This document shows positions 1 to 64,000 of a stretch of DNA of 64,000 nucleotides, in pieces; position 1 is the first letter of the stretch, and each line of letters starts with the position of its first letter. Where the stretch lies: positions 56,503 through 120,502 of the forward strand of contig MWYY01000061.1 of the NCBI GenBank assembly GCA_002050355.1. Reading direction: 5' to 3'. Source of the DNA: Acidobacteria bacterium 28-9 (GTDB lineage Bacteria; Acidobacteriota; Blastocatellia; Pyrinomonadales; Pyrinomonadaceae). The notes beneath the pieces are model-generated. The model saw only the letters and a list, made by a program, of their open reading frames with translations, made no database searches and had not been told where the DNA came from. The position numbers and the translations under genes are program-made.

Positions 1-662
1 TCAGCGTCGGTTGAACAATCGGCAATCGGCAAAACAAATGCACGCCTTCCGCGTGTGTCGCGCCAATTCACCCAAAAATCAATTGCTTTTTGAAACTCGC
101 TCAACTGCTGCAAATCATCTTCGTTTGCGCCGGCACGAAGATATAAACCTTCGTACCAGCGACCTTTGTAAAAAACACGCTCTTCCGGTTCGCGGCAAAG
201 AAATTGCTCGGCAACTATAATCTCGCCGTTTTGATTTCTGCCCTCGGTCAAATTCATTTCATCGAGCAACGCAATCAATTCGGCGTTTTCTTTAAACGGC
301 ACGGGCAAATAATGCGCACCCCACGGATAACTGGTAAAATTGTCAGCACCGCTCCGCGCCGTCCCGCCGATTGCCGCTTCTAATTCCAGAAGAACAAAAT
401 CGCTAAAATTTTCTTTTTGCAGCTTCCAAGCCGAACTCAAACCTGCCGCGCCGCCGCCGACAATTGCAACTTTTGTGTTTTCCCAATTGTTTGCCGAAAC
501 TTCGACATTTCTGTTTTCGCGCAGGATGTGTCCGACTTGAGCATTTGCGCCAACAATATCTCCGTCGGGAAATTCATTTGCAGAGTCTGATTTACAAGCC
601 GCGAGAGCAAACGGCAAGCCTAAAAAAGCGGATAAGATTTCGCGTCGCGTAAACTTGGACAT
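1..662 (-). CDS. FAD-dependent oxidoreductase, amine-oxidase-like lipoprotein (partial, runs off left edge)
   Basis: Only the first 220 residues are visible and there is no stop inside the window. The ATG at 662 opens a leader with RR at residues 6-7, a hydrophobic stretch and a lipobox-like LAAC with Cys23, so a Tat-exported, lipid-anchored protein is likely. The dinucleotide-binding loop VAIVGGGAAGLSSAW (65-79) and a later IGGTARSG motif match the FAD domain of flavin amine oxidases and related oxidoreductases. It starts 5 nt after the vapC stop and lies downstream of the aminopropyltransferase on the same strand, so it may act on an amine made by that cluster; this is inference. The substrate cannot be read from the visible half. 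Confidence 0.75.
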   Translation of the reverse strand, partial: MSKFTRREILSAFLGLPFALAACKSDSANEFPDGDIVGANAQVGHILRENRNVEVSANNWENTKVAIVGGGAAGLSSAWKLQKENFSDFVLLELEAAIGGTARSGADNFTSYPWGAHYLPVPFKENAELIALLDEMNLTEGRNQNGEIIVAEQFLCREPEERVFYKGRWYEGLYLRAGANEDDLQQLSEFQKAIDFWVNWRDTRGRRAFVLPIADCSTDA

Positions 663-667
663 TCGTT

Positions 668-1114
668 TTAGAGCGTAATTTCATCGAGAATTAAAATTTT
701 TACTTCCGTAACTTTGCGCAAATTTTTGTCATTGCAAAGAAAAGCCTCACAACCGTTTTCTAAAGCAACTGCAATTTGTAAAGCGTCCGGCGTTCGCAAG
801 TTATATTTTGCGCGAAGTTCGGCAGCAGTTTCGGCGACCGAAGAATTGATTGGATTAGTGTAAAAGTTCGGGCTGTTTTGTAGAATCTCGCGGTAATGCT
901 GTTGCAGGTTGATGTTTTTGTTGCAGATTGGATGAACTAAAACTTCGCAAAGTGTAATTACGGAAGTTACTCCCGCGATATTTCCGCTTTCGATGCGCTC
1001 GAAAATTGCCGTAACAACCGCATCGTAAGTTGGATTTGTTTCGACAAAATAAATAATCGACGCCGTATCAAAACCAATTGAAGAGATATTTCGAAACGCT
1101 TCTTCAAGTTGCAT
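668..1114 (-). CDS. vapC: PIN-domain ribonuclease toxin, VapC family
   Basis: A 148-residue PIN protein, the usual VapC length. The four acidic positions of the metal site are visible: D16 (GFDTAS), E57 (TLCEVL), D110 (RTPDALQIA) and D129 (CNDKN). VapC toxins cleave tRNA or rRNA and are neutralised by the cognate antitoxin, here the gene immediately upstream. I chose the ATG at 1114, which overlaps the antitoxin TAA by one base (TAATG), giving translational coupling; a longer reading from 1132 is possible but would overlap the antitoxin. The target RNA cannot be predicted from sequence. Confidence 0.88.
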   Translation of the reverse strand: MQLEEAFRNISSIGFDTASIIYFVETNPTYDAVVTAIFERIESGNIAGVTSVITLCEVLVHPICNKNINLQQHYREILQNSPNFYTNPINSSVAETAAELRAKYNLRTPDALQIAVALENGCEAFLCNDKNLRKVTEVKILILDEITL

Positions 1115-1350
1115 TACGGACGATGCTCCCATTCGTTGCGCAGTTCATTGACATATTCGTGCGCGTCGACCTCTTTCCAAATCTCCGCACCTAAACCGTG
1201 AAGTTCCATAATACTTCGCTTCGTTTGCGGCTGGTTTTCTTCTTTACGGTTTGCCAATTCCGCAGCCATTTTTGCAAGAAGTTTTAATTGTTCATCCGGC
1301 GACAACGGCTTGATGTGTTGTTGGTAGATTGCTTCTATATTCGTTTGCAT
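1114..1350 (-). CDS. vapB: VapB-type antitoxin
   Basis: A 78-residue charged protein encoded directly upstream of the PIN toxin and overlapping its start by one base, the standard antitoxin-toxin arrangement. The N-terminal half is helical and Lys/Glu-rich (LSPDEQLKLLAKMAAEL). The C-terminal part carries the MELHGLGAEIW segment often seen in small antitoxins that cap PIN toxins. The ATG at 1350 has a GAGGAAAA Shine-Dalgarno about 10 nt upstream and is preferred over the in-frame ATG at 1371. I do not recognise a specific DNA-binding fold, so the assignment rests mainly on context. Confidence 0.75.
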   Translation of the reverse strand: MQTNIEAIYQQHIKPLSPDEQLKLLAKMAAELANRKEENQPQTKRSIMELHGLGAEIWKEVDAHEYVNELRNEWEHRP

Positions 1351-1379
1351 TGCTTTTTTCCTCAAAAACATTTTAGCAT

Positions 1380-2900
1380 CTATTCAAATCTACGCCATTC
1401 GTCTTCGTAATATCTGACAAGTGCTTGATTGTCTAGGCGGTTGATTTCGATTTCTTCATCGGGCAGAGAAGTATCTGCCGTAAAAGCAAAAAGCGAGGGC
1501 ATCGTGTCGGTGTTTAAAAATTTCAGCTCGATATTTTCCGGCAATTTTGTCGGCGCCTCAAATGGTTGTAGTTTTGCCAGCGCGTAACCCCAGACGCCAA
1601 AACTCGGAACAGTTGTTTGATACGGTTTGACGGTAAAGCCTGCCGCTTCGAGCGTTTTGATAATGCACCAGAAAGATTTTTGCGCTATTAGTGGCGACGT
1701 TGTTTGGACGGCGACCGTTGAGCCAGGTTTTAATTTTTGCTTTAAAAGATTGTAAAAGCGTGTTGTGTAAAGTTTGCCCAGAGCGAAATTGTTAGGGTCG
1801 GGGAAATCTACGATTGCCACATCGAAAGGTTCGGTTTCGTTGTCGTCCAGCCAGACGAAAGCGTCTGCGTTTATTACCGAAACTTTCGGGTTGTCGAACG
1901 AATGTTTGTTCAACTCGCCCAATGCCGAAACGTGTTTTGAGATGCCGGTCATTTCCGGGTCGAGGTCAACGAGTGTTACGTTTTCAATTGACGGATATTT
2001 CAAAATCTCGCGCAGCGCTAGCCCGTCGCCGCCGCCAAGAACCAGAATTCTTTTCGGATTTGCACCGAATGCGGCAAATGCCGGATGCACAAGTGCTTCG
2101 TGGTAGCGGTATTCGTCAAACGAATTAAATTGCAGATTTCCGTTGAGAAAAAGCGAGTAGCCCGTTTTGCCTTTCGTTACAATGATTCGCTGATACGCAG
2201 AGCTTTTCGCGTAAATTATATTGTCGGCGAAAAGTCCGTCTTCGGCTAAAGAAGTTAAACGGTCGGCTTTGACGAATGCGGTGGCGAGAAGAGCGATAAT
2301 GATAAAACCTTTGACGCGCAGAATCGTAACGTTTTGCTTGATAAGCGGCAGCAAAAGCCACGTTCCCCAAATCCCGACCGCAGCATTCAAAATACCGAAA
2401 AGCAGAGAAGTTCTCGCTAAACCTAAACGCGGCACAAGAAAAAGCGGAAAAAGTAGCGAAGCGACAAGTGCGCCAATATAATCGAAAGCAAGAACGCGCG
2501 AAATCAAATCTTTAAAGTCGAGTTCGTCTTTCAAAATCCGCATCAGCAGCGGAATTTCCAAACCGACAAGCGTGCCGATGCCGAAGACGATGCCGTAAAG
2601 CACAATTGAAAAATAAGAAAGATTGGCGAATGCGAAAAAAAGCAGCGGTGCGGAAAATCCGCCTAAAACAGCGACGGCGAACTCAACATCAATAAATTTT
2701 TCGGCAATACGCTTTTCGATAAAACTGGAAAGATATGAACCGACGCCCATAGCAAACAGGTAAACGCCGATGATAATCGAAAATTGCGTAACCGAATCGC
2801 CCAAAACATAAGACGAAAGCGTTCCCGCAAGTAATTCGTAAATCAAACCGCAAGTAGCAATGACAAAGACGTTTAGAAATAGAAGCGGTGTGCGATTCAT
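1380..2900 (-). CDS. Membrane-fused spermidine synthase-like aminopropyltransferase
   Basis: A 506-residue protein with two parts. Residues 1 to about 215 are strongly hydrophobic, with roughly seven membrane spans. The rest is a spermidine-synthase Rossmann domain with the nucleotide-binding loop LVLGGGDGLALRE (near 300), the acidic strand end TLVDLDPE and the catalytic-loop region DVAIVDFPDPNN. Such enzymes transfer aminopropyl from decarboxylated AdoMet to an amine; the fused membrane part suggests the acceptor is at or in the membrane, which is inference. The upstream AdoMet decarboxylase would supply the donor. An in-frame ATG at 2960 would add 20 residues encoded purely by a repeat hairpin; I reject it and use the ATG at 2900, which has no clear Shine-Dalgarno. 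Confidence 0.85.
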   Translation of the reverse strand: MNRTPLLFLNVFVIATCGLIYELLAGTLSSYVLGDSVTQFSIIIGVYLFAMGVGSYLSSFIEKRIAEKFIDVEFAVAVLGGFSAPLLFFAFANLSYFSIVLYGIVFGIGTLVGLEIPLLMRILKDELDFKDLISRVLAFDYIGALVASLLFPLFLVPRLGLARTSLLFGILNAAVGIWGTWLLLPLIKQNVTILRVKGFIIIALLATAFVKADRLTSLAEDGLFADNIIYAKSSAYQRIIVTKGKTGYSLFLNGNLQFNSFDEYRYHEALVHPAFAAFGANPKRILVLGGGDGLALREILKYPSIENVTLVDLDPEMTGISKHVSALGELNKHSFDNPKVSVINADAFVWLDDNETEPFDVAIVDFPDPNNFALGKLYTTRFYNLLKQKLKPGSTVAVQTTSPLIAQKSFWCIIKTLEAAGFTVKPYQTTVPSFGVWGYALAKLQPFEAPTKLPENIELKFLNTDTMPSLFAFTADTSLPDEEIEINRLDNQALVRYYEDEWRRFE

Positions 2901-2903
2901 TGC

Positions 2904-2969
2904 AAATGATGAATGATGAATGGTGAATGGTGAATGGTGAATGAAATACAAATTCATCATTCATCATTT
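2904..2969. repeat. Intergenic hairpin of TGATGAA/TGGTGAA heptamers
   Basis: Arms 2904-2921 and 2952-2969 are perfectly complementary over 18 bp. The loop contains three tandem TGGTGAA units. The hairpin lies between the DUF350 gene and the aminopropyltransferase and, read through, would encode a spurious His/Ser-rich leader on the latter. Confidence 0.9.
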
Positions 2970-2972
2970 ATG

Positions 2973-3218
2973 TTAACTTCCGTGAATTGCCGCCGCAATT
3001 ATCACCGCCATACCTAATATCATCGAACCGATAAGGACAGCGAGTGCAATGTTCTGGTCATCTTCGATTTCTTTTTTTACCGAAAACGGCACGACTCTGA
3101 CAATTATAAAAAACGCCGCCGCGAAAACAATCAAGCCCAGAAATACAAAGATTATTGTCGTTATCAAAACCGGCAGAAGTTCTTCCAATTTGACGACCAA
3201 AGCTAAGTTTATCAGCAT
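2973..3218 (-). CDS. DUF350-like two- to three-span membrane protein
   Basis: An 81-residue hydrophobic protein with spans near 12-43 and 58-78 separated by a short polar turn containing KKEIEDDQN. The layout and the LAVLIGSMILGMAVI segment resemble DUF350 membrane proteins. The ATG at 3218 shares one base with the stop of the 50-residue gene upstream (TAATG), and its Shine-Dalgarno GGAGG is supplied by the last codons of that gene, so the two are translationally coupled. DUF350 genes are known neighbours of DUF4178 and aminopropyltransferase genes in other bacteria. Molecular function is unknown. Confidence 0.72.
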   Translation of the reverse strand: MLINLALVVKLEELLPVLITTIIFVFLGLIVFAAAFFIIVRVVPFSVKKEIEDDQNIALAVLIGSMILGMAVIIAAAIHGS

Positions 3219-3370
3219 TATTTTCCTCCACGATAACCGCCGAAAATAAACGGCATATGAAAATACGAGTTACGCCCCGAATTGGCAAATTCCCAGCCAA
3301 ACCAGGACGAAGTTATATAAAATAAAATAATACTCGCGCCGAAAAGCAGAAAAAGAATTTTTTTAACCAT
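3218..3370 (-). CDS. 50-residue single-span membrane peptide
   Basis: A small reading frame from ATG 3370 to TAA 3218. It starts MVKKILFLLFGASIILFYIT, a Lys-Lys followed by one hydrophobic span, and ends in an aromatic/Gly tail (FIFGGYRGGK). It fills the gap between the DUF4178 and DUF350 genes, and its final Gly-Gly codons double as the Shine-Dalgarno of DUF350. The tight coupling and a sensible topology argue that it is real even though it is short. I do not recognise a family; it could be an accessory subunit of the membrane complex implied by its neighbours. No clear Shine-Dalgarno precedes its own start. Confidence 0.6.
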   Translation of the reverse strand: MVKKILFLLFGASIILFYITSSWFGWEFANSGRNSYFHMPFIFGGYRGGK

Positions 3371-3378
3371 AATTTTTT

Positions 3379-3431
3379 AATGGTGAATAGTGAACGAAAA
3401 GACAATTTTCATGAATTCACTATTCATCATT
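3379..3431. repeat. Intergenic hairpin of TGGTGAA/TAGTGAA heptamers
   Basis: Arms 3379-3394 and 3416-3431 pair at 15 of 16 positions. The right arm lies inside the last codons of the DUF4178 gene, so its C-terminal residues are encoded partly by the repeat. Confidence 0.85.
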
Positions 3432-5345
3432 GTCTGTATCAAACATACTCTCGCTCCAACGCTTGGATTCAAATATAAATTTGCGAATCAGAGCCGCAAG
3501 CGGCAGCAGCGAAAGCAGAAGAAACGACAATATAAAATTTACGCCGCGCACAACGTTTTGCTCGACCTTGATCGAAACGGGGAGTGCCTGCGCGAAATTT
3601 TGCCAAGTGCCTTCGACACGCAGAGTGTATCGTCCGGCGGGCAATGAAGAAAGCGTGGCATCCGAATTTTGCCCGCCCTCCGACCAGCTTTCGCCTTCTT
3701 CGACGCCCGAATAATACTCAATCGGTACGTTGATTGATTCGACTTCGTTGTTTCGCTCGTTTATCAAATCAACGTCCAAATCCGCGTATGAATTACTGAC
3801 CGGCGCACTTGCCGAAATTTTTAAGTTACGGTTTCCGCGTAAATCAAACGGCTTACTGAAAACCGTCTGCGGCGTGTTTTCGTTCGCTGTCGGCGCAAGC
3901 GTTATACTCTCCGACAAAACCGTGCTGCTGCCGAAACCACCGAGCGAAAACATAAGAATGGCGATGACGCACAGCAAACCGAGCATTGCCAAACCCGCTT
4001 TGATATAAAATCCGCCTGTAAACGGTTGATTCGGCGCGACATTCCAAGGTTTCGGTAAACCGGAAACGCCAAACGCTTTTTCGATTTCTTCAACTGACCG
4101 GTAAGTACCGAGCGACCAATTTATCTCGTTTGCTGTCGTCTCGCACGAAAGCATCTGCGGCGGTGCAACAAAATCAATTGCGCGGACGGTTTCGCCTTGC
4201 TCGACGCGCCAGTAAAATTCGCCTTTGACGTATTCGACACGCGCCGCCGCATCTTGAAAAACCTTGAATGTTTCGCCTTTGTAAACGGCGTTTTTGCCGG
4301 TTGATACAACGTCTGCAACATTTACAGGCTCGACAAAATTCCAGTGATTATCTGAGTGAACCAGCCAGCGAAAACCGATTTTCGAATTGTAGAGCAGATA
4401 TTCGTGCCAGAAATACTGCGTGCCTTCAACTGTAACGCTTCGCGCAACCGCGCCGATAATTTTCAAATTTGCGTCGTCGGTAAAAGTTCCTTCCGCGCTA
4501 ATCGGCAAAACAAAATTGTCGGCAGACGAAGGCTGCAAAGCTTGCAGAAATTTCAAATTGCCTTGATTAACATCGAGCAGCGAATTACAAAACCGACAAG
4601 CTACGCGCTCGGTTCGGTCAGGCGCATTGAGTTCTAAACTCCCGCCGCAGTTTGGACAACCCATCGCGGCGGCAGAAACTTTTCCGGCTTCCCGTATCGC
4701 AGGTTTTGCGTCTGCTAGCCCTAAATCATTGATTGAAACTTGCTCACCGACGAAAACAAGCGGTGGATTTGTGCCGTAGTCAATCGTCGCAAACACGCCG
4801 CCCGCGCCGGATAAATCGGCGTAATCGGTTTTTTCATTCGGCACAAATTGAAAGGGGATTTCGCCGTCGGCGGCTCTACCGATTGCCGTGCCTTTTTCGG
4901 CGACAATCAAAGGAGTTTCACTCGAAATTTGCGGTATGGATTGTCCCAATTGCAAAGTTTCAAACGTCGGGATTTGCGCGTCGCTGTTACCCGAGACTGG
5001 TTGATGAAAAGTTAAATAAAACTTGCCCTGCGCTTCGGCGAGCCAGCCTGTCGAGCCGTTTGAAAACGTTGCATACCATTCGTCCCAAAATCCGCCAAGT
5101 TCTTCGTGCGCGAGTTGTGCGCGTCCGGTCAGTTCAAAACGGTTGCCGCGAAATGCGCCTTCGAGTCCGATTCCTAAAGGCGATTCCGATTCTGCAATAT
5201 CGGCAACCTTCCCTAAATCTTCGAGCTTTCTATCATGTCGCGCAACGGCAGAGCGGCAAAACGGGCAAACAAGCACAATTGTCGAGCCGGATTTAAACTG
5301 AATCGGCGCGGCGCACGACGGACAATTTGCTTGCAAAACGCTCAA
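3420..5345 (-). CDS. Large DUF4178 membrane protein with two zinc ribbons
   Basis: A 641-residue protein built from a duplicated unit. Zinc ribbon 1 (C8, C11, C27, C30) is followed by a beta-rich DUF4178 domain (about 55-190). A second ribbon (CPNCGG...CRFC, about 235-260) is followed by a second DUF4178 domain (about 285-420). Then come a membrane span near 455-480, a probable extracytoplasmic beta domain and a final span near 606-625. The start is a TTG at 5345 overlapping the decarboxylase stop by 4 nt; a GGAGG six bases upstream supports it. The rare start and overlap imply expression coupled to the decarboxylase. Function is unknown; the family recurs beside AdoMet decarboxylase, DUF350 and aminopropyltransferase genes. 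Confidence 0.8.
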   Translation of the reverse strand: MSVLQANCPSCAAPIQFKSGSTIVLVCPFCRSAVARHDRKLEDLGKVADIAESESPLGIGLEGAFRGNRFELTGRAQLAHEELGGFWDEWYATFSNGSTGWLAEAQGKFYLTFHQPVSGNSDAQIPTFETLQLGQSIPQISSETPLIVAEKGTAIGRAADGEIPFQFVPNEKTDYADLSGAGGVFATIDYGTNPPLVFVGEQVSINDLGLADAKPAIREAGKVSAAAMGCPNCGGSLELNAPDRTERVACRFCNSLLDVNQGNLKFLQALQPSSADNFVLPISAEGTFTDDANLKIIGAVARSVTVEGTQYFWHEYLLYNSKIGFRWLVHSDNHWNFVEPVNVADVVSTGKNAVYKGETFKVFQDAAARVEYVKGEFYWRVEQGETVRAIDFVAPPQMLSCETTANEINWSLGTYRSVEEIEKAFGVSGLPKPWNVAPNQPFTGGFYIKAGLAMLGLLCVIAILMFSLGGFGSSTVLSESITLAPTANENTPQTVFSKPFDLRGNRNLKISASAPVSNSYADLDVDLINERNNEVESINVPIEYYSGVEEGESWSEGGQNSDATLSSLPAGRYTLRVEGTWQNFAQALPVSIKVEQNVVRGVNFILSFLLLSLLPLAALIRKFIFESKRWSESMFDTDNDE

Positions 5346-5749
5346 ACATTACCTCCGACGATTTTGGACTTTAAATTTTGGATTTTGGATTCGTGAAGTG
5401 AATTGCTCGTTCCGCGTTCGATTTTTTGAACGCTAACCGATTTTGCGCCCAAAAACTGCTTTAGATTTGCTTCCCAATTCCACGTCGAGCGTTCGCGGCA
5501 GCAATAAAGATTGAAAGTTGCGGTTTTATATTCGGGATAAGTATGGCAGGCGAGATGAGATTCGGTCAGCATTACGAGTCCGGTTACGCCGCCTTCGCCT
5601 TCAAATTGATGCCAAATGCCTGCGCCGATTGTTTTCAAACTTAAATCTTTGACGAGGCACGAAAAAATCCGGCGCAAAATTTCAACCTCGCGCAGCTTCT
5701 CCGGTTCGCAATCAAAGGCTTCAACCAGCCATTCAGTTCCAACAATCAT
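5342..5749 (-). CDS. speD: S-adenosylmethionine decarboxylase proenzyme
   Basis: A 135-residue prokaryotic-type AdoMet decarboxylase. The self-cleavage site is in LTESHLACHTYPE: the Glu-Ser bond is processed to give the pyruvoyl cofactor, the following His is the processing residue, and a downstream Cys (FNLYCCR) matches the catalytic cysteine. The product, decarboxylated AdoMet, is the aminopropyl donor used by the membrane aminopropyltransferase downstream. It is the first gene of a minus-strand operon. The last residues (KIQNLKSKI) are encoded by a degenerate heptamer repeat (5345-5390), so the natural C-terminus has probably been extended by repeat sequence. Confidence 0.9.
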   Translation of the reverse strand: MIVGTEWLVEAFDCEPEKLREVEILRRIFSCLVKDLSLKTIGAGIWHQFEGEGGVTGLVMLTESHLACHTYPEYKTATFNLYCCRERSTWNWEANLKQFLGAKSVSVQKIERGTSNSLHESKIQNLKSKIVGGNV

Positions 5750-5835
5750 CGGGTTTACCTAAAAACCTCTACGATTAATTTTGAAAAAAGTTTTTCAAAA
5801 CTTACCGCGCGCAATTTACGTTATAATCGAAAGTC

Positions 5836-6819
5836 ATGGAAGTTATGTCGAGAAAAACTATAACCAAAAATTGCGTCTTTGTCATATCTTTATTAGTTTT
5901 TTGTTTGGGATTTTCAGCTTGTTCGGCGGTTTCTTCAACTGTCGACAAAGGCGGCGGCAACAGCAGCAGCGCCGCAAAAAATTCGCCCGTCGGTTATGAT
6001 AAACCGAAAATTGTCGGAAAAATCACCTCCGGCGAGATAACCGAAAGCAGCGGCATTGTCGCGTCCGGTTGTAATGAAAAAGTTTTTTGGACGCACAACG
6101 ATTCGGGCAACGGTGCTTTTTTGTTTGCGATAAACGCGAGCGGCGAAAAACTCGGAACGTGGAAAGTTTCCGGTGCGCAAAATAAAGATTGGGAAGACAT
6201 CGCAACCTTTAAGAATTCAAACGGCGAATGTTTTTTGTATGTCGGCGACATCGGCAACAACGAGCGCCTTAAAAGCGAAATGACGATTTACCGCGTAAAA
6301 GAACCGATGGTTTCAGACGCAAACAAATCTTCGAGCAAAAAAAATCCGCAGACGACCGAAGCGGCGCAGGCGATTAAATTCAATTACCCGGGCGCGCGGC
6401 ACGACGCCGAAACTTTGCTCGTTCAGCCGCAAACCGGCGACATTTATGTTCTATCCAAAAGTTTAAGCCAGTCATCTGCCGTTTATAAATTGGCGGCAAA
6501 CTATGATACGAAAAGAATTAACACGCTCAAAAAAATTGCGGATTATACCGTCCCTGCCTTGCCGGGCGGATTTTTGACGGGCGGCGATATTTCACCGGAT
6601 GGAAAGCGCGTCGTCATCTGCGATTATTTCAACGGTTACGAAATCACTCTGCCTAAAGATGCTAAAAATTTCGACCAGATTTGGACGCAAAAACCCGATA
6701 TTGTAGATTTAGGCGCGCGCGAACAAGGCGAAGGCGTATGTTATACAGCAGACGGCAATTCGATTTTCGCAACCAGTGAAAAGAAAAATTCGCCGCTTTT
6801 TGAAGTTAAGCGAAGATAG
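5836..6819 (+). CDS. Exported lipoprotein, predicted beta-propeller
   Basis: A 327-residue protein with a signal peptide and lipobox GFSAC (Cys29), so anchored to a membrane outside the cytoplasm. The mature part has repeated strand motifs such as VFWTHNDSGNG, WEDIATF, ECFLYVGDIGNN and RHDAETLLVQPQTGDIYVLSK, which read like blades of a propeller in the esterase-like/NHL class. No catalytic residues can be assigned. An internal ATG at 5845 is an equally good start. It is divergent from the decarboxylase operon, separated by 86 nt. I do not know its substrate. Confidence 0.65.
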   Translation: MEVMSRKTITKNCVFVISLLVFCLGFSACSAVSSTVDKGGGNSSSAAKNSPVGYDKPKIVGKITSGEITESSGIVASGCNEKVFWTHNDSGNGAFLFAINASGEKLGTWKVSGAQNKDWEDIATFKNSNGECFLYVGDIGNNERLKSEMTIYRVKEPMVSDANKSSSKKNPQTTEAAQAIKFNYPGARHDAETLLVQPQTGDIYVLSKSLSQSSAVYKLAANYDTKRINTLKKIADYTVPALPGGFLTGGDISPDGKRVVICDYFNGYEITLPKDAKNFDQIWTQKPDIVDLGAREQGEGVCYTADGNSIFATSEKKNSPLFEVKRR

Positions 6820-6944
6820 ATTTTTTTGAAACGAATTAACCACAGTTAGGAAAAGAAATTATGAATTATGTACGATGTATTAAAGTACAAAAATCATTAT
6901 TTATCATTCCGCGTTCATAATCATAGAAATCTTTGTATAAAAAA

Positions 6945-7166
6945 TTAATGATGTTCGTCGGCGACTTCGCGCAGTTTTGAAATGTCGAGCATTTTCGAGA
7001 AATCCGCAAATCCGAACATCGTTTCGTCTTTGCAGTAGTCGCAATAAAAGCTGGCATCTTCACCGAGATACATATCTTTCAAATGATAAGCGATGAAACA
7101 GCCGAAACAGCGCTGCGCGCGCTTGCCGTAAATTTGCAGGATTTTGTCTGGATTATTCGTTTCCAT
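6945..7166 (-). CDS. Small Cys-rich protein of unknown function
   Basis: A 73-residue protein with two CxxC knuckles (CFGC and CDYC) 21 residues apart, the spacing of a zinc ribbon. The C-terminal third is helical (MLDISKLREVADEHH). No Shine-Dalgarno is obvious before the ATG at 7166. It stands alone between a lipoprotein and a GNAT gene. I do not recognise the family; a zinc-binding adaptor or regulator would fit, but nothing in the context supports one choice. Confidence 0.5.
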   Translation of the reverse strand: METNNPDKILQIYGKRAQRCFGCFIAYHLKDMYLGEDASFYCDYCKDETMFGFADFSKMLDISKLREVADEHH

Positions 7167-7345
7167 TATTCGTGATGTACCGTCCGAATTTCAGTATAAA
7201 ATAACCTTTGTTCGAGCGGCAGATTTTGATAAAGATTTAGTTTGTTTAATTAATAATAAACAGAGCGACGAGTTTGAATCAAAAAAACGTCAAAATAAAA
7301 GCGTTTCTATACGAGCAGGATTTTTATCTTAAAGTAATCGTTTCG

Positions 7346-7855
7346 TTACAAATCTAAAGAAAACAATTTAACCTCTTCCGTGTCGTGAGGCAATTTTATT
7401 AAAGTCTCAAATTTGAAATTGAGTTTTTCAAGCAGTTTGCAGGAACTTTCATTGTCTTGGGAGGTAATGGCAAGAACTCGCTTTAGACCCAAAACATCTC
7501 TGCCGAGTATCATCGCGGCGCTGGCGGATTCAAAAGCGTAACCTTGCGAACAATGCTGCGGCAAAAAAGCGAAGCCGATGTCCGCGTCAGGCAAGGAATC
7601 GCGCTTGACGAAACCGCAAATTCCAAGCGGCGCTCCCGTTTCCTTCAATTCAACCGCATACATTCCAAAGCCGAATTGCCGGTAACTGTTTGCGAAACGG
7701 CTTTCAACATATTCAACCGCGCCCGCAACGGAACGCACATTTCTATCGCCGATGTATTTGATAAACGAAGGCTGATTTAATAAATCGAGAATAAATTCGG
7801 CATCGTCTGTTGTGACTTCACGGAGAATTGTCCGCTCTGTTTCGAGAATCTTCAT
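7346..7855 (-). CDS. GNAT acetyltransferase, RimJ/RimL type
   Basis: A 169-residue acetyltransferase starting with the ETERTILREVTTDDAE segment typical of RimJ/RimL-like enzymes. A central ADIGFAFLPQHCSQGYAFE region corresponds to the beta4/acetyl-CoA-binding motif, and SQDNESSCKLLEKLNF to the C-terminal motif. These enzymes acetylate N-terminal or side-chain amines, or small molecules; the substrate is not predictable. It lies 5 nt downstream of lipA on the same strand, so it is probably co-transcribed. Confidence 0.85.
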   Translation of the reverse strand: MKILETERTILREVTTDDAEFILDLLNQPSFIKYIGDRNVRSVAGAVEYVESRFANSYRQFGFGMYAVELKETGAPLGICGFVKRDSLPDADIGFAFLPQHCSQGYAFESASAAMILGRDVLGLKRVLAITSQDNESSCKLLEKLNFKFETLIKLPHDTEEVKLFSLDL

Positions 7856-7860
7856 GAATA

Positions 7861-8793
7861 TTAATTTCTGAGGCTCTCGCCTAATTCCGATTGTTGACGC
7901 GCGTGGTATGAAGAACGCGTGAGCGGCGAAGATTCAACGTGCTTGAAGCCCAAACTCAGACCAATCTTTTTCCATTCGGCGAATTCTTCAGGCGTAACAT
8001 ATCTTTCAACCGGCAAGCGTCTTTCATACGGTTGAAGATATTGCCCAATCGTCATAATATCGCAGGAAACGCTTCGCAAATCTTTCATCAAAGCGACGAC
8101 TTCTTCAAATTGTTCGCCTAAGCCCGCCATAATTCCGCTTTTCGTTTTCATCTGCGGAAACTGCGTGTCGCGGTAATGCGCGGCGCGTTCGAGTAATTCT
8201 AAAGTTTGCGTGTAAATCGCGTCGGGACGAACGCGGCGGTAAAGGCGTGCGATGGTTTCTGTGTTGTGATTTAAGACTTCGGGACGAGCGGCCAAAACCG
8301 TATTCAAAGCGTCTTCGTCGCCTTGAAAATCGGGAATCAGAACTTCGACCCGGCACGTTGGGTTCGTCTCGTGAACTTTGCGAATCGTTTCCGCCCAGTG
8401 CGCTGCACCGCCGTCCGGTAAGTCATCACGATTAACCGATGTGATAACGGCATGTTCGAGTCCGAGATGTGCGACGGCTTCGGCAACGTGCGTCGGTTCC
8501 ATCGGATCTAAATCCATCGGTTTGCCTTTGTTAACGGCACAAAAACCGCAATGGCGCGTGCAGGTGTCGCCGCCGAGCATAAACGTTGCGGTTTTGTCCG
8601 TCCAACATTCAAAAATATTCGGGCAGCGTGCTTCCTGACAGACCGTATGCAGATTTAAGCCTTCGATAAGTTTCAAAACCGCGTTTTGATTCGTCGGGTC
8701 GCCGATTTTTACTCGCAGCCAATCGGGTTTCTTGAGCCGTTCGCGTTTCTTCTTAGCAACAAAATTATTTATTAAAACTGCTTCTTCAATCAT
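7861..8793 (-). CDS. lipA: Lipoyl synthase
   Basis: A 310-residue radical-SAM enzyme that inserts two sulfurs into octanoylated lipoyl domains of 2-oxoacid dehydrogenases and GcvH. Both iron-sulfur cluster motifs are visible: the auxiliary cluster C52, C57, C63 (CQEARCPNIFEC) and the radical-SAM CxxxCxxC at C78, C82, C85 (CTRHCGFC). The conserved C-terminal serine motif SPLTRSSYHA provides the fourth auxiliary ligand. The length is normal. The downstream neighbour is a GNAT gene; no lipB is seen in the window. Confidence 0.97.
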   Translation of the reverse strand: MIEEAVLINNFVAKKKRERLKKPDWLRVKIGDPTNQNAVLKLIEGLNLHTVCQEARCPNIFECWTDKTATFMLGGDTCTRHCGFCAVNKGKPMDLDPMEPTHVAEAVAHLGLEHAVITSVNRDDLPDGGAAHWAETIRKVHETNPTCRVEVLIPDFQGDEDALNTVLAARPEVLNHNTETIARLYRRVRPDAIYTQTLELLERAAHYRDTQFPQMKTKSGIMAGLGEQFEEVVALMKDLRSVSCDIMTIGQYLQPYERRLPVERYVTPEEFAEWKKIGLSLGFKHVESSPLTRSSYHARQQSELGESLRN

Positions 8794-8895
8794 AAAAACT
8801 CTGTCAGTAGTTTAATTTATAAATTTTATCATTTCACAAACAAAAAGTCTTCAATAGACATTTCGCTCGTGCAAGCATAATGCTTTAAAAATATG

Positions 8896-8910
8896 GTTTG
8901 CGGCGCAAAC
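8896..8910. promoter_or_regulatory. Palindromic operator candidate 1
   Basis: GTTTGCGGCGCAAAC is a perfect 15-nt palindrome around a central base. It lies 6 nt upstream of a TTGACA -35 box and shares the half-site GTTTGC with a second palindrome at 8960-8974. Confidence 0.65.
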
Positions 8911-8916
8911 TGGTTC

Positions 8917-8945
8917 TTGACAACCGAAGCGTGAAAATGTAAATT
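8917..8945 (+). promoter_or_regulatory. Sigma-70-type promoter of the membrane protein/regulator pair
   Basis: TTGACA (8917-8922), a 17-nt spacer and TAAATT (8940-8945) drive toward the gene at 8996. The promoter sits between the two palindromes. Confidence 0.6.
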
Positions 8946-8959
8946 TAAGTTGAAAACAA

Positions 8960-8974
8960 GTTTGCATTGCAAAC
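8960..8974. promoter_or_regulatory. Palindromic operator candidate 2
   Basis: GTTTGCATTGCAAAC is a perfect palindrome around one base, 64 nt centre-to-centre from the upstream palindrome and just downstream of the predicted transcription start. An AAGGAG Shine-Dalgarno follows before the ATG at 8996. Confidence 0.65.
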
Positions 8975-8995
8975 CATCTGACAAGGAGAAGTTTT

Positions 8996-9673
8996 ATGAA
9001 TAATGAACGTCGAAAAATTGAGTTTGTCACAAAAGCTACCGGCGGATTTCGCGGAATACCGATGATGCTGTTCGGGATAGCGATGATTATCTCAATGATT
9101 TTGAATTACATAACCGAATTGGATTCGCAGAGAAAAAATTACGCAGGGAAAGATTTAACCATCTCGTTGTCATTTATTTTAATTTGTTTGATTATTTTCG
9201 TAATTGGTTATCCGAAACTCCGTGCTTATTTTCGTAAAAAATTCGGACAGACAAAAGCGAAACCGAAAACTTTCCAAACCGTGCTGGAGTGTTTTCTCTA
9301 TTCGACTCCGATTTTGGCAAATGGTCTATTCAATGATTCGATTGACGCGGCTCGCCGACTGCCTTTTAGTCTAACGGTATTGTCGGTCTCGGTTTTCACG
9401 TTTTTTTTGTGGTGGTTCAATTATCGCGGCGTTACAAATAGTATTTTGTATCTTTCGGCGCTTATTTTCGCCGCAAGTTTTCTCGATTGGGAAAAAGTAT
9501 TTCTTTCCGTGACGATACTTGAGGATTATTACGCGAGAACCGCTTTTTATCGCTCCGTTTGTTCGCTTCTGCTAGGAATAATATATTTTGTAATGGGTTT
9601 AGTTGATTACCAGATTTTAACGAAAACACTCAAGCCAATCACGCGCGAGGAGGAAGTTTATGAGTCTGTTTAA
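8996..9673 (+). CDS. Multi-span membrane protein of unknown function
   Basis: A 225-residue protein with about six hydrophobic segments (for example MMLFGIAMIISMIL, LSFILICLIIFVIGYP and SVFTFFLWWFN) and basic loops. An AAGGAG Shine-Dalgarno precedes the ATG. It overlaps the downstream winged-helix gene by 14 nt, so the two are translationally coupled. Pairs of a small membrane protein with a winged-helix regulator are common in bacteria, but the function of the membrane partner is generally unknown. The promoter is flanked by two matching palindromes, suggesting autoregulation by the downstream protein. Confidence 0.7.
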   Translation: MNNERRKIEFVTKATGGFRGIPMMLFGIAMIISMILNYITELDSQRKNYAGKDLTISLSFILICLIIFVIGYPKLRAYFRKKFGQTKAKPKTFQTVLECFLYSTPILANGLFNDSIDAARRLPFSLTVLSVSVFTFFLWWFNYRGVTNSILYLSALIFAASFLDWEKVFLSVTILEDYYARTAFYRSVCSLLLGIIYFVMGLVDYQILTKTLKPITREEEVYESV

Positions 9674-9998
9674 GGAAATAACGGAACTCGACAAACTGCT
9701 GCACGAACCGGCGCGGCTGGCGATTATGACGGCTTTAGCGAACTGCGCGAGCGCGGATTTTACCTTTCTGCAAAGTTTGACCGGACTTAGTAAAGGCAAT
9801 CTATCCAGTCATTTATCGAAATTGGAAGAAGCCGGTTTGGTAAAAATTCAAAAATCCTTCGTCGGAAAAATTCCGAATACAAACGTTAGTCTGGCTCTAA
9901 CCGGCGTCGAAGCTATCGAAGAACACTGGAAAAAGCTGGATGAAATGCGAGCGAGCGCAAAGACCTGGAAACCCGAGGTTGAAAAAGCGAGCGGCTGA
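9660..9998 (+). CDS. Winged-helix transcriptional regulator
   Basis: A 112-residue protein of the winged-helix type. The segment LDKLLHEPARLAIMTALA leads into the helix-turn-helix (FLQSLTGLSKGNLSSHLSKLEE), followed by a wing (GLVKIQKSFVGKIPNTNVSLALT). This is the layout of small MarR/ArsR-like single-domain regulators. It lacks cysteines placed like an ArsR metal site. It overlaps the membrane protein gene, and the likely target is the palindromic operator pair upstream of that gene. Confidence 0.85.
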   Translation: MSLFKEITELDKLLHEPARLAIMTALANCASADFTFLQSLTGLSKGNLSSHLSKLEEAGLVKIQKSFVGKIPNTNVSLALTGVEAIEEHWKKLDEMRASAKTWKPEVEKASG

Positions 9999-10016
9999 AA
10001 TTTGAATGTTTTATCA

Positions 10017-10056
10017 AAAAGGTGAATGATAATTTTGTATTTATCGTTCACCTTTT
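10017..10056. terminator. Bidirectional terminator hairpin
   Basis: A 16-bp stem (10017-10032 with 10041-10056, one G-T pair) with A and T runs at its outer ends lies between the convergent regulator and superoxide dismutase genes. Confidence 0.75.
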
Positions 10057-10075
10057 GTCATTTGTAAATTTAAAT

Positions 10076-10738
10076 TTAAGCCCGCGTTTTCTCGAACATC
10101 TCGGCGGCTTTGTCCCAATTGACGACTTTCCACCACGCTTTCAGATAATCCGGGCGACGGTTGCGATAGGAGACGTAATAAGCGTGTTCCCAAACGTCGT
10201 TGCCGATAATCGCGCGTTGTCCTTCGAGCAGTGGATTATCTTGATTCGACATCGGTTTGATTTTCAATTTCCCGCCGTCCGCGACTACAAAAACCCAGCC
10301 CGAACCGAAAAGTTTCGCGCCCGCATCGTTAAATTTTTCCTTGAATTCGTCAAAAGAACCGAAGTCGCGGTCAATCGCTTCGGCTAACGCGCCGGAAGGT
10401 TTGTTGTCTTCACCGCCCGACTTCAAAATTTCCCAAAACATCGAATGATTCAAGTGTCCGCCGCCGTGATTACGAACTGCCGTCCGCGCTGCTTCGGGAA
10501 CGTCCGATAAACCCGACAACAATTCGGTCAATGTTTTATCGTGTAAATCGCTCTTGTCTTTTAACGCTTCGTTGAGTTTGTCAACGTATGTCTGATGATG
10601 TTTGTCGTGATGCAGCTGCATCGTTTCCGCATCGATCACAGGCGCGAGCGCGTCGAAACCGTATGGCAGCGGCGGCAATTGAAACGGATATTTGGAATTG
10701 GCAACTTGCTCAAATGAACCTGATTTTTGATTTTCCAT
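10076..10738 (-). CDS. sodA: Superoxide dismutase, Mn-type signature
   Basis: A 220-residue Fe/Mn superoxide dismutase. The metal ligands are H43, H98, D181 and H185 (GNDVWEHAYY). Residues around the metal (GGGHLNHSMFW and NQDNPL) match the manganese form more than the iron form, although cambialistic use cannot be excluded. There is no signal peptide, so it acts in the cytoplasm, converting superoxide to oxygen and peroxide. It is about 15 residues longer than typical at the N-terminus. It follows the ferredoxin gene by 62 nt on the same strand and may share its promoter. Confidence 0.93.
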   Translation of the reverse strand: MENQKSGSFEQVANSKYPFQLPPLPYGFDALAPVIDAETMQLHHDKHHQTYVDKLNEALKDKSDLHDKTLTELLSGLSDVPEAARTAVRNHGGGHLNHSMFWEILKSGGEDNKPSGALAEAIDRDFGSFDEFKEKFNDAGAKLFGSGWVFVVADGGKLKIKPMSNQDNPLLEGQRAIIGNDVWEHAYYVSYRNRRPDYLKAWWKVVNWDKAAEMFEKTRA

Positions 10739-10800
10739 AGAAAATTCTCCTTTCTATCGTTTAATGTTTGTCCGATATGTTATTAAATTTATAAAAGCAA

Positions 10801-11133
10801 TTATTCCCTCGGTCTGCCGCCCGCGTCGATGCCTTCGACGCTTGCTTGGCGGACGACTTTTACGTGCAAATCGTCAATTACGCGCATTTGACACGACAGG
10901 CGCGTGTGGTCGTTCAAATCGGTTTTCGTCGCTAAAACGTTTCGCTCCGGTTCGCCGATTTCGCCCGGATCGCCCGCCAGAATCTCTACGCGACAAGTCG
11001 TACATTTCGCGTTTCCGCCGCAGCGATGCAAAATGTCGATTCCATTATCTTCGAGACACAAAACCAGCTTTTTTCCTTGTTCGACTTCAAAAGCGATTGT
11101 GCCTTGCGCTGCTTCCGCAGTAATTTTCGGCAT
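10801..11133 (-). CDS. 2Fe-2S ferredoxin
   Basis: A 110-residue plant/adrenodoxin-type ferredoxin with cluster ligands C38, C44, C47 (RCGGNAKCTTC) and C81 (RLSCQ). It is a soluble one-electron carrier whose partners are unknown. It has its own promoter-like element upstream and is followed by superoxide dismutase. The C-terminal tail after residue 95 is short and charged (GIDAGGRPRE). Confidence 0.92.
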   Translation of the reverse strand: MPKITAEAAQGTIAFEVEQGKKLVLCLEDNGIDILHRCGGNAKCTTCRVEILAGDPGEIGEPERNVLATKTDLNDHTRLSCQMRVIDDLHVKVVRQASVEGIDAGGRPRE

Positions 11134-11172
11134 TATAATCTAAACTCCTGCAATACAGATTTGGGTAAAACT

Positions 11173-11200
11173 TTTATACTTTGAATTTGTCATAAATCAA
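11173..11200 (-). promoter_or_regulatory. Promoter of ferredoxin (and possibly sod)
   Basis: On the minus strand, TTGATT (11195-11200), a 16-nt spacer and TATAAA (11173-11178) precede the ferredoxin ATG at 11133. Confidence 0.5.
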
Positions 11201-11271
11201 TGACGAAAAGCAAGTTGAAGAAATTTACCTTTATCTAATTCCTTTTCCGTTTTTAGTTAGCGAGCATTGAT

Positions 11272-12057
11272 TTAATTGACTGGAAACACTGCGCTCGATT
11301 TGTTCGGCGCGTCGTCGCCGTGATACAAAACCCATTCGAGAAAAAGTCCGGAAGGCGGCGCGGTGAATTTGGCGGGCGCGTTTGAGGGGAATTTTAGAAG
11401 CCTTTGAAAACCGTCGTAAGTGAGATTTCCGCGTCCGACTTCCGCCAGTATTCCGACAATGCGGCGAACCATTTTCCACAAAAAATGACTTGCGCCGATG
11501 CGGAAACAAACCAGATCGCCGTCGGTAAAAATCTCCGCACGCTCAACGAAAACAGTTGTTGAATCGCGTTCGTTTTCAACTTCGCAAAACGAGCGAAAGT
11601 TGTGCCGCCCGCCGAGCATCTGCGCCGCTTCGCGCATTGCTTTGGCGTCCAAATTATCTTTTATCCACCAAGCGTAGTTTTTCGCAAAAGCCGTTCGTCT
11701 AGTCGAGATTTGATAAATGTAGTAGCGCGCAACAGCGTCATGTCGTGCGTGAAAATTCTCTGCAGCGTTCTGCACTTTTATAATGTTGATGTCGTGCGGC
11801 AAAAGGTCGTTTAAGGCTAATTGGATTTGACGCGGCGTAATGTTTGTTTTCAATTCGGAAACTTTCAGATGCGCGATTTGCCGAAGGGCGTGAACTCCGG
11901 CATCCGTGCCTTCCGCGCCGTCAAGTTCTACTTTACCGGAAAATAATTGATAAGCCGCAACCTGTAATTCGCTCTGCACGGTTTTCGCGTTGTGCTGAAT
12001 TTGCCAGCCGCGATAGCGCGTGCCTTCGTATTCGATTTCGAGTTTCCACGTATTCAT
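11272..12057 (-). CDS. truA: tRNA pseudouridine synthase A, with an altered catalytic loop
   Basis: A 261-residue TruA-family protein, which isomerises uridines 38-40 of tRNA anticodon arms. The catalytic Asp is D52 in GTDAGVHALRQ, and later blocks (NFHARHDAVARYYIYQI, HNFRSFCE, SHFLWKMVRRIVGIL) are all normal. The residue before the TD, an Arg conserved in this family (GRTDAGVHA) and used for base flipping, is Gly50 here. A single base change (CGC to GGC) would explain it. Either activity is reduced or the position is compensated. The gene is followed by the tail of an inverted-repeat cassette. Confidence 0.92.
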   Translation of the reverse strand: MNTWKLEIEYEGTRYRGWQIQHNAKTVQSELQVAAYQLFSGKVELDGAEGTDAGVHALRQIAHLKVSELKTNITPRQIQLALNDLLPHDINIIKVQNAAENFHARHDAVARYYIYQISTRRTAFAKNYAWWIKDNLDAKAMREAAQMLGGRHNFRSFCEVENERDSTTVFVERAEIFTDGDLVCFRIGASHFLWKMVRRIVGILAEVGRGNLTYDGFQRLLKFPSNAPAKFTAPPSGLFLEWVLYHGDDAPNKSSAVFPVN

Positions 12058-12070
12058 ATTAAAGTTTGCA

Positions 12071-12108
12071 GGCAGTTGCGGAAAGTTTTCGGGTAGTTGC
12101 AGGCAGTT
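12071..12108. repeat. Left inverted repeat of the four-helix-bundle cassette
   Basis: This 38-nt arm (contains AGTTGCGGAAAGTTTTCGGG) matches the reverse complement of 12499-12537 at nearly all positions. It includes the stop codon of the enclosed gene. Confidence 0.8.
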
Positions 12109-12478
12109 ATTTAGTAGTCGTGCGTAAGTATTGCGCTAGAGATAAAGTCATTCTCGAAATTTCAGTAAGCGATTGATAAAGTTTTTCAAAGTCATCTTTT
12201 GTTATGTAGTTCAAACCGTGCGCGATGTAGAGATGTGATTGAACTTCGGCGACCGAACCGCGAGCAATGTTAAGAAAATTAGCAAATTCAATGTTTGTTC
12301 GTCGCCCGTGTCCTTCGGCGATGTTCGCCGTAATCGAAACCGAAGCACGCCGAATCTGGTCTTTTAATCCAAAATCCTTAGCAAAATTTTCATCACAGGT
12401 AATTTTATAAATTAGCAAAGTTACGTCAAGCGCTTTCTGCCAAGCCTGAATTTCTTCAAATTTATTAAACTTCGGCAT
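12107..12478 (-). CDS. Four-helix-bundle protein, 23S rRNA intervening-sequence/Avd-like family
   Basis: A 123-residue all-helical protein with the family signature: FEEIQAWQKALDVTLLIYKIT, then GLKDQIRRASVSITANIAEGHGR, then FANFLNIARGSVAEVQSHLYIA. Relatives are encoded in intervening sequences of 23S rRNA genes or stand alone in genomes, and the Avd branch assists diversity-generating retroelements; no reverse transcriptase is present here. It is bracketed by about 38-nt inverted repeats, which suggests a small mobilisable cassette inserted between truA and the thioesterase gene. The biochemical role of the stand-alone form is not established. Confidence 0.88.
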   Translation of the reverse strand: MPKFNKFEEIQAWQKALDVTLLIYKITCDENFAKDFGLKDQIRRASVSITANIAEGHGRRTNIEFANFLNIARGSVAEVQSHLYIAHGLNYITKDDFEKLYQSLTEISRMTLSLAQYLRTTTK

Positions 12479-12498
12479 CTGTTTTTATAACTTTCCGC

Positions 12499-12537
12499 AA
12501 CTACCTGCAACTTCCCGAAAACTTCCCGCAACTATCC
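12499..12537. repeat. Right inverted repeat of the four-helix-bundle cassette
   Basis: Contains CAACTTCCCGAAAACTTCCC and pairs with 12071-12108. Its outer end overlaps the stop codon of the thioesterase gene (12532-12534). Confidence 0.8.
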
Positions 12538-12963
12538 TCCGATTTTCACTTTCTCGCGGTTTTGATTGACGGCGATATAGACGACTTCAGCTTCGGTTAC
12601 TCTTACGCTCTGCCCGCGGCTGCCGAAACGTTCGGCTTCGACAACTACTTTGGTCGTAATTGAAGTGTTGCCGACCTTTACTGTTTCAGCGTAAAAACTT
12701 ACGAGGTCGCCGATGAAAACCGGTTGGAGAAAAATTACTTCCTTCATCGCCAGCGTAACAAAACGGTCGTGTCCGGTGTGGCGCACGGCTTCGACGCCGC
12801 CGGCAATGTCTATGTAACTTAAAATAATTCCGCCGAAAACCGTGCCGTGCGCGTTCGTATCGCGCGGCATCATCGTAATTCGTATCGCCGCATTTTTTTG
12901 GATTTGCGGTTTTGAATCAAGTGTTACGGTTTGTTGAGTCGTAGTTTTAGATTGATTTTTCAT
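12532..12963 (-). CDS. Acyl-CoA thioesterase, hotdog fold (YciA/BFIT type)
   Basis: A 143-residue single-hotdog protein. The motif DTNAHGTVFGG (35-45) and the following YID (Asp52) form the active-site region of the YciA/cytosolic acyl-CoA hydrolase group. The C-terminal part ends in the strand EAVYIAVN-like segment VVYIAVNQNREKVKI. It would hydrolyse acyl-CoA to free acid and CoA; chain-length preference is unknown. The first 22 residues are Thr/Gln-rich and probably disordered. The stop codon lies in an inverted repeat of the neighbouring cassette. Confidence 0.88.
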   Translation of the reverse strand: MKNQSKTTTQQTVTLDSKPQIQKNAAIRITMMPRDTNAHGTVFGGIILSYIDIAGGVEAVRHTGHDRFVTLAMKEVIFLQPVFIGDLVSFYAETVKVGNTSITTKVVVEAERFGSRGQSVRVTEAEVVYIAVNQNREKVKIGG

Positions 12964-12972
12964 TCTTAATTT

Positions 12973-13620
12973 TTAATTTTGCATTTGTCCGAGCGTCCAG
13001 GAGCGTATTGTGTCTTTCAGTTCGTTTAAGTGTTTGTCGAAAAAATGTCCGCAATTTTCAAACACCACGAGCTTTGTTTCTGTAATTTCTTTAACTTGCG
13101 CGACGAGTGAATTCAGGCTTTCAAGCGAACCGAATTCGTCCCGGTCGCCGTGAACGAAAAGAATCGGTTTCCGGCATTCCTTTAAAAAAGAAAAGTCGTA
13201 TTTATCAACTGGCGTTCCGATGCTGATAAGGCGAACAATTCTTTCGTCCGCAAGCGCGACTTCGCTGCCGACGCGCGAACCGAACGAAAATCCGGCAAGC
13301 GTGATTTCTATGTTCGGGTAATTTTCGGTTAAAAAATCGAGCGCGCTTCGAACGTCCTGCTTTTCGCCGTTTCCGTCGTCGTGCGCTCCGGTCGATTTTC
13401 CAACGCCGCGAAAATTAAACCTAAGCGTAACCAAATCGGCTTCCGACAAACCTGCCGCTGCACGGTAAACAACCTTATTGTGCATCATTCCGCCGCCCAA
13501 AGGATGCGGATGACATACGAGCGCCGCGCCTTTGATTTCACCCAGCGGTTCTTTCAAAATCGCTTCGAGCTTGCCGTGCGATGCCGGAACAAAAAGATTG
13601 CCTTGTGGGTACATAATCAA
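12973..13620 (-). CDS. Alpha/beta hydrolase (dienelactone hydrolase-like)
   Basis: A 215-residue alpha/beta hydrolase with the nucleophile elbow GFSFGS (Ser112), the acid in FVHGDRDEFG (about 159-161) and the catalytic His in NCGHFFDKH (His192). The oxyanion-region motif LVCHPHPLGGGMMHNKVV and FNFRGVGKS are typical of the YsxA/YitV-like cytosolic hydrolase group. The substrate is unknown. The start could be Met1 (13620) or Met3 (13614); the first is used. It lies 9 nt upstream of the thioesterase gene, suggesting co-transcription. Confidence 0.85.
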   Translation of the reverse strand: MIMYPQGNLFVPASHGKLEAILKEPLGEIKGAALVCHPHPLGGGMMHNKVVYRAAAGLSEADLVTLRFNFRGVGKSTGAHDDGNGEKQDVRSALDFLTENYPNIEITLAGFSFGSRVGSEVALADERIVRLISIGTPVDKYDFSFLKECRKPILFVHGDRDEFGSLESLNSLVAQVKEITETKLVVFENCGHFFDKHLNELKDTIRSWTLGQMQN

Positions 13621-13621
13621 A

Positions 13622-13655
13622 TTTTAGATTTTAGATTTTGGATTTTGGATTGGCA
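13622..13655. repeat. Tandem TTTTAGA/TTTTGGA heptamer array
   Basis: About five degenerate 7-nt units lie directly upstream of the hydrolase start. No adjacent complementary arm is seen. Confidence 0.7.
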
Positions 13656-13732
13656 ACTGCGATTATTCAAAACATTTTGTTGGATTGGTTTTTTTAACTG
13701 CTTAATCAACCGAAATTTACTGCGACAAATAA

Positions 13733-13772
13733 AAATCGTGAACCGCAAAATTAAACTTGCGATTCACGATTT
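13733..13772. repeat. Intergenic hairpin with heptamer tail
   Basis: Arms 13733-13748 and 13757-13772 pair at 15 of 16 positions; the right side continues as ATTTACGATTCAC, a further repeat unit. It lies just 3' of the M28 peptidase gene and may act as its terminator. Confidence 0.75.
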
Positions 13773-13794
13773 ACGATTCACAATTTATAAGCTG

Positions 13795-15519
13795 CTATTT
13801 CATCGCCTTGCGCGGCAGTTTATCGTCCATCATCGCCGTCTGATAAACGAATGCCGCCATAATAATCGCCGCCTGTTTCATATCGTCGGCTTGGATGCGG
13901 TCGAAAACGTCCTGGTTTGAGTGATGTGTTCGAGTATCATATTCGATTTCATCCTGGATGAATTGAAAGCCGGGAAGCCCGATTCTATCAAACGACAAAT
14001 GGTCTGTGCCGCCCGTGTTGGAAAGCGTTGTCGTTGCTGCGCCCATATCTTTAAACGGCTCTAACCACGTTTTGAAAATTGGCGCAACCATTGCGTTTCC
14101 TTGTAGATAGACGCCGCGAATTTTGCCGGTGCCATTATCGAGATTGTAATAAGCAGAAAGTTTTTCGTAATCTGCTCCTTTGACAAGTTCCGGTTTTGCT
14201 TGCTGTCCGCCGCCCGCCGCCGTCGCTGGCATCGCTGCATTTCCGCCTCCTTTCATTTCACCGAAATGCTGCGCGACGTAGTTTGACGAGCCGAAAAGAC
14301 CTTGTTCTTCGCCCGACCACAAAGCAACGCGAATCGTGCGGCGCGGCTTTAAGCCCGCCGCTTGTATGATTCTTGCGGCTTCCATCGCCACGGCAACGCC
14401 CGCCGCATTGTCGGTCGCGCCTGTTCCGGCGTGCCACGAATCAATATGTCCGCCGAGCATTACGAGTTCATCTTTTAATTTCGGGTCGCTTCCCGGAATT
14501 TCCGCCACAGTGTTGTAAGCCATCGGGTCGCTGTCGTTGTATTCAGCCGCAATATCAACCGTCATTCTGAGCTTTTCATCCTGGTTTATCATACGCACCA
14601 GCCTATTGTAATGCTCGGTGGCGAGCGTCATTTGCGGTATCATTTTCGCCTCGGCTTCTTTCTGCTGCGGCTGCAAAAAGGAGCGCCGCAAAGCGGTAAA
14701 ATCCATCGTCGCGTTTTGCGGAATAGTTTGCGAAACGGTTGCGCCCTGCACAAAAATCGTGCCGCCGCTTCCGCCGCGACTGTTGTCAACAAGAACAGCC
14801 GCACCTTCCTGCATCAAAAAATTGATTCGCTTTGTGCTTTGCAAAAAGGCTTGTATGCGTTGCTGCATTTGTTCAGGCGTAGCTAGCGGTTGTTGCGGAC
14901 GCTGAACGTCTGCCGGATTCGGCGCGTTCAACATTTTCGCCAATTCTTCGTCGGTTCGACGACTTCCCATCGCTTCAAAGTTAGCCTTCACTTCACGCGG
15001 GTCGGAAACCAGCACGATTTTACCTTTCAATTGTCCTTTATATTTTTCATAATCGGCATCGGTTTTCGGATTGAAATAAACGACATCAGCCGTTATCACG
15101 CCTTTTGTCGAAGGCGACCACGCTTTCGGATAAGCGATCAGCGGAATGTCATACGGCGCGACGACTTGCGCGTCAAAATTTTTCAGTGTCCAGCCGCGAC
15201 CGAATGGTCCCCACGCTTCTAAATGCGCGTTCTGCATTCCCCACTTCGTCATCGTGTCGCGCGTCCATTCGTTGGCGCGTTTCAGCGCGGGCGATCCCGT
15301 AAGGCGCGCGCCGATAACGTCGGTCAAATAACTCAAAGTCTGCATTACTTGAGAATTTTTCAAGCCTTCCTCTTTTATTTTATCAATTACTTCCTTCGGC
15401 GCGGCGTAACTTTTTACAGTGGGTGCGGCGGGAATTGATGCGCTTGTTTGCGCCAGCGCGACTGACGGAATAAAAATGGCGTAAAGCAGAAAAACGCTTA
15501 ATAACCTGCGTCGTAACAT
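13795..15519 (-). CDS. Secreted M28-family zinc aminopeptidase
   Basis: A 574-residue protein with a signal peptide ending near VALAQ (about 24). A PA-like inserted domain (about 110-290) precedes the M28 peptidase core. Two-zinc ligands are visible in order: GGHIDSWHAGTGATDNAAG (His, Asp), WSGEEQGLFGS (Glu-Glu), NLDNGTG (Asp) and DTRTHHSNQDVFD (His). These enzymes remove N-terminal residues or cleave carboxypeptidase-type substrates outside the cytoplasm. An Ala/Gly/Gln-rich insertion after YVAQHFGEMKG is unusual but is in a surface loop. An ATTTCTCC/GGAGAAAT Shine-Dalgarno precedes the start. Confidence 0.92.
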   Translation of the reverse strand: MLRRRLLSVFLLYAIFIPSVALAQTSASIPAAPTVKSYAAPKEVIDKIKEEGLKNSQVMQTLSYLTDVIGARLTGSPALKRANEWTRDTMTKWGMQNAHLEAWGPFGRGWTLKNFDAQVVAPYDIPLIAYPKAWSPSTKGVITADVVYFNPKTDADYEKYKGQLKGKIVLVSDPREVKANFEAMGSRRTDEELAKMLNAPNPADVQRPQQPLATPEQMQQRIQAFLQSTKRINFLMQEGAAVLVDNSRGGSGGTIFVQGATVSQTIPQNATMDFTALRRSFLQPQQKEAEAKMIPQMTLATEHYNRLVRMINQDEKLRMTVDIAAEYNDSDPMAYNTVAEIPGSDPKLKDELVMLGGHIDSWHAGTGATDNAAGVAVAMEAARIIQAAGLKPRRTIRVALWSGEEQGLFGSSNYVAQHFGEMKGGGNAAMPATAAGGGQQAKPELVKGADYEKLSAYYNLDNGTGKIRGVYLQGNAMVAPIFKTWLEPFKDMGAATTTLSNTGGTDHLSFDRIGLPGFQFIQDEIEYDTRTHHSNQDVFDRIQADDMKQAAIIMAAFVYQTAMMDDKLPRKAMK

Positions 15520-15681
15520 CGGAGTATTTCTCCTAAAATTAATTTTTTATGTCGGAAAGTTATACTGCGGAAAATTAAAAAAGGTTTCAGAACAGCCGCA
15601 AATAGTTAGTAGAAGGCAATTAGAATTTTTACTGTGAACTTGATTTACAAAAACTAACCGCTTATCACTAACTGTTTATTA

Positions 15682-16266
15682 CTAACCGAGTGTTTTCCAA
15701 GTCAGCGTATATGCGGGCGGAACGTTTTTCATAATGAGCGGACTTTTTTGCGCCTTGCCGTAGCGGTTGCGCATATGCTCGCGCAACTTTATCGCCGACG
15801 GAAAATAATAGCCGTGAGCGTATTGAAATGTGCGGAAAACGCAGCCTCGCTCCATAAATTTATCGACTTCCGTCAAAATCTTTTCGCCGACATCGTTCGG
15901 AATCGAAACGAATGGCAAACAACAAATAATATAACCGACTTTACCGAAACCGCTTTTTTGATAAATTGAAAAAACGTCGCAAGCGTTTCCGCGCACAATT
16001 TTCAAATTGCGGAAATTCTTTTTCAAAGATTTTACCAAATCGCGGTCGAGTTCGATTCCGAGATACGATTTCTCGTTTGGCACAATATCCTGCACGAATT
16101 TGGTTATCGCGCCGGTTCCGACGCCGAGTTCGAGAACGACGTTTTGTTCGTTAGGTATGATATCTTCGAGCATTTTTTGCGCAAGTTCGCCAGAACTCGG
16201 CGTAATTGCACCGACTTTTGCGGGATTTTTCAAAAATGCCTGTAGAAACTCGATGTTTTCGTTCAT
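15682..16266 (-). CDS. SAM-dependent methyltransferase, phospholipid N-methyltransferase-like
   Basis: A 194-residue class I methyltransferase. The N-terminal FLKNPAKVGAITPSSGELA and the SAM loop LELGVGTGAITK (about 45-56) match the PmtA-like/rRNA-dimethylase-related group that methylates phosphatidylethanolamine. The acidic strand-2 end is GIELDRDLV, and the post-motif CCLPFVSIPN replaces the NPPY-type motif. It ends 20 nt after the topA stop region on the same strand, so it may be co-transcribed with topA. The lipid substrate is inference from family resemblance. Confidence 0.8.
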   Translation of the reverse strand: MNENIEFLQAFLKNPAKVGAITPSSGELAQKMLEDIIPNEQNVVLELGVGTGAITKFVQDIVPNEKSYLGIELDRDLVKSLKKNFRNLKIVRGNACDVFSIYQKSGFGKVGYIICCLPFVSIPNDVGEKILTEVDKFMERGCVFRTFQYAHGYYFPSAIKLREHMRNRYGKAQKSPLIMKNVPPAYTLTWKTLG

Positions 16267-16286
16267 CAGAATTAAACAGCCGAAAC

Positions 16287-18836
16287 CTAAGTATTTGCGG
16301 AATTCGTGTCTGAACTTTGTGTTAAATCGCTGACGGCAATTTTATAATCACAGCCTTCGGTTTGGCAATAGCGAAACGTACCTTCTTTTTTTGTCGTCTT
16401 CTCGAGCAGAAACGGCGCGTGACAATTCGGACACGATACATTTGCTATTGGCTTGTCCCAGAAAACTGCATCGCATTTCGGATAATTCGTGCAGCCATAA
16501 AAATTTTTGCCGCGCTTTGATTTTTTTACGGCAATCTCGCCGGTTTTGCATTTCAGGCAAGCAATTCCCAAAGTTTCGCGTTTGACATAACTGCATTTCG
16601 GGTAATTTGAGCAGGATGTGAATTCGCCGAAACGTCCCGTGCGAATCACAAGATTTGCGCCGTCAAGCGGGCATTTTTCGTCTAGTTGAACCGGCGGCGC
16701 AACCGTTGTCGTCGCGCCACTTTTTTTGTCGATTTTACGAATATTTTTGCAGTCTGGATAACCCGTGCAGCCGTAAAAAGCGCCAAAACGCCCACGCTTT
16801 AAAGCCATTTCCTTACCGCAATTTTCGCAAACCGGAACTTCTTCCGCCTGCGCGTCAGTCTTCTGTTTTTGGTCTTCTCCTTCTGCCGATGGCTGACTGC
16901 TGACTGCCGACCTCTTTTGCGAAACTTCGCGTGTCGTTTTGCATTCCGGGTAATTTGCGCACGCCAGAAACTGCCCGAAGCGTCCAAATTTTATCACCAT
17001 TCCCGCACCGCATTTATCGCAGATTTCGTCAGTCGGAATCGAAGTTTGCTTTTTATCTTTAATTGTAATTTCGGCGTTTTTCAAATCAACGGAAAACTTG
17101 TCGTAAAACCCGCGCAGAGCATTGCGCCAATTCAATTTTCCGTCTTCAATTTCGTCGAGCGCGGTTTCCATCTGCGCCGTGTAATCCGTGTTGAAAAGGT
17201 CTGTAAAACTGGCGACGAGCAAATCGTTAACGGTAGTTCCCAAACCGGTCGGATGAAAGCGTCCTTCGATTTTTTCGACATATTCGCGGTCTTGAATCGT
17301 CGTCATAATCGCCGCGTAGGTCGAAGGTCTGCCGATGCCTTTTTCTTCGAGCATTTTTACTAGCGTCGCTTCTGAATAACGCGGCGGCGGTTCGGTAAAA
17401 TGCTGTTCGGGCGTGATTTTGTTCAATTTCAACTGTTCGCCTTGCTCGACTTTCGGCAGCGCGCGTTCTTCGTCGGTGTCTTCTTCATTTTCCGGCTTTT
17501 CGTCGCGCCCTTCCTGATAAACTTTCAAAAAGCCGTCAAATTTTTGCACCGAACCGGTTACGCGAAACATAAAGCGTCCGGCTTTGATGTCAATTGTAGT
17601 TTGGTCAAAAATCGCGGGCGACATTTGCGAAGCGACAAAACGCTGCCAGACGAGACGATAGAGTTTAAATTCGTCGGCACTTAATTGGTTTCTCAAACTT
17701 TCCGGCGTGCGGTTTGCGTCCGTCGGGCGAATCGCTTCGTGTGCATCCTGCGCGCCCTTTTTCGATTTGTAAAAGGTCGGTTTCTCCGGCAGATAATCCG
17801 CGCCGTATTCGCCGCCAATAAATCCGCGAATTTCCGCCAAAGCCGTGTCCGAGACGCGCGTCGAATCCGAGCGCATATAAGTTATCAAGCCGACTAAGCC
17901 TTCCTTTCCGATTTCCACGCCTTCGTAAAGTTTCTGCGCCGCCATCATTGTGCGTTTGACGGAAAAACCAAGTTTGCGCGCCGCTTCCTGCTGTAATTTT
18001 GAAGTGATAAACGGCGGCGTCGGATTACGCTTTCGTTCTTTCGTCGTTACCGAATCGACAATAAAATTTTCTTTTTCCGCTTCGGCGACAATATCTTTCG
18101 CCTGTTTTTCTTCTTTTATATGAACTTCGCTCTTTTTCAAATCCTGTTCAAAATTTCCGGTCTTGACCGTTTGGTCTTCGATTTTATAAAGCCGGGCATC
18201 GAAATTCGGCGGAAGTTTCGCCGTTAAATTTGCGGCAATCGTCCAGTATTCGGTTTGCACAAACACTTCGATTTCGCGTTCGCGTTCAACGACCAAGCGC
18301 ACGGCGACGGTTTGCACGCGACCGGCTGAGAGTTTCCCGCCGACGGTTTTCCACAAAATCGGAGAGACTTTATAACCGACCAAACGATCTAAAATTCTTC
18401 GCGCCTGCTGCGCGTCAACCAGGTCTTTGTTGATTTGTTTCGGTTCTTTGAAAGCATCCTTTATCGCGTTTTTCGTAATTTCGTTGAACATCACGCGAAA
18501 AACTTGTTTGGCAGGTTTTTTCGGCACGATTTCTTCTGCTAAATGCTGACAAATCGCTTCGCCTTCGCGGTCCGGGTCAGCCGCCAGATAAATCGTGTCG
18601 GATTCTTTTGCCGCTCGTTTCAAATCTGAGACGGTTTTTTTGTTGTTGCGTTTTTTTACGTCGGGAATAACTTCATAAGTCGGCTCGAAATTATTTTCGA
18701 TGTCCACGCCTAAACCTTTTGAAGGCAAATCCTTGATATGTCCGATTGACGCGAGAACTTTGTAGTCGCTTCCCAAATATTTGTTGATTGTTTTCGCCTT
18801 TGCGGGCGATTCGACGATAACCAGATTTTTTGCCAT
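16287..18836 (-). CDS. topA: DNA topoisomerase I with five C-terminal zinc ribbons
   Basis: An 849-residue type IA topoisomerase that relaxes negative supercoils. The Toprim domain opens MAKNLVIVESPAKAKTI and has the acidic triad region AADPDREGEAI; the catalytic Tyr is in GLITYMRSDSTRVS. The C-terminal third carries five Cys4-type ribbons: CDKCGAG, CENCGKE, CPLDGAN (one Cys replaced by Asp), CLKCKTG and CPNCHAP, each with a CxxxxxC partner. A low-complexity linker (Ser/Gln/Asp/Glu-rich, around 640-665) splits ribbons one and two. The length is slightly above average because of ribbon number. Confidence 0.96.
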   Translation of the reverse strand: MAKNLVIVESPAKAKTINKYLGSDYKVLASIGHIKDLPSKGLGVDIENNFEPTYEVIPDVKKRNNKKTVSDLKRAAKESDTIYLAADPDREGEAICQHLAEEIVPKKPAKQVFRVMFNEITKNAIKDAFKEPKQINKDLVDAQQARRILDRLVGYKVSPILWKTVGGKLSAGRVQTVAVRLVVEREREIEVFVQTEYWTIAANLTAKLPPNFDARLYKIEDQTVKTGNFEQDLKKSEVHIKEEKQAKDIVAEAEKENFIVDSVTTKERKRNPTPPFITSKLQQEAARKLGFSVKRTMMAAQKLYEGVEIGKEGLVGLITYMRSDSTRVSDTALAEIRGFIGGEYGADYLPEKPTFYKSKKGAQDAHEAIRPTDANRTPESLRNQLSADEFKLYRLVWQRFVASQMSPAIFDQTTIDIKAGRFMFRVTGSVQKFDGFLKVYQEGRDEKPENEEDTDEERALPKVEQGEQLKLNKITPEQHFTEPPPRYSEATLVKMLEEKGIGRPSTYAAIMTTIQDREYVEKIEGRFHPTGLGTTVNDLLVASFTDLFNTDYTAQMETALDEIEDGKLNWRNALRGFYDKFSVDLKNAEITIKDKKQTSIPTDEICDKCGAGMVIKFGRFGQFLACANYPECKTTREVSQKRSAVSSQPSAEGEDQKQKTDAQAEEVPVCENCGKEMALKRGRFGAFYGCTGYPDCKNIRKIDKKSGATTTVAPPVQLDEKCPLDGANLVIRTGRFGEFTSCSNYPKCSYVKRETLGIACLKCKTGEIAVKKSKRGKNFYGCTNYPKCDAVFWDKPIANVSCPNCHAPFLLEKTTKKEGTFRYCQTEGCDYKIAVSDLTQSSDTNSANT

Positions 18837-18858
18837 TTTCTTTTATTTCCAGACTATT

Positions 18859-18928
18859 GAGCCACGAATCAAGAATAGAATAAGACATTTAATCCGTCTT
18901 ATGTCAATGCTTGCAAAATTCGTGGCTC
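18859..18928. repeat. Compound intergenic hairpin upstream of topA
   Basis: The outer stem GAGCCACGAAT (18859-18869) pairs perfectly with 18918-18928, and an inner stem ATAAGAC pairs 18880-18886 with 18896-18902. It lies in the 254-nt region between topA and dprA. Confidence 0.8.
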
Positions 18929-19090
18929 GAAAAATTACCGTATAAATTGTATTGAAAAAGGTTTCGTTATTCGGAAGATTTTAAATTCGTTTTGGTTGCA
19001 AAATTTAATATTTGTTAAGAGAGCTATTTTACAAATTACTCCACGACTTTTGCGAAAACTTGCGCGTTTTATTAAATCAATTCAGGTGAA

Positions 19091-20215
19091 TCAAATTTTC
19101 CGCGCGTAACGCTTTCCGGCTAACTCACGAATCAAATCTTTCATCTCCAAACCAAGCAATGCGCTCGCTAAACCGCCCACTGAAAGACTACTCTTCTCCA
19201 ACAAAAAATCAATGTGCGTCGGCTCGTCAGCAGAAAGAAGTTGCCAGATTTTGCGCTCATTCTCGTCTAGATTTGTCGGAAGCGAATCGGGTCGTTTCGG
19301 TCTGTCCGCCGCTTCTGTTTCAATTTGCGGCGGCAGAATTTCGGCGGCAATTTCCTGCGGCAGTTCCGAAACAACGTCTTGCCATTGCTGCACGAGTTTT
19401 GCGCCTGATTTGATTAGGTAATTCGTGCCGAAAGAATTTTTGGAAGTTATGTTTCCCGGAACAGCAAGGACTTCGCGGTTTTGTTCCATCGCCAGGCGCG
19501 CCGTAATTAAAGAACCGCTGCGCTCGGACGCTTCGACAATCAAAACGCCGAGACTCAAGCCGGAAATAATTCGGTTGCGATAAGGAAAATTCTCCGGTAT
19601 CGGCGGTGTCTCGAGCGGAAACTGCGATACAACTGCGCCGCCCGTTTCTAAAATTTGCTCGACAAGTTTTTTGTTTTCCCTCGGATAAATTTGTCCGATT
19701 CCGGTTCCCAAAACGGCGATTGTTCTGCCTTTGCCTTCAATTGCGCCGCGATGTGCTGCCGTGTCAATGCCGCGCGCCAGTCCCGAAACGATGCATATTC
19801 CGCGAGCTGCCAAATCACGCGATAACATTTGCGAAGCATTTTCGCCGTAAGTCGAGCATCGCCGCGAGCCGACGACCGCAATGCACGGCGCTTCGAAACA
19901 CGCTTGCCACGCGCCTTTGACATATAAAGTTATCGGCGGGTCTGAAATTTCGCGCAGTAAATACGGATAACTTCCGTCGTCGAGAATCAAAACGTCGCCA
20001 CCCAAATTTCTAACCGTTTCCAATTCTTTTTCGGCTTTGTCGTGAAACTCGTACTTTAAAATACTCTCGATGCTTTCGGCACGCAGCCGCAAAGATTCGA
20101 GTTCGCCGCGCGTTGCGTGAAAAACATTTTCTGCCGAGCCGAAGCGTTCGAGCAGTTTCGTCGCCGCGCGTGGTCCGATTTGCGGTGTCATATTTAAAGA
20201 AATCCATTCTTTCAT
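19091..20215 (-). CDS. dprA: DNA-processing protein DprA
   Basis: A 374-residue DprA/Smf protein, which loads RecA on single-stranded DNA during natural transformation. The N-terminal helix-hairpin region is TPQIGPRAATKLLERFG. The Rossmann core shows VVGSRRCSTYGE, VSGLARGIDTAAH and GIGQIYPRENKKL, and the C-terminal winged helix is the DEPTHIDFLLEKSSLSVGGLAS segment. The domain order and length are normal. Together with the ComM-type gene at 46.4 kb it hints at competence. The tRNA-Sec gene lies just upstream on the same strand. Confidence 0.95.
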   Translation of the reverse strand: MKEWISLNMTPQIGPRAATKLLERFGSAENVFHATRGELESLRLRAESIESILKYEFHDKAEKELETVRNLGGDVLILDDGSYPYLLREISDPPITLYVKGAWQACFEAPCIAVVGSRRCSTYGENASQMLSRDLAARGICIVSGLARGIDTAAHRGAIEGKGRTIAVLGTGIGQIYPRENKKLVEQILETGGAVVSQFPLETPPIPENFPYRNRIISGLSLGVLIVEASERSGSLITARLAMEQNREVLAVPGNITSKNSFGTNYLIKSGAKLVQQWQDVVSELPQEIAAEILPPQIETEAADRPKRPDSLPTNLDENERKIWQLLSADEPTHIDFLLEKSSLSVGGLASALLGLEMKDLIRELAGKRYARKI

Positions 20216-20227
20216 ACATTACGAATT

Positions 20228-20326
20228 TGGCGGAGGCGTGTGGGAATCGAACCCACCCAAGATTGCTCTCACAATCTCGCAGACGGTTTTGAAGACCGCG
20301 CCGTTCACCAGAACAGATTCGCCTCC
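20228..20326 (-). tRNA. selC: tRNA-Sec (anticodon TCA)
   Basis: A 99-nt tRNA gene whose acceptor stem pairs GGAGGCG with CGCCTCC and whose CCA end is encoded (20228-20230). The anticodon triplet TCA lies at 20290-20292 in the loop of stem GCGGT/ACCGT. A long variable arm (GCGAGATTGTGAGAGCAATCT region) and the T-arm GGTTCGATTCC are visible. The length and UCA anticodon identify selenocysteine tRNA. selA is 21 kb away in the same window. Confidence 0.95.
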
Positions 20327-20443
20327 GAAAAAAATGTATAACGTAAACTGAAAATTTATCGTGAATTAACTTAAGCGTTTGAGTGAAAAACTGTCAAGGT
20401 TTCGGCGGGAAGTTTCTCGAAAACGTTTGCTTTTCAGCGCTGC

Positions 20444-20472
20444 TTGACCGCTAAAAACAGCCGTGATATTCT
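20444..20472 (+). promoter_or_regulatory. Promoter of the ATP synthase operon
   Basis: TTGACC (20444-20449), a 17-nt spacer and TATTCT (20467-20472), 78 nt upstream of the first b-subunit ATG. Confidence 0.45.
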
Positions 20473-20549
20473 TATCTCTTTTGATACACAGGCGTTTTTG
20501 CGCCGCAATTTACAAGCAATTTCACAGGGAATTTTTTACCAGAGAAAGT

Positions 20550-21002
20550 ATGTTTTTTCTAGCCTTTGCCGACGTACAGCTTGTGCCGGATGGCACAATC
20601 TTTATTCATATTGCGTTGATTCTGCTGATGATTTGGCTCCTCAACCGCACATTTTTCCGCCCGATTAACCGTGTCATCGCTTCGCGCGAGAAAAACAAAG
20701 GCGGGCGTTTTACGGAAGCCGAAGATATTTTGCGTGAAGTTGAAGGAAAAAACGCGAGTTATAAAACGTCGATACTCGAAGCGCGTTCGCAAAGTTACGA
20801 GCTGATTGAAAAGGAAAGAACCGAAGCATTGGCAAGACGGCAAACAGAAATCGGAGTGATCAAATCAGAAACCGAGCAAACAGTTGCCAGAGAAAAGGAA
20901 GAATTGGGCAGACAGACGGCGGAAGCAAAAGAGGCAATTGCCCGCGAAGCCGAACAAATGGCGGAGCGAATCAGTTCAAATATTTTGGGAAGCAGGGCAT
21001 AG
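20550..21002 (+). CDS. atpF: F0F1 ATP synthase subunit b' (first b-type subunit)
   Basis: A 150-residue peripheral-stalk subunit. One membrane span (TIFIHIALILLMIWLL, about 17-32) is followed by the FFRPINRVIASRE junction and a long charged coiled coil to the C-terminus. The ATG at 20550 is preferred because the preceding 29 codons read as a hydrophilic/aromatic extension before the natural PDGT start region. Two tandem b-type genes imply a heterodimeric b/b' stalk, as in cyanobacteria and some other phyla. It is the first gene of a partial operon that lacks subunits a, c, beta and epsilon here. Confidence 0.88.
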   Translation: MFFLAFADVQLVPDGTIFIHIALILLMIWLLNRTFFRPINRVIASREKNKGGRFTEAEDILREVEGKNASYKTSILEARSQSYELIEKERTEALARRQTEIGVIKSETEQTVAREKEELGRQTAEAKEAIAREAEQMAERISSNILGSRA

Positions 21003-21085
21003 GAGATAGGTTTTAGGGATTAGGGATACGATTTTCTTGTTCCCTAATTTCTAACACCAAACACCTAATACCTGACACCTATCTT
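21003..21085. repeat. Intergenic hairpin of TTAGGGA/ACACCTA heptamers
   Basis: The left arm (AGATAGGTTTTAGGGATTAG, from 21005) and the right arm (TCCCTAATTTCTAACACC... to CACCTATCT at 21084) are imperfectly complementary. It separates the two b-subunit genes. Confidence 0.75.
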
Positions 21086-21086
21086 T

Positions 21087-21683
21087 ATGTTAGCTTTTTT
21101 ATACAGTTTTATTTTAATGTTTGCCGAAGAAGGCGGCGCGGCGCATGCAGCGGAAGGTGGATTTCTCGCGTGGTGGCACAAAAACGGCGAGCCGATTCTT
21201 AATTATCCGGGATTTGAAGCGTGGAAATTTTTCAACCTCGCAATTTTCACTGCTTTGCTGGTTTATCTTTTGAAAAAACCTCTGACCGAGGCTTTTAAGG
21301 CGAAACGCGAAACGATTCGCGCCGAGCTGGTTCGCGCCGAAGAAGAAAAACAAGCAGCGCTCGCACAACTAACCGCAACCGAAGCAAAAATTGCACAACT
21401 TGCCGCGCACACGGCGGACATTCGTCAAAAAGCGGAAAACGAAGCCGCCGACGAAAAAGTGCGGATTGCCGAGCAGACCGAGTTTGAAATAAAAAAAATG
21501 CGCGAACAGGCGAACAGTGAAATCGAGCGCACGTCGAAACAATCGCATCTGCAACTGCGCCGCTTTTCCGCCGAAGAAAGCATTCGTCTGGCGGAAGAAA
21601 AAATAAGAAGAGAAATCAATCCCGAACGAGACGCGCAGCTTGTACGTGCAAATATTGAATCAATCGGAGGTATAAGCCGATGA
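21087..21683 (+). CDS. atpF: F0F1 ATP synthase subunit b (second b-type subunit)
   Basis: A 198-residue subunit. An N-terminal hydrophobic segment (MLAFLYSFILMF), perhaps a signal-like extension, is followed by the main span FFNLAIFTALLVYLLKKPL (about 49-67). A long Ala/Glu/Lys/Arg coiled coil then runs to the end. The FKAKRETIRAEL junction is typical of subunit b. It overlaps the delta gene by 4 nt (ATGA). The GGGAAHAAEG-rich segment before the span is longer than usual. Confidence 0.9.
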   Translation: MLAFLYSFILMFAEEGGAAHAAEGGFLAWWHKNGEPILNYPGFEAWKFFNLAIFTALLVYLLKKPLTEAFKAKRETIRAELVRAEEEKQAALAQLTATEAKIAQLAAHTADIRQKAENEAADEKVRIAEQTEFEIKKMREQANSEIERTSKQSHLQLRRFSAEESIRLAEEKIRREINPERDAQLVRANIESIGGISR

Positions 21684-22222
21684 GCGTCGAAACCGTAGCG
21701 CGTCGTTACGCGACTGCGCTGGCTGATGTCGTAACGAAAAACGGCGACACTGGCGGCATACAAGCTGAACTAAAAGAGTGGGAAACGATGATGCTTTCAA
21801 GCACGGATTTGCTTGAAGTTTTTAATAATCCTTCGATTCATCAGGAAAATAAAGAAAAGGTTTTGGGAAATTTAATCGAGCGCGCCAAACCTTCGAAAAC
21901 GACTGCCAATTTTTTGCGCGTGCTGGTCAGAAACGGGCGTTTGACAGACATCGGCGAAATAAATCAAAAGTTTGCGAGCGTATTGGAAGAGCGAAGCGGC
22001 GGTGTTTCGGCGCAGATTACGTCCGCGCGTCCGCTCTCGGAATCGCAAAAAATCGAAATCCAAACAAACCTGGAAAAAATGACGGGCAAACGAATCACCC
22101 CGATTTTTGCGACCGACGAGACGATTATCGGCGGCGTCGTAACCCGAATTGGTTCAACCGTCTATGACGGCTCGGTCAAAACGCAGTTGGAAGAACTTAA
22201 ACAACAAATGATTGGAAACTGA
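21680..22222 (+). CDS. atpH: F0F1 ATP synthase subunit delta
   Basis: A 180-residue delta subunit, which connects the F1 head to the b stalk. The N-terminal domain begins VARRYATALADVV, and the C-terminal signature is IIGGVVTRIGSTVYDGSVKT. The start overlaps the upstream b gene. The next gene, a VOC protein, begins 5 nt later, so it must be part of the same transcript. Confidence 0.95.
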   Translation: MSVETVARRYATALADVVTKNGDTGGIQAELKEWETMMLSSTDLLEVFNNPSIHQENKEKVLGNLIERAKPSKTTANFLRVLVRNGRLTDIGEINQKFASVLEERSGGVSAQITSARPLSESQKIEIQTNLEKMTGKRITPIFATDETIIGGVVTRIGSTVYDGSVKTQLEELKQQMIGN

Positions 22223-22227
22223 GACAA

Positions 22228-22593
22228 ATGATTCAAGGGTTGCGAACCGTTATTTATCAAGTTGACGATTTACAGAGGGCAAAAGATTGGTATTCGTCGG
22301 TTCTCGGTTTTACGCCTTATTTCGACAAGCCTTTTTATGTCGGTTTCAATGTCGGCGGTTTTGAATTAGGGCTTGACCCGAACGGCGACAATATCATCAA
22401 AGGTAATAACGCAATCGCATATTGGGGCGTGAGCGACATTCGAGCCGCATCCCGAAAATTGCAGGAACTCGGCGCGGGAACGATTGCCGAATCAACAAAT
22501 GTCGGCGAAGGAATCTTTGTGGCGCAATTTAAAGACCCGTTCGGTAATGTGTTCGGTATTATTGAAAATCCGCATTTTAAGATTGAAGAATAG
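22228..22593 (+). CDS. VOC-fold protein inside the ATP synthase operon
   Basis: A 121-residue glyoxalase/bleomycin-resistance-fold protein. Two beta-alpha-beta-beta-beta units are visible (VIYQVDDLQRAKDWYSSVLG and AYWGVSDIRAASRKLQEL), ending in the common FKDPFGNVFGIIENP. Metal ligand positions are not clear enough to assign an enzyme. It starts 5 nt after atpH and ends 22 nt before atpA, so it is a true operon member rather than a neighbour. Any link to ATP synthase is unproven. Confidence 0.88.
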   Translation: MIQGLRTVIYQVDDLQRAKDWYSSVLGFTPYFDKPFYVGFNVGGFELGLDPNGDNIIKGNNAIAYWGVSDIRAASRKLQELGAGTIAESTNVGEGIFVAQFKDPFGNVFGIIENPHFKIEE

Positions 22594-22609
22594 TTTTATA
22601 ATTAATTAA

Positions 22610-24157
<1,548 letters not shown>

Positions 24158-24190
24158 TTCAAATTCGAATTTGATTTCTGTGAAAAGTTT

Positions 24191-24571
24191 ATGGGGTACG
24201 TGCAGGCTGAAATTCAATTAGCGAATCCAAAGCAATCAAATTTGGAGAGCCTTACCGTAAACGCTTTGGTTGATACAGATTCTCTGATGCTCTGTGTTCC
24301 GGAACACGTAAAAATTCAGCTTGCTCTTGAGGAAGCTGATAAACGGGAAGTAACAACGGCGGACGGAAAAAAGCACCTTGTGTCTTACGTTGGTCCGGTG
24401 CAGGTTAAATTTCAAAATCGCTCGTGTTATGTCGGAGCTTTGGTTTTGGGAGACCAGGTGCTGTTGGGCGCGGTTCCGCTCGAGGATATGGATTTGGTCG
24501 TCAGTGCGGCAAATCGCACGCTGACTGTAAATCCGGATAGTCCAAATTATCCGCACGCGCTTGTGAAATAA
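24191..24571 (+). CDS. Clan AA retropepsin-like aspartic protease fold protein
   Basis: A 126-residue protein with the half-protease layout: active-site strand NALVDTDSLMLCVPEHV, flap-like segment and a second strand motif LLGAVPLEDMDLVV, ending NPDSPNYPHALVK. The usual DTG(A/S) triplet reads DTD here, so the catalytic Asp is present but the following Gly is replaced, which could impair catalysis. Related small clan AA proteins are frequent in bacteria and of unknown role. It sits between atpA and a methyltransferase gene in the ATP synthase operon. Confidence 0.78.
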   Translation: MGYVQAEIQLANPKQSNLESLTVNALVDTDSLMLCVPEHVKIQLALEEADKREVTTADGKKHLVSYVGPVQVKFQNRSCYVGALVLGDQVLLGAVPLEDMDLVVSAANRTLTVNPDSPNYPHALVK

Positions 24572-24626
24572 GATTTTGCGGCGCGATAAGTAAAATAAGA
24601 GCGTTAATTTTTGAGGCGGAAGCAGT

Positions 24627-25406
24627 ATGCCGGAAAACAAACTATCCGAAGAAATCGCTTCGTTTGAGGGTTTATGGGAAGGCGGTTATTACGAAGGCGA
24701 CCCGCTAACTCCTCTGGGCAAATCGACTTACGGCGGCTTCGGATACATTTCGATTTTGCACGCGACTTATTTGAGATGTATAAAGCCGTATATCAATCCG
24801 CAAACCGTCGCTTTGGAAATCGGAGCCGGACGAGGCGCCTGGACAAAAGCGCTGCTTCCGTCAAAGGAAGTCTGGGTTTTGGACGCGCTGCCAGCGGAAT
24901 ACAATCGGTTTTTTGAGTATTTAAATCATCCGAAAAATGTCAAATATTTTCAGGTAAAAGATTTTGAATGCACGGATTTGCCGGAAAATTATTTTAACTA
25001 TATGTTTTCCTTCGGCTGTCTGTGTCATGTCTCTTTTGAAGGAATGACCGAATATGCAACAAACATATTCGAAAAAATGCAGTCGGGCGCAAACTGCTTT
25101 TGGATGTTTGCCGACAAGAAAAAATATAACGATTTTGTCGAAAATGTAGAACGGTTCAACATCTGGGACGGTTTATCGCCGAAGAGAAAAAATCTGGCGC
25201 CTTTCAAATTTGTTTTCAAAAAATTTTCAAAAATGTTGCAGCCGTCTTTTATGAAAACGGACGATTTTGGCGATAATCAGGGGCATTGGTATGACGCCGG
25301 AACGGAAAGAACGTGCGAGATGCTTGAGAAAATCGGTTATAAAATTATCGACCCGGATGTCGGAACAATTCCGCGTGACCCGATTATTCATTTTGTAAAG
25401 CCTTGA
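24627..25406 (+). CDS. Class I SAM-dependent methyltransferase
   Basis: A 259-residue protein with SAM-binding loop ALEIGAGRGAWTKAL (about 66-80), acidic strand end WVLDALPAEY, and post-motif FNYMFSFGCLCHVSFEGM. The Cys-rich post-motif and a later aromatic stretch are unlike the common small-molecule families, so the substrate is unknown. It is inserted between atpA and atpG; spacing on both sides (55 and 43 nt) is compatible with one transcript. Confidence 0.8.
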   Translation: MPENKLSEEIASFEGLWEGGYYEGDPLTPLGKSTYGGFGYISILHATYLRCIKPYINPQTVALEIGAGRGAWTKALLPSKEVWVLDALPAEYNRFFEYLNHPKNVKYFQVKDFECTDLPENYFNYMFSFGCLCHVSFEGMTEYATNIFEKMQSGANCFWMFADKKKYNDFVENVERFNIWDGLSPKRKNLAPFKFVFKKFSKMLQPSFMKTDDFGDNQGHWYDAGTERTCEMLEKIGYKIIDPDVGTIPRDPIIHFVKP

Positions 25407-25449
25407 TCGAAATAACAGAAAATTTTCGATTGAAAGCGGTTAAAAAATT

Positions 25450-26334
25450 ATGGCAAGTCTTTTGGATATGAGAAGGCGGATTAAGTCCGTCAAAAACACG
25501 CAGCAGATAACTAAAGCAATGAAAATGGTTGCGGCGGCGAAACTCAAACGCGCTACCGACCGTGTTACGGCAGCGCGTCCGTTTGCGACAAAAATGTCGG
25601 AAGTTCTCGGCGGTTTGAGCGCGCGTATCGGCGACGATCTTTCGCATCCGCTATTGAATGAGCGCGGCGACGAAAAATATTTAATCGTTTTGGTTACGGC
25701 GGATAAAGGTCTGGCGGGCGCGTTTAACGCAAATATTATCAAAGCGGCTCAAGCCTTTGTCAACGAAAGCGGCGCGGGCAAACAGACGCAGATGATTGCC
25801 GTCGGACGAAAAGGGCGCGATTTTTTCAAACGACGCGAAATGAGTTTTACGGAAGAATACGTCGGCTTGACCGGAACCGGCAACGTCAATCACGACGACG
25901 CGATGGAAATTGCGCAAAGGCTCATCAAAACTTTTACGGAAGATGAAACGATTGATAAAGTTTTTCTCATCTTTACTGAATTCAAAACCGTTCTGTCGCA
26001 AAAGTCTGTCGTCGAACAGCTTTTACCGATTCCGCGCATTGCTGACGGTGACGAAATGCAAACGATCGCTGCCCAAGCCGAATATATTTACGAACAGCCG
26101 GCGAGCGAAATTTTCGGGCGCCTGCTTCCGAAACAAGTCGAAACACAAATCTACCGCGCGATGCTCGAATCGGTCGCCTCCGAACAAGGCGCGCGTATGA
26201 CGGCGATGGACAGCGCGTCGAAAAACGCGGGCGAATTAATTGATACGTTGACGCTGAATATGAACCGCATTCGCCAGGCGGCAATTACGAAAGAAATCAT
26301 CGAAGTCGTATCGGGCGCGGCAGCAGCTTCGTAA
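25450..26334 (+). CDS. atpG: F0F1 ATP synthase subunit gamma
   Basis: A 294-residue central-shaft subunit with the N-terminal helix MASLLDMRRRIKSVKNTQQITKAMKMVA and the C-terminal helix NRIRQAAITKEIIEVVSGAAA, the two conserved ends of the coiled-coil rotor. The middle Rossmann-like domain (TADKGLAGAFNANI) is normal. It is the last ATP synthase gene here; beta and epsilon must be elsewhere. Its TAA stop lies in the left arm of a hairpin. Confidence 0.97.
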   Translation: MASLLDMRRRIKSVKNTQQITKAMKMVAAAKLKRATDRVTAARPFATKMSEVLGGLSARIGDDLSHPLLNERGDEKYLIVLVTADKGLAGAFNANIIKAAQAFVNESGAGKQTQMIAVGRKGRDFFKRREMSFTEEYVGLTGTGNVNHDDAMEIAQRLIKTFTEDETIDKVFLIFTEFKTVLSQKSVVEQLLPIPRIADGDEMQTIAAQAEYIYEQPASEIFGRLLPKQVETQIYRAMLESVASEQGARMTAMDSASKNAGELIDTLTLNMNRIRQAAITKEIIEVVSGAAAAS

Positions 26335-26381
26335 CCAATTACGAATTGGACGGCGAGTTTTCCTGAATTCGTAATCGGTTA
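26332..26381. repeat. Intergenic hairpin after atpG
   Basis: Arms 26332-26347 and 26366-26381 pair at 15 of 16 positions (TACGAATT core). The left arm includes the atpG stop. It may act as a terminator or mRNA stabiliser. Confidence 0.8.
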
Positions 26382-26384
26382 AAG

Positions 26385-26849
26385 ATGTATGATAGAAATC
26401 AAAACATATGGCGCGGACGATTTTTTCGTTACGCGCCTTTAATTGTTTGGATTGGGGTTGTACTGTTAGCTTCGACAATGCTGGGCGCAATGTCGAACAC
26501 TTCACGTTTTATTCGTCCGCTTCTCGTTTTTCTATTTCCGAACGCGCCGGAAGAAACTCTGCAAATCTACCACGTCTACATCCGCAAATTCGCGCATTTT
26601 GCCGAATACGGAATTTTGGCTTTTTGGGCTTCGCGCGCGTTTTCTATTTCATCCGTCAAAATTTTACGAAAATGCTGGTTCATTTTTGCATTTCTGATAG
26701 TTCTATTCATTGCTTTGATTGACGAATTTAACCAAAGTTTTAATTCTCTACGAACCGGCTCCGGTTACGATGTTTTGCTAGACTGTGCAGGCGGTTTGAC
26801 TATTACTTTTGTCTTTGCAATTTGGAAAATAGGAGCGAACAGAAGGTAA
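26385..26849 (+). CDS. VanZ-family membrane protein
   Basis: A 154-residue protein with about four spans. The VanZ-like signature is present: RKFAHFAEYGILAFWASRA, then ALIDEFNQSFNSLRTGSGYDVLLDCAGG. VanZ-like proteins are linked to teicoplanin resistance in one model, but most homologues have unknown roles. It is flanked on both sides by heptamer hairpins, so it is probably an independent transcription unit or weakly coupled to the ATP synthase operon. Confidence 0.85.
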   Translation: MYDRNQNIWRGRFFRYAPLIVWIGVVLLASTMLGAMSNTSRFIRPLLVFLFPNAPEETLQIYHVYIRKFAHFAEYGILAFWASRAFSISSVKILRKCWFIFAFLIVLFIALIDEFNQSFNSLRTGSGYDVLLDCAGGLTITFVFAIWKIGANRR

Positions 26850-26868
26850 AACGTAGTAAGTTTTAGGT

Positions 26869-26926
26869 GAAAGGTTTTAGGTTTCGGAAAAATTCCAAAA
26901 TTAACATCTAACACCTAAAATCTTTC
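26869..26926. repeat. Intergenic hairpin of TTTTAGG-type heptamers
   Basis: GAAAGGTTTTAGGT (26869-26882) pairs with 26913-26926 with one G-T pair. Lies between the VanZ and SPFH genes. Confidence 0.75.
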
Positions 26927-26998
26927 TCCTTTTCTTTGCAATATCGAAACTTTGTGAGATATTTTATCGTTAAGAACAGCACAAGGAGAAACAGATAA

Positions 26999-28147
26999 AT
27001 GAGCATTTTTGATAAAGTTAAAGAAGCGGCATTCGACCAGTTTATCGAAGTTATCGAGTGGCTTGACGATTCGCAGGACACGATACTTTACCGTTTTCCG
27101 GTTGGCGGACAGGAAATCAAAAACGGCGCGCAGCTTATTGTCAGGGAATCGCAGGTTGCAGTTTTCGTTTTTGAAGGACAAGTCGCAGACGTTTTCGCGC
27201 CTGGACGCTATACGATTGACGGCGGTAATACGCCGATTTTGTCAAAGCTCGGAGCGTGGAAATTCGGTTTTAACTCGCCTTTTAAATCGGAAGTTTATTT
27301 CGTCAACACAAAACAATTTACGGATATGAAGTGGGGAACGGCAAACCCGATTATGCTGCGCGATAACGATTTCGGTGTTGTTCGCCTGCGCGCTTTTGGC
27401 GCGTACTCAATGCGCGTCGCCGACCCGCGCGAGTTTATCAAGGAAGTCGCCGGAACAAACGCGCATTTTCAAACAGAAGACATTGACGCGCAACTCAAGC
27501 GTGCCATTGTTTCCGAATTTTCCGACGCTATCGGTGAGATGAAAATTCCCGCGCTCGATTTAGCGGCGCAATATAAAGAACTCGGCGAAGCTATCAGGGC
27601 GAAAATCAACGAAGATTTCAGGACTTATGGCTTAGAGGTTACAAAATTTTACGTTGAAAACATCAGTCTGCCGGAAGAAGTGGAAAAAGCGCTGGATAAA
27701 CGCTCGTCAATGGGCGCGCTCGGCAACACTGACCAATATATGAAGTTTCAAGCGGCAGACGCTTTACGCGACGCGGCGCAAAACGAAGGCGGCGGCGCAG
27801 GTTTAGGCGCAGGTTTAGGCGCAGGCTTTGCCGTCGGCAATCAAATGGCAAACGCTTTCGGCGGCGCAAATCAAGGACAAACCGGCGGCGCACAATCGGT
27901 GCAAAATGTTCCGTGTCCAAACTGCGGCAAACCGAATCCGAGCGGCATAAAATTCTGCGGCGATTGCGGTGCAGCAATGGAAACTGCAAAGGTCGCGTGC
28001 GTCAAATGCGGCGCGGAATTGCGCGAAGGTGCGAAGTTTTGCTCTGAATGTGGCGCAAGTCAGGAAAAGGCGAAATGCTCAAACTGCCAAGCCGAACTCG
28101 AGCCGGGCGCAAAATTCTGTCCCGAATGCGGCACGAAAACAGAGTAA
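26999..28147 (+). CDS. SPFH-domain protein with C-terminal zinc ribbons
   Basis: A 382-residue protein. Residues 1 to about 250 form an SPFH/virion-core-like domain (DTILYRFPVGGQEIKNG, VNTKQFTDMKWGT, LEVTKFYVENISLPEEV). A Gly/Ala-rich linker (about 260-305) leads to three ribbon-type CxxC pairs (CPNCGKP/CGDCG, CVKCGAE/CSECG, CSNCQAE/CPECG). There is no membrane span, so it is cytosolic. Its role is unknown; relatives sit near membrane-stress or secretion genes. An AAGGAGAAACAG Shine-Dalgarno precedes the ATG. Confidence 0.88.
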   Translation: MSIFDKVKEAAFDQFIEVIEWLDDSQDTILYRFPVGGQEIKNGAQLIVRESQVAVFVFEGQVADVFAPGRYTIDGGNTPILSKLGAWKFGFNSPFKSEVYFVNTKQFTDMKWGTANPIMLRDNDFGVVRLRAFGAYSMRVADPREFIKEVAGTNAHFQTEDIDAQLKRAIVSEFSDAIGEMKIPALDLAAQYKELGEAIRAKINEDFRTYGLEVTKFYVENISLPEEVEKALDKRSSMGALGNTDQYMKFQAADALRDAAQNEGGGAGLGAGLGAGFAVGNQMANAFGGANQGQTGGAQSVQNVPCPNCGKPNPSGIKFCGDCGAAMETAKVACVKCGAELREGAKFCSECGASQEKAKCSNCQAELEPGAKFCPECGTKTE

Positions 28148-28164
28148 ATTTTATTACGAAAGAC

Positions 28165-28215
28165 AAATTACGAATTATGCGATTGATTATTGCTTCAATT
28201 GGTAATTCGTAATTT
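28165..28215. repeat. Intergenic hairpin of TTACGAA heptamers
   Basis: AAATTACGAATTA (28165-28177) pairs perfectly with 28203-28215; further units TTTTTAATTTGTAA follow on the right. Confidence 0.8.
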
Positions 28216-28261
28216 TTAATTTGTAATTTTTCGGCTTAATTTAATAATACGAGAGAAAATT

Positions 28262-28438
28262 ATGGCAATCAGCCCTGAACTTCTTAAAATTCTGCGCTGC
28301 CCGAAATGTAAATCAAAGGTTCAAATCAAAGCCGACCAAAGCAGTTTGAAATGCGTCAATCCTGAATGTGCTTTGGTTTATCCGATACGCGATGAAATTC
28401 CCGTAATGCTCGTCGATGAAGCGAAGTCGGAAAAATAG
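28262..28438 (+). CDS. Trm112-like small zinc protein
   Basis: A 58-residue protein from ATG 28262 to TAG 28438. It has the Trm112/YcaR layout: LLKILRCPKCKSKVQIK, a short linker, CVNPECALVYPIRDEIPVML, ending with an acidic tail. Two CxxC-type pairs would bind one zinc. In other bacteria such proteins often accompany lipid A or tRNA/rRNA methylation genes; here a heptosyltransferase-type gene follows. It is too short to carry any further function and is flanked by hairpins on both sides. Confidence 0.85.
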   Translation: MAISPELLKILRCPKCKSKVQIKADQSSLKCVNPECALVYPIRDEIPVMLVDEAKSEK

Positions 28439-28441
28439 TAG

Positions 28442-28516
28442 TTAACCGCAGATAAATGCAGATGAACACAGATAGTTTGTTAGGCATCTCGTTTATCTGC
28501 GTGCATCTGCGGTTAA
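28442..28516. repeat. Intergenic hairpin with TGCAGAT units
   Basis: The left arm begins TTAACCGCAGAT (28442) and the right arm ends ATCTGCGGTTAA (28516). The 22-nt arms pair at about 19 positions. The right arm ends 4 nt before the TTG start of the glycosyltransferase gene. Confidence 0.8.
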
Positions 28517-28520
28517 GTTT

Positions 28521-29567
28521 TTGAAAAACAATCAAAAGATAAACTGGCAAAACGTTCGGCGAGTGCTTGTCGTGCGCCTGCGTTCAATCGGCGATACGGT
28601 TCTCGCAACGCCTTCGCTGCTTGCCTTAAGAAGATTTTTGCCTGAAGCGCAAATAGATATTCTGCTCGAAGATTGGGTCGCCCCGCTTTTGGGAGGTTTC
28701 GACGCAATTGATAACATCATATCTGTTCCAACAAAAAACTTACCTTCCGTTAATAAAGATAAACATTCATCTAAAGATTTACTGCACTATCGTTTGATTG
28801 TTGCCGGCTCGCTTCGAAAAACAAAATATGACGTTGCTTTCAACCTTCACGGCGGCACGACAGCGACGTTTTTCGTGCGCGCGAGCGGCGCACGGCATCG
28901 CGTCGGTTATAAAAATTACCAGTACAATTTTCTTTACAATCATCTGCTTTCTTCCGCGTCCAATTTTTGGCGGCAAAAACATACGCATTCTGCCGAACAG
29001 CAGCTTGCACTTCTAGGTTTTGTCGGTGTTCCGGTTGCAGACAAACCGAAAAGCCGTTTGGCTGCAGTCGAAGCGGCGCAAAACTCGATTGAAGACAAAC
29101 TTACAAAATCCGAAATTGCGTTGCTTCATCCGGCAGCGGCATTTGAATCGAAACAATGGGCAACCGAAAATTTTGCGCGCATCGCCGAATTTTTATATGA
29201 AAAAGGCTTGCAGACGGTTGCGGTTTCCTCACCGAAAGAAAGCGTTGTTTTAGAAAATCTCAAACAAAATTCCGGCGCTCCCGTTCTAACTTTCGACGAT
29301 TTAACTTTGCCGGAAATAACGGCATTGGCTTCACGAGCAAAAATCTTCGTCGGTAACGACAGCGGAATCGCACATATCGCAGCGGCTGTCGAAACGCCGA
29401 CCGTTGTGATTTTCGGCTCGTCAAACGTCAATCACTGGCGACCCTGGACAAACGCGCCGAACGAGATCGTTTATGAAAATGTGGAATGTATAGGAAAAAT
29501 TACGGTTGAAAAAGTAATTTCGTCGATTGAGAAAGTCTTACCGGGAAAGTTACCTTACCCAAATTAA
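28521..29567 (+). CDS. Glycosyltransferase family 9 (heptosyltransferase-like)
   Basis: A 348-residue GT-B enzyme. The N-terminal RRVLVVRLRSIGDTVLATPS block, a middle FNLHGGTTATFF, and the C-terminal FVGNDSGIAHIAAAVETPTVVIFGSSN block are the family's ADP-heptose-binding signature. It would transfer heptose or a similar sugar to lipopolysaccharide core. The start is a TTG at 28521, immediately after a repeat hairpin and with no clear Shine-Dalgarno; the next in-frame start would remove part of the first strand, so TTG is accepted. Donor sugar is inferred, not shown. Confidence 0.9.
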   Translation: MKNNQKINWQNVRRVLVVRLRSIGDTVLATPSLLALRRFLPEAQIDILLEDWVAPLLGGFDAIDNIISVPTKNLPSVNKDKHSSKDLLHYRLIVAGSLRKTKYDVAFNLHGGTTATFFVRASGARHRVGYKNYQYNFLYNHLLSSASNFWRQKHTHSAEQQLALLGFVGVPVADKPKSRLAAVEAAQNSIEDKLTKSEIALLHPAAAFESKQWATENFARIAEFLYEKGLQTVAVSSPKESVVLENLKQNSGAPVLTFDDLTLPEITALASRAKIFVGNDSGIAHIAAAVETPTVVIFGSSNVNHWRPWTNAPNEIVYENVECIGKITVEKVISSIEKVLPGKLPYPN

Positions 29568-29597
29568 ATCAACGACACTGAAACAAACTTTCATTTC

Positions 29598-29626
29598 TTG
29601 ACACTTTTCTATTCAACCATTAGTAT
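29598..29626 (+). promoter_or_regulatory. Promoter of the ffh-rpsP operon
   Basis: TTGACA (29598-29603), a 17-nt spacer and TAGTAT (29621-29626) lie 37 nt before the ffh ATG. Confidence 0.55.
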
Positions 29627-29662
29627 TTATAGTTTCGGCTCTACTGCCAGAAGTGTATCTAT

Positions 29663-31177
29663 ATGTTCGAGTCTTTATCCGACAAGTTAAAGAAATCGCT
29701 GAAGAATCTGCGTGGCGAAGGCAAGTTGACGCCTGAACACGTTGATGTGGCTTTGCGCGAGATTCGGATGGCGCTGCTCGAAGCCGATGTCAATTACAAA
29801 GTTGCGAAGGATTTTGTTGACGCGGTTCGCGCAAAGGCGGAAGGTCAGGCAGTTTGGCAGGATTTGAAGCCGCACGAGCAGGTTGTCAAAATCGTTTATG
29901 ACGAGTTGGTTGAATTGTTTGGCGGAACGAGTTCGCGGCTGGTTTTTACAAAGCAAATTCCTAATGTCGTGATGGTTGTCGGTTTGCAAGGTTCGGGTAA
30001 GACAACTTCGACGGGAAAAATTTCGAGTTGGCTGGCGAAAAATCAAGAAAGAAAACCGCTTCTCGTTTCGGTTGACGTTTATCGTCCGGCGGCGCGCGAG
30101 CAATTAAGAGTTGTCGGCGGCGCGGTCGGGCAGGCGGTTTATCAGGACAAAGAAACGAACGACCCGATGACGCTTGTGCGCGGCGCGATGCGTTATGCGC
30201 AGGAAATGGGCTTTGACACTTTGATGATTGACACCGCCGGTCGTCTGCACATTGATGACGACTTGATGGTCGAACTCGAACAAATCAAAGCCGAAACAAA
30301 ACCGGTCGAAGTTCTTTTCGTCGCCGACGCGATGACCGGACAAGACGCGGTTCGTTCGGCGGAAGAGTTTCACAAACGAGTCGGAATCACGGGCGTGATT
30401 TTGACAAAAATGGATGGCGACGCGCGCGGCGGCGCTGCTTTGTCCATCAAACAAGTTATTGGTCAGCCGGTAAAATTCGTCGGCGTCGGCGAAAAATACG
30501 ACGCGATTGAGCCGTTTTACCCGGACAGAATCGCGCAGAGAATTTTGGGAATGGGCGATGTTCTGTCGCTTATCGAAGAAGTTCAGGGCAAGATTGACGA
30601 AGACGAAGCGGCAAAACAGTTGGAGAAAATGACGAGCAATCAGTTTACGCTCGAAGATTTTCGCAACCAGCTCGGACAATTTAAAAAACTCGGCTCGATG
30701 TCGAAATTGATGAAAATGCTGCCCGAACAAATGATGGGCGGAATGCAATTGTCAGATGAGCAATCCGAAGAAGTCGAAGCGCAAATGAAACGCACCGAAG
30801 CAATTATTGATTCGATGACCAAACAAGAGCGCAAAGAATATAAAATAATTGACGCAAGCAGAAAAACGCGTATTGCAAAAGGGTCGGGTTCGACTATTTC
30901 CGAGGTCAATGGTTTGATTCGCCAATACGAGCAAATGCGGAAAATGATGCAGCAGATGAATCGCGGCGGGCTTTTAGGCAAACTCGCGGGCAAAGCGATG
31001 GGCGGCTTGGGTGGCGGTTTAGGCGGACTTCTGGGCGGCGGAATGCCGAGCGGTTTAGGTGGAATGTTCGGCGGCAACGGCGGCGGAGCGGAAGATTTTG
31101 ACAATAATTATGACGAAACGAAAGAATCGTTATCGAAAAGATTGAAGAAGAAAAAGAGACACAAAAAGAAAAGATAG
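29663..31177 (+). CDS. ffh: Signal recognition particle protein Ffh
   Basis: A 504-residue SRP54 GTPase that recognises signal sequences and targets ribosomes to the membrane. The N domain (1-90) is followed by the G domain with G1 GLQGSGKT (107-114), DTAGRLHIDDDLM and LTKMDGDARGGA. The C-terminal M domain is Met-rich (MSKLMKMLPEQMMGGM) and ends in a Gly/Leu repeat tail and a Lys-rich end. Gene order ffh-rpsP-khpA-rimM-trmD-rplS is the widespread bacterial arrangement, so this marks the start of that operon. Confidence 0.98.
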   Translation: MFESLSDKLKKSLKNLRGEGKLTPEHVDVALREIRMALLEADVNYKVAKDFVDAVRAKAEGQAVWQDLKPHEQVVKIVYDELVELFGGTSSRLVFTKQIPNVVMVVGLQGSGKTTSTGKISSWLAKNQERKPLLVSVDVYRPAAREQLRVVGGAVGQAVYQDKETNDPMTLVRGAMRYAQEMGFDTLMIDTAGRLHIDDDLMVELEQIKAETKPVEVLFVADAMTGQDAVRSAEEFHKRVGITGVILTKMDGDARGGAALSIKQVIGQPVKFVGVGEKYDAIEPFYPDRIAQRILGMGDVLSLIEEVQGKIDEDEAAKQLEKMTSNQFTLEDFRNQLGQFKKLGSMSKLMKMLPEQMMGGMQLSDEQSEEVEAQMKRTEAIIDSMTKQERKEYKIIDASRKTRIAKGSGSTISEVNGLIRQYEQMRKMMQQMNRGGLLGKLAGKAMGGLGGGLGGLLGGGMPSGLGGMFGGNGGGAEDFDNNYDETKESLSKRLKKKKRHKKKR

Positions 31178-31252
31178 TGGTGAATGGTGAATAGTGAATG
31201 GTGAATGTAAAAATTCAAACCATTTACCATTCACCACTCACCATTCACCATT
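31175..31252. repeat. Intergenic hairpin of TGGTGAA heptamers
   Basis: Four to five TGGTGAA/TAGTGAA units (31175-31207) face CCATTCA/CCACTCA units (31220-31252) with about 28 of 33 positions pairing. It includes the ffh stop codon and separates ffh from rpsP. Confidence 0.85.
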
Positions 31253-31258
31253 AAAAAT

Positions 31259-31792
31259 ATGTTAGGAATCAGTTTAATGAGAATCGGTGCGAAGAAAAAA
31301 CCTTTCTATCGCTTGGTTGTAAAAGAAAAACGCTCGAAGCGCGACGGGAAATACTTGGAAAATGTCGGCACATACAATCCGATGATGAACCCGGCGGAAG
31401 TGAACTTAAATCACGAGCGAATCAACTATTGGATTTCAGTCGGCGCGCAGCCGACCGAAACCGTTGCGAGCTTGATAAAGCATAATCCGGTACAAACGGA
31501 AGAAGAAAAAGCCGCGGCGGTTCAGACAAGAGCAGAAAAGGCGGAAGCGGAGAGAACAGCAAAAGCCGAAGCAAAAAAAGCAATAGCTGAAGCCAAAGCA
31601 GCCGAAACTGCGAAAATCGAAGCTGGAAAAGTAGAGGAAGCAAGGGCGGAGCAGGCAAAGGCTGACGCTGAAAGAGCCGAGACTGAAAACGCTAAAACTG
31701 AAAATGCTGAATCTGAAAGCGTTGAAGCGCCTGAAGCTATCGAATCTGAGGAATCGCCAGCCGAAGAAAACAAATCGGAAGCAAGCGAGTAA
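31259..31792 (+). CDS. rpsP: 30S ribosomal protein S16 with long acidic tail
   Basis: The first 80 residues are a normal S16 ([28 protein letters not shown]). They are followed by an extra roughly 97 residues that are Ala/Glu/Lys-rich and predicted to be one long charged helix ending in a Glu/Ser-rich stretch. Usual S16 length is 80-90, so the tail doubles the protein. Tailed S16 proteins occur in some phyla; the tail would project from the small-subunit surface. Codon use is unremarkable. Confidence 0.95.
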
Positions 31793-31852
31793 AATCGGCT
31801 TTTAAATCTGGAAATCCCAGATAATCAAATTCTTTCCGGCTTTTCTACATTT

Positions 31853-32083
31853 ATGAAAGAAGCTGTCGAAAAACTCGTCAAGAAACTCGTCGGCGAACCT
31901 GACGCGGTTGAAGTTTCGGAAGAGGCGACCGACCGTGCGGTTGTCATAAAAGTGCGCGTCGGCGAAGGCGATATGGGCAGAATCATCGGGCGCGAAGGTC
32001 GCACGATAAAAGCTATTCGCAGCCTGCTTTTCTACGCCGGACAAAAACAAGGCAAGCGTTTTGTTTTAGACGTAATTGAATAA
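31853..32083 (+). CDS. khpA: KH-domain RNA-binding protein KhpA
   Basis: A 76-residue type II KH protein with the GxxG loop in MGRIIGREGRTIKAIRSLL. It is the standard partner of KhpB/Jag and binds RNA; in this operon position it is usually called KhpA (YlqC). It starts 60 nt after rpsP and ends 9 nt before rimM. Confidence 0.93.
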   Translation: MKEAVEKLVKKLVGEPDAVEVSEEATDRAVVIKVRVGEGDMGRIIGREGRTIKAIRSLLFYAGQKQGKRFVLDVIE

Positions 32084-32092
32084 TCCAGACTA

Positions 32093-32602
32093 ATGGAAGA
32101 TTTTGTTGCAATTGCCCGACTTATCAAAGCGCGCGGCTTGCGCGGCGAAATCGTCGCCGATGTTTTGACCGATTTTTCTGAACGCTTTGATGATTTAGAA
32201 AAAGTTTTTGCTGTTTGCGATGGCAAGCTTTCGGAACTCGAAATCGAAAAGTTCTGGTTTCAGAAAGACAGAATAATTCTGAAATTCAAAGGCTTTGACA
32301 CAATCGAAGCGGCGGAAACTTTGCGAAACTGCGAGATTTGCGTTCCTGAAACCGAAGCAGTTGAACTCGAAGAAGATGAATTTTTTGATTGGGAACTCGA
32401 AGGCTGCACGGTTGAAACTCTCGCGGGCGACGCGCTCGGCACGGTTCAGAAGTTGATGCGAACGGGCGCGACGGAAATCCTCGTCGTCAAAGGCGCGGAG
32501 AAAGAGTATTTAATACCGTTTGCCGAAAAGATTTGCACGGAAGTTGATGTTGAAAACAAACTGATAAAAGTTGACGCGCCCGAAGGACTTCTTGAATTTT
32601 AG
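32093..32602 (+). CDS. rimM: Ribosome maturation factor RimM
   Basis: A 169-residue protein with the N-terminal RimM beta-barrel (FVAIARLIKARGLRGEIVADVLTDF) and the C-terminal PRC-barrel (EFFDWELEGCTVET, LLVKGAEKEYLIPF). RimM binds S19 and helps process 16S rRNA. The length is normal. Its last codons overlap the left arm of a heptamer hairpin. Confidence 0.95.
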   Translation: MEDFVAIARLIKARGLRGEIVADVLTDFSERFDDLEKVFAVCDGKLSELEIEKFWFQKDRIILKFKGFDTIEAAETLRNCEICVPETEAVELEEDEFFDWELEGCTVETLAGDALGTVQKLMRTGATEILVVKGAEKEYLIPFAEKICTEVDVENKLIKVDAPEGLLEF

Positions 32603-32637
32603 ATTTTGGATTGAAAGCGAAATCTAAAATCTAAAAT
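32596..32637. repeat. Hairpin of TTTTAGA heptamers spanning the rimM stop and trmD start
   Basis: ATTTTAGATTTTGGATT (32596-32612) pairs with 32621-32637 with one G-T pair. The right arm contains the trmD ATG (32636), so it could mask the start of translation. Confidence 0.8.
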
Positions 32638-33343
32638 GAAAATTGACGTTTTAACAATTTTCCCCGAATTTTTCCGCGAAGTTTTTAATTTTGGAATCGT
32701 TCGACGCGCTCGCTCTGCAAATATTGTCGAAATAACCGTTTACGACATTCGTTCTTTTACAACCGACAAACATCGAATGACCGACGACAGACCGTTCGGC
32801 GGCGGCGACGGAATGGTGATGAAATGCGAGCCGATTTTTAATGCGGTTGAAAAAATTGTCGGAACAACAGAGCGCGAAAATTATCCGCAGGGAACGCGCG
32901 TCGTTTTGCTTTCACCGCAAGGCAGAGTTTTCAAACAAGTTGTCGCTCGCAAGTTTGCCGAAGACGCAAAACACATCGTTTTGATTTGCGGGCGTTACGA
33001 AGGCGTTGACGAGCGCGTCAATGAAGTGCTGGTAACGGATGAAATATCAATCGGCGATTACGTTTTATCGGGCGGCGAGGCAGCGGCAATTGTTTTGACG
33101 GACGCGATTACGCGGCTTTTGCCGAACGCTCTGGGAAGCGAAACATCGGCGGAAAACGATTCTTTTACAAACAATTTGCTTGATTGCCCGCACTACACGC
33201 GCCCGCCGGAGTTTCGCGGAATGCGTGTGCCGGAAATTTTATTAAACGGCAATCACGCCGAAATCGAACGATGGCGCGCCGAAAAGGCTTTAGAAAAGAC
33301 TAAAAAGGTTAGAAAAGATTTATTAGAAGGAGTTGAAAAGTGA
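32636..33343 (+). CDS. trmD: tRNA (guanine-N1-)-methyltransferase TrmD
   Basis: A 235-residue SPOUT methyltransferase that makes m1G37 in tRNA. The SAM-binding trefoil knot shows [24 protein letters not shown] and [13 protein letters not shown]; the tRNA-binding C-terminal domain follows with [10 protein letters not shown]. Its position between rimM and rplS is standard. The ATG lies inside a hairpin arm, which may regulate its expression relative to rimM. Confidence 0.97.
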
Positions 33344-33387
33344 AAAGTGAAAAGTGAAAAATCACTGACCACTGACCACTGACCACC
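33334..33387. repeat. Two consecutive heptamer arrays
   Basis: About three GAAAAGT units are followed by three CTGACCA units between trmD and rplS. The two arrays are not complementary to one another. Confidence 0.7.
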
Positions 33388-33391
33388 GATT

Positions 33392-33772
33392 ATGAACCGA
33401 CTAGATTCAATAGAACAATTACAAATAAAAGATACCATTCCGAATTTTCAATCCGGCGACAGCGTTCGCGTCCACGTTCGCATTCAGGAAGGCAACAAAG
33501 AACGTCTTCAGATTTTTGAGGGCATCGTCATTGCACGCAAACACGGCGGCATACGCGAAACCGTAACGGTAAGAAAGATAAGTTTCGGTGTCGGCGTCGA
33601 GCGCATTTTCCCGCTAAACGCAACTATCGTTGACCATATTGACGTTATCCGTCGCGGTAAAGTTCGTCGCGCAAAACTCTACTATTTACGCAACCTGCGC
33701 GGTAAAGCGGCTCGCATCACCGAGCGCGACACACGCAACAAAGACGCGGCAAAATTGGCGAAAAAGAAATAA
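33392..33772 (+). CDS. rplS: 50S ribosomal protein L19
   Basis: A 126-residue L19 with the typical [20 protein letters not shown] start region, [21 protein letters not shown], and [20 protein letters not shown]19 contributes to the inter-subunit bridge. The length is typical. Confidence 0.98.
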
Positions 33773-33777
33773 AGCAG

Positions 33778-33881
33778 ATAGAACACGGATAATAAACGCG
33801 AAGGATAACGGATTGGCACGGATTTATTTTTAGATTTATCTGCGCCAATCCGCTCTTTTTCCGTAAAAATCCGCGTTCTAT
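33778..33881. repeat. Long compound hairpin between rplS and rnhB
   Basis: The outer arms 33778-33790 (ATAGAACACGGAT) and 33869-33881 pair at 12 of 13 positions. An inner pair CGGATTGGC/GCCAATCCG nests inside. Confidence 0.75.
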
Positions 33882-33889
33882 TGTTTTTT

Positions 33890-34501
33890 ATGCAAATCGG
33901 TACTGAATTTGAAAATCAAGCCCTCGCCGACGGTTATAAATTTATCGCCGGCGTTGATGAAGTCGGGCGCGGTTGTCTTGCGGGCGCGGTCGTTGCGGCG
34001 GCGGTCGTTTTGGATTTATCCGAGCCGCTGCCCGAAGGTTTGAATGATTCAAAAAAACTGACGGTGAAAAATCGTGAAAGGATAGACGAAGAAATTCGCC
34101 AAACGGCAGTTTGTTTCGCCATCGCACAAATCGAAGCCGAAGAGATTGACCGCATAAACATTCTGCAGGCAACAAAGAAAGCAATGGTTACAGCCGTCAG
34201 GAAATTAATTCCGGCGGCTGATTTCCTGCTTGTCGACGCCGTTCAACTTAAACAAATAAATCTACCGCAAAAAGCCATCATCCACGGTGATGCAATTTCC
34301 GCCTCGATAGCCGCAGCTTCTATTATCGCCAAAGTTTATCGAGACAATTTGATGCGCGAACTCGATAAAATCTATCCCGCTTACGGTTTTTCAAAGCACG
34401 CCGGTTACGGCACAAAAGCACATTTTGAAGCATTGCGAACATACGGCGCGTGTCCGCTCCACCGCAAAACCTTTCGCGGCGTTTTGCAAACAAGTAATTA
34501 A
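33890..34501 (+). CDS. rnhB: Ribonuclease HII
   Basis: A 203-residue enzyme that removes ribonucleotides from DNA. The catalytic acidic residues lie in FIAGVDEVGRGCLAGAVV (Asp-Glu), LVDA and the GDAISASIAAASIIAKVYRD region. I use the ATG at 33890; an in-frame TTG at 33881 would add three residues and lies in a hairpin arm. No Shine-Dalgarno is obvious, as for other genes just behind these hairpins. Confidence 0.95.
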   Translation: MQIGTEFENQALADGYKFIAGVDEVGRGCLAGAVVAAAVVLDLSEPLPEGLNDSKKLTVKNRERIDEEIRQTAVCFAIAQIEAEEIDRINILQATKKAMVTAVRKLIPAADFLLVDAVQLKQINLPQKAIIHGDAISASIAAASIIAKVYRDNLMRELDKIYPAYGFSKHAGYGTKAHFEALRTYGACPLHRKTFRGVLQTSN

Positions 34502-34561
34502 GTGTAAATTTTTACGCCGACTGGCGTTTTACCGACAAAATAAAACAAAAATCCAAATTTG

Positions 34562-34591
34562 TTGACTTTAACTATTTAAGTGAAGTATAAA
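34562..34591 (+). promoter_or_regulatory. Promoter of the exported hypothetical gene
   Basis: TTGACT (34562-34567), an 18-nt spacer and TATAAA (34586-34591). Two further copies of ATTCGGTATAA follow at 34594 and 34615, giving alternative -10-like boxes, one of which is a perfect TATAAT. Confidence 0.5.
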
Positions 34592-34672
34592 AGATTCGGT
34601 ATAACACAAATTTAATTCGGTATAATACAAAATTCGGCTTTTTCGACAACTTAAATTTGGAGGTTGAAGAGT

Positions 34673-35182
34673 ATGAAATTCAAACTACTTTCGATTATGT
34701 TACTTGCATTGATATTTACGATAAGCACAAGTTTTCAAATTTATGCACAACAAACTGAAAAACCAAACAAAATTGAGTTTCCGCTGGGCAAATGGTCATT
34801 TTCCTATCCGCCTATTTCACGTCTCGGACTTGCTGATGCTCCCGCTCAAATTGTCAGCACAACCGGCGACGTGAAAGACGGTGGCACGATTACCAAAGTT
34901 GGCTTAGAAAATTTATCTTCTAAAACAATCGCGGCAATCAAGTTCCAATGGTATTTGTTTCGAGAAGAATCGCCGCAGAAAATTGCGGCGCAAGGAGAAA
35001 CTCCAGTTGTCGGCGTGGGCAGATTTCAACCGAAAGAAACGCGCGAAGTCGAGTATCCAATTGTTTCATTCGGGAAGATTTACAAACCATTAGTGAAAAA
35101 CGGCAAATTGGAAGGAGAATTTGTGATTGAGGTTGCGGTAAGCGAGATTTTGTATGACGACGGCTCGAAGTGGAAGCGGTAG
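34673..35182 (+). CDS. Exported protein of unknown function
   Basis: A 169-residue protein with a signal peptide (MKFKLLSIMLLALIFTI, cleavage after IYA near residue 24). The mature part is beta-rich (KIEFPLGKWSFSYPPIS, VGLENLSSKTIAAIKFQWYLF) and ends in a charged tail. GGAGG nine bases before the ATG at 34673 fixes the start and rules out the upstream in-frame TTG. I do not recognise a family. It stands alone between rnhB and the dapF/thiE genes on the other strand. Confidence 0.65.
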   Translation: MKFKLLSIMLLALIFTISTSFQIYAQQTEKPNKIEFPLGKWSFSYPPISRLGLADAPAQIVSTTGDVKDGGTITKVGLENLSSKTIAAIKFQWYLFREESPQKIAAQGETPVVGVGRFQPKETREVEYPIVSFGKIYKPLVKNGKLEGEFVIEVAVSEILYDDGSKWKR

Positions 35183-35326
35183 TAGTTACTAAAGTCGTGT
35201 GGCAAACACAAAAGCCGAACAAGTCATTGGACACGAGGCAAAAACAGCGACTTTCATAAGAACGTCGCTCGTTAAACTTAAAGTTGCGTGAATTCGGTTT
35301 CGCCCGCGTCAACTCGGTCGTTAGAC

Positions 35327-36202
35327 TTATTCAATCCACTCCCCGCAAAAAGCTAAATCCGCGCGACCTGTAATCAGCATTTCATCGTCTTCTTCACGCC
35401 AGACTGCTTCGGTTGTACCGCCTTGCGCGTGAACGGAGACTTTTCGATTCGTTTTTCCGGCAGAAGCCGAAGCTACAGCAGCCGCAATCGAGCAAGTTCC
35501 CGACGACGATGTTTCGCCTGCGCCGCGTTCCCAGATACGGATTTCGATATTTTCTGTGTCTAAAACTTTTACGAAAACGACATTCGTTCTTTCGGGAAAT
35601 ATCTCGGTAAGATTTTCAATTTTACTTCCGAATTGTCGCCAATTAATTTGATCAAAATCTTCTAAAAAAATAACCGCGACAGGATTTCCGATATCAACAA
35701 AAGTGCAATTGATAATGGTTGCTTCGTCCGGCATCATCAACGCAAATCCTTCAGCATTTTGCGACTTGCCTACTTCTTCTAAAAAGAATTTTGACAGCTC
35801 AGTTTCGGGCAAATCAAACTTTGGTTTACCAACTTCGGCGCGAAACCAAAATGTCTTTTCGTTTCGCTCTAAAAGTTCGTAAGTCTTTGTGCCGCTTTTT
35901 GTTTCGAGCTTGAGCGATTTTTCGCGCCAAAGATTTTTGTGGAAAAGGTAAGCGACTGCGCAGCGCGTTCCGTTGCCGGAAAATCCGGCTTCGCTGCTGT
36001 CCGGATTTATTATCCGGCATGAGTACTCGGCGGAATTTCCGTCGAGTTTTTCCAAAACGACGATACCGTCGCCGCCAATACCCGTATTTCGATGGCAAAC
36101 TTGTTTTGAAAACTCGCCCAACGAAGAAAGGTTTTTTAATTGGTCTGCTTCAAAAACAATATAATCGTTGCCGAAACCGTGAAATTTGCAAAAGAAAATC
36201 AT
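35327..36202 (-). CDS. dapF: Diaminopimelate epimerase
   Basis: A 291-residue enzyme that converts LL- to meso-diaminopimelate for lysine and peptidoglycan synthesis. Two catalytic cysteines are visible: one in FSGNGTRCAVAYLF and one in GETSSSGTCSIAAAVA. The ATG at 36202 gives the natural FFCKFHGFGNDYIVFEAD beginning; an upstream in-frame start would overlap thiE by 20 nt and is rejected. Confidence 0.96.
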   Translation of the reverse strand: MIFFCKFHGFGNDYIVFEADQLKNLSSLGEFSKQVCHRNTGIGGDGIVVLEKLDGNSAEYSCRIINPDSSEAGFSGNGTRCAVAYLFHKNLWREKSLKLETKSGTKTYELLERNEKTFWFRAEVGKPKFDLPETELSKFFLEEVGKSQNAEGFALMMPDEATIINCTFVDIGNPVAVIFLEDFDQINWRQFGSKIENLTEIFPERTNVVFVKVLDTENIEIRIWERGAGETSSSGTCSIAAAVASASAGKTNRKVSVHAQGGTTEAVWREEDDEMLITGRADLAFCGEWIE

Positions 36203-36239
36203 AAGTGATTTAAAAACTTTAATGCCAAACGTTTTTATC

Positions 36240-36851
36240 TTACACGGAAAAACTTTCAAACTTTTCGGTTATATTTTCAGGCTCGTCGAGTAAATCGCCG
36301 ATTACGGCAACCGAGTTTGCGCCCGCATCCAAAACTTGTCGGAAATTCTTCGAAGTTATTCCGCCGATAGCGACGAGCGGGAAGTTTCCGATTTGCGCGC
36401 GGATTGTTTTTATCGTTTTCAATCCGACGATACCGTCTGGATTTTCCTTTGTCCGTGTCGGAAAAACCGGACCGACGGCAATGTAATTGACAGGAAATTT
36501 TACGGCTTCGATAGCTTGCGCCAAATTGTGCGTCGAGAAGCCGATTATTGCTTTCGCGCCTAAAATCTTTCGTGCTTCGGCGGGCGGCAAATCGTTTTGT
36601 CCGAGATGAACTCCCTCGGCTTTGAGCGCGAGCGCAACGTCAACACGGTCATTGATGATAATTTTCGCATCGTATTTTCGGGCAATTTCCAATGCTTCGA
36701 CGGCATCTGCGAAAAAATCCCGCATTGAACTGTGTTTTTCGCGCAGTTGAATAAACCTTGCGCCGCCCGCAATAAATTTCCGAACCTGCTCGGCGTGTGA
36801 AAGCTTACTGATTCCGGTATCGGTGATTGGATAAATTTTGGGAAGAAACAT
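36240..36851 (-). CDS. thiE: Thiamine-phosphate synthase
   Basis: A 203-residue TIM-barrel enzyme that couples HMP-pyrophosphate to thiazole phosphate. Signature segments are FIQLREKHSSMRDF, IIINDRVDVALALKAEGVHLGQNDLPP, IGFSTHN, YIAVGPVFPTRTK and VAIGGITSKNF. No other thiamine genes or THI-box are visible nearby. It is 38 nt upstream of dapF on the same strand. Confidence 0.95.
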   Translation of the reverse strand: MFLPKIYPITDTGISKLSHAEQVRKFIAGGARFIQLREKHSSMRDFFADAVEALEIARKYDAKIIINDRVDVALALKAEGVHLGQNDLPPAEARKILGAKAIIGFSTHNLAQAIEAVKFPVNYIAVGPVFPTRTKENPDGIVGLKTIKTIRAQIGNFPLVAIGGITSKNFRQVLDAGANSVAVIGDLLDEPENITEKFESFSV

Positions 36852-36866
36852 CTTCTGTTAATGACA

Positions 36867-36911
36867 AATGGTTAATGAAAGAAAATCATTCATCATTCAC
36901 CATTAACCATT
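36867..36911. repeat. Hairpin of TGGTTAA/CATTCAC heptamers
   Basis: AATGGTTAATG (36867-36877) pairs perfectly with 36901-36911 and additional CATTCAC-type units surround the right arm. It lies between thiE and a GNAT gene. Confidence 0.75.
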
Positions 36912-36920
36912 CACCATTAT

Positions 36921-37460
36921 TCAAAGTGATTTGACCATCAAAAAACCGTTTTCGCTGTTGTTATAATAATTTTCCAGTTTTTGAACCGTGCTGTAACCGC
37001 GCTGTCGGTAAAGATTTTGGGCGGCGGTGTTGCTAGCTCTAACTTCAAGTCTGACAGTATTTATGCCGCGTTTTTTCAAAGCGTTTTCGGCGTGATTTAA
37101 TAATTTATTTGCCAGACCGCGATGCCTGTGTTCGGGCGCGACGCCGATGGTCGTAATGTGTCCTGTTCCGTCGTCGTTCGTCATTATAAAGATAAAACCG
37201 ACGATTGCCTCCTGCAGCGTAACGACGCGGTAACTGAGACAATTGGGTTCATCGAGCAAATAAGTAAATGTGTGTTTTGTATAATGCTCGCCTTCGACAA
37301 AGCATCGCAAATTGAGCCTTAAAACTTCTTGCAGGTATTTCTCAGTAAGCGGTCGAATTTCATAAACAGTCGTCAGTGCCGGTGCTGGATGTAGAATCGC
37401 CTCAGGCTCAAATGATTCTTGAGAAACAAAAAATTCACGGATTTTTTGCAAAACTGCCAT
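36921..37460 (-). CDS. GNAT acetyltransferase, RimI-like
   Basis: A 179-residue acetyltransferase. The acetyl-CoA loop is HITTIGVAPEHRHRGLANKL, followed by VRLEVRASNTAAQNLYRQRGY, the RimI/ArdIII-like pattern. The first 35 residues are an extra non-GNAT N-terminus (FFVSQESFEPEAILHPAP). The target is unknown; ribosomal N-terminal acetylation is possible from similarity only. It is upstream of thiE on the same strand. Confidence 0.85.
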   Translation of the reverse strand: MAVLQKIREFFVSQESFEPEAILHPAPALTTVYEIRPLTEKYLQEVLRLNLRCFVEGEHYTKHTFTYLLDEPNCLSYRVVTLQEAIVGFIFIMTNDDGTGHITTIGVAPEHRHRGLANKLLNHAENALKKRGINTVRLEVRASNTAAQNLYRQRGYSTVQKLENYYNNSENGFLMVKSL

Positions 37461-37473
37461 AATAACTCTGGAG

Positions 37474-37525
37474 AGTCCAGAAAGTTTGAAGAGTGAAAAA
37501 TCCGTCTCACGGCACTCTCTGGACT
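37474..37525. repeat. Intergenic hairpin at the queA 3' end
   Basis: AGTCCAGAAAGT (37474-37485) pairs at 11 of 12 positions with 37514-37525; the right arm runs into the queA stop. Confidence 0.7.
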
Positions 37526-38558
37526 AAAAAACGAACATACAATCGCCGTAGCTGTAAAATCGATAACGCGAGCTAACCGCGTGTCGGTATGAATCCATTA
37601 TAAGTTCGTAGCCGCCAAAGGTCGAAACCAAAACGAGCAGAGAAGATTGCGGTAAGTGGAAATTTGTTAAAAGCGCGCCCACCGTTTTGAATTTATAATC
37701 GGGCGTTATCGTCAAATCTGCCGGTTTCTCGACTGCCGAAATTTTTCCGTCATCATTGGTAAAAGATTCCAAAGCGCGGGTTGTGGTCGTGCCGACGGCG
37801 ACGATTCGTCTGCTTTTATCTTTCGCTTTGTTTAAAACTTCAGCCGTTTCCCGGCTGATTTCGCATCTTTCCGACATAACTTTGTGCTCAGACAAATTCG
37901 AAACCCGCACCGGTTCAAAAGTTCCGTAACCGACGTGCAGAGTAATTTCCGCAATTTCCGCTCCGAGATTTTTGATTTCGTCTAAAATCTGCGGCGTAAA
38001 ATGCAGACCGGCGGTCGGGGCGGCGATTGCTCCGCGCGTTTTTGCGAAAACGGTTTGATAACGCTCGCGGTCTTTGTCAATGTCGCTGCCCGCTGCGCGT
38101 TTGATATACGGCGGCAGGGGCGTTTGCCCGATTTTGTCTAAAATTTTATTGAAATCTTTGACCGTTTCAAATCTTACAATAACGCGACCTTCGACAGTCT
38201 TTTCCAAAACTTCCGCCGAAAGATTTTTACCGAAACTGATTTTCTTACCTGCTTTTAATCTGCGTGCGGGTTTTGCAAGAGTTTCCCAGATTTGGTTTTC
38301 CAGATTCCGGACAAGAAAAAGCTCAATTCGCGCACCGGTTTCACTCTCTCCAAAAAGCCTTGCGGGGAAAACTTTTGTGTTGTTGAGAACGACGATATCA
38401 CCTTTTTTTAGAAAATTCGGAAACTGTTGAAAATGTTTGTCTTGAAAAGTTTTTTCGCTGCGATTGACGATTAACATTCGAGAATTCTCACGTTTTTCGA
38501 GCGGTTTCTGCGCGATAAATTCTTCCGGCAAGTTAAAGTAGAAATCGGAAATCTGCAT
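37524..38558 (-). CDS. queA: tRNA preQ1(34) S-adenosylmethionine ribosyltransferase-isomerase
   Basis: A 344-residue enzyme of queuosine biosynthesis. The start at ATG 38558 gives MQISDFYFNLPEEFIAQKP, the canonical QueA beginning. Other blocks are VVLNNTKVFPARLFG, TPLPPYIKRA, YQTVFAKTRGAIAAPTAGLHFT and TNFHLPQSSLLVLVSTFGGYELI. A longer frame to 38765 is only a read-through of upstream sequence and includes antisense kynA; it is rejected. Confidence 0.97.
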   Translation of the reverse strand: MQISDFYFNLPEEFIAQKPLEKRENSRMLIVNRSEKTFQDKHFQQFPNFLKKGDIVVLNNTKVFPARLFGESETGARIELFLVRNLENQIWETLAKPARRLKAGKKISFGKNLSAEVLEKTVEGRVIVRFETVKDFNKILDKIGQTPLPPYIKRAAGSDIDKDRERYQTVFAKTRGAIAAPTAGLHFTPQILDEIKNLGAEIAEITLHVGYGTFEPVRVSNLSEHKVMSERCEISRETAEVLNKAKDKSRRIVAVGTTTTRALESFTNDDGKISAVEKPADLTITPDYKFKTVGALLTNFHLPQSSLLVLVSTFGGYELIMDSYRHAVSSRYRFYSYGDCMFVF

Positions 38559-38611
38559 AACTGAGAATTTTTGTGGATGTAGTAAAACTGTTTTATCGCT
38601 TGTGCCAGTTT

Positions 38612-39394
38612 TTATTTGACTTGCAGATGCGTGCGCGCTTCCCAAAGTTCGGGAAAAAATCGTTTTGAGAGCGTCGTCCGCAAATAATTCGCGCCTTCCG
38701 AACCGCCCGTTCCGCGTTTCATTCCCATCATTCGCTCGACCATCAAAACGTGGTGATAACGCCATAGAGCAATGTTTTCGTCGTGTTCGATGAGCAAATC
38801 CTGCATAGTAAATAAGTCTTGATATTTTTCAGGATTAGTCAAAATAGTAACTGTCGATGCGATTCGTTCGTCGTTTGTTTTGACCTGGAAATCATATTTT
38901 TCGACCAATCTCCAAAAAGCGTCGGCAAGGCTCGGCGCGTTAAATCTAGCGGTCAAACGTTTCGTGGCAAATTCGTCTTCAGCAAAAGGTTTCAAAAGAT
39001 TTTCGTCTTTTGCGCCCGATACGAATTCGAGTTCGCGGAACTGCATCGATTGAAAACCGCTCGCCGGATTCAGTCTGTCTCGAAACTCCAGAAAGCCGAT
39101 TTGCGCCATCGATTCAAGAATATGAATCTGCGTTATCAAAACTTTTTCGATGCCGACGACAGCACGCAGCGAATGATTGGCGCGAAACGGACGATTTTTT
39201 TCGAGCCATTTAACGGTCGCGTCCAATTCGTGCAAAATCTGCTTAAACCAAAGCTCGTATGTTTGATGAATGACGATAAACAACAATTCATCGTGGCTTT
39301 TAGGGTCGGACAAAGTTTCCTGTAACCCAATCAACTCAGGAACTTTTAAGTATTTGTTGTAGGAAAGCGGAGAGCGTCTGCCATATTCACTCAT
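38612..39394 (-). CDS. kynA: Tryptophan 2,3-dioxygenase
   Basis: A 260-residue heme enzyme that opens the indole ring of tryptophan to N-formylkynurenine. Family blocks are YNKYLKVPELIGLQ, DELLFIVIHQTYELWFKQIL, and the heme-axial His in LWRYHHVLMVERMMGMK followed by GTGGSEGANYL. It begins 1 nt after the kynureninase-like gene, so the two are one operon. The kynurenine formamidase normally needed between them is not visible in the window. Confidence 0.97.
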   Translation of the reverse strand: MSEYGRRSPLSYNKYLKVPELIGLQETLSDPKSHDELLFIVIHQTYELWFKQILHELDATVKWLEKNRPFRANHSLRAVVGIEKVLITQIHILESMAQIGFLEFRDRLNPASGFQSMQFRELEFVSGAKDENLLKPFAEDEFATKRLTARFNAPSLADAFWRLVEKYDFQVKTNDERIASTVTILTNPEKYQDLFTMQDLLIEHDENIALWRYHHVLMVERMMGMKRGTGGSEGANYLRTTLSKRFFPELWEARTHLQVK

Positions 39395-39395
39395 C

Positions 39396-40586
39396 TTAAA
39401 ATCTCACTCCCGCCGTCTGGTGTTGTTCAAATGCTTTGGTGTCCCGAATTTCTTTAAGTTCTCTAACGAAAAGTTCGAGTTCTTCGTCTTTCGTATAAAA
39501 ATGCGGCGAGACGCGAATGCCTGCGCCGGGACGAAAATCGACGATGAATTCTCGCCTGATTAATTCTTTGGTTATCAAATCAGCGCGCTCGTGCGCGATT
39601 GTGATTGTGCCGCCTCGCTCGTGCGGATTACGCGGACTTGTAACCGTAAAGCCCTCGCTCTCCGCGAGTTTGAAAAGCATTTCAGTTTGATGTTGACTTT
39701 TCTCTCGGATTGGTTCGACGCCGATTTCACCGATGATTTTATAACCGCTCTGCGCCGAATAAAGCGCGGGAATCGATGGCGAACCATGTAAATATCTTTC
39801 AATATTGTCGGCGTATTCGATGTCGCCGCGCTCGAACGCAAACGGATGCGCGTGCGCCGCCCAGCCCGTAACTTTCGGTTTGAACCTGGTTTGCAAATCC
39901 GGTCGGACATACAAATAACCGGCGCCCGCGCCGCCGCACAGCCATTTGACCGAACCGCCGACTACAAAATCCACGTTTAAATCTTTTGCCGAAAAAGGAA
40001 CTGTTCCGGCGGATTGATAAGTGTCTAAAACGACATACGCGCCGACCGAATGCGCTTTTTCAATGATGGCTTTTGCATCCTGCAAAAACGCGCTTTTGAA
40101 AACAACGTGCGACATCGGAACGAGAAGCGTCTCCTCGTCAATCGCGTCAAGCATTTTATCGAGCGGAATGGTCATTCCGTCGTCGGATTTTACGGTTTCT
40201 ATTTGGAATCGTCCGTCACGCGCGTGTGCTTCATAGACATACATCACGGACGGGAAATTCAATTCTTCATAAACGATTTTATTTTTTTCGGGTGTCGGTT
40301 CAAAGCACGACAAAAGCAGCGATTGAATAACGGAGACGTTCTGGTGCATCACAACCGAGTTTTCTTCCGCGCCGATGATTTTCGCCACCATATTACCGAC
40401 TGTTCCGGGCATTTCCCACCAGCCTTCTCCCCACGCGCGCACGCCGCGGGTTGCCCACATCTCGGCGTATTCCTGCATTTTGTCGTAAACGCCGCGCGGC
40501 ATCGCGCCCAAACTATGCGAAACCAGATAAACGGTTTTTTCGACAATCGGAAATTCGGCTCGCCATTTTAAAAGTTCATCAGTCAT
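39396..40586 (-). CDS. kynU: Kynureninase-like class V aminotransferase-fold enzyme
   Basis: A 396-residue PLP enzyme. The cofactor Lys is K214 in VGGSVKWLCGG, and DTYQSAGTVPF provides the Asp that contacts the pyridine nitrogen. Blocks VYLVSHSLGAMP and EYADNIERYLHGSPSIPALYS match kynureninase-type enzymes, which cleave kynurenine to anthranilate and alanine. Coupling to kynA (1-nt gap) strongly supports this over cysteine desulfurase or isopenicillin-epimerase-like alternatives. Motif conservation is less strict than in well-known KynU proteins. Confidence 0.85.
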   Translation of the reverse strand: MTDELLKWRAEFPIVEKTVYLVSHSLGAMPRGVYDKMQEYAEMWATRGVRAWGEGWWEMPGTVGNMVAKIIGAEENSVVMHQNVSVIQSLLLSCFEPTPEKNKIVYEELNFPSVMYVYEAHARDGRFQIETVKSDDGMTIPLDKMLDAIDEETLLVPMSHVVFKSAFLQDAKAIIEKAHSVGAYVVLDTYQSAGTVPFSAKDLNVDFVVGGSVKWLCGGAGAGYLYVRPDLQTRFKPKVTGWAAHAHPFAFERGDIEYADNIERYLHGSPSIPALYSAQSGYKIIGEIGVEPIREKSQHQTEMLFKLAESEGFTVTSPRNPHERGGTITIAHERADLITKELIRREFIVDFRPGAGIRVSPHFYTKDEELELFVRELKEIRDTKAFEQHQTAGVRF

Positions 40587-40697
40587 CGTTTTTGCTCCGA
40601 ATCGTTATAAAATCTTTGCTTTATCTTCCGTTATCAAACAATTTATGTCAATTTAATGACTTTATCTGCTGGAATTACAAAAAAGTTAAATAACATC

Positions 40698-40725
40698 TTG
40701 ACAGAAGATACGCTTTTAGTTTAAT
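40698..40725 (+). promoter_or_regulatory. Promoter of the cold-shock gene
   Basis: TTGACA (40698-40703), a 16-nt spacer and TTTAAT (40720-40725). This would give a leader of about 270 nt before the ATG at 41003. Confidence 0.5.
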
Positions 40726-40732
40726 TTTTCAA

Positions 40733-41002
40733 CGTTCTACGAAAAACAACGCAACAAATAAATCTTCTGAAAAAATCTTGTAATTTAAGATTTTCTACTC
40801 GTTAGAAAATGAGTTTTATTGCATTTCTATCAATCCGTGTCGAAGACGAGTCAAAAGATTGGCTTGAATCGAGCGCGCGGATTTTTGTTTTTTTGCCTGT
40901 GTTTTATCGCAAAATGCTTTCGGCTCGGAACAAACTGGCATACGTTTGAAAAGACGTTTGCAAAAATTAAATTCACTGAAGTTTGTAGGAGGAATTAGAA
41001 AA
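40733..41002 (+). other. Long 5' leader of the cold-shock gene
   Basis: The stretch 40587-41002 has no gene. Its second part, downstream of the promoter, is a probable 270-nt untranslated leader, the arrangement used by cold-shock mRNAs for temperature-dependent structure. Folding was not computed. Confidence 0.4.
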
Positions 41003-41212
41003 ATGTCAAAGACAATCGGTAAGGTCAAATGGTTTAATAACGCAAAAGGTTACGGTTTTATCGAACAACCCGGCGAACAGGATATTTTCGTGCATTACAG
41101 CGCGATTTCCGGCGACGGTTATAAAACTTTAACGCAAGGTCAGGACGTTGAGTTTGAAGTTACAAACGGACCGAAAGGTCCGCAGGCGGAAAACGTGCTG
41201 ACAGTGCAATAA
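41003..41212 (+). CDS. Cold-shock protein, CspA family
   Basis: A 69-residue single cold-shock domain with RNP1 KGYGFIEQ (15-22) and RNP2 DIFVHYS, so a single-strand nucleic-acid-binding chaperone. The start is set by TAGGAGGA at 40987-40994. It is followed by a strong terminator. The paralogue responding to cold versus growth cannot be told apart from sequence. Confidence 0.97.
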
Positions 41213-41270
41213 TCCGTTACTAAATCAAGTTGACGGCTGACGGTTTTTTGAGCCGACAGCGTTTATAAAT

Positions 41271-41304
41271 AAAAAAAGCGGCTTTTCAAAGAGTCGCTTT
41301 TTTT
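41271..41304 (+). terminator. Terminator of the cold-shock gene
   Basis: AAAAAAAGCGGCTTTT faces AAAGAGTCGCTTTTTTT: a GC-core stem with flanking A and T tracts, 58 nt after the stop. Confidence 0.85.
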
Positions 41305-41353
41305 ATTTGTACATTTTTAAGATTTAAATTTTAAATCGAGTTAAAATCTTTTT

Positions 41354-42841
41354 ATGAAAAACCACGAAATGCAAAACGGAGAGGCAAAGTATTTACGGTT
41401 TTTGCCTTCTGTTGACGCCCTTTTGCATTCTGAAACAGCAAACAAAATTTTGTCGCGCGCGGGCGCAAAACATCTGACGGTTTTAGCGCGCACTGCGGTT
41501 GATTCGCTGCGTCGAAAAATCCAGGACGAAATCGTCCAAAATGCAATAAACGAAGACGATTTTTCGTCTGAAATTTTGCTGATGAAAGCCGAAGAAAATC
41601 TCGACAGCATTTGGCAAGCGGAGCAAAATAGCGGCGCGCAAAAGGTTATCAACGCAACGGGCGTTATTATACATACGAATTTGGGACGCGCGCCGCTTTC
41701 GGAAAACGCGAGACGAGCGATTTCTGAAGAAGCGTCCGGTTATTGTACGCTTGAATACGACGTTCAAACCGGCAAACGCGGACGACGAGGCGCGCGTGCA
41801 GAACGGCTTTTAACCGAGCTTACGGGCGCAGAAAGCGCTTTAATCGTAAATAATTGCGCGGCGGCTTGTCTTCTTGTTTTGACCGCGCTGGCAAACGGCG
41901 GCGAAGCGATAATCTCGCGCGGCGAGTTGGTGGAAATCGGCGGAGATTTTCGCATTCCAGACGTAATGGCACAATCTGGCGCGATTCTCAGGGAAGTCGG
42001 CGCGACAAATCGCACGCGGATTTCAGATTATGAAAAAGTAATCAACGAAAACACTCGTTTAATAGTAAAAGTTCACCCGTCGAATTACCGCATTGTCGGG
42101 TTTTTTTCTTCACCAAACATCCGAGAACTTGCCGATTTAGCCGATCGAAAAAACATTCTGCTTTATGAAGACGCCGGTTCAGGCGCAATATTTGATTTGA
42201 GCGAATACGGTTTGGACGATGAGCCGGTGATAAGTCAATCAATCGCGGCAGGCGCCGACATCGTTACCTTTAGCGGCGACAAACTTCTCGGCGGCGTGCA
42301 ATCGGGTTTGATTGTCGGGCGCGGCGAAATCGTCGAAAGATTAAGAAAACATCCGCTTTATCGAGCTTTGCGGGTTGATAAATTGATTTATACGGCGCTC
42401 GAAGCGACACTCGAAGCATTTCGCAGCGAAACGGCTGTGAGGGAAATTCCGGTTTTGAAAATGCTCGCTCAAACAAACGTCGAACTCAAAGAGCGCACGA
42501 AAAAATTTGCCCGGAAATTAAGCGAAAATCTCGTCGAAAATTCCGTTCTGCAATTTGAAATTATAAAAGGGAACTCGGTCGTCGGTGGTGGTTCAGCGCC
42601 TATCGTCCAACCGGCGACAACTCTTTTAGCTTTAGAACACGAAAAAATGTCCGTCGCAACATTGGAGCAAAGTTTGCGATTTTCAAAGCCGCCCGTTGTC
42701 GCGCGCATTTTAGAAGATAAAGTTTTGATTGACCTGCGAACAGTCTCCGACGCAGAAGAAGCCGAACTTTTGGAAATTCTAACGGCAATTGCAACAGCAG
42801 ATAATATAATGGTGAATGTTGAATGTAAAACGATTCTTTAA
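41354..42841 (+). CDS. selA: L-seryl-tRNA(Sec) selenium transferase
   Basis: A 495-residue PLP enzyme that converts Ser-tRNA(Sec) to Sec-tRNA(Sec) using selenophosphate. The PLP lysine is K310 in TFSGDKLLGGVQSG; other blocks are NATGVIIHTNLGRAPL, YCTLEYDVQTGKRG, NNCAAACLL and EDAGSGAIFD. With the tRNA-Sec at 20.2 kb it shows selenocysteine use in this organism. selB and selD are not in the window. The last codons run into a heptamer hairpin (42803-42863), so the C-terminus (NVECKTIL) is partly repeat-encoded. Confidence 0.97.
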   Translation: MKNHEMQNGEAKYLRFLPSVDALLHSETANKILSRAGAKHLTVLARTAVDSLRRKIQDEIVQNAINEDDFSSEILLMKAEENLDSIWQAEQNSGAQKVINATGVIIHTNLGRAPLSENARRAISEEASGYCTLEYDVQTGKRGRRGARAERLLTELTGAESALIVNNCAAACLLVLTALANGGEAIISRGELVEIGGDFRIPDVMAQSGAILREVGATNRTRISDYEKVINENTRLIVKVHPSNYRIVGFFSSPNIRELADLADRKNILLYEDAGSGAIFDLSEYGLDDEPVISQSIAAGADIVTFSGDKLLGGVQSGLIVGRGEIVERLRKHPLYRALRVDKLIYTALEATLEAFRSETAVREIPVLKMLAQTNVELKERTKKFARKLSENLVENSVLQFEIIKGNSVVGGGSAPIVQPATTLLALEHEKMSVATLEQSLRFSKPPVVARILEDKVLIDLRTVSDAEEAELLEILTAIATADNIMVNVECKTIL

Positions 42842-42863
42842 TTCACCATTTACCATTATATTA
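42803..42863. repeat. Hairpin of GGTGAAT heptamers at the selA end
   Basis: The left arm AATATAATGGTGAATG (from 42803, with a GTTGAAT unit) faces a right arm ending ACCATTATATT at 42863. Aligned unit by unit, most positions pair. It lies at the convergent selA/serC junction and overlaps the last codons of selA. Confidence 0.8.
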
Positions 42864-42864
42864 A

Positions 42865-43953
42865 TTACCCGTTTTCTTGCGCGAATTCTTTCACAAGCTC
42901 GACAAGTTTTTCGACGCCTTGTTTGGGAAAAGCGTTGTAAATTGAGGCGCGAATGCCGCCGACCGAGCGATGACCTTTCAAACCGTCCAAACCTTGTGCC
43001 GTCGCTTCAGAGACGAATCGTTTTTCTAAATCTTCCGACGGCAATCGAAAAGTTACGTTCATCAAAGAACGCGCCGACTTTTCGGCGTGTCCGCGATAGA
43101 ATCCGTCGCTGGCGTCAATCGCATTGTAGAGAACTTTCGCTTTTTCTTCGTTTTTCTTTTCCATTTCGACAAGTCCGCCGTGTTTTTTGATGTGTTCGCA
43201 GACCAGATTGATAATGTAAATTCCCCAGGTGTTCGGCGTGTTGAGCATCGAATTGTGCTCGGCAAGCGCGCGATAATCGAGCATTGAATGTTGACCCGCG
43301 GGAACTCTCTCGAGCAAATCGTCGCGGATAATGACGAGCGTTACGCCTGAAGGTCCGATATTTTTCTGCGCTCCGGCGTAAATCAAAGCGTGTTTTTCTA
43401 CATCGATCGGTTTAGAAAGAATATTTGACGAAGCGTCGCAAACGACCGGAATGCCTGTGCCGTCCAAATCATATTTAAACTCGACGCCTTCGATTGTTTC
43501 GTTCGATGTGTAATGAACGTAATTGGCATTTTGGCTAAAGTTTAATTCTTCCTGTGTCGGCACGGATTTGAAATTTTCGTTGGCAGTTGAAAAAATCACG
43601 TTCGCATCGCCGCAGCGTTTTGCTTCTTTCAGCGCTTTTTTGCCCCAGGCACCGGTAATAATGTAATCAGCCGTTTCATTTTTGCCCAGGAAATTTAGCG
43701 GAATCATCGAAAACTGCAAAGATGCGCCGCCCTGCAGAAACAAAATTTTGTAGTTTTCGGGAACGCCTAAAAGCTCGCGGATGCCGCCGATTGCACCTTC
43801 GAGAATTGGTTCAAAATGCTTCGACCGATGGCTGATTTCCATTACGCCCATTCCGATTCCGTTTATGGAAAGCATCTCGGATTGGGCTTTTTCTAGAACT
43901 TCGACCGGCAGGACGGCGGGTCCGGCGCTGAAATTATAAATTCTTCTCGACAT
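42865..43953 (-). CDS. serC: Phosphoserine aminotransferase
   Basis: A 362-residue PLP enzyme making phosphoserine from phosphohydroxypyruvate; it also serves vitamin B6 synthesis. The PLP-lysine region is YAGAQKNIGPSGVTLV; other blocks are YNFSAGPAVLPVEVLE, EISHRSKHF, LFLQGGASLQFSMIPLN and NTWGIYIINLVCEHIKKHGG. Either Met1 or Met2 can be the start; Met2 is used. It is convergent with selA, which is fitting only in that both handle serine. Confidence 0.96.
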   Translation of the reverse strand: MSRRIYNFSAGPAVLPVEVLEKAQSEMLSINGIGMGVMEISHRSKHFEPILEGAIGGIRELLGVPENYKILFLQGGASLQFSMIPLNFLGKNETADYIITGAWGKKALKEAKRCGDANVIFSTANENFKSVPTQEELNFSQNANYVHYTSNETIEGVEFKYDLDGTGIPVVCDASSNILSKPIDVEKHALIYAGAQKNIGPSGVTLVIIRDDLLERVPAGQHSMLDYRALAEHNSMLNTPNTWGIYIINLVCEHIKKHGGLVEMEKKNEEKAKVLYNAIDASDGFYRGHAEKSARSLMNVTFRLPSEDLEKRFVSEATAQGLDGLKGHRSVGGIRASIYNAFPKQGVEKLVELVKEFAQENG

Positions 43954-44170
43954 CAAAACTCCTTATAAAATTTGGTGTTTAATAGTAAAGTTAAAATAAC
44001 ACAGGTTAAAAATTTTATGAATTTCGAGAAATCAAGTTTTTCGCTTCAAATTATTGCAGCAAATGAGTTAAAATAACTGAAATTTAACAACTCTTTTTTG
44101 GCAAAAGCCATCTTATGAGAGCTTTTCCTGAATACACATCAAATAAGTAAAAAAAGTTTGGAGGATTGAA

Positions 44171-45523
44171 ATGTTTCGTAAAAATTATTTTTCGCTTCTA
44201 CTTGCAGCTGTATTTTTAACCGGCAGCTTATCCGTTTTTGCACAAACCTCTCCGGTGCGCGGAAAGGTTGTTCTGAAAAAAGCTGACGGCACGTCCGAGC
44301 CTGTTGCCGGTGCGACAATTGATGTTTTTCGCACCGATATAAAGGGCAAACTTCCCGCCGGTAAAACTGATAAAAAAGGCGTTTTTAATTTCGCGGGCTT
44401 TCCACTCGGACGGACGTATGCTTTGTCGGTCAGCGCGCCAAATGTCCAACCCATAGTTTTTCCGAATATCAAAAGCGGAATGGAAAATATAACTATTACA
44501 GTGGTTGCAGGCGACGGCAGACGTTTGACCGAAGATGAAGCCAGAGGAGCACTTGTTGCTCCAGATACCGCGACACCTGCGACAGCGGCAACGACACCGA
44601 CTTCTTCAAAAAAACCTGCTGAAGAGAGCGCTGAAGTAAAAAGACTACGTGAGGAGGAAGCGAAAAAAATTGCCGAAATCAACGCCAATAACGAGAAAAT
44701 AAAAGGTTCAACGGAAACTATTCAAAAATCTCTGACCGAAGGAAACGCGGCTTTTAATGCAAAAAACTTTGACGTAGCCATCGCTAAATTTGAAGAAGGC
44801 TACAGCGCCTCGCCCGATTTTGTCGGAAGCGCGCCGATTCTTTCAAACAATAAAGCGGCGGCTCTGACTTCGCGTGCGACTGCTTTGTATAATGAAAATG
44901 TAAAAGAAACGGACACAGCAAAAAAAGTAGCAAATAAAACCAAGGTCAGACGGGATTTTGCCGATGCCGTTGACGCTTATAATCGTTCGTGGCTGGTGAT
45001 AAAAAATTCCACAGGCTCAACCGAAGTTAACGCTCAAAAACTTGCCGAGATTAAACTCCAAACTTTGAACGGTGCGGAAAACCTTCTGGAGTTAATGGTA
45101 AAAACCGATGCAGTTGACGATAAAAAGACAGAAGCAGCCAGAACGCTAATGCAGGAATATGTTGCGACCGAAACCGACGCGGCTAAAAAACTTAAAGCTC
45201 AAACTACTCTGGGCGACGTTTTTCGAGTTGCCGGAGATTCGGACAATGCGATTATCGAGTATAAAAAAGCCTTAGTAATTGCGCCCGATAATGCGGACGC
45301 TCTCGCTGGTTTGGGTTTGTCTTTATACAATTCCGGCGTTTTGAACGATAACAACAAAACCCAAATGCAGGAAGGTTTAAATTATATGTCTCGCTTTGCC
45401 GAAATTGCGCCCGCCAATCATCCGTTAAAGTCTGATGTTGCGGGATTGGTCGAATACTTAAAAACTCAGGAAAAATTGACGCCGCAAAAAGTCAACAAAA
45501 CGGCGACTAAAAAGAAACAGTAA
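44171..45523 (+). CDS. Exported protein: carboxypeptidase-regulatory-like domain plus TPR repeats
   Basis: A 450-residue protein with a signal peptide (cleavage after VFAQ near 26). Residues about 28-115 form a beta-sandwich like the carboxypeptidase regulatory domain (VRGKVVLKKADGT...GVFNFAGFPLGRTYALSVSA). A low-complexity Ala/Thr linker and a charged coiled coil (about 150-180) follow. The rest is TPR-like helices (AAFNAKNFDVAIAKFEEGYS, AIIEYKKALVIAPDNADALAGLG). It is likely periplasmic or envelope-bound and mediates protein contacts; no enzyme activity is suggested. GGAGG precedes the ATG. Confidence 0.85.
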   Translation: MFRKNYFSLLLAAVFLTGSLSVFAQTSPVRGKVVLKKADGTSEPVAGATIDVFRTDIKGKLPAGKTDKKGVFNFAGFPLGRTYALSVSAPNVQPIVFPNIKSGMENITITVVAGDGRRLTEDEARGALVAPDTATPATAATTPTSSKKPAEESAEVKRLREEEAKKIAEINANNEKIKGSTETIQKSLTEGNAAFNAKNFDVAIAKFEEGYSASPDFVGSAPILSNNKAAALTSRATALYNENVKETDTAKKVANKTKVRRDFADAVDAYNRSWLVIKNSTGSTEVNAQKLAEIKLQTLNGAENLLELMVKTDAVDDKKTEAARTLMQEYVATETDAAKKLKAQTTLGDVFRVAGDSDNAIIEYKKALVIAPDNADALAGLGLSLYNSGVLNDNNKTQMQEGLNYMSRFAEIAPANHPLKSDVAGLVEYLKTQEKLTPQKVNKTATKKKQ

Positions 45524-45547
45524 ATTCTTTTTTATTTATTCAGTTGC

Positions 45548-45590
45548 AAAAAGGCTGTGCTTGAATTTATTCTCAAGTACAGCCTTTTTT
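45548..45590. terminator. Bidirectional terminator
   Basis: A 17-bp stem (45548-45564 with 45573-45589, one G-T pair) with A and T tracts between convergent genes. Confidence 0.85.
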
Positions 45591-45612
45591 ATACTTACCT
45601 ATTTTGACGCAA

Positions 45613-46203
45613 TTAAACTTTCGCGTATGTCAAACCGGTTTGTCCTTGATATTTTCCGCCTCTGTCTGAGTAAGAAACGTCGCAGGCTTCGTTCGATTCA
45701 AAAAATAAAATCTGTCCGATGCCTTCGTTGACATAAACGCGCAACGGCAAATTCGCCAGATTCCCAATCTCGACGACCAGGCGACCCATCCAACCGGCTT
45801 CGAGCGGCGTCGTATTGACGAGCAGACCGGCGCGGGCGTAAGTTGACTTTCCCAAAGCGACACCCGTAACATTGCGCGGCATTTTGAAGGTTTCGACCGT
45901 TACACCCAAACCATAATGATGCGGCGGCAGCAAGTAATATTTCGCGCCGTCTTCGGCTTCACGAAGCGTCGGTTCTATCAAGGAATTTTCGTCAAAATGC
46001 TTCGGGTCAATCTCCAATCCGTGAACAGATGAAAAAACGCGAAAGCCGTCGTCCGCAAGGCGCATATCGTAACCGTAGCTTGACGCGCCCGCGCTGATAA
46101 TACGGTTGCCGTCTTTTTCTCTGACAAGCTCGGGCAAAAAAGGCGAAATCATTTCCTCTTCGGTCGCCATTCGCCGAATCCAAATGTCCGATTTGATACT
46201 CAT
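45613..46203 (-). CDS. dcd: dCTP deaminase
   Basis: A 196-residue trimeric enzyme turning dCTP into dUTP. Signature segments are MSIKSDIWIRRMA, ISAGASSYGYDMRLAD, ALGKSTYARAGLLVNTTPLEAGWMG and NEGIGQILFFES. The catalytic Glu is expected in the LEAGW block. The ATG at 46203 gives the canonical beginning; the ORF extension upstream to 46254 is not part of the family. Confidence 0.97.
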   Translation of the reverse strand: MSIKSDIWIRRMATEEEMISPFLPELVREKDGNRIISAGASSYGYDMRLADDGFRVFSSVHGLEIDPKHFDENSLIEPTLREAEDGAKYYLLPPHHYGLGVTVETFKMPRNVTGVALGKSTYARAGLLVNTTPLEAGWMGRLVVEIGNLANLPLRVYVNEGIGQILFFESNEACDVSYSDRGGKYQGQTGLTYAKV

Positions 46204-46388
46204 AACGTAACATCTTAGGGGAAATTGGCTGTTTGTCAAAAGGTGAACCTTCAAGCATCGAAAACGAAAGTTTTGTCGGCTGTTTTCGGATTTATGAAAT
46301 CAAAAAAATCTGACTTTTCGCGGAGATTTTGTTATAAACTCAGTTATTTAGATTTTATCAAAACACTTTCTGCCATCGAAAAAAAATT

Positions 46389-47960
46389 ATGCTTTTCCTC
46401 GTGCAATCCGCCGCCGTCTACGGCATTGACGCGCTCATCGTTGATATCGAAGTAAATTTGCAGCCGGTTAAAGGCGAAGCCGATACTACTTCGCCCGTGA
46501 TAATCGTCGGTTTGCCCGACACGGCAATCCGCGAGTCCAAAGAACGAATTCGCGCCGCGATCACTAACAGTTCATACTTTTTTCCGTTTCACAAAACAAC
46601 GATAAATCTTGCACCGGCTGACGTTCGTAAAGAAGGCGCGAGTTTTGATTTGCCGATTGCGCTGGGAATTTTGGGCGCAAACGGCGACCTTGGAAACGGT
46701 GAAAATCTGGAAAACACTTTGAGCATCGGCGAATTGTCGCTCGACGGTCGCGTGCGTCCCGTGCGCGGTGCGCTTTCGATTGCGCTGCGGGCGCGAGAAA
46801 ACGGTATCAAAAACCTGCTTTTGCCCGAAGAAAACGCGACCGAAGCAGCAGTTGTGCAGGAAATAAACGTTTTCCCGATTCGGGATTTGCGTCAGGCAGT
46901 CGAGATTACGCAGGATTTGCAAAGCGGAAAAGACCCGCGTACTCTGCCTTTAAAGCTCGACATTAACGAAATAAAAAACAAAGAAAATCATTACCGCGTA
47001 AACTTTTCGGAAGTTCGCGGACAAGCATCGGCAAAACGCTCTCTCGAGGTAGCCAGCGCCGGCGGTCATAATATTTTGATGATTGGTTCACCCGGTTCAG
47101 GCAAAACGATGCTTGCCAAACGTCTGCCGACGATTTTGCCGCCGCTCGAGTTTGAAGAAGCGCTCGAGATTACAAAAATTCATTCGGTTGCGGGCTTGAC
47201 GGGAAAATCCGGTCTGGTAACGCAAAGACCGTTCAAATCGCCGCATCATACGGTTTCACAAGCCGGGCTTATCGGCGGCGGCTCGATTCCGAAACCGGGC
47301 GAAGTGTCTCTGGCGCATCTCGGTGTTTTGTTTCTCGACGAGTTACCGGAGTTTGATCGCAGCGTTTTGGAAGTTTTGCGCCAACCGATGGAGGACAAAC
47401 AGGTTACAATTTCGCGGGCGGCGTCTTCCCTGACGTTTCCCTCGAATTTTACTCTCGTCGCTTCGATGAATCCGTGTCCATGCGGTTACTACGGAAGCCA
47501 GCAGCGCGAATGCAAATGCTCGCCGCCGCAGATTCAGCGTTATGTCGGCAAAATTTCCGGTCCGCTGCTCGATAGAATTGATATTCACATAGATGTTCCT
47601 GCGGTTAATTTCAAAGAATTGCGCGGAAAAAATATGCCGCTTGGCGACGCTTCGGAAACAATTCGAGAGCGTGTGATAAATGCGCGCGACATTCAATTAC
47701 AGAGACTTTCTGGCGAACGAGTTTTTTCAAACTCAGCAATGTCGCCGACACAGATTCGCAAATTTTGCGCGCTCGACACAGAAAGTGAAAACTTGCTCGA
47801 ACGCGCAATGCTCAAACAAGGATTGTCAGCCCGCGCTCACGACCGGATTTTAAAAGTCTCGCGCACGATTGCCGATTTAGACGGAAGCGACGATATTCAA
47901 CCCACTCACATCAGCGAAGCGATAAGTTACCGTTCGCTTGATAGAAATTACTGGGCTTGA
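46389..47960 (+). CDS. comM: YifB/ComM-type Mg-chelatase-like AAA+ ATPase
   Basis: A 523-residue AAA+ helicase-like protein. The N-terminal Lon-S16-like domain contains [22 protein letters not shown]. The Walker A is [16 protein letters not shown] and Walker [11 protein letters not shown], followed by sensor and the Mg-chelatase C domain with [12 protein letters not shown] and [11 protein letters not shown]. ComM promotes branch migration during natural transformation; with dprA in the same window this hints at competence, although both genes are also widespread in non-competent bacteria. Confidence 0.93.
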
Positions 47961-48053
47961 ATTGTTAAAATTTTGTGTTTTCGATGTATCTTTCTGAAAT
48001 TCAGCATCTAAAATCGAGAATTTGAAATCTTGAATTATATTCAGCCTCGATTG

Positions 48054-48081
48054 ATAAATGGTAAATGACAAATGTTAAATG
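48054..48081. repeat. Tandem heptamers xxAAATG
   Basis: Four consecutive 7-nt units (ATAAATG, GTAAATG, ACAAATG, TTAAATG) lie 51 nt before the acyl-CoA ligase start. Confidence 0.8.
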
Positions 48082-48131
48082 TTAAGATAAAAGTTTCGTT
48101 TTGAGAAGTAAATAAAAGTTATAAATTATAA

Positions 48132-49961
48132 ATGATTAACCGAAATTTAGACGGGTTTGAAAAATTGCCGCAGACGCTGCCGCATTTTTGTTTTGAAGCG
48201 TGGCGCAGACACGCCAAATCAGACGCGCTCAGTTACAAAATCAATGATGTTTGGGAAAACCTTTCGGGCGCGAGAGTGATTGAACGAATAAAACGTATCG
48301 CGCTCGGTCTGGCTGAGTTGGGCGTCAAAGCGGGTGACCGCGTGGCGATAATTTCGGAAAATCGCCCTGAATGGTCTCTGACGGATTTGGCGATTTTGTC
48401 GCTTCGCGCCGTCAATGTTCCGATTTATACAACACAAGCCGTCGAGCAGATTCGTTTTATACTGGAAGATTCGGGCGCGAAAATTTTGTTTGTTTCCGGT
48501 AAAAAGATTCTGCGTCACGCTGAAAATGCGATTCAAAGCGTTGAGCGTCTGGAAAGGCTGATTTTCTTTGACGAAGGCGCCATTCCTGAAGACAGCAACA
48601 AATCTCTGTCGCTCGCAACAATCGAAAAACGCGGCGAACAGATAGATAAAATTGACTCGTCGGCTTTTGAAACGCAACTTGCGCAACTTGAAGCAAACGA
48701 TTTGGCAACAATAATTTACACTTCGGGGACGACCGGCGAGCCAAAGGGCGTGATGCTCACGCACGAAAATTTTACGTCGACTGTCAGCGCGGTTTCTAAA
48801 GGTCTGCCGATAAAACCGACCGACCGCTCGCTAGCGGTTTTGCCTTTGTCGCATATTTTCGAGCGCACGGTTTTCTACGTTCTCTGTGCCAACGGCGTTT
48901 CGATTTATTACTGCGCCGCTTTTGACCAGCTTGCCGTTTATTTAGCCGAAGTTCGTCCGACGATTATGACTGCCGTGCCGCGTTTGTTCGAGCAGGTTTA
49001 TCACAAAATCGTCAAAAAAGGGAAAGCGGCAGGCGGTTATAAAACTCAGCTTTTCGATTGGGCTTTGCAGGTCGGGCAGGATTACTGGGAAGCGAAAGAC
49101 AGCCACAAATTCGTCTCGCCCGTTTTGGCTGTAAAACATTCGATTGCAAGCAGATTGGTGTTTTCAAAATGGCGCGCCGGCGTCGGCGGCAGCATCAGAT
49201 TTTTCGTCTCCGGCGGCGCGCCGCTCTCGCGTAAACTTTCAAATGCGTTTTGGGCGGCGGGAATTCCTGTTTTGCAAGGTTACGGTATGACCGAAGCGTG
49301 CGTTACGTGCGCCAATCGCCCGGACGACAGCAAAGTCGGCTCAATCGGAACCCCGTTCGAGGGAATTGAAATGCGAATTGCCGAATCTGACGGCGAAATT
49401 CTGGTGCGCGGCAAAAACGTGATGCTTGGCTATTACAACAACGCGGAAGAAACCGCAAAAGTTATTGATGACGAAGGTTTTTATCACACGGGTGATGTTG
49501 GATACGTTGATAATGACGGACATTTTTTTATAACTGACCGCAAGAAAGATTTGTTCAAGTTGTCGAACGGCAAATACGTCGCGCCGCAGCAGGTTGAAAG
49601 TCTTTTGAAACAATCGCCGCTTGTTAATCAAGCGGTCGCTGTCGGTTCGGGCAGAAAACAAGTCGGCGCGCTTGTTGTGCCTGATTGGGAAACTTTGAAA
49701 CAGACTTTGAAGGACGAAGGAATCGAAGCGGAAGGCTCGCGCGAAGAACTTTGCGAAAATCCGTATGTCGTCAAACGAGTTCAGCGCGATGCCGTCGAGT
49801 TTACGCGCGAGATGAACGACTACGAACGAGTCAAAAGAGTTTATTTGTTGCCTAGAGAATTTTCGATTGACAAAGGCGAGATGACGCCGACTTTGAAAAT
49901 CAAGCGCGGCGTGATTGACGAAAAATACGAAGAAGCAATCGATGAAATCTGCGGAAGCTAG
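48132..49961 (+). CDS. Long-chain fatty-acid-CoA ligase
   Basis: A 609-residue AMP-forming acyl-CoA synthetase. The AMP-binding signature YTSGTTGEPKGVMLTHEN is present, with GYGMTEAC and YHTGDVGYVDNDGHFFITDRKKDLF later. The length and the KLSNGKYVAPQQVE block fit the long-chain group. It activates fatty acids with ATP and CoA, for beta-oxidation or lipid synthesis. It has no obvious operon partners and is followed by a terminator. Confidence 0.94.
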   Translation: MINRNLDGFEKLPQTLPHFCFEAWRRHAKSDALSYKINDVWENLSGARVIERIKRIALGLAELGVKAGDRVAIISENRPEWSLTDLAILSLRAVNVPIYTTQAVEQIRFILEDSGAKILFVSGKKILRHAENAIQSVERLERLIFFDEGAIPEDSNKSLSLATIEKRGEQIDKIDSSAFETQLAQLEANDLATIIYTSGTTGEPKGVMLTHENFTSTVSAVSKGLPIKPTDRSLAVLPLSHIFERTVFYVLCANGVSIYYCAAFDQLAVYLAEVRPTIMTAVPRLFEQVYHKIVKKGKAAGGYKTQLFDWALQVGQDYWEAKDSHKFVSPVLAVKHSIASRLVFSKWRAGVGGSIRFFVSGGAPLSRKLSNAFWAAGIPVLQGYGMTEACVTCANRPDDSKVGSIGTPFEGIEMRIAESDGEILVRGKNVMLGYYNNAEETAKVIDDEGFYHTGDVGYVDNDGHFFITDRKKDLFKLSNGKYVAPQQVESLLKQSPLVNQAVAVGSGRKQVGALVVPDWETLKQTLKDEGIEAEGSREELCENPYVVKRVQRDAVEFTREMNDYERVKRVYLLPREFSIDKGEMTPTLKIKRGVIDEKYEEAIDEICGS

Positions 49962-49984
49962 GTTAATAAACAAGAATTGGGTGT

Positions 49985-50024
49985 AAAAAAAGGGCTTTGC
50001 CGAATATCAAGCAAAGCCTTTTTT
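49985..50024. terminator. Bidirectional terminator
   Basis: AAAAAAAGGGCTTTGC (49985-50000) pairs with GCAAAGCCTTTTTT (50011-50024) between convergent genes. Confidence 0.85.
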
Positions 50025-50042
50025 CTTTAATTTAAAAAATAA

Positions 50043-51050
50043 TTAACGAACAAAAACATTCGGTATCGGAATGTCATCTTTCAAACCAAACTGCAGCGCC
50101 GAAAATCCGTCACGCGAGCGCAGCAAATACCAAAAACCCGTCGAAGGTCGAAATACCGCAACATCTGTTCGTCCGTCGCCGTCGTAATCGGCTGGCGTCG
50201 GCTTATCGTCGGAAGCGCCGAATTGCACTGCATTAAACATCCGATTACTGCTGTTAAGGTAATACCAAAAGCCGTCTGACGGTCGCCAAACGGCAATATC
50301 GGCTTTCGTGTCGCCGTCATAGTCCGCCGGAACAAGTTTATCGGTCGGAAGTCCGAAACGCTCGACTCTCAAAGTATTGTTTGAGCTTTGTAAAATAAAC
50401 CAAACACCATTCTGGGTGCTGTCAAACAAAAAGCTGTTTCGAAAGAACGCTAAATCTGCCTTCCCATCGCCGTCGTAATCTGCCGGAACTTTTCTGTCGA
50501 CATTAGTTCCCCATTGGGTAACGACACTCGTATCGGTCGAGCTTTGCAAAATCTTGAAATTACCCGGCGCTGGGAGATAGTCTTGCTCATCATAAACTGC
50601 CAAATCAGTTTTACCGTCTCCATCATAGTCAGCAGGGACAGGTATATAATTAGTAAAACCTCCATACCTCTCCGATTGTATGGAACGAAAAGTATTATCC
50701 GAGCTTCGGAGAATATACCAATTGCCGTATGCAGTAGTAGAGGACCTAAAGTCACCTGGGCGATAAACTGTCAAATCTGTCTTTCCATCGCCGTCATAAT
50801 CACCTGGCACAGGCGTATCAGTTGCTTGTCCCCATTGAAGAGAGGAATATCCGCCCGAACTTTTCGAGATATACCAGAAACCGTTCGACGGACGAAAGAC
50901 CGAAATGTCTGATTTGCCGTCACCGTCAAAATCCGCTACCGGATTTCGATTTGTTGCCGATGCCCCACCAGTGACGAGAAAACCGAGCAGGATACTAGAA
51001 AATACAAATAACACTCGACTGATATAAAATTTGTGAGTTTGACTGTCCAT
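50043..51050 (-). CDS. Exported FG-GAP/VCBS repeat protein
   Basis: A 335-residue protein: signal peptide (about 1-32), then roughly seven repeats of about 40-45 residues. Each repeat has a calcium-binding loop DxDGDGxxDxxVxRP (for example DFDGDGKSDISVFRPSNG and DYDGDGKTDLTVYRPGD) and a W-Y-x-L/I strand. This predicts a seven-bladed beta-propeller on the cell surface or secreted, stabilised by Ca2+. The family is common in Blastocatellia-type acidobacteria. Ligand unknown. Confidence 0.9.
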   Translation of the reverse strand: MDSQTHKFYISRVLFVFSSILLGFLVTGGASATNRNPVADFDGDGKSDISVFRPSNGFWYISKSSGGYSSLQWGQATDTPVPGDYDGDGKTDLTVYRPGDFRSSTTAYGNWYILRSSDNTFRSIQSERYGGFTNYIPVPADYDGDGKTDLAVYDEQDYLPAPGNFKILQSSTDTSVVTQWGTNVDRKVPADYDGDGKADLAFFRNSFLFDSTQNGVWFILQSSNNTLRVERFGLPTDKLVPADYDGDTKADIAVWRPSDGFWYYLNSSNRMFNAVQFGASDDKPTPADYDGDGRTDVAVFRPSTGFWYLLRSRDGFSALQFGLKDDIPIPNVFVR

Positions 51051-51218
51051 AGCCTCAACCTCCTTTCAATTCAACGGCGTGAAGATTAACAGGTCGGTCT
51101 TTTTGTCATCATCGTTTTCTATTCCATTTGTATATCATTATAAAGTTTCAAAGTAAATAAAAAATCTATTTAACACGCGGAAGCCAAACTTTATTTTTTT
51201 ACTGAAATTTAACTTGCT

Positions 51219-53675
51219 TTACGAGGAATTTCTACCCGTTTCTATCTTTTTCATCAATTCGTTAAAGCGCGGGTCTTCGCGCATCGGAGCGAGACATTTG
51301 TCGGTTTCAAACCACGGGCGATTTTCGTTGCCGAGTTTGATGGCGCGTTCGAGCCAGTAAAAGGCTTCGTCGATTTCGCCGAGTTGGGAGTTGGCAGATG
51401 TCATCCAGTAAGCCATATCGTGGTCTGCTTTTGAAAGCGCGCGTGCTTCGTCCGTGAGCAATGCTCTGGCTTCGGTTTTATTGCCTCGATGCGCCAGAAA
51501 AATCGCCAGCAATGAACTGATGCCGACCATTTTCGGATTTTGCGCCATAACTTCCTGCAAAATTTTGATTGCCTCTTCTTCATCACCGCGATAAAACAAA
51601 ACGGTCGAGCGGAAAATTCTTATCATAGGATGATTCGGTTCAAGGTGTGAGCCTTCATCAAGCATCTCTAATGCCTCGTTATAGCGACCGAGGTAGAGAT
51701 AAATCCGTGCTTTGTTGTAGCTGGCGACGACAACTGCCACCGGGTCGAGACTCGACAGTTTATTCCAGGCGCGCAGGGATTCGTCGTATTCGCCGTCGAG
51801 ACGATGCATCGTGCCTTTGACAAAATAAAGCGGCGCGTCGTTCGGAAACTGCTTTTGCAGAGATTTGATTTCGGCGCGCGCTTTTTTCTTTTCGCCGCGC
51901 GACAGGTAAATCAAAACCATCAAAACACGCGCTTCGACTACATTTTCGTCATATTTAAAGGCTTTGCTAAAAGCGGATTCGGCATAAGTGTAATCTTCGG
52001 CATCGCCCATTCCTTTGAACACGCGATTGGCATAACACGCGCCCAAACCGCTGTGAGCAAGCGCAAACTGCGGGTCAAGTTCAATGGCGCGGCGGAAATT
52101 TGCAATCGCCGCTTCGCAATCTTCATTTGCTACGGTGCGAAAAATAAATTTACCGAAATTGTCGCGTCCGCGAAGGAATTCTTCATACGCTTCGGCGTTT
52201 TCAGTCGGACGACGAGCGAGTTTCTCTTGTTCCTTGTCGGACAACTCCAGCCTCAAACCTTCCAAAATACGCAGCCCGATATTGTCTTGAAGCGTAAGAA
52301 TGTCGCCGCCTTGCCCGTCAATGCGGTCACTCCACAAAATTTCTCCGGTCAAAACGTCTAAAAGCTGTGCCGTTACGCGCATACGGTCGCCGGAACGTAG
52401 AAAACTCGCCGATAAAACCGCGTGAACCCGCAGCTCTCTGCCGATTTCGCGCGGGTCGAATTCTTTGCCTTGATATTTGGCGATAACCGAAGAAGGACGC
52501 ACAATCAGCGAGCGTAGCTGCGCCAGTTCCGTAATCACGGCGTCGGCTAGAGCAAATTCGTAAAAATTCGATTCCGCGTCCTGACCGAGATTTTTGAAAG
52601 GCAAAATCGCCACACTCTTTTTTTCCTGTCCGGTAGCGGTTGAAGAAACATCGGGCGAATAAGTAGGCGTCATCGAACCGGTTGAAGAAGAAGCGCCGCG
52701 TGAAGAAGTCGTCGCCGAATAATCCGAACTTGTTTTTCCGGTCAGCCAATTCCAGGCACGCAAAACCGGATTGTCGTTGTCCAAATGGCGCGGTGTAAAT
52801 GTGTCGCCCTGCAAAATCGGCATGCCGGAAAGTTCCTGCAAAACTACGCGCAAATCGTCACGCATTTCCGAAATTTTCTGATAACGGTCTTTCGGATTTT
52901 TTGCTAGAGCTTTGTTGATGATTTCCTGAAGGCGCGGCGGCGTCGGTTCAGGACGCATTTCGTCAAGCGGTTTCGGCATTCCGTAGAGGACTTCGTGGCG
53001 CACATCGTGAACGGTTTTGCCTTGAAAAGCCCAGATTCCGGTCAGCATTTCGTAAAGCAAAACGCCGGTCGAAAAAATATCGGCGCGATGGTCTGCTCTC
53101 TCGCCCTTAGCCTGTTCGGGCGCGGCGTAAGTTGCCGTGCCGTAGGGAACACCAATTTCGGTTATATCTATCGCGCGCTCCGCACCGTTTTCCAGCGGCT
53201 CTTCCTGAAGAAGTTTTGCAAGACCGAAATCGAGAATTTTCGCCTGCCCGCTATCGTTGACGATTATATTTCCGGCTTTGATATCGCGGTGTATAATACC
53301 GCGCGAATGCGTGTAGGCGAGCGCGTCGCAAACTTGAACGGCGATGCCGAGGGCGCTTTTCAAATCCAGCGGACGACCGTCAACCAACTGACGCACGTTT
53401 TTCCCCTCAATATACTGCATAGCAATATAAAAAACGCCGTCGTCTTCGTGAAAATCGTAAATCGTGCAAACATTCGGGTGATCGAGCTGCGAGCAAAGCT
53501 GCGCTTCGCGTTCAAAACGTTTGAAATTGGCGGTTTTCGCGGTCAGCTCCGGCGGTAAAACCTTGATGACAACCGCTCGGTCGAGTTTGGTGTCGAGAGC
53601 TTTATAAACTGTTCCTTGCCCGCCCGCTCCGATTTTTTCTAAAATTTTGTATTGGTTTATGTTCGAGCCAACCAT
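51219..53675 (-). CDS. Ser/Thr protein kinase with TolB-like and TPR regions
   Basis: An 818-residue protein. The kinase domain has GAGGQG (16-21), Lys38, HRDIKAGNII, DFGLAKLL and APEQAKGERADHRADIFSTG. After a Ser/Thr-rich linker (about 310-345), a TolB-N-like domain (KKSVAILPFKNLGQDAES...) follows, then TPR repeats to the end. There is no membrane span. This architecture is typical of acidobacterial signalling kinases; substrates are unknown. The start ATG at 53675 gives VGSNINQYKILEKIGAGG; the upstream MNFSDNLLF extension is not needed. Confidence 0.93.
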   Translation of the reverse strand: MVGSNINQYKILEKIGAGGQGTVYKALDTKLDRAVVIKVLPPELTAKTANFKRFEREAQLCSQLDHPNVCTIYDFHEDDGVFYIAMQYIEGKNVRQLVDGRPLDLKSALGIAVQVCDALAYTHSRGIIHRDIKAGNIIVNDSGQAKILDFGLAKLLQEEPLENGAERAIDITEIGVPYGTATYAAPEQAKGERADHRADIFSTGVLLYEMLTGIWAFQGKTVHDVRHEVLYGMPKPLDEMRPEPTPPRLQEIINKALAKNPKDRYQKISEMRDDLRVVLQELSGMPILQGDTFTPRHLDNDNPVLRAWNWLTGKTSSDYSATTSSRGASSSTGSMTPTYSPDVSSTATGQEKKSVAILPFKNLGQDAESNFYEFALADAVITELAQLRSLIVRPSSVIAKYQGKEFDPREIGRELRVHAVLSASFLRSGDRMRVTAQLLDVLTGEILWSDRIDGQGGDILTLQDNIGLRILEGLRLELSDKEQEKLARRPTENAEAYEEFLRGRDNFGKFIFRTVANEDCEAAIANFRRAIELDPQFALAHSGLGACYANRVFKGMGDAEDYTYAESAFSKAFKYDENVVEARVLMVLIYLSRGEKKKARAEIKSLQKQFPNDAPLYFVKGTMHRLDGEYDESLRAWNKLSSLDPVAVVVASYNKARIYLYLGRYNEALEMLDEGSHLEPNHPMIRIFRSTVLFYRGDEEEAIKILQEVMAQNPKMVGISSLLAIFLAHRGNKTEARALLTDEARALSKADHDMAYWMTSANSQLGEIDEAFYWLERAIKLGNENRPWFETDKCLAPMREDPRFNELMKKIETGRNSS

Positions 53676-53830
53676 AAAAAGTAAATTGTCCGAAAAATTC
53701 AACTCGTCTAATTGCAGTTTTATGAGTCTAAAGAGATGTTTTTATACTGCTTTTGGTTTTCTTTATTTGCTTCCATAGCGTCTGCTTTTAGTGTTTCGGA
53801 CCGGATGCGTGCAAGACAATCTTTAAACTA

Positions 53831-53917
53831 CTATGACCCTGCATAGATGACAAGACCGGCGAATCGGTCTCCGCATATTAATTTCAGGCATTAAAGATGC
53901 TACATCTTGGAGCGGTC
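53831..53917. ncRNA. Candidate structured RNA element (three hairpins)
   Basis: On the plus strand, three small stems follow each other: CTATG/CATAG (53831-53846), AGACCG/CGGTCT (53853-53870) and AAGATG/CATCTT (53894-53908). A second CGGTC at 53913-53917 could compete with the middle stem for GACCG, so two folds are possible. The strand of transcription is not known, and the element is not recognised as a known family. Confidence 0.35.
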
Positions 53918-53997
53918 GAGAACAAGTTATCAAATAAAGTTTTTCTACGTCATCGATTAAAAAATGAAAACTTATTTTTTGGATTGTACCAAAAAAT

Positions 53998-54031
53998 AAG
54001 AGCCTTTAGTCTGTAATAACTAAAGGCTCTT
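53998..54031. terminator. Terminator hairpin of the metalloprotease gene
   Basis: AAGAGCCTTTAGT (53998-54010) pairs perfectly with 54019-54031. A near copy of this stem occurs at 57412-57442. Confidence 0.75.
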
Positions 54032-54123
54032 TTCTCAAATTTTACCCGTTTTTGTCTTTGTCGCATAAGAAACAAAAACACTGGTACGGATTTATCTGTG
54101 GCTGCTAAAAATGCAGGATAAAC

Positions 54124-57036
54124 TTACAAAATAGTACTTAAGACGTCATAAGTATTATTGAGCCAAGCTACAACTTCTCCGCCGAGAGTTTCTCTACCGG
54201 AGTTTGCGGCGAAAGCGTTCGTGTCCGGCATTGATGTTGTTGTCTGAGAAACACTACCATTGCTCCATGCTTCGACTTCAACAATTCTACTGTAGCTTGC
54301 CAATGCATTGTTTACCACAACTCTGATTCTTGTCGTCGTTACCGCCGAAAATACCAGCTTTGTCAATACTTTGTTGTTGTTCGTTATGCTTCCGTTCGGA
54401 ACCGTTACCCAACTCGAACCGTTCCAGTATTGAACATCAAAAGCCGTTATGCCATACAAATTGAAAGTATCACTTTCGGTTGGCTCAACCGAATTCGAGA
54501 TGTCATCCCGAACAGTAAAGACATCGATTTCATTGATTGTTTTGCTGCCGTTGAAATCTATCTGCAGCCAGTCGGGATAACTGTTAGCCGTTGCATCTTT
54601 CCAACCGCCGGTGATTGCCCACGTTCGGATACCGTCGATAGCTACGCTCGGCGCATAACTGAAAACGTTGTGGACAAATTCCGATGAAGCGGAAGCGACG
54701 CCTCCGTTTGCTGCTGATGCAACATTAGTGCGAACGCCCGAAGGAGTCGGCGTAATACCAGGAGGAGTCGATACCGGCGTCGGCGTAACCACAGGAGTTG
54801 GTGTCGGCGTCGGCGTCGGAGTAGCTGTCGGCGTTGGTGTAAATACGGGCGTTGGTGTCGGTGTTGAATTAACACTGCTACCGCTCCACGCTTCGATTTC
54901 AACAATTCTACTGTAGCTTGCCAATGCATTGTTTACCACAACTCTGATTCTTGTCGTCGTTACCGCCGAAAATACCAGCTTTGTCAATACTTTGTTGTTG
55001 TTCGTTATGCTTCCGTTCGGAACCGTTACCCAACTCGAACCGTTCCAGTATTGAACATCAAAAGCCGTTATGCCATACAAATTGAAAGTATCACTTTCGG
55101 TTGGCTCAACCGAATTCGAGATGTCGTCCCGAACAGTAAAGACATCGATTTCATTGATTGTTTTGCTGCCGTTGAAATCTATCTGCAGCCAGTCGGGATA
55201 ACTGTTAGCCGTTGCATCTTTCCAACCGCCGGTGATTGCCCACGTTCGGATACCGTCGATAGCTACGCTCGGCGCATAACTGAAAACGTTGTGGACAAAT
55301 TCCGATGAAGCGGAAGCGACGCCTCCGTTTGCTGCTGATGCAACATTAGTACGAACGCCCGAAGGAGTTGGTGTAATAATAGGGGTTGGCGTTGGTGTCA
55401 ACGTTGGAGTAGCCGTCGGTGTAAATATCGGCGTCGGTGTCGGCGTCGGTGTAAATACTGGCGTCGGAGTTGGGGTTGGAGTTAGTGTCGGAGTTGGTGT
55501 TGGCGTCGGTGTAAAGACTGGTGTCGGTGTTGGCGTAGATTGACCAACAACAGTTACAATGTTGCTGGAGGCAACGCTCGTATAAGTATTGTTCAATAAA
55601 TAGCGAAACTCATACTGACCCGGTTCGGTCCAGGGAAGAGTGGCACTGCCGGACGTTGCTCCACCAGTGGCTAAATATGCCAGATATTGAGTATTAGAAG
55701 TACCTACTCTAAAAAATCCAATCCAATCGACAGACGATGAACCGTTTGGCGCAGTCCAACTAATCGTTATTTCACCACTGGGAGCAATAGTGCTTGGGCT
55801 GGCAACCAGTGTGTAACTGGTGCTGGGAGGAGTAGGCGTCGGTGTCGGAGTTGTTGTTGTTCCGCTTGTAGTTAAACAACTGCCGTAGGTAGATACATAA
55901 TTTTGAATCTGGGTTTGTGACACGTCGCAAAAACTGGTGGCAAGGTAAGATATCACCGGATTCATAATTGAGTTTGTACAACTTCCAGTACTTTCAACGT
56001 GTTTAGCACCTAAACTATGTCCTATTTCGTGAGCAGTGATTAAATAATTGTTACCGCCGCTTCTGGCAGTCAGCGAGTAAGCCCAAGCCGGGTAACGACA
56101 AACAAAATCCGCACTGGAAATTCCACCGTTGCTGAGTTTGCCTGTATAAAGATGTGCTGCATCGCGTGGATACTGTGCGTACGAAAAGTTAGCGTTCCAG
56201 TAATTTTGAAATGAATTCAATACGGCATCCAATGTGGTTCCTGTATAGGGATCTGGAGTTGTCCAGACATTTTGGAAAGTTACTTTGACCGTTAAGTTTA
56301 AATCGCGTTTGTAAATTCCATCCACAAGGTTCATGATGCCTAGAATTTCATTATTCGCCGCGGCACCGCCGCCTGATTGCGTTACCCATAAATAATCGGC
56401 ATCGGTCGCTACTTCAAGCACCCGCAGTTCAACTGTCGCTTCAGCTGCTGCCATTGCGGTCCCTTTAAAAATGTATGGTTTGACGGCATCAAGACCAAGA
56501 TCTACCTTTCCTTCAATATCATCAGGCTGGTTTGGACTATCGTTAGACAAGTCAACGGTTTTTATCAAATCGCCTTCACCATATACAATGATATCGTCCT
56601 TACGGGCGTTTTTTGAATATTTTCGTGCTTTGGTCACAAAAAATTTCTCTCCGCCCCCTGTGTACATAAGACCTTCTATATTTTCTTCGGTTATTGTAAA
56701 ACGGACTTCAGAATCAAGGTCATTGCTTAATTTTCCCTTATAAGTTATAACTTCGGCTCGTTCCATTTCACGCTCGCCTGAATCATTACTTTCAATGGCT
56801 TTGTAATTACCGGCTCTCAAATCATTAGGCGTCAAAACAAACTGAAACTCACGCCCGTAGGCTTGAAATTCTATCGGTTGTTCGGATTTTGCTTTTTCGA
56901 GTACAACTTTGTTGTCTAACTCCACCAAGTTATATTTATGAAAAGATTTGTCCAAATCTTTATCTAAAGCATTCTGTCCAAACACAGAAACACTCATTAC
57001 AAACAAACTACATATAATAAAAATAAACCTAATCAT
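54124..57036 (-). CDS. Secreted metzincin metalloprotease with two near-identical discoidin domains
   Basis: A 970-residue protein: signal peptide (1-20), a reprolysin-type prodomain (about 25-195), and a metalloprotease domain with zinc site [11 protein letters not shown] (336-346) and Met-turn SIMNP. A beta domain (about 405-495) follows, then Thr-Pro linkers, an F5/8 type C (discoidin) domain, another Thr-Pro linker, a second discoidin domain and a short tail. The two discoidin copies differ at two positions over 468 nt (54280-54747 and 54901-55368). The protein is likely released and binds surface glycans while cutting protein. A GAGAGG Shine-Dalgarno precedes the ATG. Confidence 0.9.
54280..54747. 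repeat. Discoidin-domain DNA copy 1
   Basis: This 468-nt block recurs at 54901-55368 (offset 621 nt) with only two differences seen by eye. Confidence 0.9.
54901..55368. repeat. Discoidin-domain DNA copy 2
   Basis: Second copy of the 468-nt block at 54280-54747. The surrounding Thr-Pro linkers differ in length between copies. Confidence 0.9.
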
Positions 57037-57103
57037 TCTTTACCTCTCGTAATTAACTTTTACTTATAACCACGCTGTTTTTATCAGCTCTTTACCGGAA
57101 AAC

Positions 57104-57280
57104 ATAGGCAGTTAGATTTCGTCATCCTGAGCCGTAAATTTAATTCTTGCTGTCGAAACAAACTTTTCCTTCGGAGTATAGTTTGCTAAGCTAAGCTATG
57201 AAAAGATTAGACATAGCATCAGTCTAAAACCAATGAAATGTTGCTTGTTCAATGTAAGGAATCAAATAAACTGCCTATTT
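57104..57280 (-). ncRNA. Candidate structured leader of the metalloprotease gene
   Basis: Two 10-nt segments (ATAGGCAGTT near 57270-57279 and AACTGCCTAT near 57106-57115 when read on the minus strand) are perfectly complementary and would close a roughly 175-nt domain. Inside it, AGACTGATGCTATGTCT and CAAACT...AGTTTG with TCCGAAGGA can form hairpins. It lies upstream of the protease start in a 442-nt region without genes (57037-57478). It does not match a riboswitch motif that I recognise. Confidence 0.35.
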
Positions 57281-57411
57281 ATGAAAGACTTAATTCTAGG
57301 GGGCTTTATTTTTATATCTTATTTTTCCGATTTTGTCAAACAAATTTTTTTACTGTTTGTAATCTTTATATTATTTACACGCCTAACGGCTTAAATTAAG
57401 CAAAAGTAAAA

Positions 57412-57442
57412 AAGCCTTTAGTTATGCAAAAACTAAAGGCTT
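57412..57442 (-). terminator. Terminator of the glutaredoxin gene
   Basis: AAGCCTTTAGTT (57412-57423) pairs perfectly with 57431-57442; read on the minus strand the stem is followed by a run of six T (57408-57413). Confidence 0.85.
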
Positions 57443-57464
57443 CAATATTGATAAAATTTGCAGA

Positions 57465-57477
57465 CGGCAAACTGCCG
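57465..57477 (-). promoter_or_regulatory. SECIS-like hairpin
   Basis: On the minus strand CGGCA-GTT-TGCCG forms a 5-bp stem with a GUU loop. The stem starts 19 nt after the in-frame UGA, in the position bacterial SECIS elements occupy, and the first loop base is G as they require. Confidence 0.5.
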
Positions 57478-57478
57478 G

Positions 57479-57718
57479 CTAATCAGGCGTAACCGTTCAG
57501 CCGCGCAGCGGCGTTCCCCAACCGGATTGTATGTATTCGCCGTTTTCGACAATGCACGGCACGACTAAATCTCCGCCGGAAAATTCGAGCATTTCCTTTT
57601 TTCGCAGCGCGTCGTCCTGAGCGTTGTGTTCAGTGAATCCTATATTGTTTTCGTTAAAATAATCGAGCGCCTTACGGCAATACGGGCAGCCCGGTTTTGT
57701 ATAAATTATCAAAGACAT
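57479..57718 (-). CDS. Glutaredoxin-like protein, probable selenoprotein (UGA read as Sec at residue 74)
   Basis: Glutaredoxin-fold protein with CPYC at 11-14 and cis-Pro at 54 (VVPCIV). The plain reading stops at a UGA (57497-57499) after GWGTPLRG. If the UGA is Sec the frame goes on for TVTPD and stops at TAG 57479, giving 79 residues. Support: the hairpin at 57465-57477, tRNA-Sec and selA in the same window, and the known occurrence of C-terminal Sec or Cys in glutaredoxin-like (Uxx-star-type) proteins. The ATG at 57718 has an AAGGAG Shine-Dalgarno. If UGA is a true stop, the protein is 73 residues ending in Gly. A thiol-disulfide or selenol-based redox role fits. Confidence 0.65.
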
Positions 57719-57902
57719 TTTCGCAGATTTCTCCTTTCTTCCAAACAGTTTAACAATTCTTGATTGACAGTCAACAACCAAAATCTAACATTGGATATTG
57801 ACAAATAAAAAATGATAAATATAGACGTTTTTGAACTGTTCTAAAAATCCAGTCGGTATTGAAATTTCCGCAAACGTTATGCAAATTCCGAAAATTTCAT
57901 TT

Positions 57903-58844
57903 TTATTTACTAGCTGAGTTAGACTGCTCAAACGGAATTTCCTCGAAATGCGTGATACGTTTGAAATGTCTGAAACGTTCGTTGATTTCGTCTTGCGTCA
58001 AACGGTCAACTCTTTCGGTTCCGAATTCTTCGACGTTAAACGAAGCCATCACCGTTCCGTAAACCATCGCTCGCCGCAGAGCGTCTTCCGTAATTTCAAC
58101 TTGCGAAGCGAGATAACCCATAAAACCGCCCGCAAAGGTGTCGCCCGCGCCGGTCGGGTCAAAAACCGATTCGAGCGGAAAGGCAGGAATCGCAAAATAA
58201 TTGTCTTTCGTGAACAACGCCGCGCCGTATTCGCCGCGCTTGATGACGAGCGCGCGCAAATCGCCGATTTCCATAATCTTTTTTGCCGCTTTATGTATAT
58301 TAGGTTCATCCGCCAATTGCCTGGCTTCGGCGTCGTTGATAATTACGCAATCGACGACTTGAATTGTTTCGATGACCGCGTCTTTCATCGAATCAATCCA
58401 AAAATTCATCGTGTCCATTGCGACAAACTCGGCTTCCGATTGTTCGCGCACTTGCTTTTGCAGCATCGGCAAAATATTTGCCAAAAACAAAAGGCGTGCG
58501 TTTTTTGACTCTTCCGACGGTTTCGGCTCGAAGGTTTCAAACACATTTAATTGAGTTTCCAAAGTATGCGCCGTATTCAAATCGTAATCGTAACGCCCGC
58601 GCCAGAAAAAAGTTTTGCCGCCTTTTACAACTTCAACATCGTCCGTATTTATATTATGACGCTTGAAAACCTGCCATTCATTTTCCGTAAAATCACTGCC
58701 GACAACGCCGATAACGCGCACGTCAGTAAAAAAACTCGCTGACAGAGCAAAGTGCGTTCCCGCGCCGCCGAGAAGTTTATCGCGCTTGCCGAAAGGCGTC
58801 TCCAGCGCGTCAAACGCCACCGAACCTACAACTGTTAAAGACAT
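57903..58844 (-). CDS. PfkB-family sugar/nucleoside kinase
   Basis: A 313-residue ribokinase-fold enzyme with LGGAGTHFALSASFF near the N-terminus and the catalytic DPTGAGDTFAGGF near 240 (Asp is the base). Other blocks are GVVGSDFTENEW and NDAEARQL. Substrate candidates include adenosine or a sugar. In the same strand block, mtnP makes 5-methylthioribose-1-phosphate; a link to nucleoside salvage is a guess from context. Confidence 0.88.
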   Translation of the reverse strand: MSLTVVGSVAFDALETPFGKRDKLLGGAGTHFALSASFFTDVRVIGVVGSDFTENEWQVFKRHNINTDDVEVVKGGKTFFWRGRYDYDLNTAHTLETQLNVFETFEPKPSEESKNARLLFLANILPMLQKQVREQSEAEFVAMDTMNFWIDSMKDAVIETIQVVDCVIINDAEARQLADEPNIHKAAKKIMEIGDLRALVIKRGEYGAALFTKDNYFAIPAFPLESVFDPTGAGDTFAGGFMGYLASQVEITEDALRRAMVYGTVMASFNVEEFGTERVDRLTQDEINERFRHFKRITHFEEIPFEQSNSASK

Positions 58845-58897
58845 ATTTAAATCGTTTCCCTTAAAAATTGATTTTGAATTTTATGTAAAATTTACTT

Positions 58898-59278
58898 TTA
58901 TGATTTTACACGCCACGGCGGATTTTGGCGATTTTCGCCCGCATAGAAAAGGCAAATCCGGTTGTCGTTCGGGTCTTTTAGATAACTTTCCCGCCACAGC
59001 CACGTTTGGTCTTGCGGCTCGGATTCAAATTCGATTCCGATTTGTTTTAATTCTTCGACTCGCGCGTCCAAATTTTCACACTCGAAGTAAAGGACAATGT
59101 TTGATTCGGGCGAAATTTTATCGCGGTAAGAAACGGAAAGCGTCGCATCGCCTTCGGGCAACTCGAAACGTACGTAGCGCGGCGCGGAATCTACAATCAA
59201 TTTCAGTCCGAGTTTTTGATAAAACTCAACCGATGCGAAGACATCCGTTGAATAAATCGCAACCTGATTTAAGTTCAT
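58898..59278 (-). CDS. VOC-fold protein (glyoxalase/bleomycin resistance family)
   Basis: A 126-residue protein with the repeated fold unit (LNQVAIYSTDVFASVEFYQKLG, IVLYFECENLDARVEELKQIG) ending LKDPNDNRICLFYAGE. The enzyme or binding role is unknown. It overlaps the TPR protein upstream by 4 nt (ATGA), so they are translationally coupled. Confidence 0.87.
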   Translation of the reverse strand: MNLNQVAIYSTDVFASVEFYQKLGLKLIVDSAPRYVRFELPEGDATLSVSYRDKISPESNIVLYFECENLDARVEELKQIGIEFESEPQDQTWLWRESYLKDPNDNRICLFYAGENRQNPPWRVKS

Positions 59279-59730
59279 TTCTTGGCTTGGATTTCTTTCA
59301 AAGCTTTTTCCGCACCCGATTTGTACTGACTCTGAGGATAATCTTTGACGAGCTGCGAGAGATACGCAAGCGCGTCTTCGCGCAGTTTTTCCGGTGCGTA
59401 TTTTGCTTTCTCTTCGGCGGTCGCGGTTTTTTCGAGTTTTTGTTTGCCTTTGTTGTTGGACAGATAATAACTGCTCATTCCGGCGTAATAAAGAAATTCG
59501 TCCATACGGGAAAACTGCGGATAGGCGGCGAAAGTTTCTTCAAAGCGCATCAGCACGGCGCGGTAAGCCTTTTTGGTTATAAAATACTGCTGCGCGACTT
59601 CCAGATTATGTTTCGCGTCGGCTTCCAAAATCGGGTCGCGCTGAACTTGCGGCTCGATTTGCTTTTGCGCAAAGGTGGAGGACGTGAAAGTTAAAAATAT
59701 AAAACTAAAAATTAAAAATGCCTTTTTCAT
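59275..59730 (-). CDS. Exported TPR protein, BamD/YbgF-like
   Basis: A 151-residue protein with a signal peptide (MKKAFLIFSFIFLTFTSSTFAQ) and helical repeats (AQQYFITKKAYRAVLMRFEETFAAYP, ALAYLSQLVKDYPQSQYKSGAEKALKEI) that resemble BamD/YbgF TPRs. There is no lipobox Cys, unlike BamD. It is probably a periplasmic adaptor. The N-terminal codons are AT-rich. It overlaps the VOC gene by 4 nt. Confidence 0.78.
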   Translation of the reverse strand: MKKAFLIFSFIFLTFTSSTFAQKQIEPQVQRDPILEADAKHNLEVAQQYFITKKAYRAVLMRFEETFAAYPQFSRMDEFLYYAGMSSYYLSNNKGKQKLEKTATAEEKAKYAPEKLREDALAYLSQLVKDYPQSQYKSGAEKALKEIQAKK

Positions 59731-59796
59731 AATTGCTCAATCTCCTGCTGCGCGGTTTGATGCGCTGAGATTATTTAGAGTTTGTTGAGCGAAAAC

Positions 59797-60675
59797 TTAT
59801 TTCGCACCATATTTTCCGATAATCGCTTCCAGATTTTTCGCCGTCTCAGGATTCCAAAGTTCCGGCTGGGTGAAAATAGCATTTTTCGTCGCACCCGCAA
59901 ACTGATTCGGCGTTTCTTTTGCCGCAACTCTTTTGACAGCTTCTTTCAAAACCAATTGTGCGTTGCGAACATTTTTATTCAAATACTCAATTACCATTTC
60001 AACCGAAACGTCATCGTGTCCCTCATGCCAGCAATCATAATCGGTTACGAGCGCGAGCGTCGCGTAAGCAATTTCGGCTTCGCGCGCGAGCTTTGCTTCC
60101 TGCAAATTCGTCATTCCGATAACGTCCATTTCCCAACTTCTATAAACGCTCGATTCGGCTTTGGTCGAAAATGCCGGACCTTCCATACACAAATAAGTTC
60201 CGCCGCGATGGACTTTTAGATTTTCCACAGTTTTGCAGGATTCTTCCAAAATGTCGCCGAGTTCGGCGCAAACCGGATGCGCGAAAGTGATGTGTCCGAC
60301 AATGCCGTTGCCGAAAAAAGTCGATTCTTCGGCGCGCGCGCGTGTTCGGTCAAAAAACTGGTCTGGAATCACAAAATCGGTCGGCGAATATTTTTCCTGC
60401 AAAGAACCGACCGCCGAAACCGACAAAACGTATTCAACGCCCAAAAGCTTCATCGCGTAAATGTTGGCGCGAAAGGGAAGTTCACTCGGCGTTAATTTGT
60501 GTCCGCGCCCGTGTCTCGGCAGAAAAGCGACTCTTTCGCCCTCCAAAGTTCCAATGATAAAACTGTCTGAAGGTTTGCCGAACGGCGTTTTAATAGTTTC
60601 TTCTTTTATATCCGTCAATTCCGGCATTTGATATAAACCGCTGCCGCCGATAATTCCAATTTTTACTTGTTCCAT
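59797..60675 (-). CDS. mtnP: S-methyl-5'-thioadenosine phosphorylase
   Basis: A 292-residue type II purine-nucleoside phosphorylase fold. Blocks are IGIIGGSGLYQMPEL, TPFGKPSDSF, FLPRHGRGHKLTPSELPFRANIYA, GPAFSTKAESSVYRSWEMDVIGMTNLQEAKLAREAEI and VTDYDCWH. It phosphorolyses methylthioadenosine, the by-product of aminopropyl transfer, which links it functionally, though not by position, to the cluster at 1.4-5.7 kb. Confidence 0.95.
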   Translation of the reverse strand: MEQVKIGIIGGSGLYQMPELTDIKEETIKTPFGKPSDSFIIGTLEGERVAFLPRHGRGHKLTPSELPFRANIYAMKLLGVEYVLSVSAVGSLQEKYSPTDFVIPDQFFDRTRARAEESTFFGNGIVGHITFAHPVCAELGDILEESCKTVENLKVHRGGTYLCMEGPAFSTKAESSVYRSWEMDVIGMTNLQEAKLAREAEIAYATLALVTDYDCWHEGHDDVSVEMVIEYLNKNVRNAQLVLKEAVKRVAAKETPNQFAGATKNAIFTQPELWNPETAKNLEAIIGKYGAK

Positions 60676-60703
60676 TTTTTCGTATTTTGAGACTTCAATT
60701 GCA

Positions 60704-60754
60704 AATGGTTAATAAAAAGCGATTTTAATTATTTATCGCTTTTTATTAACCATT
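60704..60754. repeat. Perfect 20-bp hairpin between mtnP and the parvulin gene
   Basis: 60704-60723 (starts AATGGTTAATAAAAAGCGAT) pairs perfectly with 60735-60754. This AT-rich inverted repeat could also stop transcription from the parvulin gene. Confidence 0.9.
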
Positions 60755-60766
60755 ATTTGGCATTCG

Positions 60767-62395
60767 TTATTTACCTGCAGGTTTTTTCGGTTCGGGTTTG
60801 GCGGCGGCGGGCGGCGGCGGCATTCCGCCTTGTGGGGACATTCCTCCGCCCATTTGCTGCTGCATCATTTGTTGCTGCATTTGCTGTATTTGTTCTTCCG
60901 AAGGCTCTGGAATGTCAAAGTCTTCAGCGACTTCGACCGGATTGTTGGCAACGATTTCATCCAAAACCTGCTTTTGCTTTTCTTCTTCAAGAGTTTGCCT
61001 TGCCATTTCGGTAACGGGTAACTCGCGGGGTGACATCGGGTTTTTCGGGTCTTTAGCGGTTGTCGTAATCAATATGTGCCGGACATCGTAAGTTTCTGCC
61101 GGTTTGCCGTCCGAGCCTTTACCTTCGCCTTTCTTTTCGAGCTTGATAATGTGATAACCGTAAGGCGTGTCAACTAACTGGTCGGAGACTTTCCCGGGTT
61201 CGAGCGCAAGCGCGGCTTGTTCAAACGCGGGCATCATTTTGCCTTTCGAAACATCTTTATAAAGTCCGCCCTGCAGCTCGCCTTGCAGATTTTTATTGCC
61301 CGGATCCTGGCTGAATTCGTCGGCTAGTTTTGCAAAATCTTCACCCGATTTAGCGCGCCTCAAGATGTCTTCGGCTTTCGCTTTTTTCTCAGCCGGATTA
61401 AGTTCGGGATGCGCCGCGATATAATTTTGAACATCTTCGTCGGACACTTTTATTTTATCAACCAGAAATTTTTGCGCGTATTGTCCGGCTAAAAATTGCG
61501 CTTGCTGGAGTTTTACCTGCAGGTTGAGTTCGCGGTTGAAATCTTCGCCGAGTTCGCCCGATTTTGCTTTCGCTTCGGCTTCGTAAATTCTGATTTTCGC
61601 GTAATCATCTTTTGCCTGTTTTAATTCGTCTTCTGACAATTCTTTGTCTTGCGGAAATTTGCCGCTTTCTCTTGCAAGCGCTAGTTTGGAATCGATAAAT
61701 TCCTTAAACTCGGCTTCGTGGCTGCCGTCTTTCAAAAATTCCGCCACCTGGTCTTCGGAAATGTAACCGAACGGCGGCATCGGACCTTTATCGCCGTTGA
61801 TTTTCTGGTCGTAAAGCGTAGCTGTTAAAACAAGAGGAATACTTTCCAACTCGCGTTTGATGTTCGGGTCATCGGCAACGCCTTCTTTTCTGGCTTGGCT
61901 CGCCACCGCCAGCAATTGTTTGATATTTTCGGCAATCTTCTTTTTTTGTTCGGGACTACTAGCCAATTGTTTTAACTGCATCGGGTTGGCGTCTTTCAAG
62001 AGAATTGCCATATCTTCTTTGCTCACGCGGTTTAACGTCTCGCTGCCGTGTCCGCCGAATTTCGTCTTCCAAAAAACCAGTCCAGCGCCGAGCGCTAAAA
62101 TAACCAGACCGACGATTAAACCCTTTGCCATTCCGCTCATTCCGCTGTTTTGGTTCATCGGCGGCGGCATAATTTTGGGAGCAGTTGTTATTTCCCCGAC
62201 AGCAGGTGACGATGTTTGGCTTTCAAACCTCGATTCTGTTGTTTCGCTCGTAACAGCATCAGCCGAAAAATTATCTTCAGCAGACGCGGCAAAATCATCG
62301 GTCTGCGTATTTACAAACTCCAAACGAGTGTCATCGTTCGGACAGATTTCCGTCGAATCTGTATATTCGGTTCTACATTTCGGACATTTTTTCAT
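60767..62395 (-). CDS. Membrane-anchored parvulin-type peptidyl-prolyl isomerase
   Basis: A 542-residue protein. It begins with a zinc-ribbon-like CPKCRTEY...CPND, followed by a Ser/Thr/Glu-rich spacer and one span (GLIVGLVILALGAGLVFW, about 89-106). The helical SurA-N-like segment (about 115-320) leads to a rotamase domain (AKSGEDFAKLADEFSQDP... and YGYHIIKLEKKG). The C-terminal tail is Gln/Met/Gly/Pro-rich. The topology fits an envelope chaperone of the PrsA/SurA type, here anchored by a span rather than a lipid. The N-terminal ribbon would be cytosolic. Confidence 0.88.
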   Translation of the reverse strand: MKKCPKCRTEYTDSTEICPNDDTRLEFVNTQTDDFAASAEDNFSADAVTSETTESRFESQTSSPAVGEITTAPKIMPPPMNQNSGMSGMAKGLIVGLVILALGAGLVFWKTKFGGHGSETLNRVSKEDMAILLKDANPMQLKQLASSPEQKKKIAENIKQLLAVASQARKEGVADDPNIKRELESIPLVLTATLYDQKINGDKGPMPPFGYISEDQVAEFLKDGSHEAEFKEFIDSKLALARESGKFPQDKELSEDELKQAKDDYAKIRIYEAEAKAKSGELGEDFNRELNLQVKLQQAQFLAGQYAQKFLVDKIKVSDEDVQNYIAAHPELNPAEKKAKAEDILRRAKSGEDFAKLADEFSQDPGNKNLQGELQGGLYKDVSKGKMMPAFEQAALALEPGKVSDQLVDTPYGYHIIKLEKKGEGKGSDGKPAETYDVRHILITTTAKDPKNPMSPRELPVTEMARQTLEEEKQKQVLDEIVANNPVEVAEDFDIPEPSEEQIQQMQQQMMQQQMGGGMSPQGGMPPPPAAAKPEPKKPAGK

Positions 62396-62440
62396 TAAAT
62401 TTTTCCTCTATTAAATCTTATTTTTATCTTTATATATCAA

Positions 62441-62839
62441 TTATTTTCTGCTCTGCACCAATTCAAGCAAAACGCCGTTTGCCGATGAAGGATGAACAAA
62501 AGCCACGAGGCAATCTTCAGCGCCGACGCGCGGTTTTTCATCTATTAAACGCATTCCTTCGGCTTTTAGTTTCGCCAACGCTTCTTCAATATTTTCAACT
62601 TCGACGGCAATGTGATGAATTCCGCCGCCGCGTTTTTCCACAAATTTCGCAATCGGAGAATCGTCACTCGTCGCTTCCAGCAATTCGATTCTCGTGTCAC
62701 CGATCGGCAGCATCGCCACGCGCACTTTCTGATCGGTTACTTCTTCCGTATGAACGTTTTCCAACCCGAGCGCATCTTGCCAAAACTTCAATGCTTGGTC
62801 AATTCCTTTGGTAGCGATGCCGAGATGATTGATTTTCAT
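62441..62839 (-). CDS. mce: Methylmalonyl-CoA epimerase
   Basis: A 132-residue VOC-fold enzyme that interconverts (R)- and (S)-methylmalonyl-CoA. Blocks are MKINHLGIATKGIDQALKFW, KVRVAMLPIGDTRIELLEAT and GGGIHHIAVEVENIEEAL; the first and third contain the metal-binding His. The ATG at 62839 sits in an ATGA overlap with the broken hicA frame. meaB is two genes upstream, so this block belongs to propionyl/methylmalonyl-CoA metabolism. Confidence 0.93.
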   Translation of the reverse strand: MKINHLGIATKGIDQALKFWQDALGLENVHTEEVTDQKVRVAMLPIGDTRIELLEATSDDSPIAKFVEKRGGGIHHIAVEVENIEEALAKLKAEGMRLIDEKPRVGAEDCLVAFVHPSSANGVLLELVQSRK

Positions 62840-63065
62840 TTTAATAACTCGTTTAACTTCTTTACAGTCAAATCCGCTTCTTTCAAAATACTTTTCAAAA
62901 CATTTGGATGAAGAATCTTGCCGGAATGAAAAGGGACTTAGCTCTGTTTCCATATTCATCTTTGTAGATTTTGTGACTTCCACTTTGTCTGGTTAATACA
63001 AAACCGCATTTTTCCAAAATTTTAATAATTTCCGTTGCCGTCAATCTCGGAAGTTTCTCGCTCAT
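62836..63065 (-). pseudogene. hicA: hicA toxin with a one-base frameshift
   Basis: The start ATG 63065 overlaps the hicB stop by 4 nt. The first part reads normally (MSEKLPRLTATEIIKILEKC, LTRQSGSHKIYK), then the frame breaks near 62937-62940. Downstream the correct HicA frame resumes as VPFHSGKILHPNVLKSILKE and ends ADLTVKKLNELLK at TGA 62836. Adding one A at the AAG triplet would give GNRAKVPFHSGK and a 76-residue normal HicA. So it is either a real inactivating deletion or an error in a short A run. Confidence 0.8.
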
Positions 63066-63286
63066 ACAGCTAAATCCATCAACGTCAAACTTATATATTG
63101 TGATTGTGGAATTTCTTCACCTGCTTCAATTCTATCTTCAACGTGAAGCGAGATTGCGTCTTTGATGTTTTTCATCAATTCTTCGTATGTTTCGCCTTGC
63201 GTGTAACAGCCTTGCAATTCGTTACACGAAGCAAAATAACTATCTTCGTCTTTTTCGACAATTACAGAAAAGCGATAATTATTCAT
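63062..63286 (-). CDS. hicB: HicB-type antitoxin
   Basis: A 74-residue HicB with the degenerate RNase-H-like fold signature YRFSVIVEKDEDSYFASCNELQGCYTQGETYEELMKNIKDAI. It lacks a C-terminal DNA-binding helix-turn-helix. It starts 5 nt after the meaB stop and overlaps hicA by 4 nt, so antitoxin and toxin are coupled and co-transcribed with meaB and mce. Confidence 0.88.
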   Translation of the reverse strand: MNNYRFSVIVEKDEDSYFASCNELQGCYTQGETYEELMKNIKDAISLHVEDRIEAGEEIPQSQYISLTLMDLAV

Positions 63287-63291
63287 TTTAT

Positions 63292-64000
63292 TTATCTCAA
63301 TAATTCCTCAACCGCAGAATACGGATCGCGTTTTTTTTCCGCTACGTCGAGCGCGAGTTTTTCCAGTTTTTCGTGCATTCCGTTTTTGCTTAAGATTTGC
63401 CGCAAAAGCGTTTCGCGCAACAATTCTAAAAGTCGCCAGCGCGCGATGTCTTGTCTTCTGGTCAAACTAGATTCGCCTGTGCTTTGAAAATCTTTGTAAC
63501 TTTCGATGGCGCGCGCTAAATCTTCGATGCCTCTGCTTTCAGTCGCCACTGTTTTGACAATCGGCGAGTTCCAAAAATCCGGTCGATGCGCCAGAGACAA
63601 AAGCGCTTCGAGTTCTTTTTCGGTTCTGAGAACGCCTTCGCGGTCGGCTTTGTTGATAACGAAAACATCGCCGATTTCCATAATTCCGGCTTTTATTGCT
63701 TGGATGTCGTCACCCATTCCGGGAACTAAAACTACGACCGAAACATCCGCCGTTTTGACGATTTCCACTTCATCCTGCCCGACGCCGACGGTTTCGACAA
63801 TGATTTTATCAAAGCCCGCTGCGTCAAGAATCGCAACGGCGTCAACTGTCGCGCGCGATAATCCGCCGAGATTTCCGCGTGTTGCCATCGAGCGTATAAA
63901 AACGTTTTTGTCGAGTCCGAGCGTTTGCATACGGATGCGGTCGCCAAGAATTGCGCCGCCCGAAAACGGGCTTGACGGGTCGACGCAAATGATGCCGATT
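63292..64000 (-). CDS. meaB: Methylmalonyl-CoA mutase-associated GTPase MeaB (partial, 5' end off the right edge)
   Basis: The last 236 or so residues of a MeaB/ArgK GTPase, the chaperone that gates cofactor B12 for methylmalonyl-CoA mutase. Visible are VDPSSPFSGGAILGDRIRMQ, DKNVFIRSMATRGNLGGLS, the G3-type IIVETVGVGQDEVEI and G4 VINKADREG. The P-loop is outside the window. It is the first visible gene of the meaB-hicB-hicA-mce block. Confidence 0.95.
   Translation of the reverse strand, partial: IGIICVDPSSPFSGGAILGDRIRMQTLGLDKNVFIRSMATRGNLGGLSRATVDAVAILDAAGFDKIIVETVGVGQDEVEIVKTADVSVVVLVPGMGDDIQAIKAGIMEIGDVFVINKADREGVLRTEKELEALLSLAHRPDFWNSPIVKTVATESRGIEDLARAIESYKDFQSTGESSLTRRQDIARWRLLELLRETLLRQILSKNGMHEKLEKLALDVAEKKRDPYSAVEELLR

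Follow-up and report, generated by a model that had tools for sequence, protein, structure and literature searches.

A predicted long-tailed variant of the Uxx-star glutaredoxin-like selenoproteins in the Pyrinomonadaceae

Introduction

The locus described here raises the question of whether an in-frame UGA near the end of a small glutaredoxin gene is the end of that gene or a codon for selenocysteine (Sec). The gene lies in a stretch of 64,000 nucleotides from Acidobacteria bacterium 28-9 (Acidobacteriota, Pyrinomonadaceae), which was analysed as a whole and is referred to hereafter as the window. A reading made from the sequence alone had proposed a selenocysteine glutaredoxin with a SECIS-like hairpin, a proposal now supported by the UGA codon in 99 of 104 related loci, by the hairpin in 89 of the 99 UGA forms and by the presence of the Sec genes. 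At the level of sequence, the site carries UGA or a Cys codon in 104 of 104 loci, the codons past the UGA are constrained, the hairpin covaries at a nearly fixed distance and the Sec genes are present. The prediction that the window gene encodes a selenoprotein with Sec at codon 74 is strongly supported. The best explanation overall, which we regard as highly probable, is that the gene encodes a long-tailed Uxx-star variant with SECIS-directed Sec at UGA 74, which would act as a resolving-selenol oxidoreductase.

The gene, its predicted product and its neighbours

The reading frame lies on the minus strand, the sequence-only reading having given no strand, and runs MSLIIYTKPGCPYC...GTPLRG-UGA-TVTPD-TAG, followed by the hairpin CGGCA-GUU-UGCCG. 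The translation up to the UGA is MSLIIYTKPGCPYCRKALDYFNENNIGFTEHNAQDDALRKKEMLEFSGGDLVVPCIVENGEYIQSGWGTPLRG. The continuation of the glutaredoxin frame past the UGA into TVTPD and TAG is present as had been described, and the 5-bp stem with its GUU loop, starting 19 nt past the UGA, agrees with the coordinates (57477-57473, 57472-57470 and 57469-57465). A single spacer base separates the TAG from the stem, and the predicted Sec is the sixth residue counted back from the C-terminus. The features of the window are as follows.

20228..20326, minus strand: tRNA-Sec (selC), anticodon TCA (ARAGORN; Rfam RF01852, 72.9 bits)
41645..42745, plus strand: selA, SelA domain match (PF03841, 467.7 bits) in an open frame of 498 aa
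57482..57718, minus strand: predicted selenoprotein CDS of 79 residues (73 codons, UGA and TVTPD; stop excluded)
57718-57716, minus strand: start ATG
57677..57688, minus strand: CPYC active-site motif, codons 11-14, invariant in alignments A1 and A2
57497..57499, minus strand: UGA codon 74, predicted Sec codon (TGA in 99/104 loci)
57482..57496, minus strand: tail of five residues, TVTPD, following Sec (Thr in 99/99 UGA forms)
57479..57481, minus strand: stop TAG, whose counterpart is UGA in 35/99 UGA-form loci
57465..57477, minus strand: CGGCA-GUU-UGCCG, upper stem-loop of the predicted SECIS, lying 3' of the TAG
57411..57443, minus strand: terminator-like hairpin with T-run, separate from and downstream of the predicted SECIS (consensus match; 1 found vs 0.7 expected in shuffles)

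The window gene is flanked by genes for a PfkB kinase and an M12-type metalloprotease. Neighbours were surveyed as rough clusters of open reading frames within 1.5-kb flanks of the best 80 of 281 loci (L139-L218); these are not counted as independent, since most of them apparently derive from genomes that also contributed to the 104 loci considered below. A rhodanese-domain cluster lies upstream in 27 of the 80 and a protein kinase cluster downstream in 56, each named by Pfam from one representative. Since the neighbours in the window differ from these common clusters, no conserved partner can be named. A possible 2Fe-2S frame was also seen upstream, on the opposite strand, in 50 of the 80 loci, with one representative scoring 21.6 bits, below the cut-off of 22.8. 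The predicted metalloprotease of the window (54124-57036, minus strand, 970 aa) carries a pair of F5/8 type C repeats that are almost identical to each other, with PT-rich linkers between them.

Conservation of the UGA codon and of the tail

The homologue search covered 119 genomes of the family and gave matches in 105. A weak partial match in genome G017 and weak second matches in G100, G101 and G102 were left out, and the final set comprises 104 loci (L014-L117), of which L014 is the window itself. Two partial matches, L088 and L117, were kept; in the genome with L088 (G103) there is an additional TAG in frame, upstream. At codon 74, 99 loci have TGA, four have TGC and one has TGT. The alignment of UGA with Cys in homologues, a criterion for bacterial selenoproteins that the sequence-only reading had also suggested examining, is thus observed, with five Cys codons against 99 UGA.

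The residue after the UGA is Thr in all 99 UGA forms, encoded by ACG (79), ACC (14), ACA (5) or ACT (1), and the next is Val (61), Ile (37) or Leu (1). Variation within the first three tail codons is greatest, codon by codon, at the third base. The constancy of Thr across four codons, the restriction to V, I or L at the next position and this third-base variation together amount to coding constraint past the UGA. Homologues ending at RG with nothing conserved beyond would have spoken against the sequence-only reading; instead, 99 of 99 UGA forms continue as T-[VIL]-x. Their tail is of five residues in 43, four in 49 and three in seven, and never of two, and their final stop is TAG in 38, TGA in 35 and TAA in 26. 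Residues C11, P12, Y13 and C14, as well as R72, G73 and the Sec/Cys position, are invariant in the 18 rows of A1 and the 42 rows of A2; in the larger set, position 72 is Lys in one of the 99 UGA forms. The six more distant relatives found at class level (L134-L138 and L231) have U followed by three residues, three of them (L134, L137, L138) with CPHC in place of CPYC. The UGA form is also found in a cultured organism, Pyrinomonas methylaliphatogenes K22, where it reads RG-UGA-TVHD-UGA (locus L208) and has the hairpin GCCAAC-CGUGA-GUUGGC after it.

The predicted SECIS hairpin

The hairpin search required a loop of five nucleotides, the second of them G, starting 19-29 nt past the UGA, and scored six flanking positions per side in the best-pairing register, a score of at least 4 of 6 being a pass. 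A hairpin with an NG(U/G)NN loop, 20-26 nt past the UGA, was found in 89 of the 99 UGA forms, against a mean of 1.81 and a maximum of 7 in 200 dinucleotide-shuffled sets. At seven other offsets the count was 0-5 of 98-99, and the same search found the hairpin in none of the five Cys forms. Among the ten UGA forms below the threshold, L090, L096 and L097 show a tetraloop version by eye. The G at loop position 2 (89/89) was imposed by the search; position 3 was free and is U in 83 and G in six. The stem has undergone at least 49 changes from one Watson-Crick pair to another over its six positions (1, 4, 10, 9, 9 and 16), counted on a maximum-likelihood tree of 102 rows built from codons 1-73 only; this total is approximate, given the weak resolution of the tree (of its 99 inner branches, 31 are starred and 39 open) and the absence of a shuffled control.

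The limits for a bSECIS element, as given in PMC13188914, are a loop of 3-9 nt, a stem of at least 4 bp, G in the first two loop positions, a distance of 16-37 nt from the UGA and an MFE of at most -7.5 kcal/mol. Of the 99 UGA forms, 81 fall within these limits, against 4.65 on average (1-9) in 20 shuffled sets and none of the five Cys forms. Scoring with a bacterial SECIS model had been proposed; the window's own copy is among the 18 of 99 that fail the strict scoring (3-nt flanks). This copy has bSECIS geometry (3-nt loop GUU, 5 bp, 24 nt from the UGA), and its stem continues through a C-U mismatch into three more pairs, all included in a 24-nt fold that reaches -8.1 kcal/mol. Taken alone, it is unremarkable: z is -1.74 for the 24 nt, a fold at least as good is reached by 10 of 200 shuffles, and over the 43 nt beginning at the UGA another fold is preferred. 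An Rfam scan of 57300-57800 (E<=10) returned no SECIS family among its seven matches; the best of these, RF04312 trpB (57502-57402), spans the hairpin and the terminator and was rejected as weak, with 30 bits against a gathering score of 59.

Spacing and the second stop codon

The distance from the UGA to the loop is 19-25 nt whatever the length of the tail, most of the difference being absorbed by the gap between stop and stem. Where the final stop is itself UGA, the hairpin passes in 27 of 35 cases, with 5-10 nt between that UGA and the loop, and the two UGA codons of such tandem loci lie 12-18 nt apart, start to start. The final stop has changed between UGA and UAR at least 17 times on the tree of codons 1-73. 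Inspection of part of the rows revealed no conserved sequence past the second UGA, the hairpin itself apart. We propose that Sec would be inserted at the first UGA since the hairpin loop sits 19-25 nt downstream, and that the next stop codon would end translation even when it is UGA, the loop then being only 5-10 nt away. The simplest reading would be that Sec is assigned to one UGA or the other by distance. The clade offers some hundred natural variants in tail length, stop codon and stem sequence around a nearly fixed UGA-to-loop distance, so that the rule for SECIS spacing, and the way in which two neighbouring UGA codons are told apart, become directly testable.

Selenocysteine machinery

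The source genome (3.65 Mb in 117 contigs, 86.6% complete) contains the full set of selA, selB, selD and tRNA-Sec expected of an organism that makes selenoproteins. The tRNA-Sec was recovered by ARAGORN at the place where the sequence-only reading had put it, on the minus strand, and the SelA match falls inside the frame that it had assigned to selA (41354-42841). The proposal would have been undermined by a genome lacking selB or selD; selB is found at 404 bits and selD in two copies at 354.1 and 351.5 bits. These two copies (G000, C29:120497-121423 and C97:2281-3207; L009 and L010) are nearly identical, have an in-frame UGA in SCAG-U, and may represent paralogues or a mixed assembly.

Of the 119 genomes of the family, 106 score above the cut-off for tRNA-Sec and 94 for selB. 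In a control set of 14 named genomes the cut-offs were passed by five for tRNA-Sec and by two for selB, and weak tRNA-Sec matches are therefore not proof. At least one of the two genes is present in 98 UGA-form genomes and both are missing from one, as against 13 and seven of the other genomes (Fisher p 1e-5, uncorrected for kinship). The UGA-form genome lacking both is G089, which is 67% complete; the others are the Cys-form genomes G063, G065 and G079 and four genomes without the gene (G019, G047, G066 and G068). The Cys-form genome G056, 98% complete, keeps both selB and tRNA-Sec yet has a Cys codon and no hairpin, from which it follows that the change to Cys can precede the loss of the machinery. 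Its locus L053 (G056:C2:440199-440426), which has a longer, unrelated tail, is possibly a recent Sec-to-Cys change. Several strong tRNA-Sec matches per genome were also observed, in G093 (four of at least 66.8 bits, on C15, C6 (two) and C11) and in G036, G037, G100 and G106.

Structural model and proposed mechanism

Within residues 1-71 the fold of the protein corresponds to that of Grx and NrdH proteins. Among the matches listed, solved structures show no sequence match past query residue 70, and structure matches end at residues 69-72. The full-length model, computed with U as C, has a mean pLDDT of 95.9 and short strands at 52-53 and 74-75. The mean is 81.2 in the 73-residue model without the tail, where the value for residues 61-70 is 69 and the strand at 52-53 is missing. 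The alignments behind the two models differ (54-82% identity to the window protein for the full length, 67-88% for the 73 residues), and this difference in diversity could by itself lower the confidence of the short model, so that the drop is no clean test of the role of the tail. As read from the DSSP strings, residues 74-75 are predicted to pair with V52-V53 beside cis-Pro54. Proteins of the thioredoxin fold bind substrate beside the cis-proline, and the groove at this place is where glutaredoxins bind glutathione or substrate. A tail docked there would bring Sec74 next to Cys11 of the CPYC motif.

UGA 74 is likely decoded as Sec by SelB and tRNA-Sec, directed by the predicted SECIS just past the TAG. 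In the model, residues 74-75 of the tail would then dock on V52-V53 next to cis-Pro54, and Sec74, adjoining Cys11, would exchange a selenenylsulfide with the CPYC dithiol. The product would be a small thiol/selenol oxidoreductase with its own resolving selenol. A fuller picture, in which the Sec tail is bent into the substrate groove as a resolving arm, the SECIS beyond the stop serves as a ruler, and the tandem UGA has been switched on or off at least 17 times, is advanced tentatively, as an idea somewhat less likely than not.

Alternative explanations

The simplest alternative is that the UGA is a plain stop, that the 73-residue protein is complete and that the hairpin is a transcription terminator or a chance fold. 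It is where gene callers end the frame, 116 of 120 proteins among the matches listed spanning just the initial 91-92% of the query of 79 residues, and it agrees with the ordinary single-sequence fold of the window hairpin. However, it leaves unexplained the Thr past the UGA in 99 of 99 forms and the Cys codons at the site in five of 104 loci. A terminator fits poorly too, given that just 16 of 89 hairpins have TTTT no more than 10 nt from the stem, that a separate terminator-like site lies at 57443-57411 and that the hairpin is absent from all five Cys forms. We therefore consider a plain stop highly improbable, and it would follow from Sec at codon 74 that those 116 listed relatives stop short of the residue on which the function of the protein probably depends. 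Readthrough of the UGA by a near-cognate tRNA, inserting for instance Trp and no selenium, could be seen in the W placed at this codon in four of the ten database proteins inspected (P0002, P0024, P0030 and P0034), where genetic code 4 was perhaps used. In the 104 loci, however, the site alternates with Cys and never with Trp, and the UGA form is accompanied by the SECIS-type hairpin and, less sharply, by the Sec genes, which makes such readthrough extremely improbable.

A different matter is whether the protein is a selenoprotein that binds a metal or metalloid through Cys11, Cys14 and Sec74, with no redox relay. CPYC is the standard dithiol glutaredoxin motif and the fold matches Grx and NrdH, both of which speak against such a site, and no metal-handling gene is found among the two flanking genes scanned. 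The predicted position of the tail would nevertheless also suit a three-ligand site, and the review PMC13188914 mentions, for the Sec of UXX-star proteins, a possible role as ligand of a metal or an action on substrates yet to be identified. We consider the metal site unlikely, though a good deal less so than either reading without selenium, and retain the resolving-selenol oxidoreductase as the preferred function.

Comparison with known systems

The window protein belongs to the glutaredoxins by Pfam (PF00462, 51.6 bits; gathering score 22.9) and resembles the NF041212 Uxx-star proteins in its small Grx domain, in the C-terminal U after RG and in a score above the curated cut-off of 66 (71.5 bits with the tail, 70.9 without). 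This HMM matches 42 of 42 rows of A2 at E<=1e-5, the bit scores referring to the window protein. We take the name Uxx-star to mean U or C, then exactly two residues, then a stop. The tail past U is of five residues in the window and of 3-5 in the 99 UGA forms, and the protein is therefore a variant of Uxx-star rather than a strict member, in keeping with the earlier description of it as close to but not identical with these families. That description had also called it an unfamiliar form, which is only half right: NCBI already uses the name 'Uxx-star family glutaredoxin-like (seleno)protein' for some relatives (P0022, P0038, P0091 and P0106, each of 73 aa and stopping short of the UGA), and their selenoprotein nature is thereby already implied in public annotation.

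UXX-star family 1 (NF041114) shares the glutaredoxin-like domain and the C-terminal U, but the window protein scores 48 bits against its cut-off of 72; it is likewise below the cut-offs of family 2 (NF041211, 40.3 vs 100 bits) and family 3 (NF047338, 33.1 vs 97 bits). Eleven complete copies from other Acidobacteriota (L219-L229) have UPYT at the N-terminus and end in GTUGV or GSUGV before the stop, with two Sec and a two-residue tail; by resemblance only, they would belong to the NF041114 type. In ten of the eleven the final stop is also UGA (UGA-GGN-GTN-UGA). According to PMC13188914, several UXX-star families go back to Haft and Tolstoy 2025, and what Sec does in UXX-star proteins has yet to be settled. 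The portions of the selenoprotein and selenocysteine literature searched, a set outside which Haft and Tolstoy 2025 falls, yielded no statement on the long tail, on its variability at a nearly fixed SECIS distance or on the tandem UGA. The Sec-glutaredoxins, listed as UxxC in PMC13188914, have the glutaredoxin domain (PF00462) in common with the window protein and differ in that their Sec lies in the N-terminal motif, at the site of CPYC here. The NrdH-redoxins and dithiol Grx1/Grx3 proteins (PDB 4fiw, 1h75, 7c10 and 3grx) differ at the other end, residues 73-79 being uncovered in all 50 entries listed. The window gene thus represents no new selenoprotein family; it is a long-tailed variant of the known Uxx-star family.
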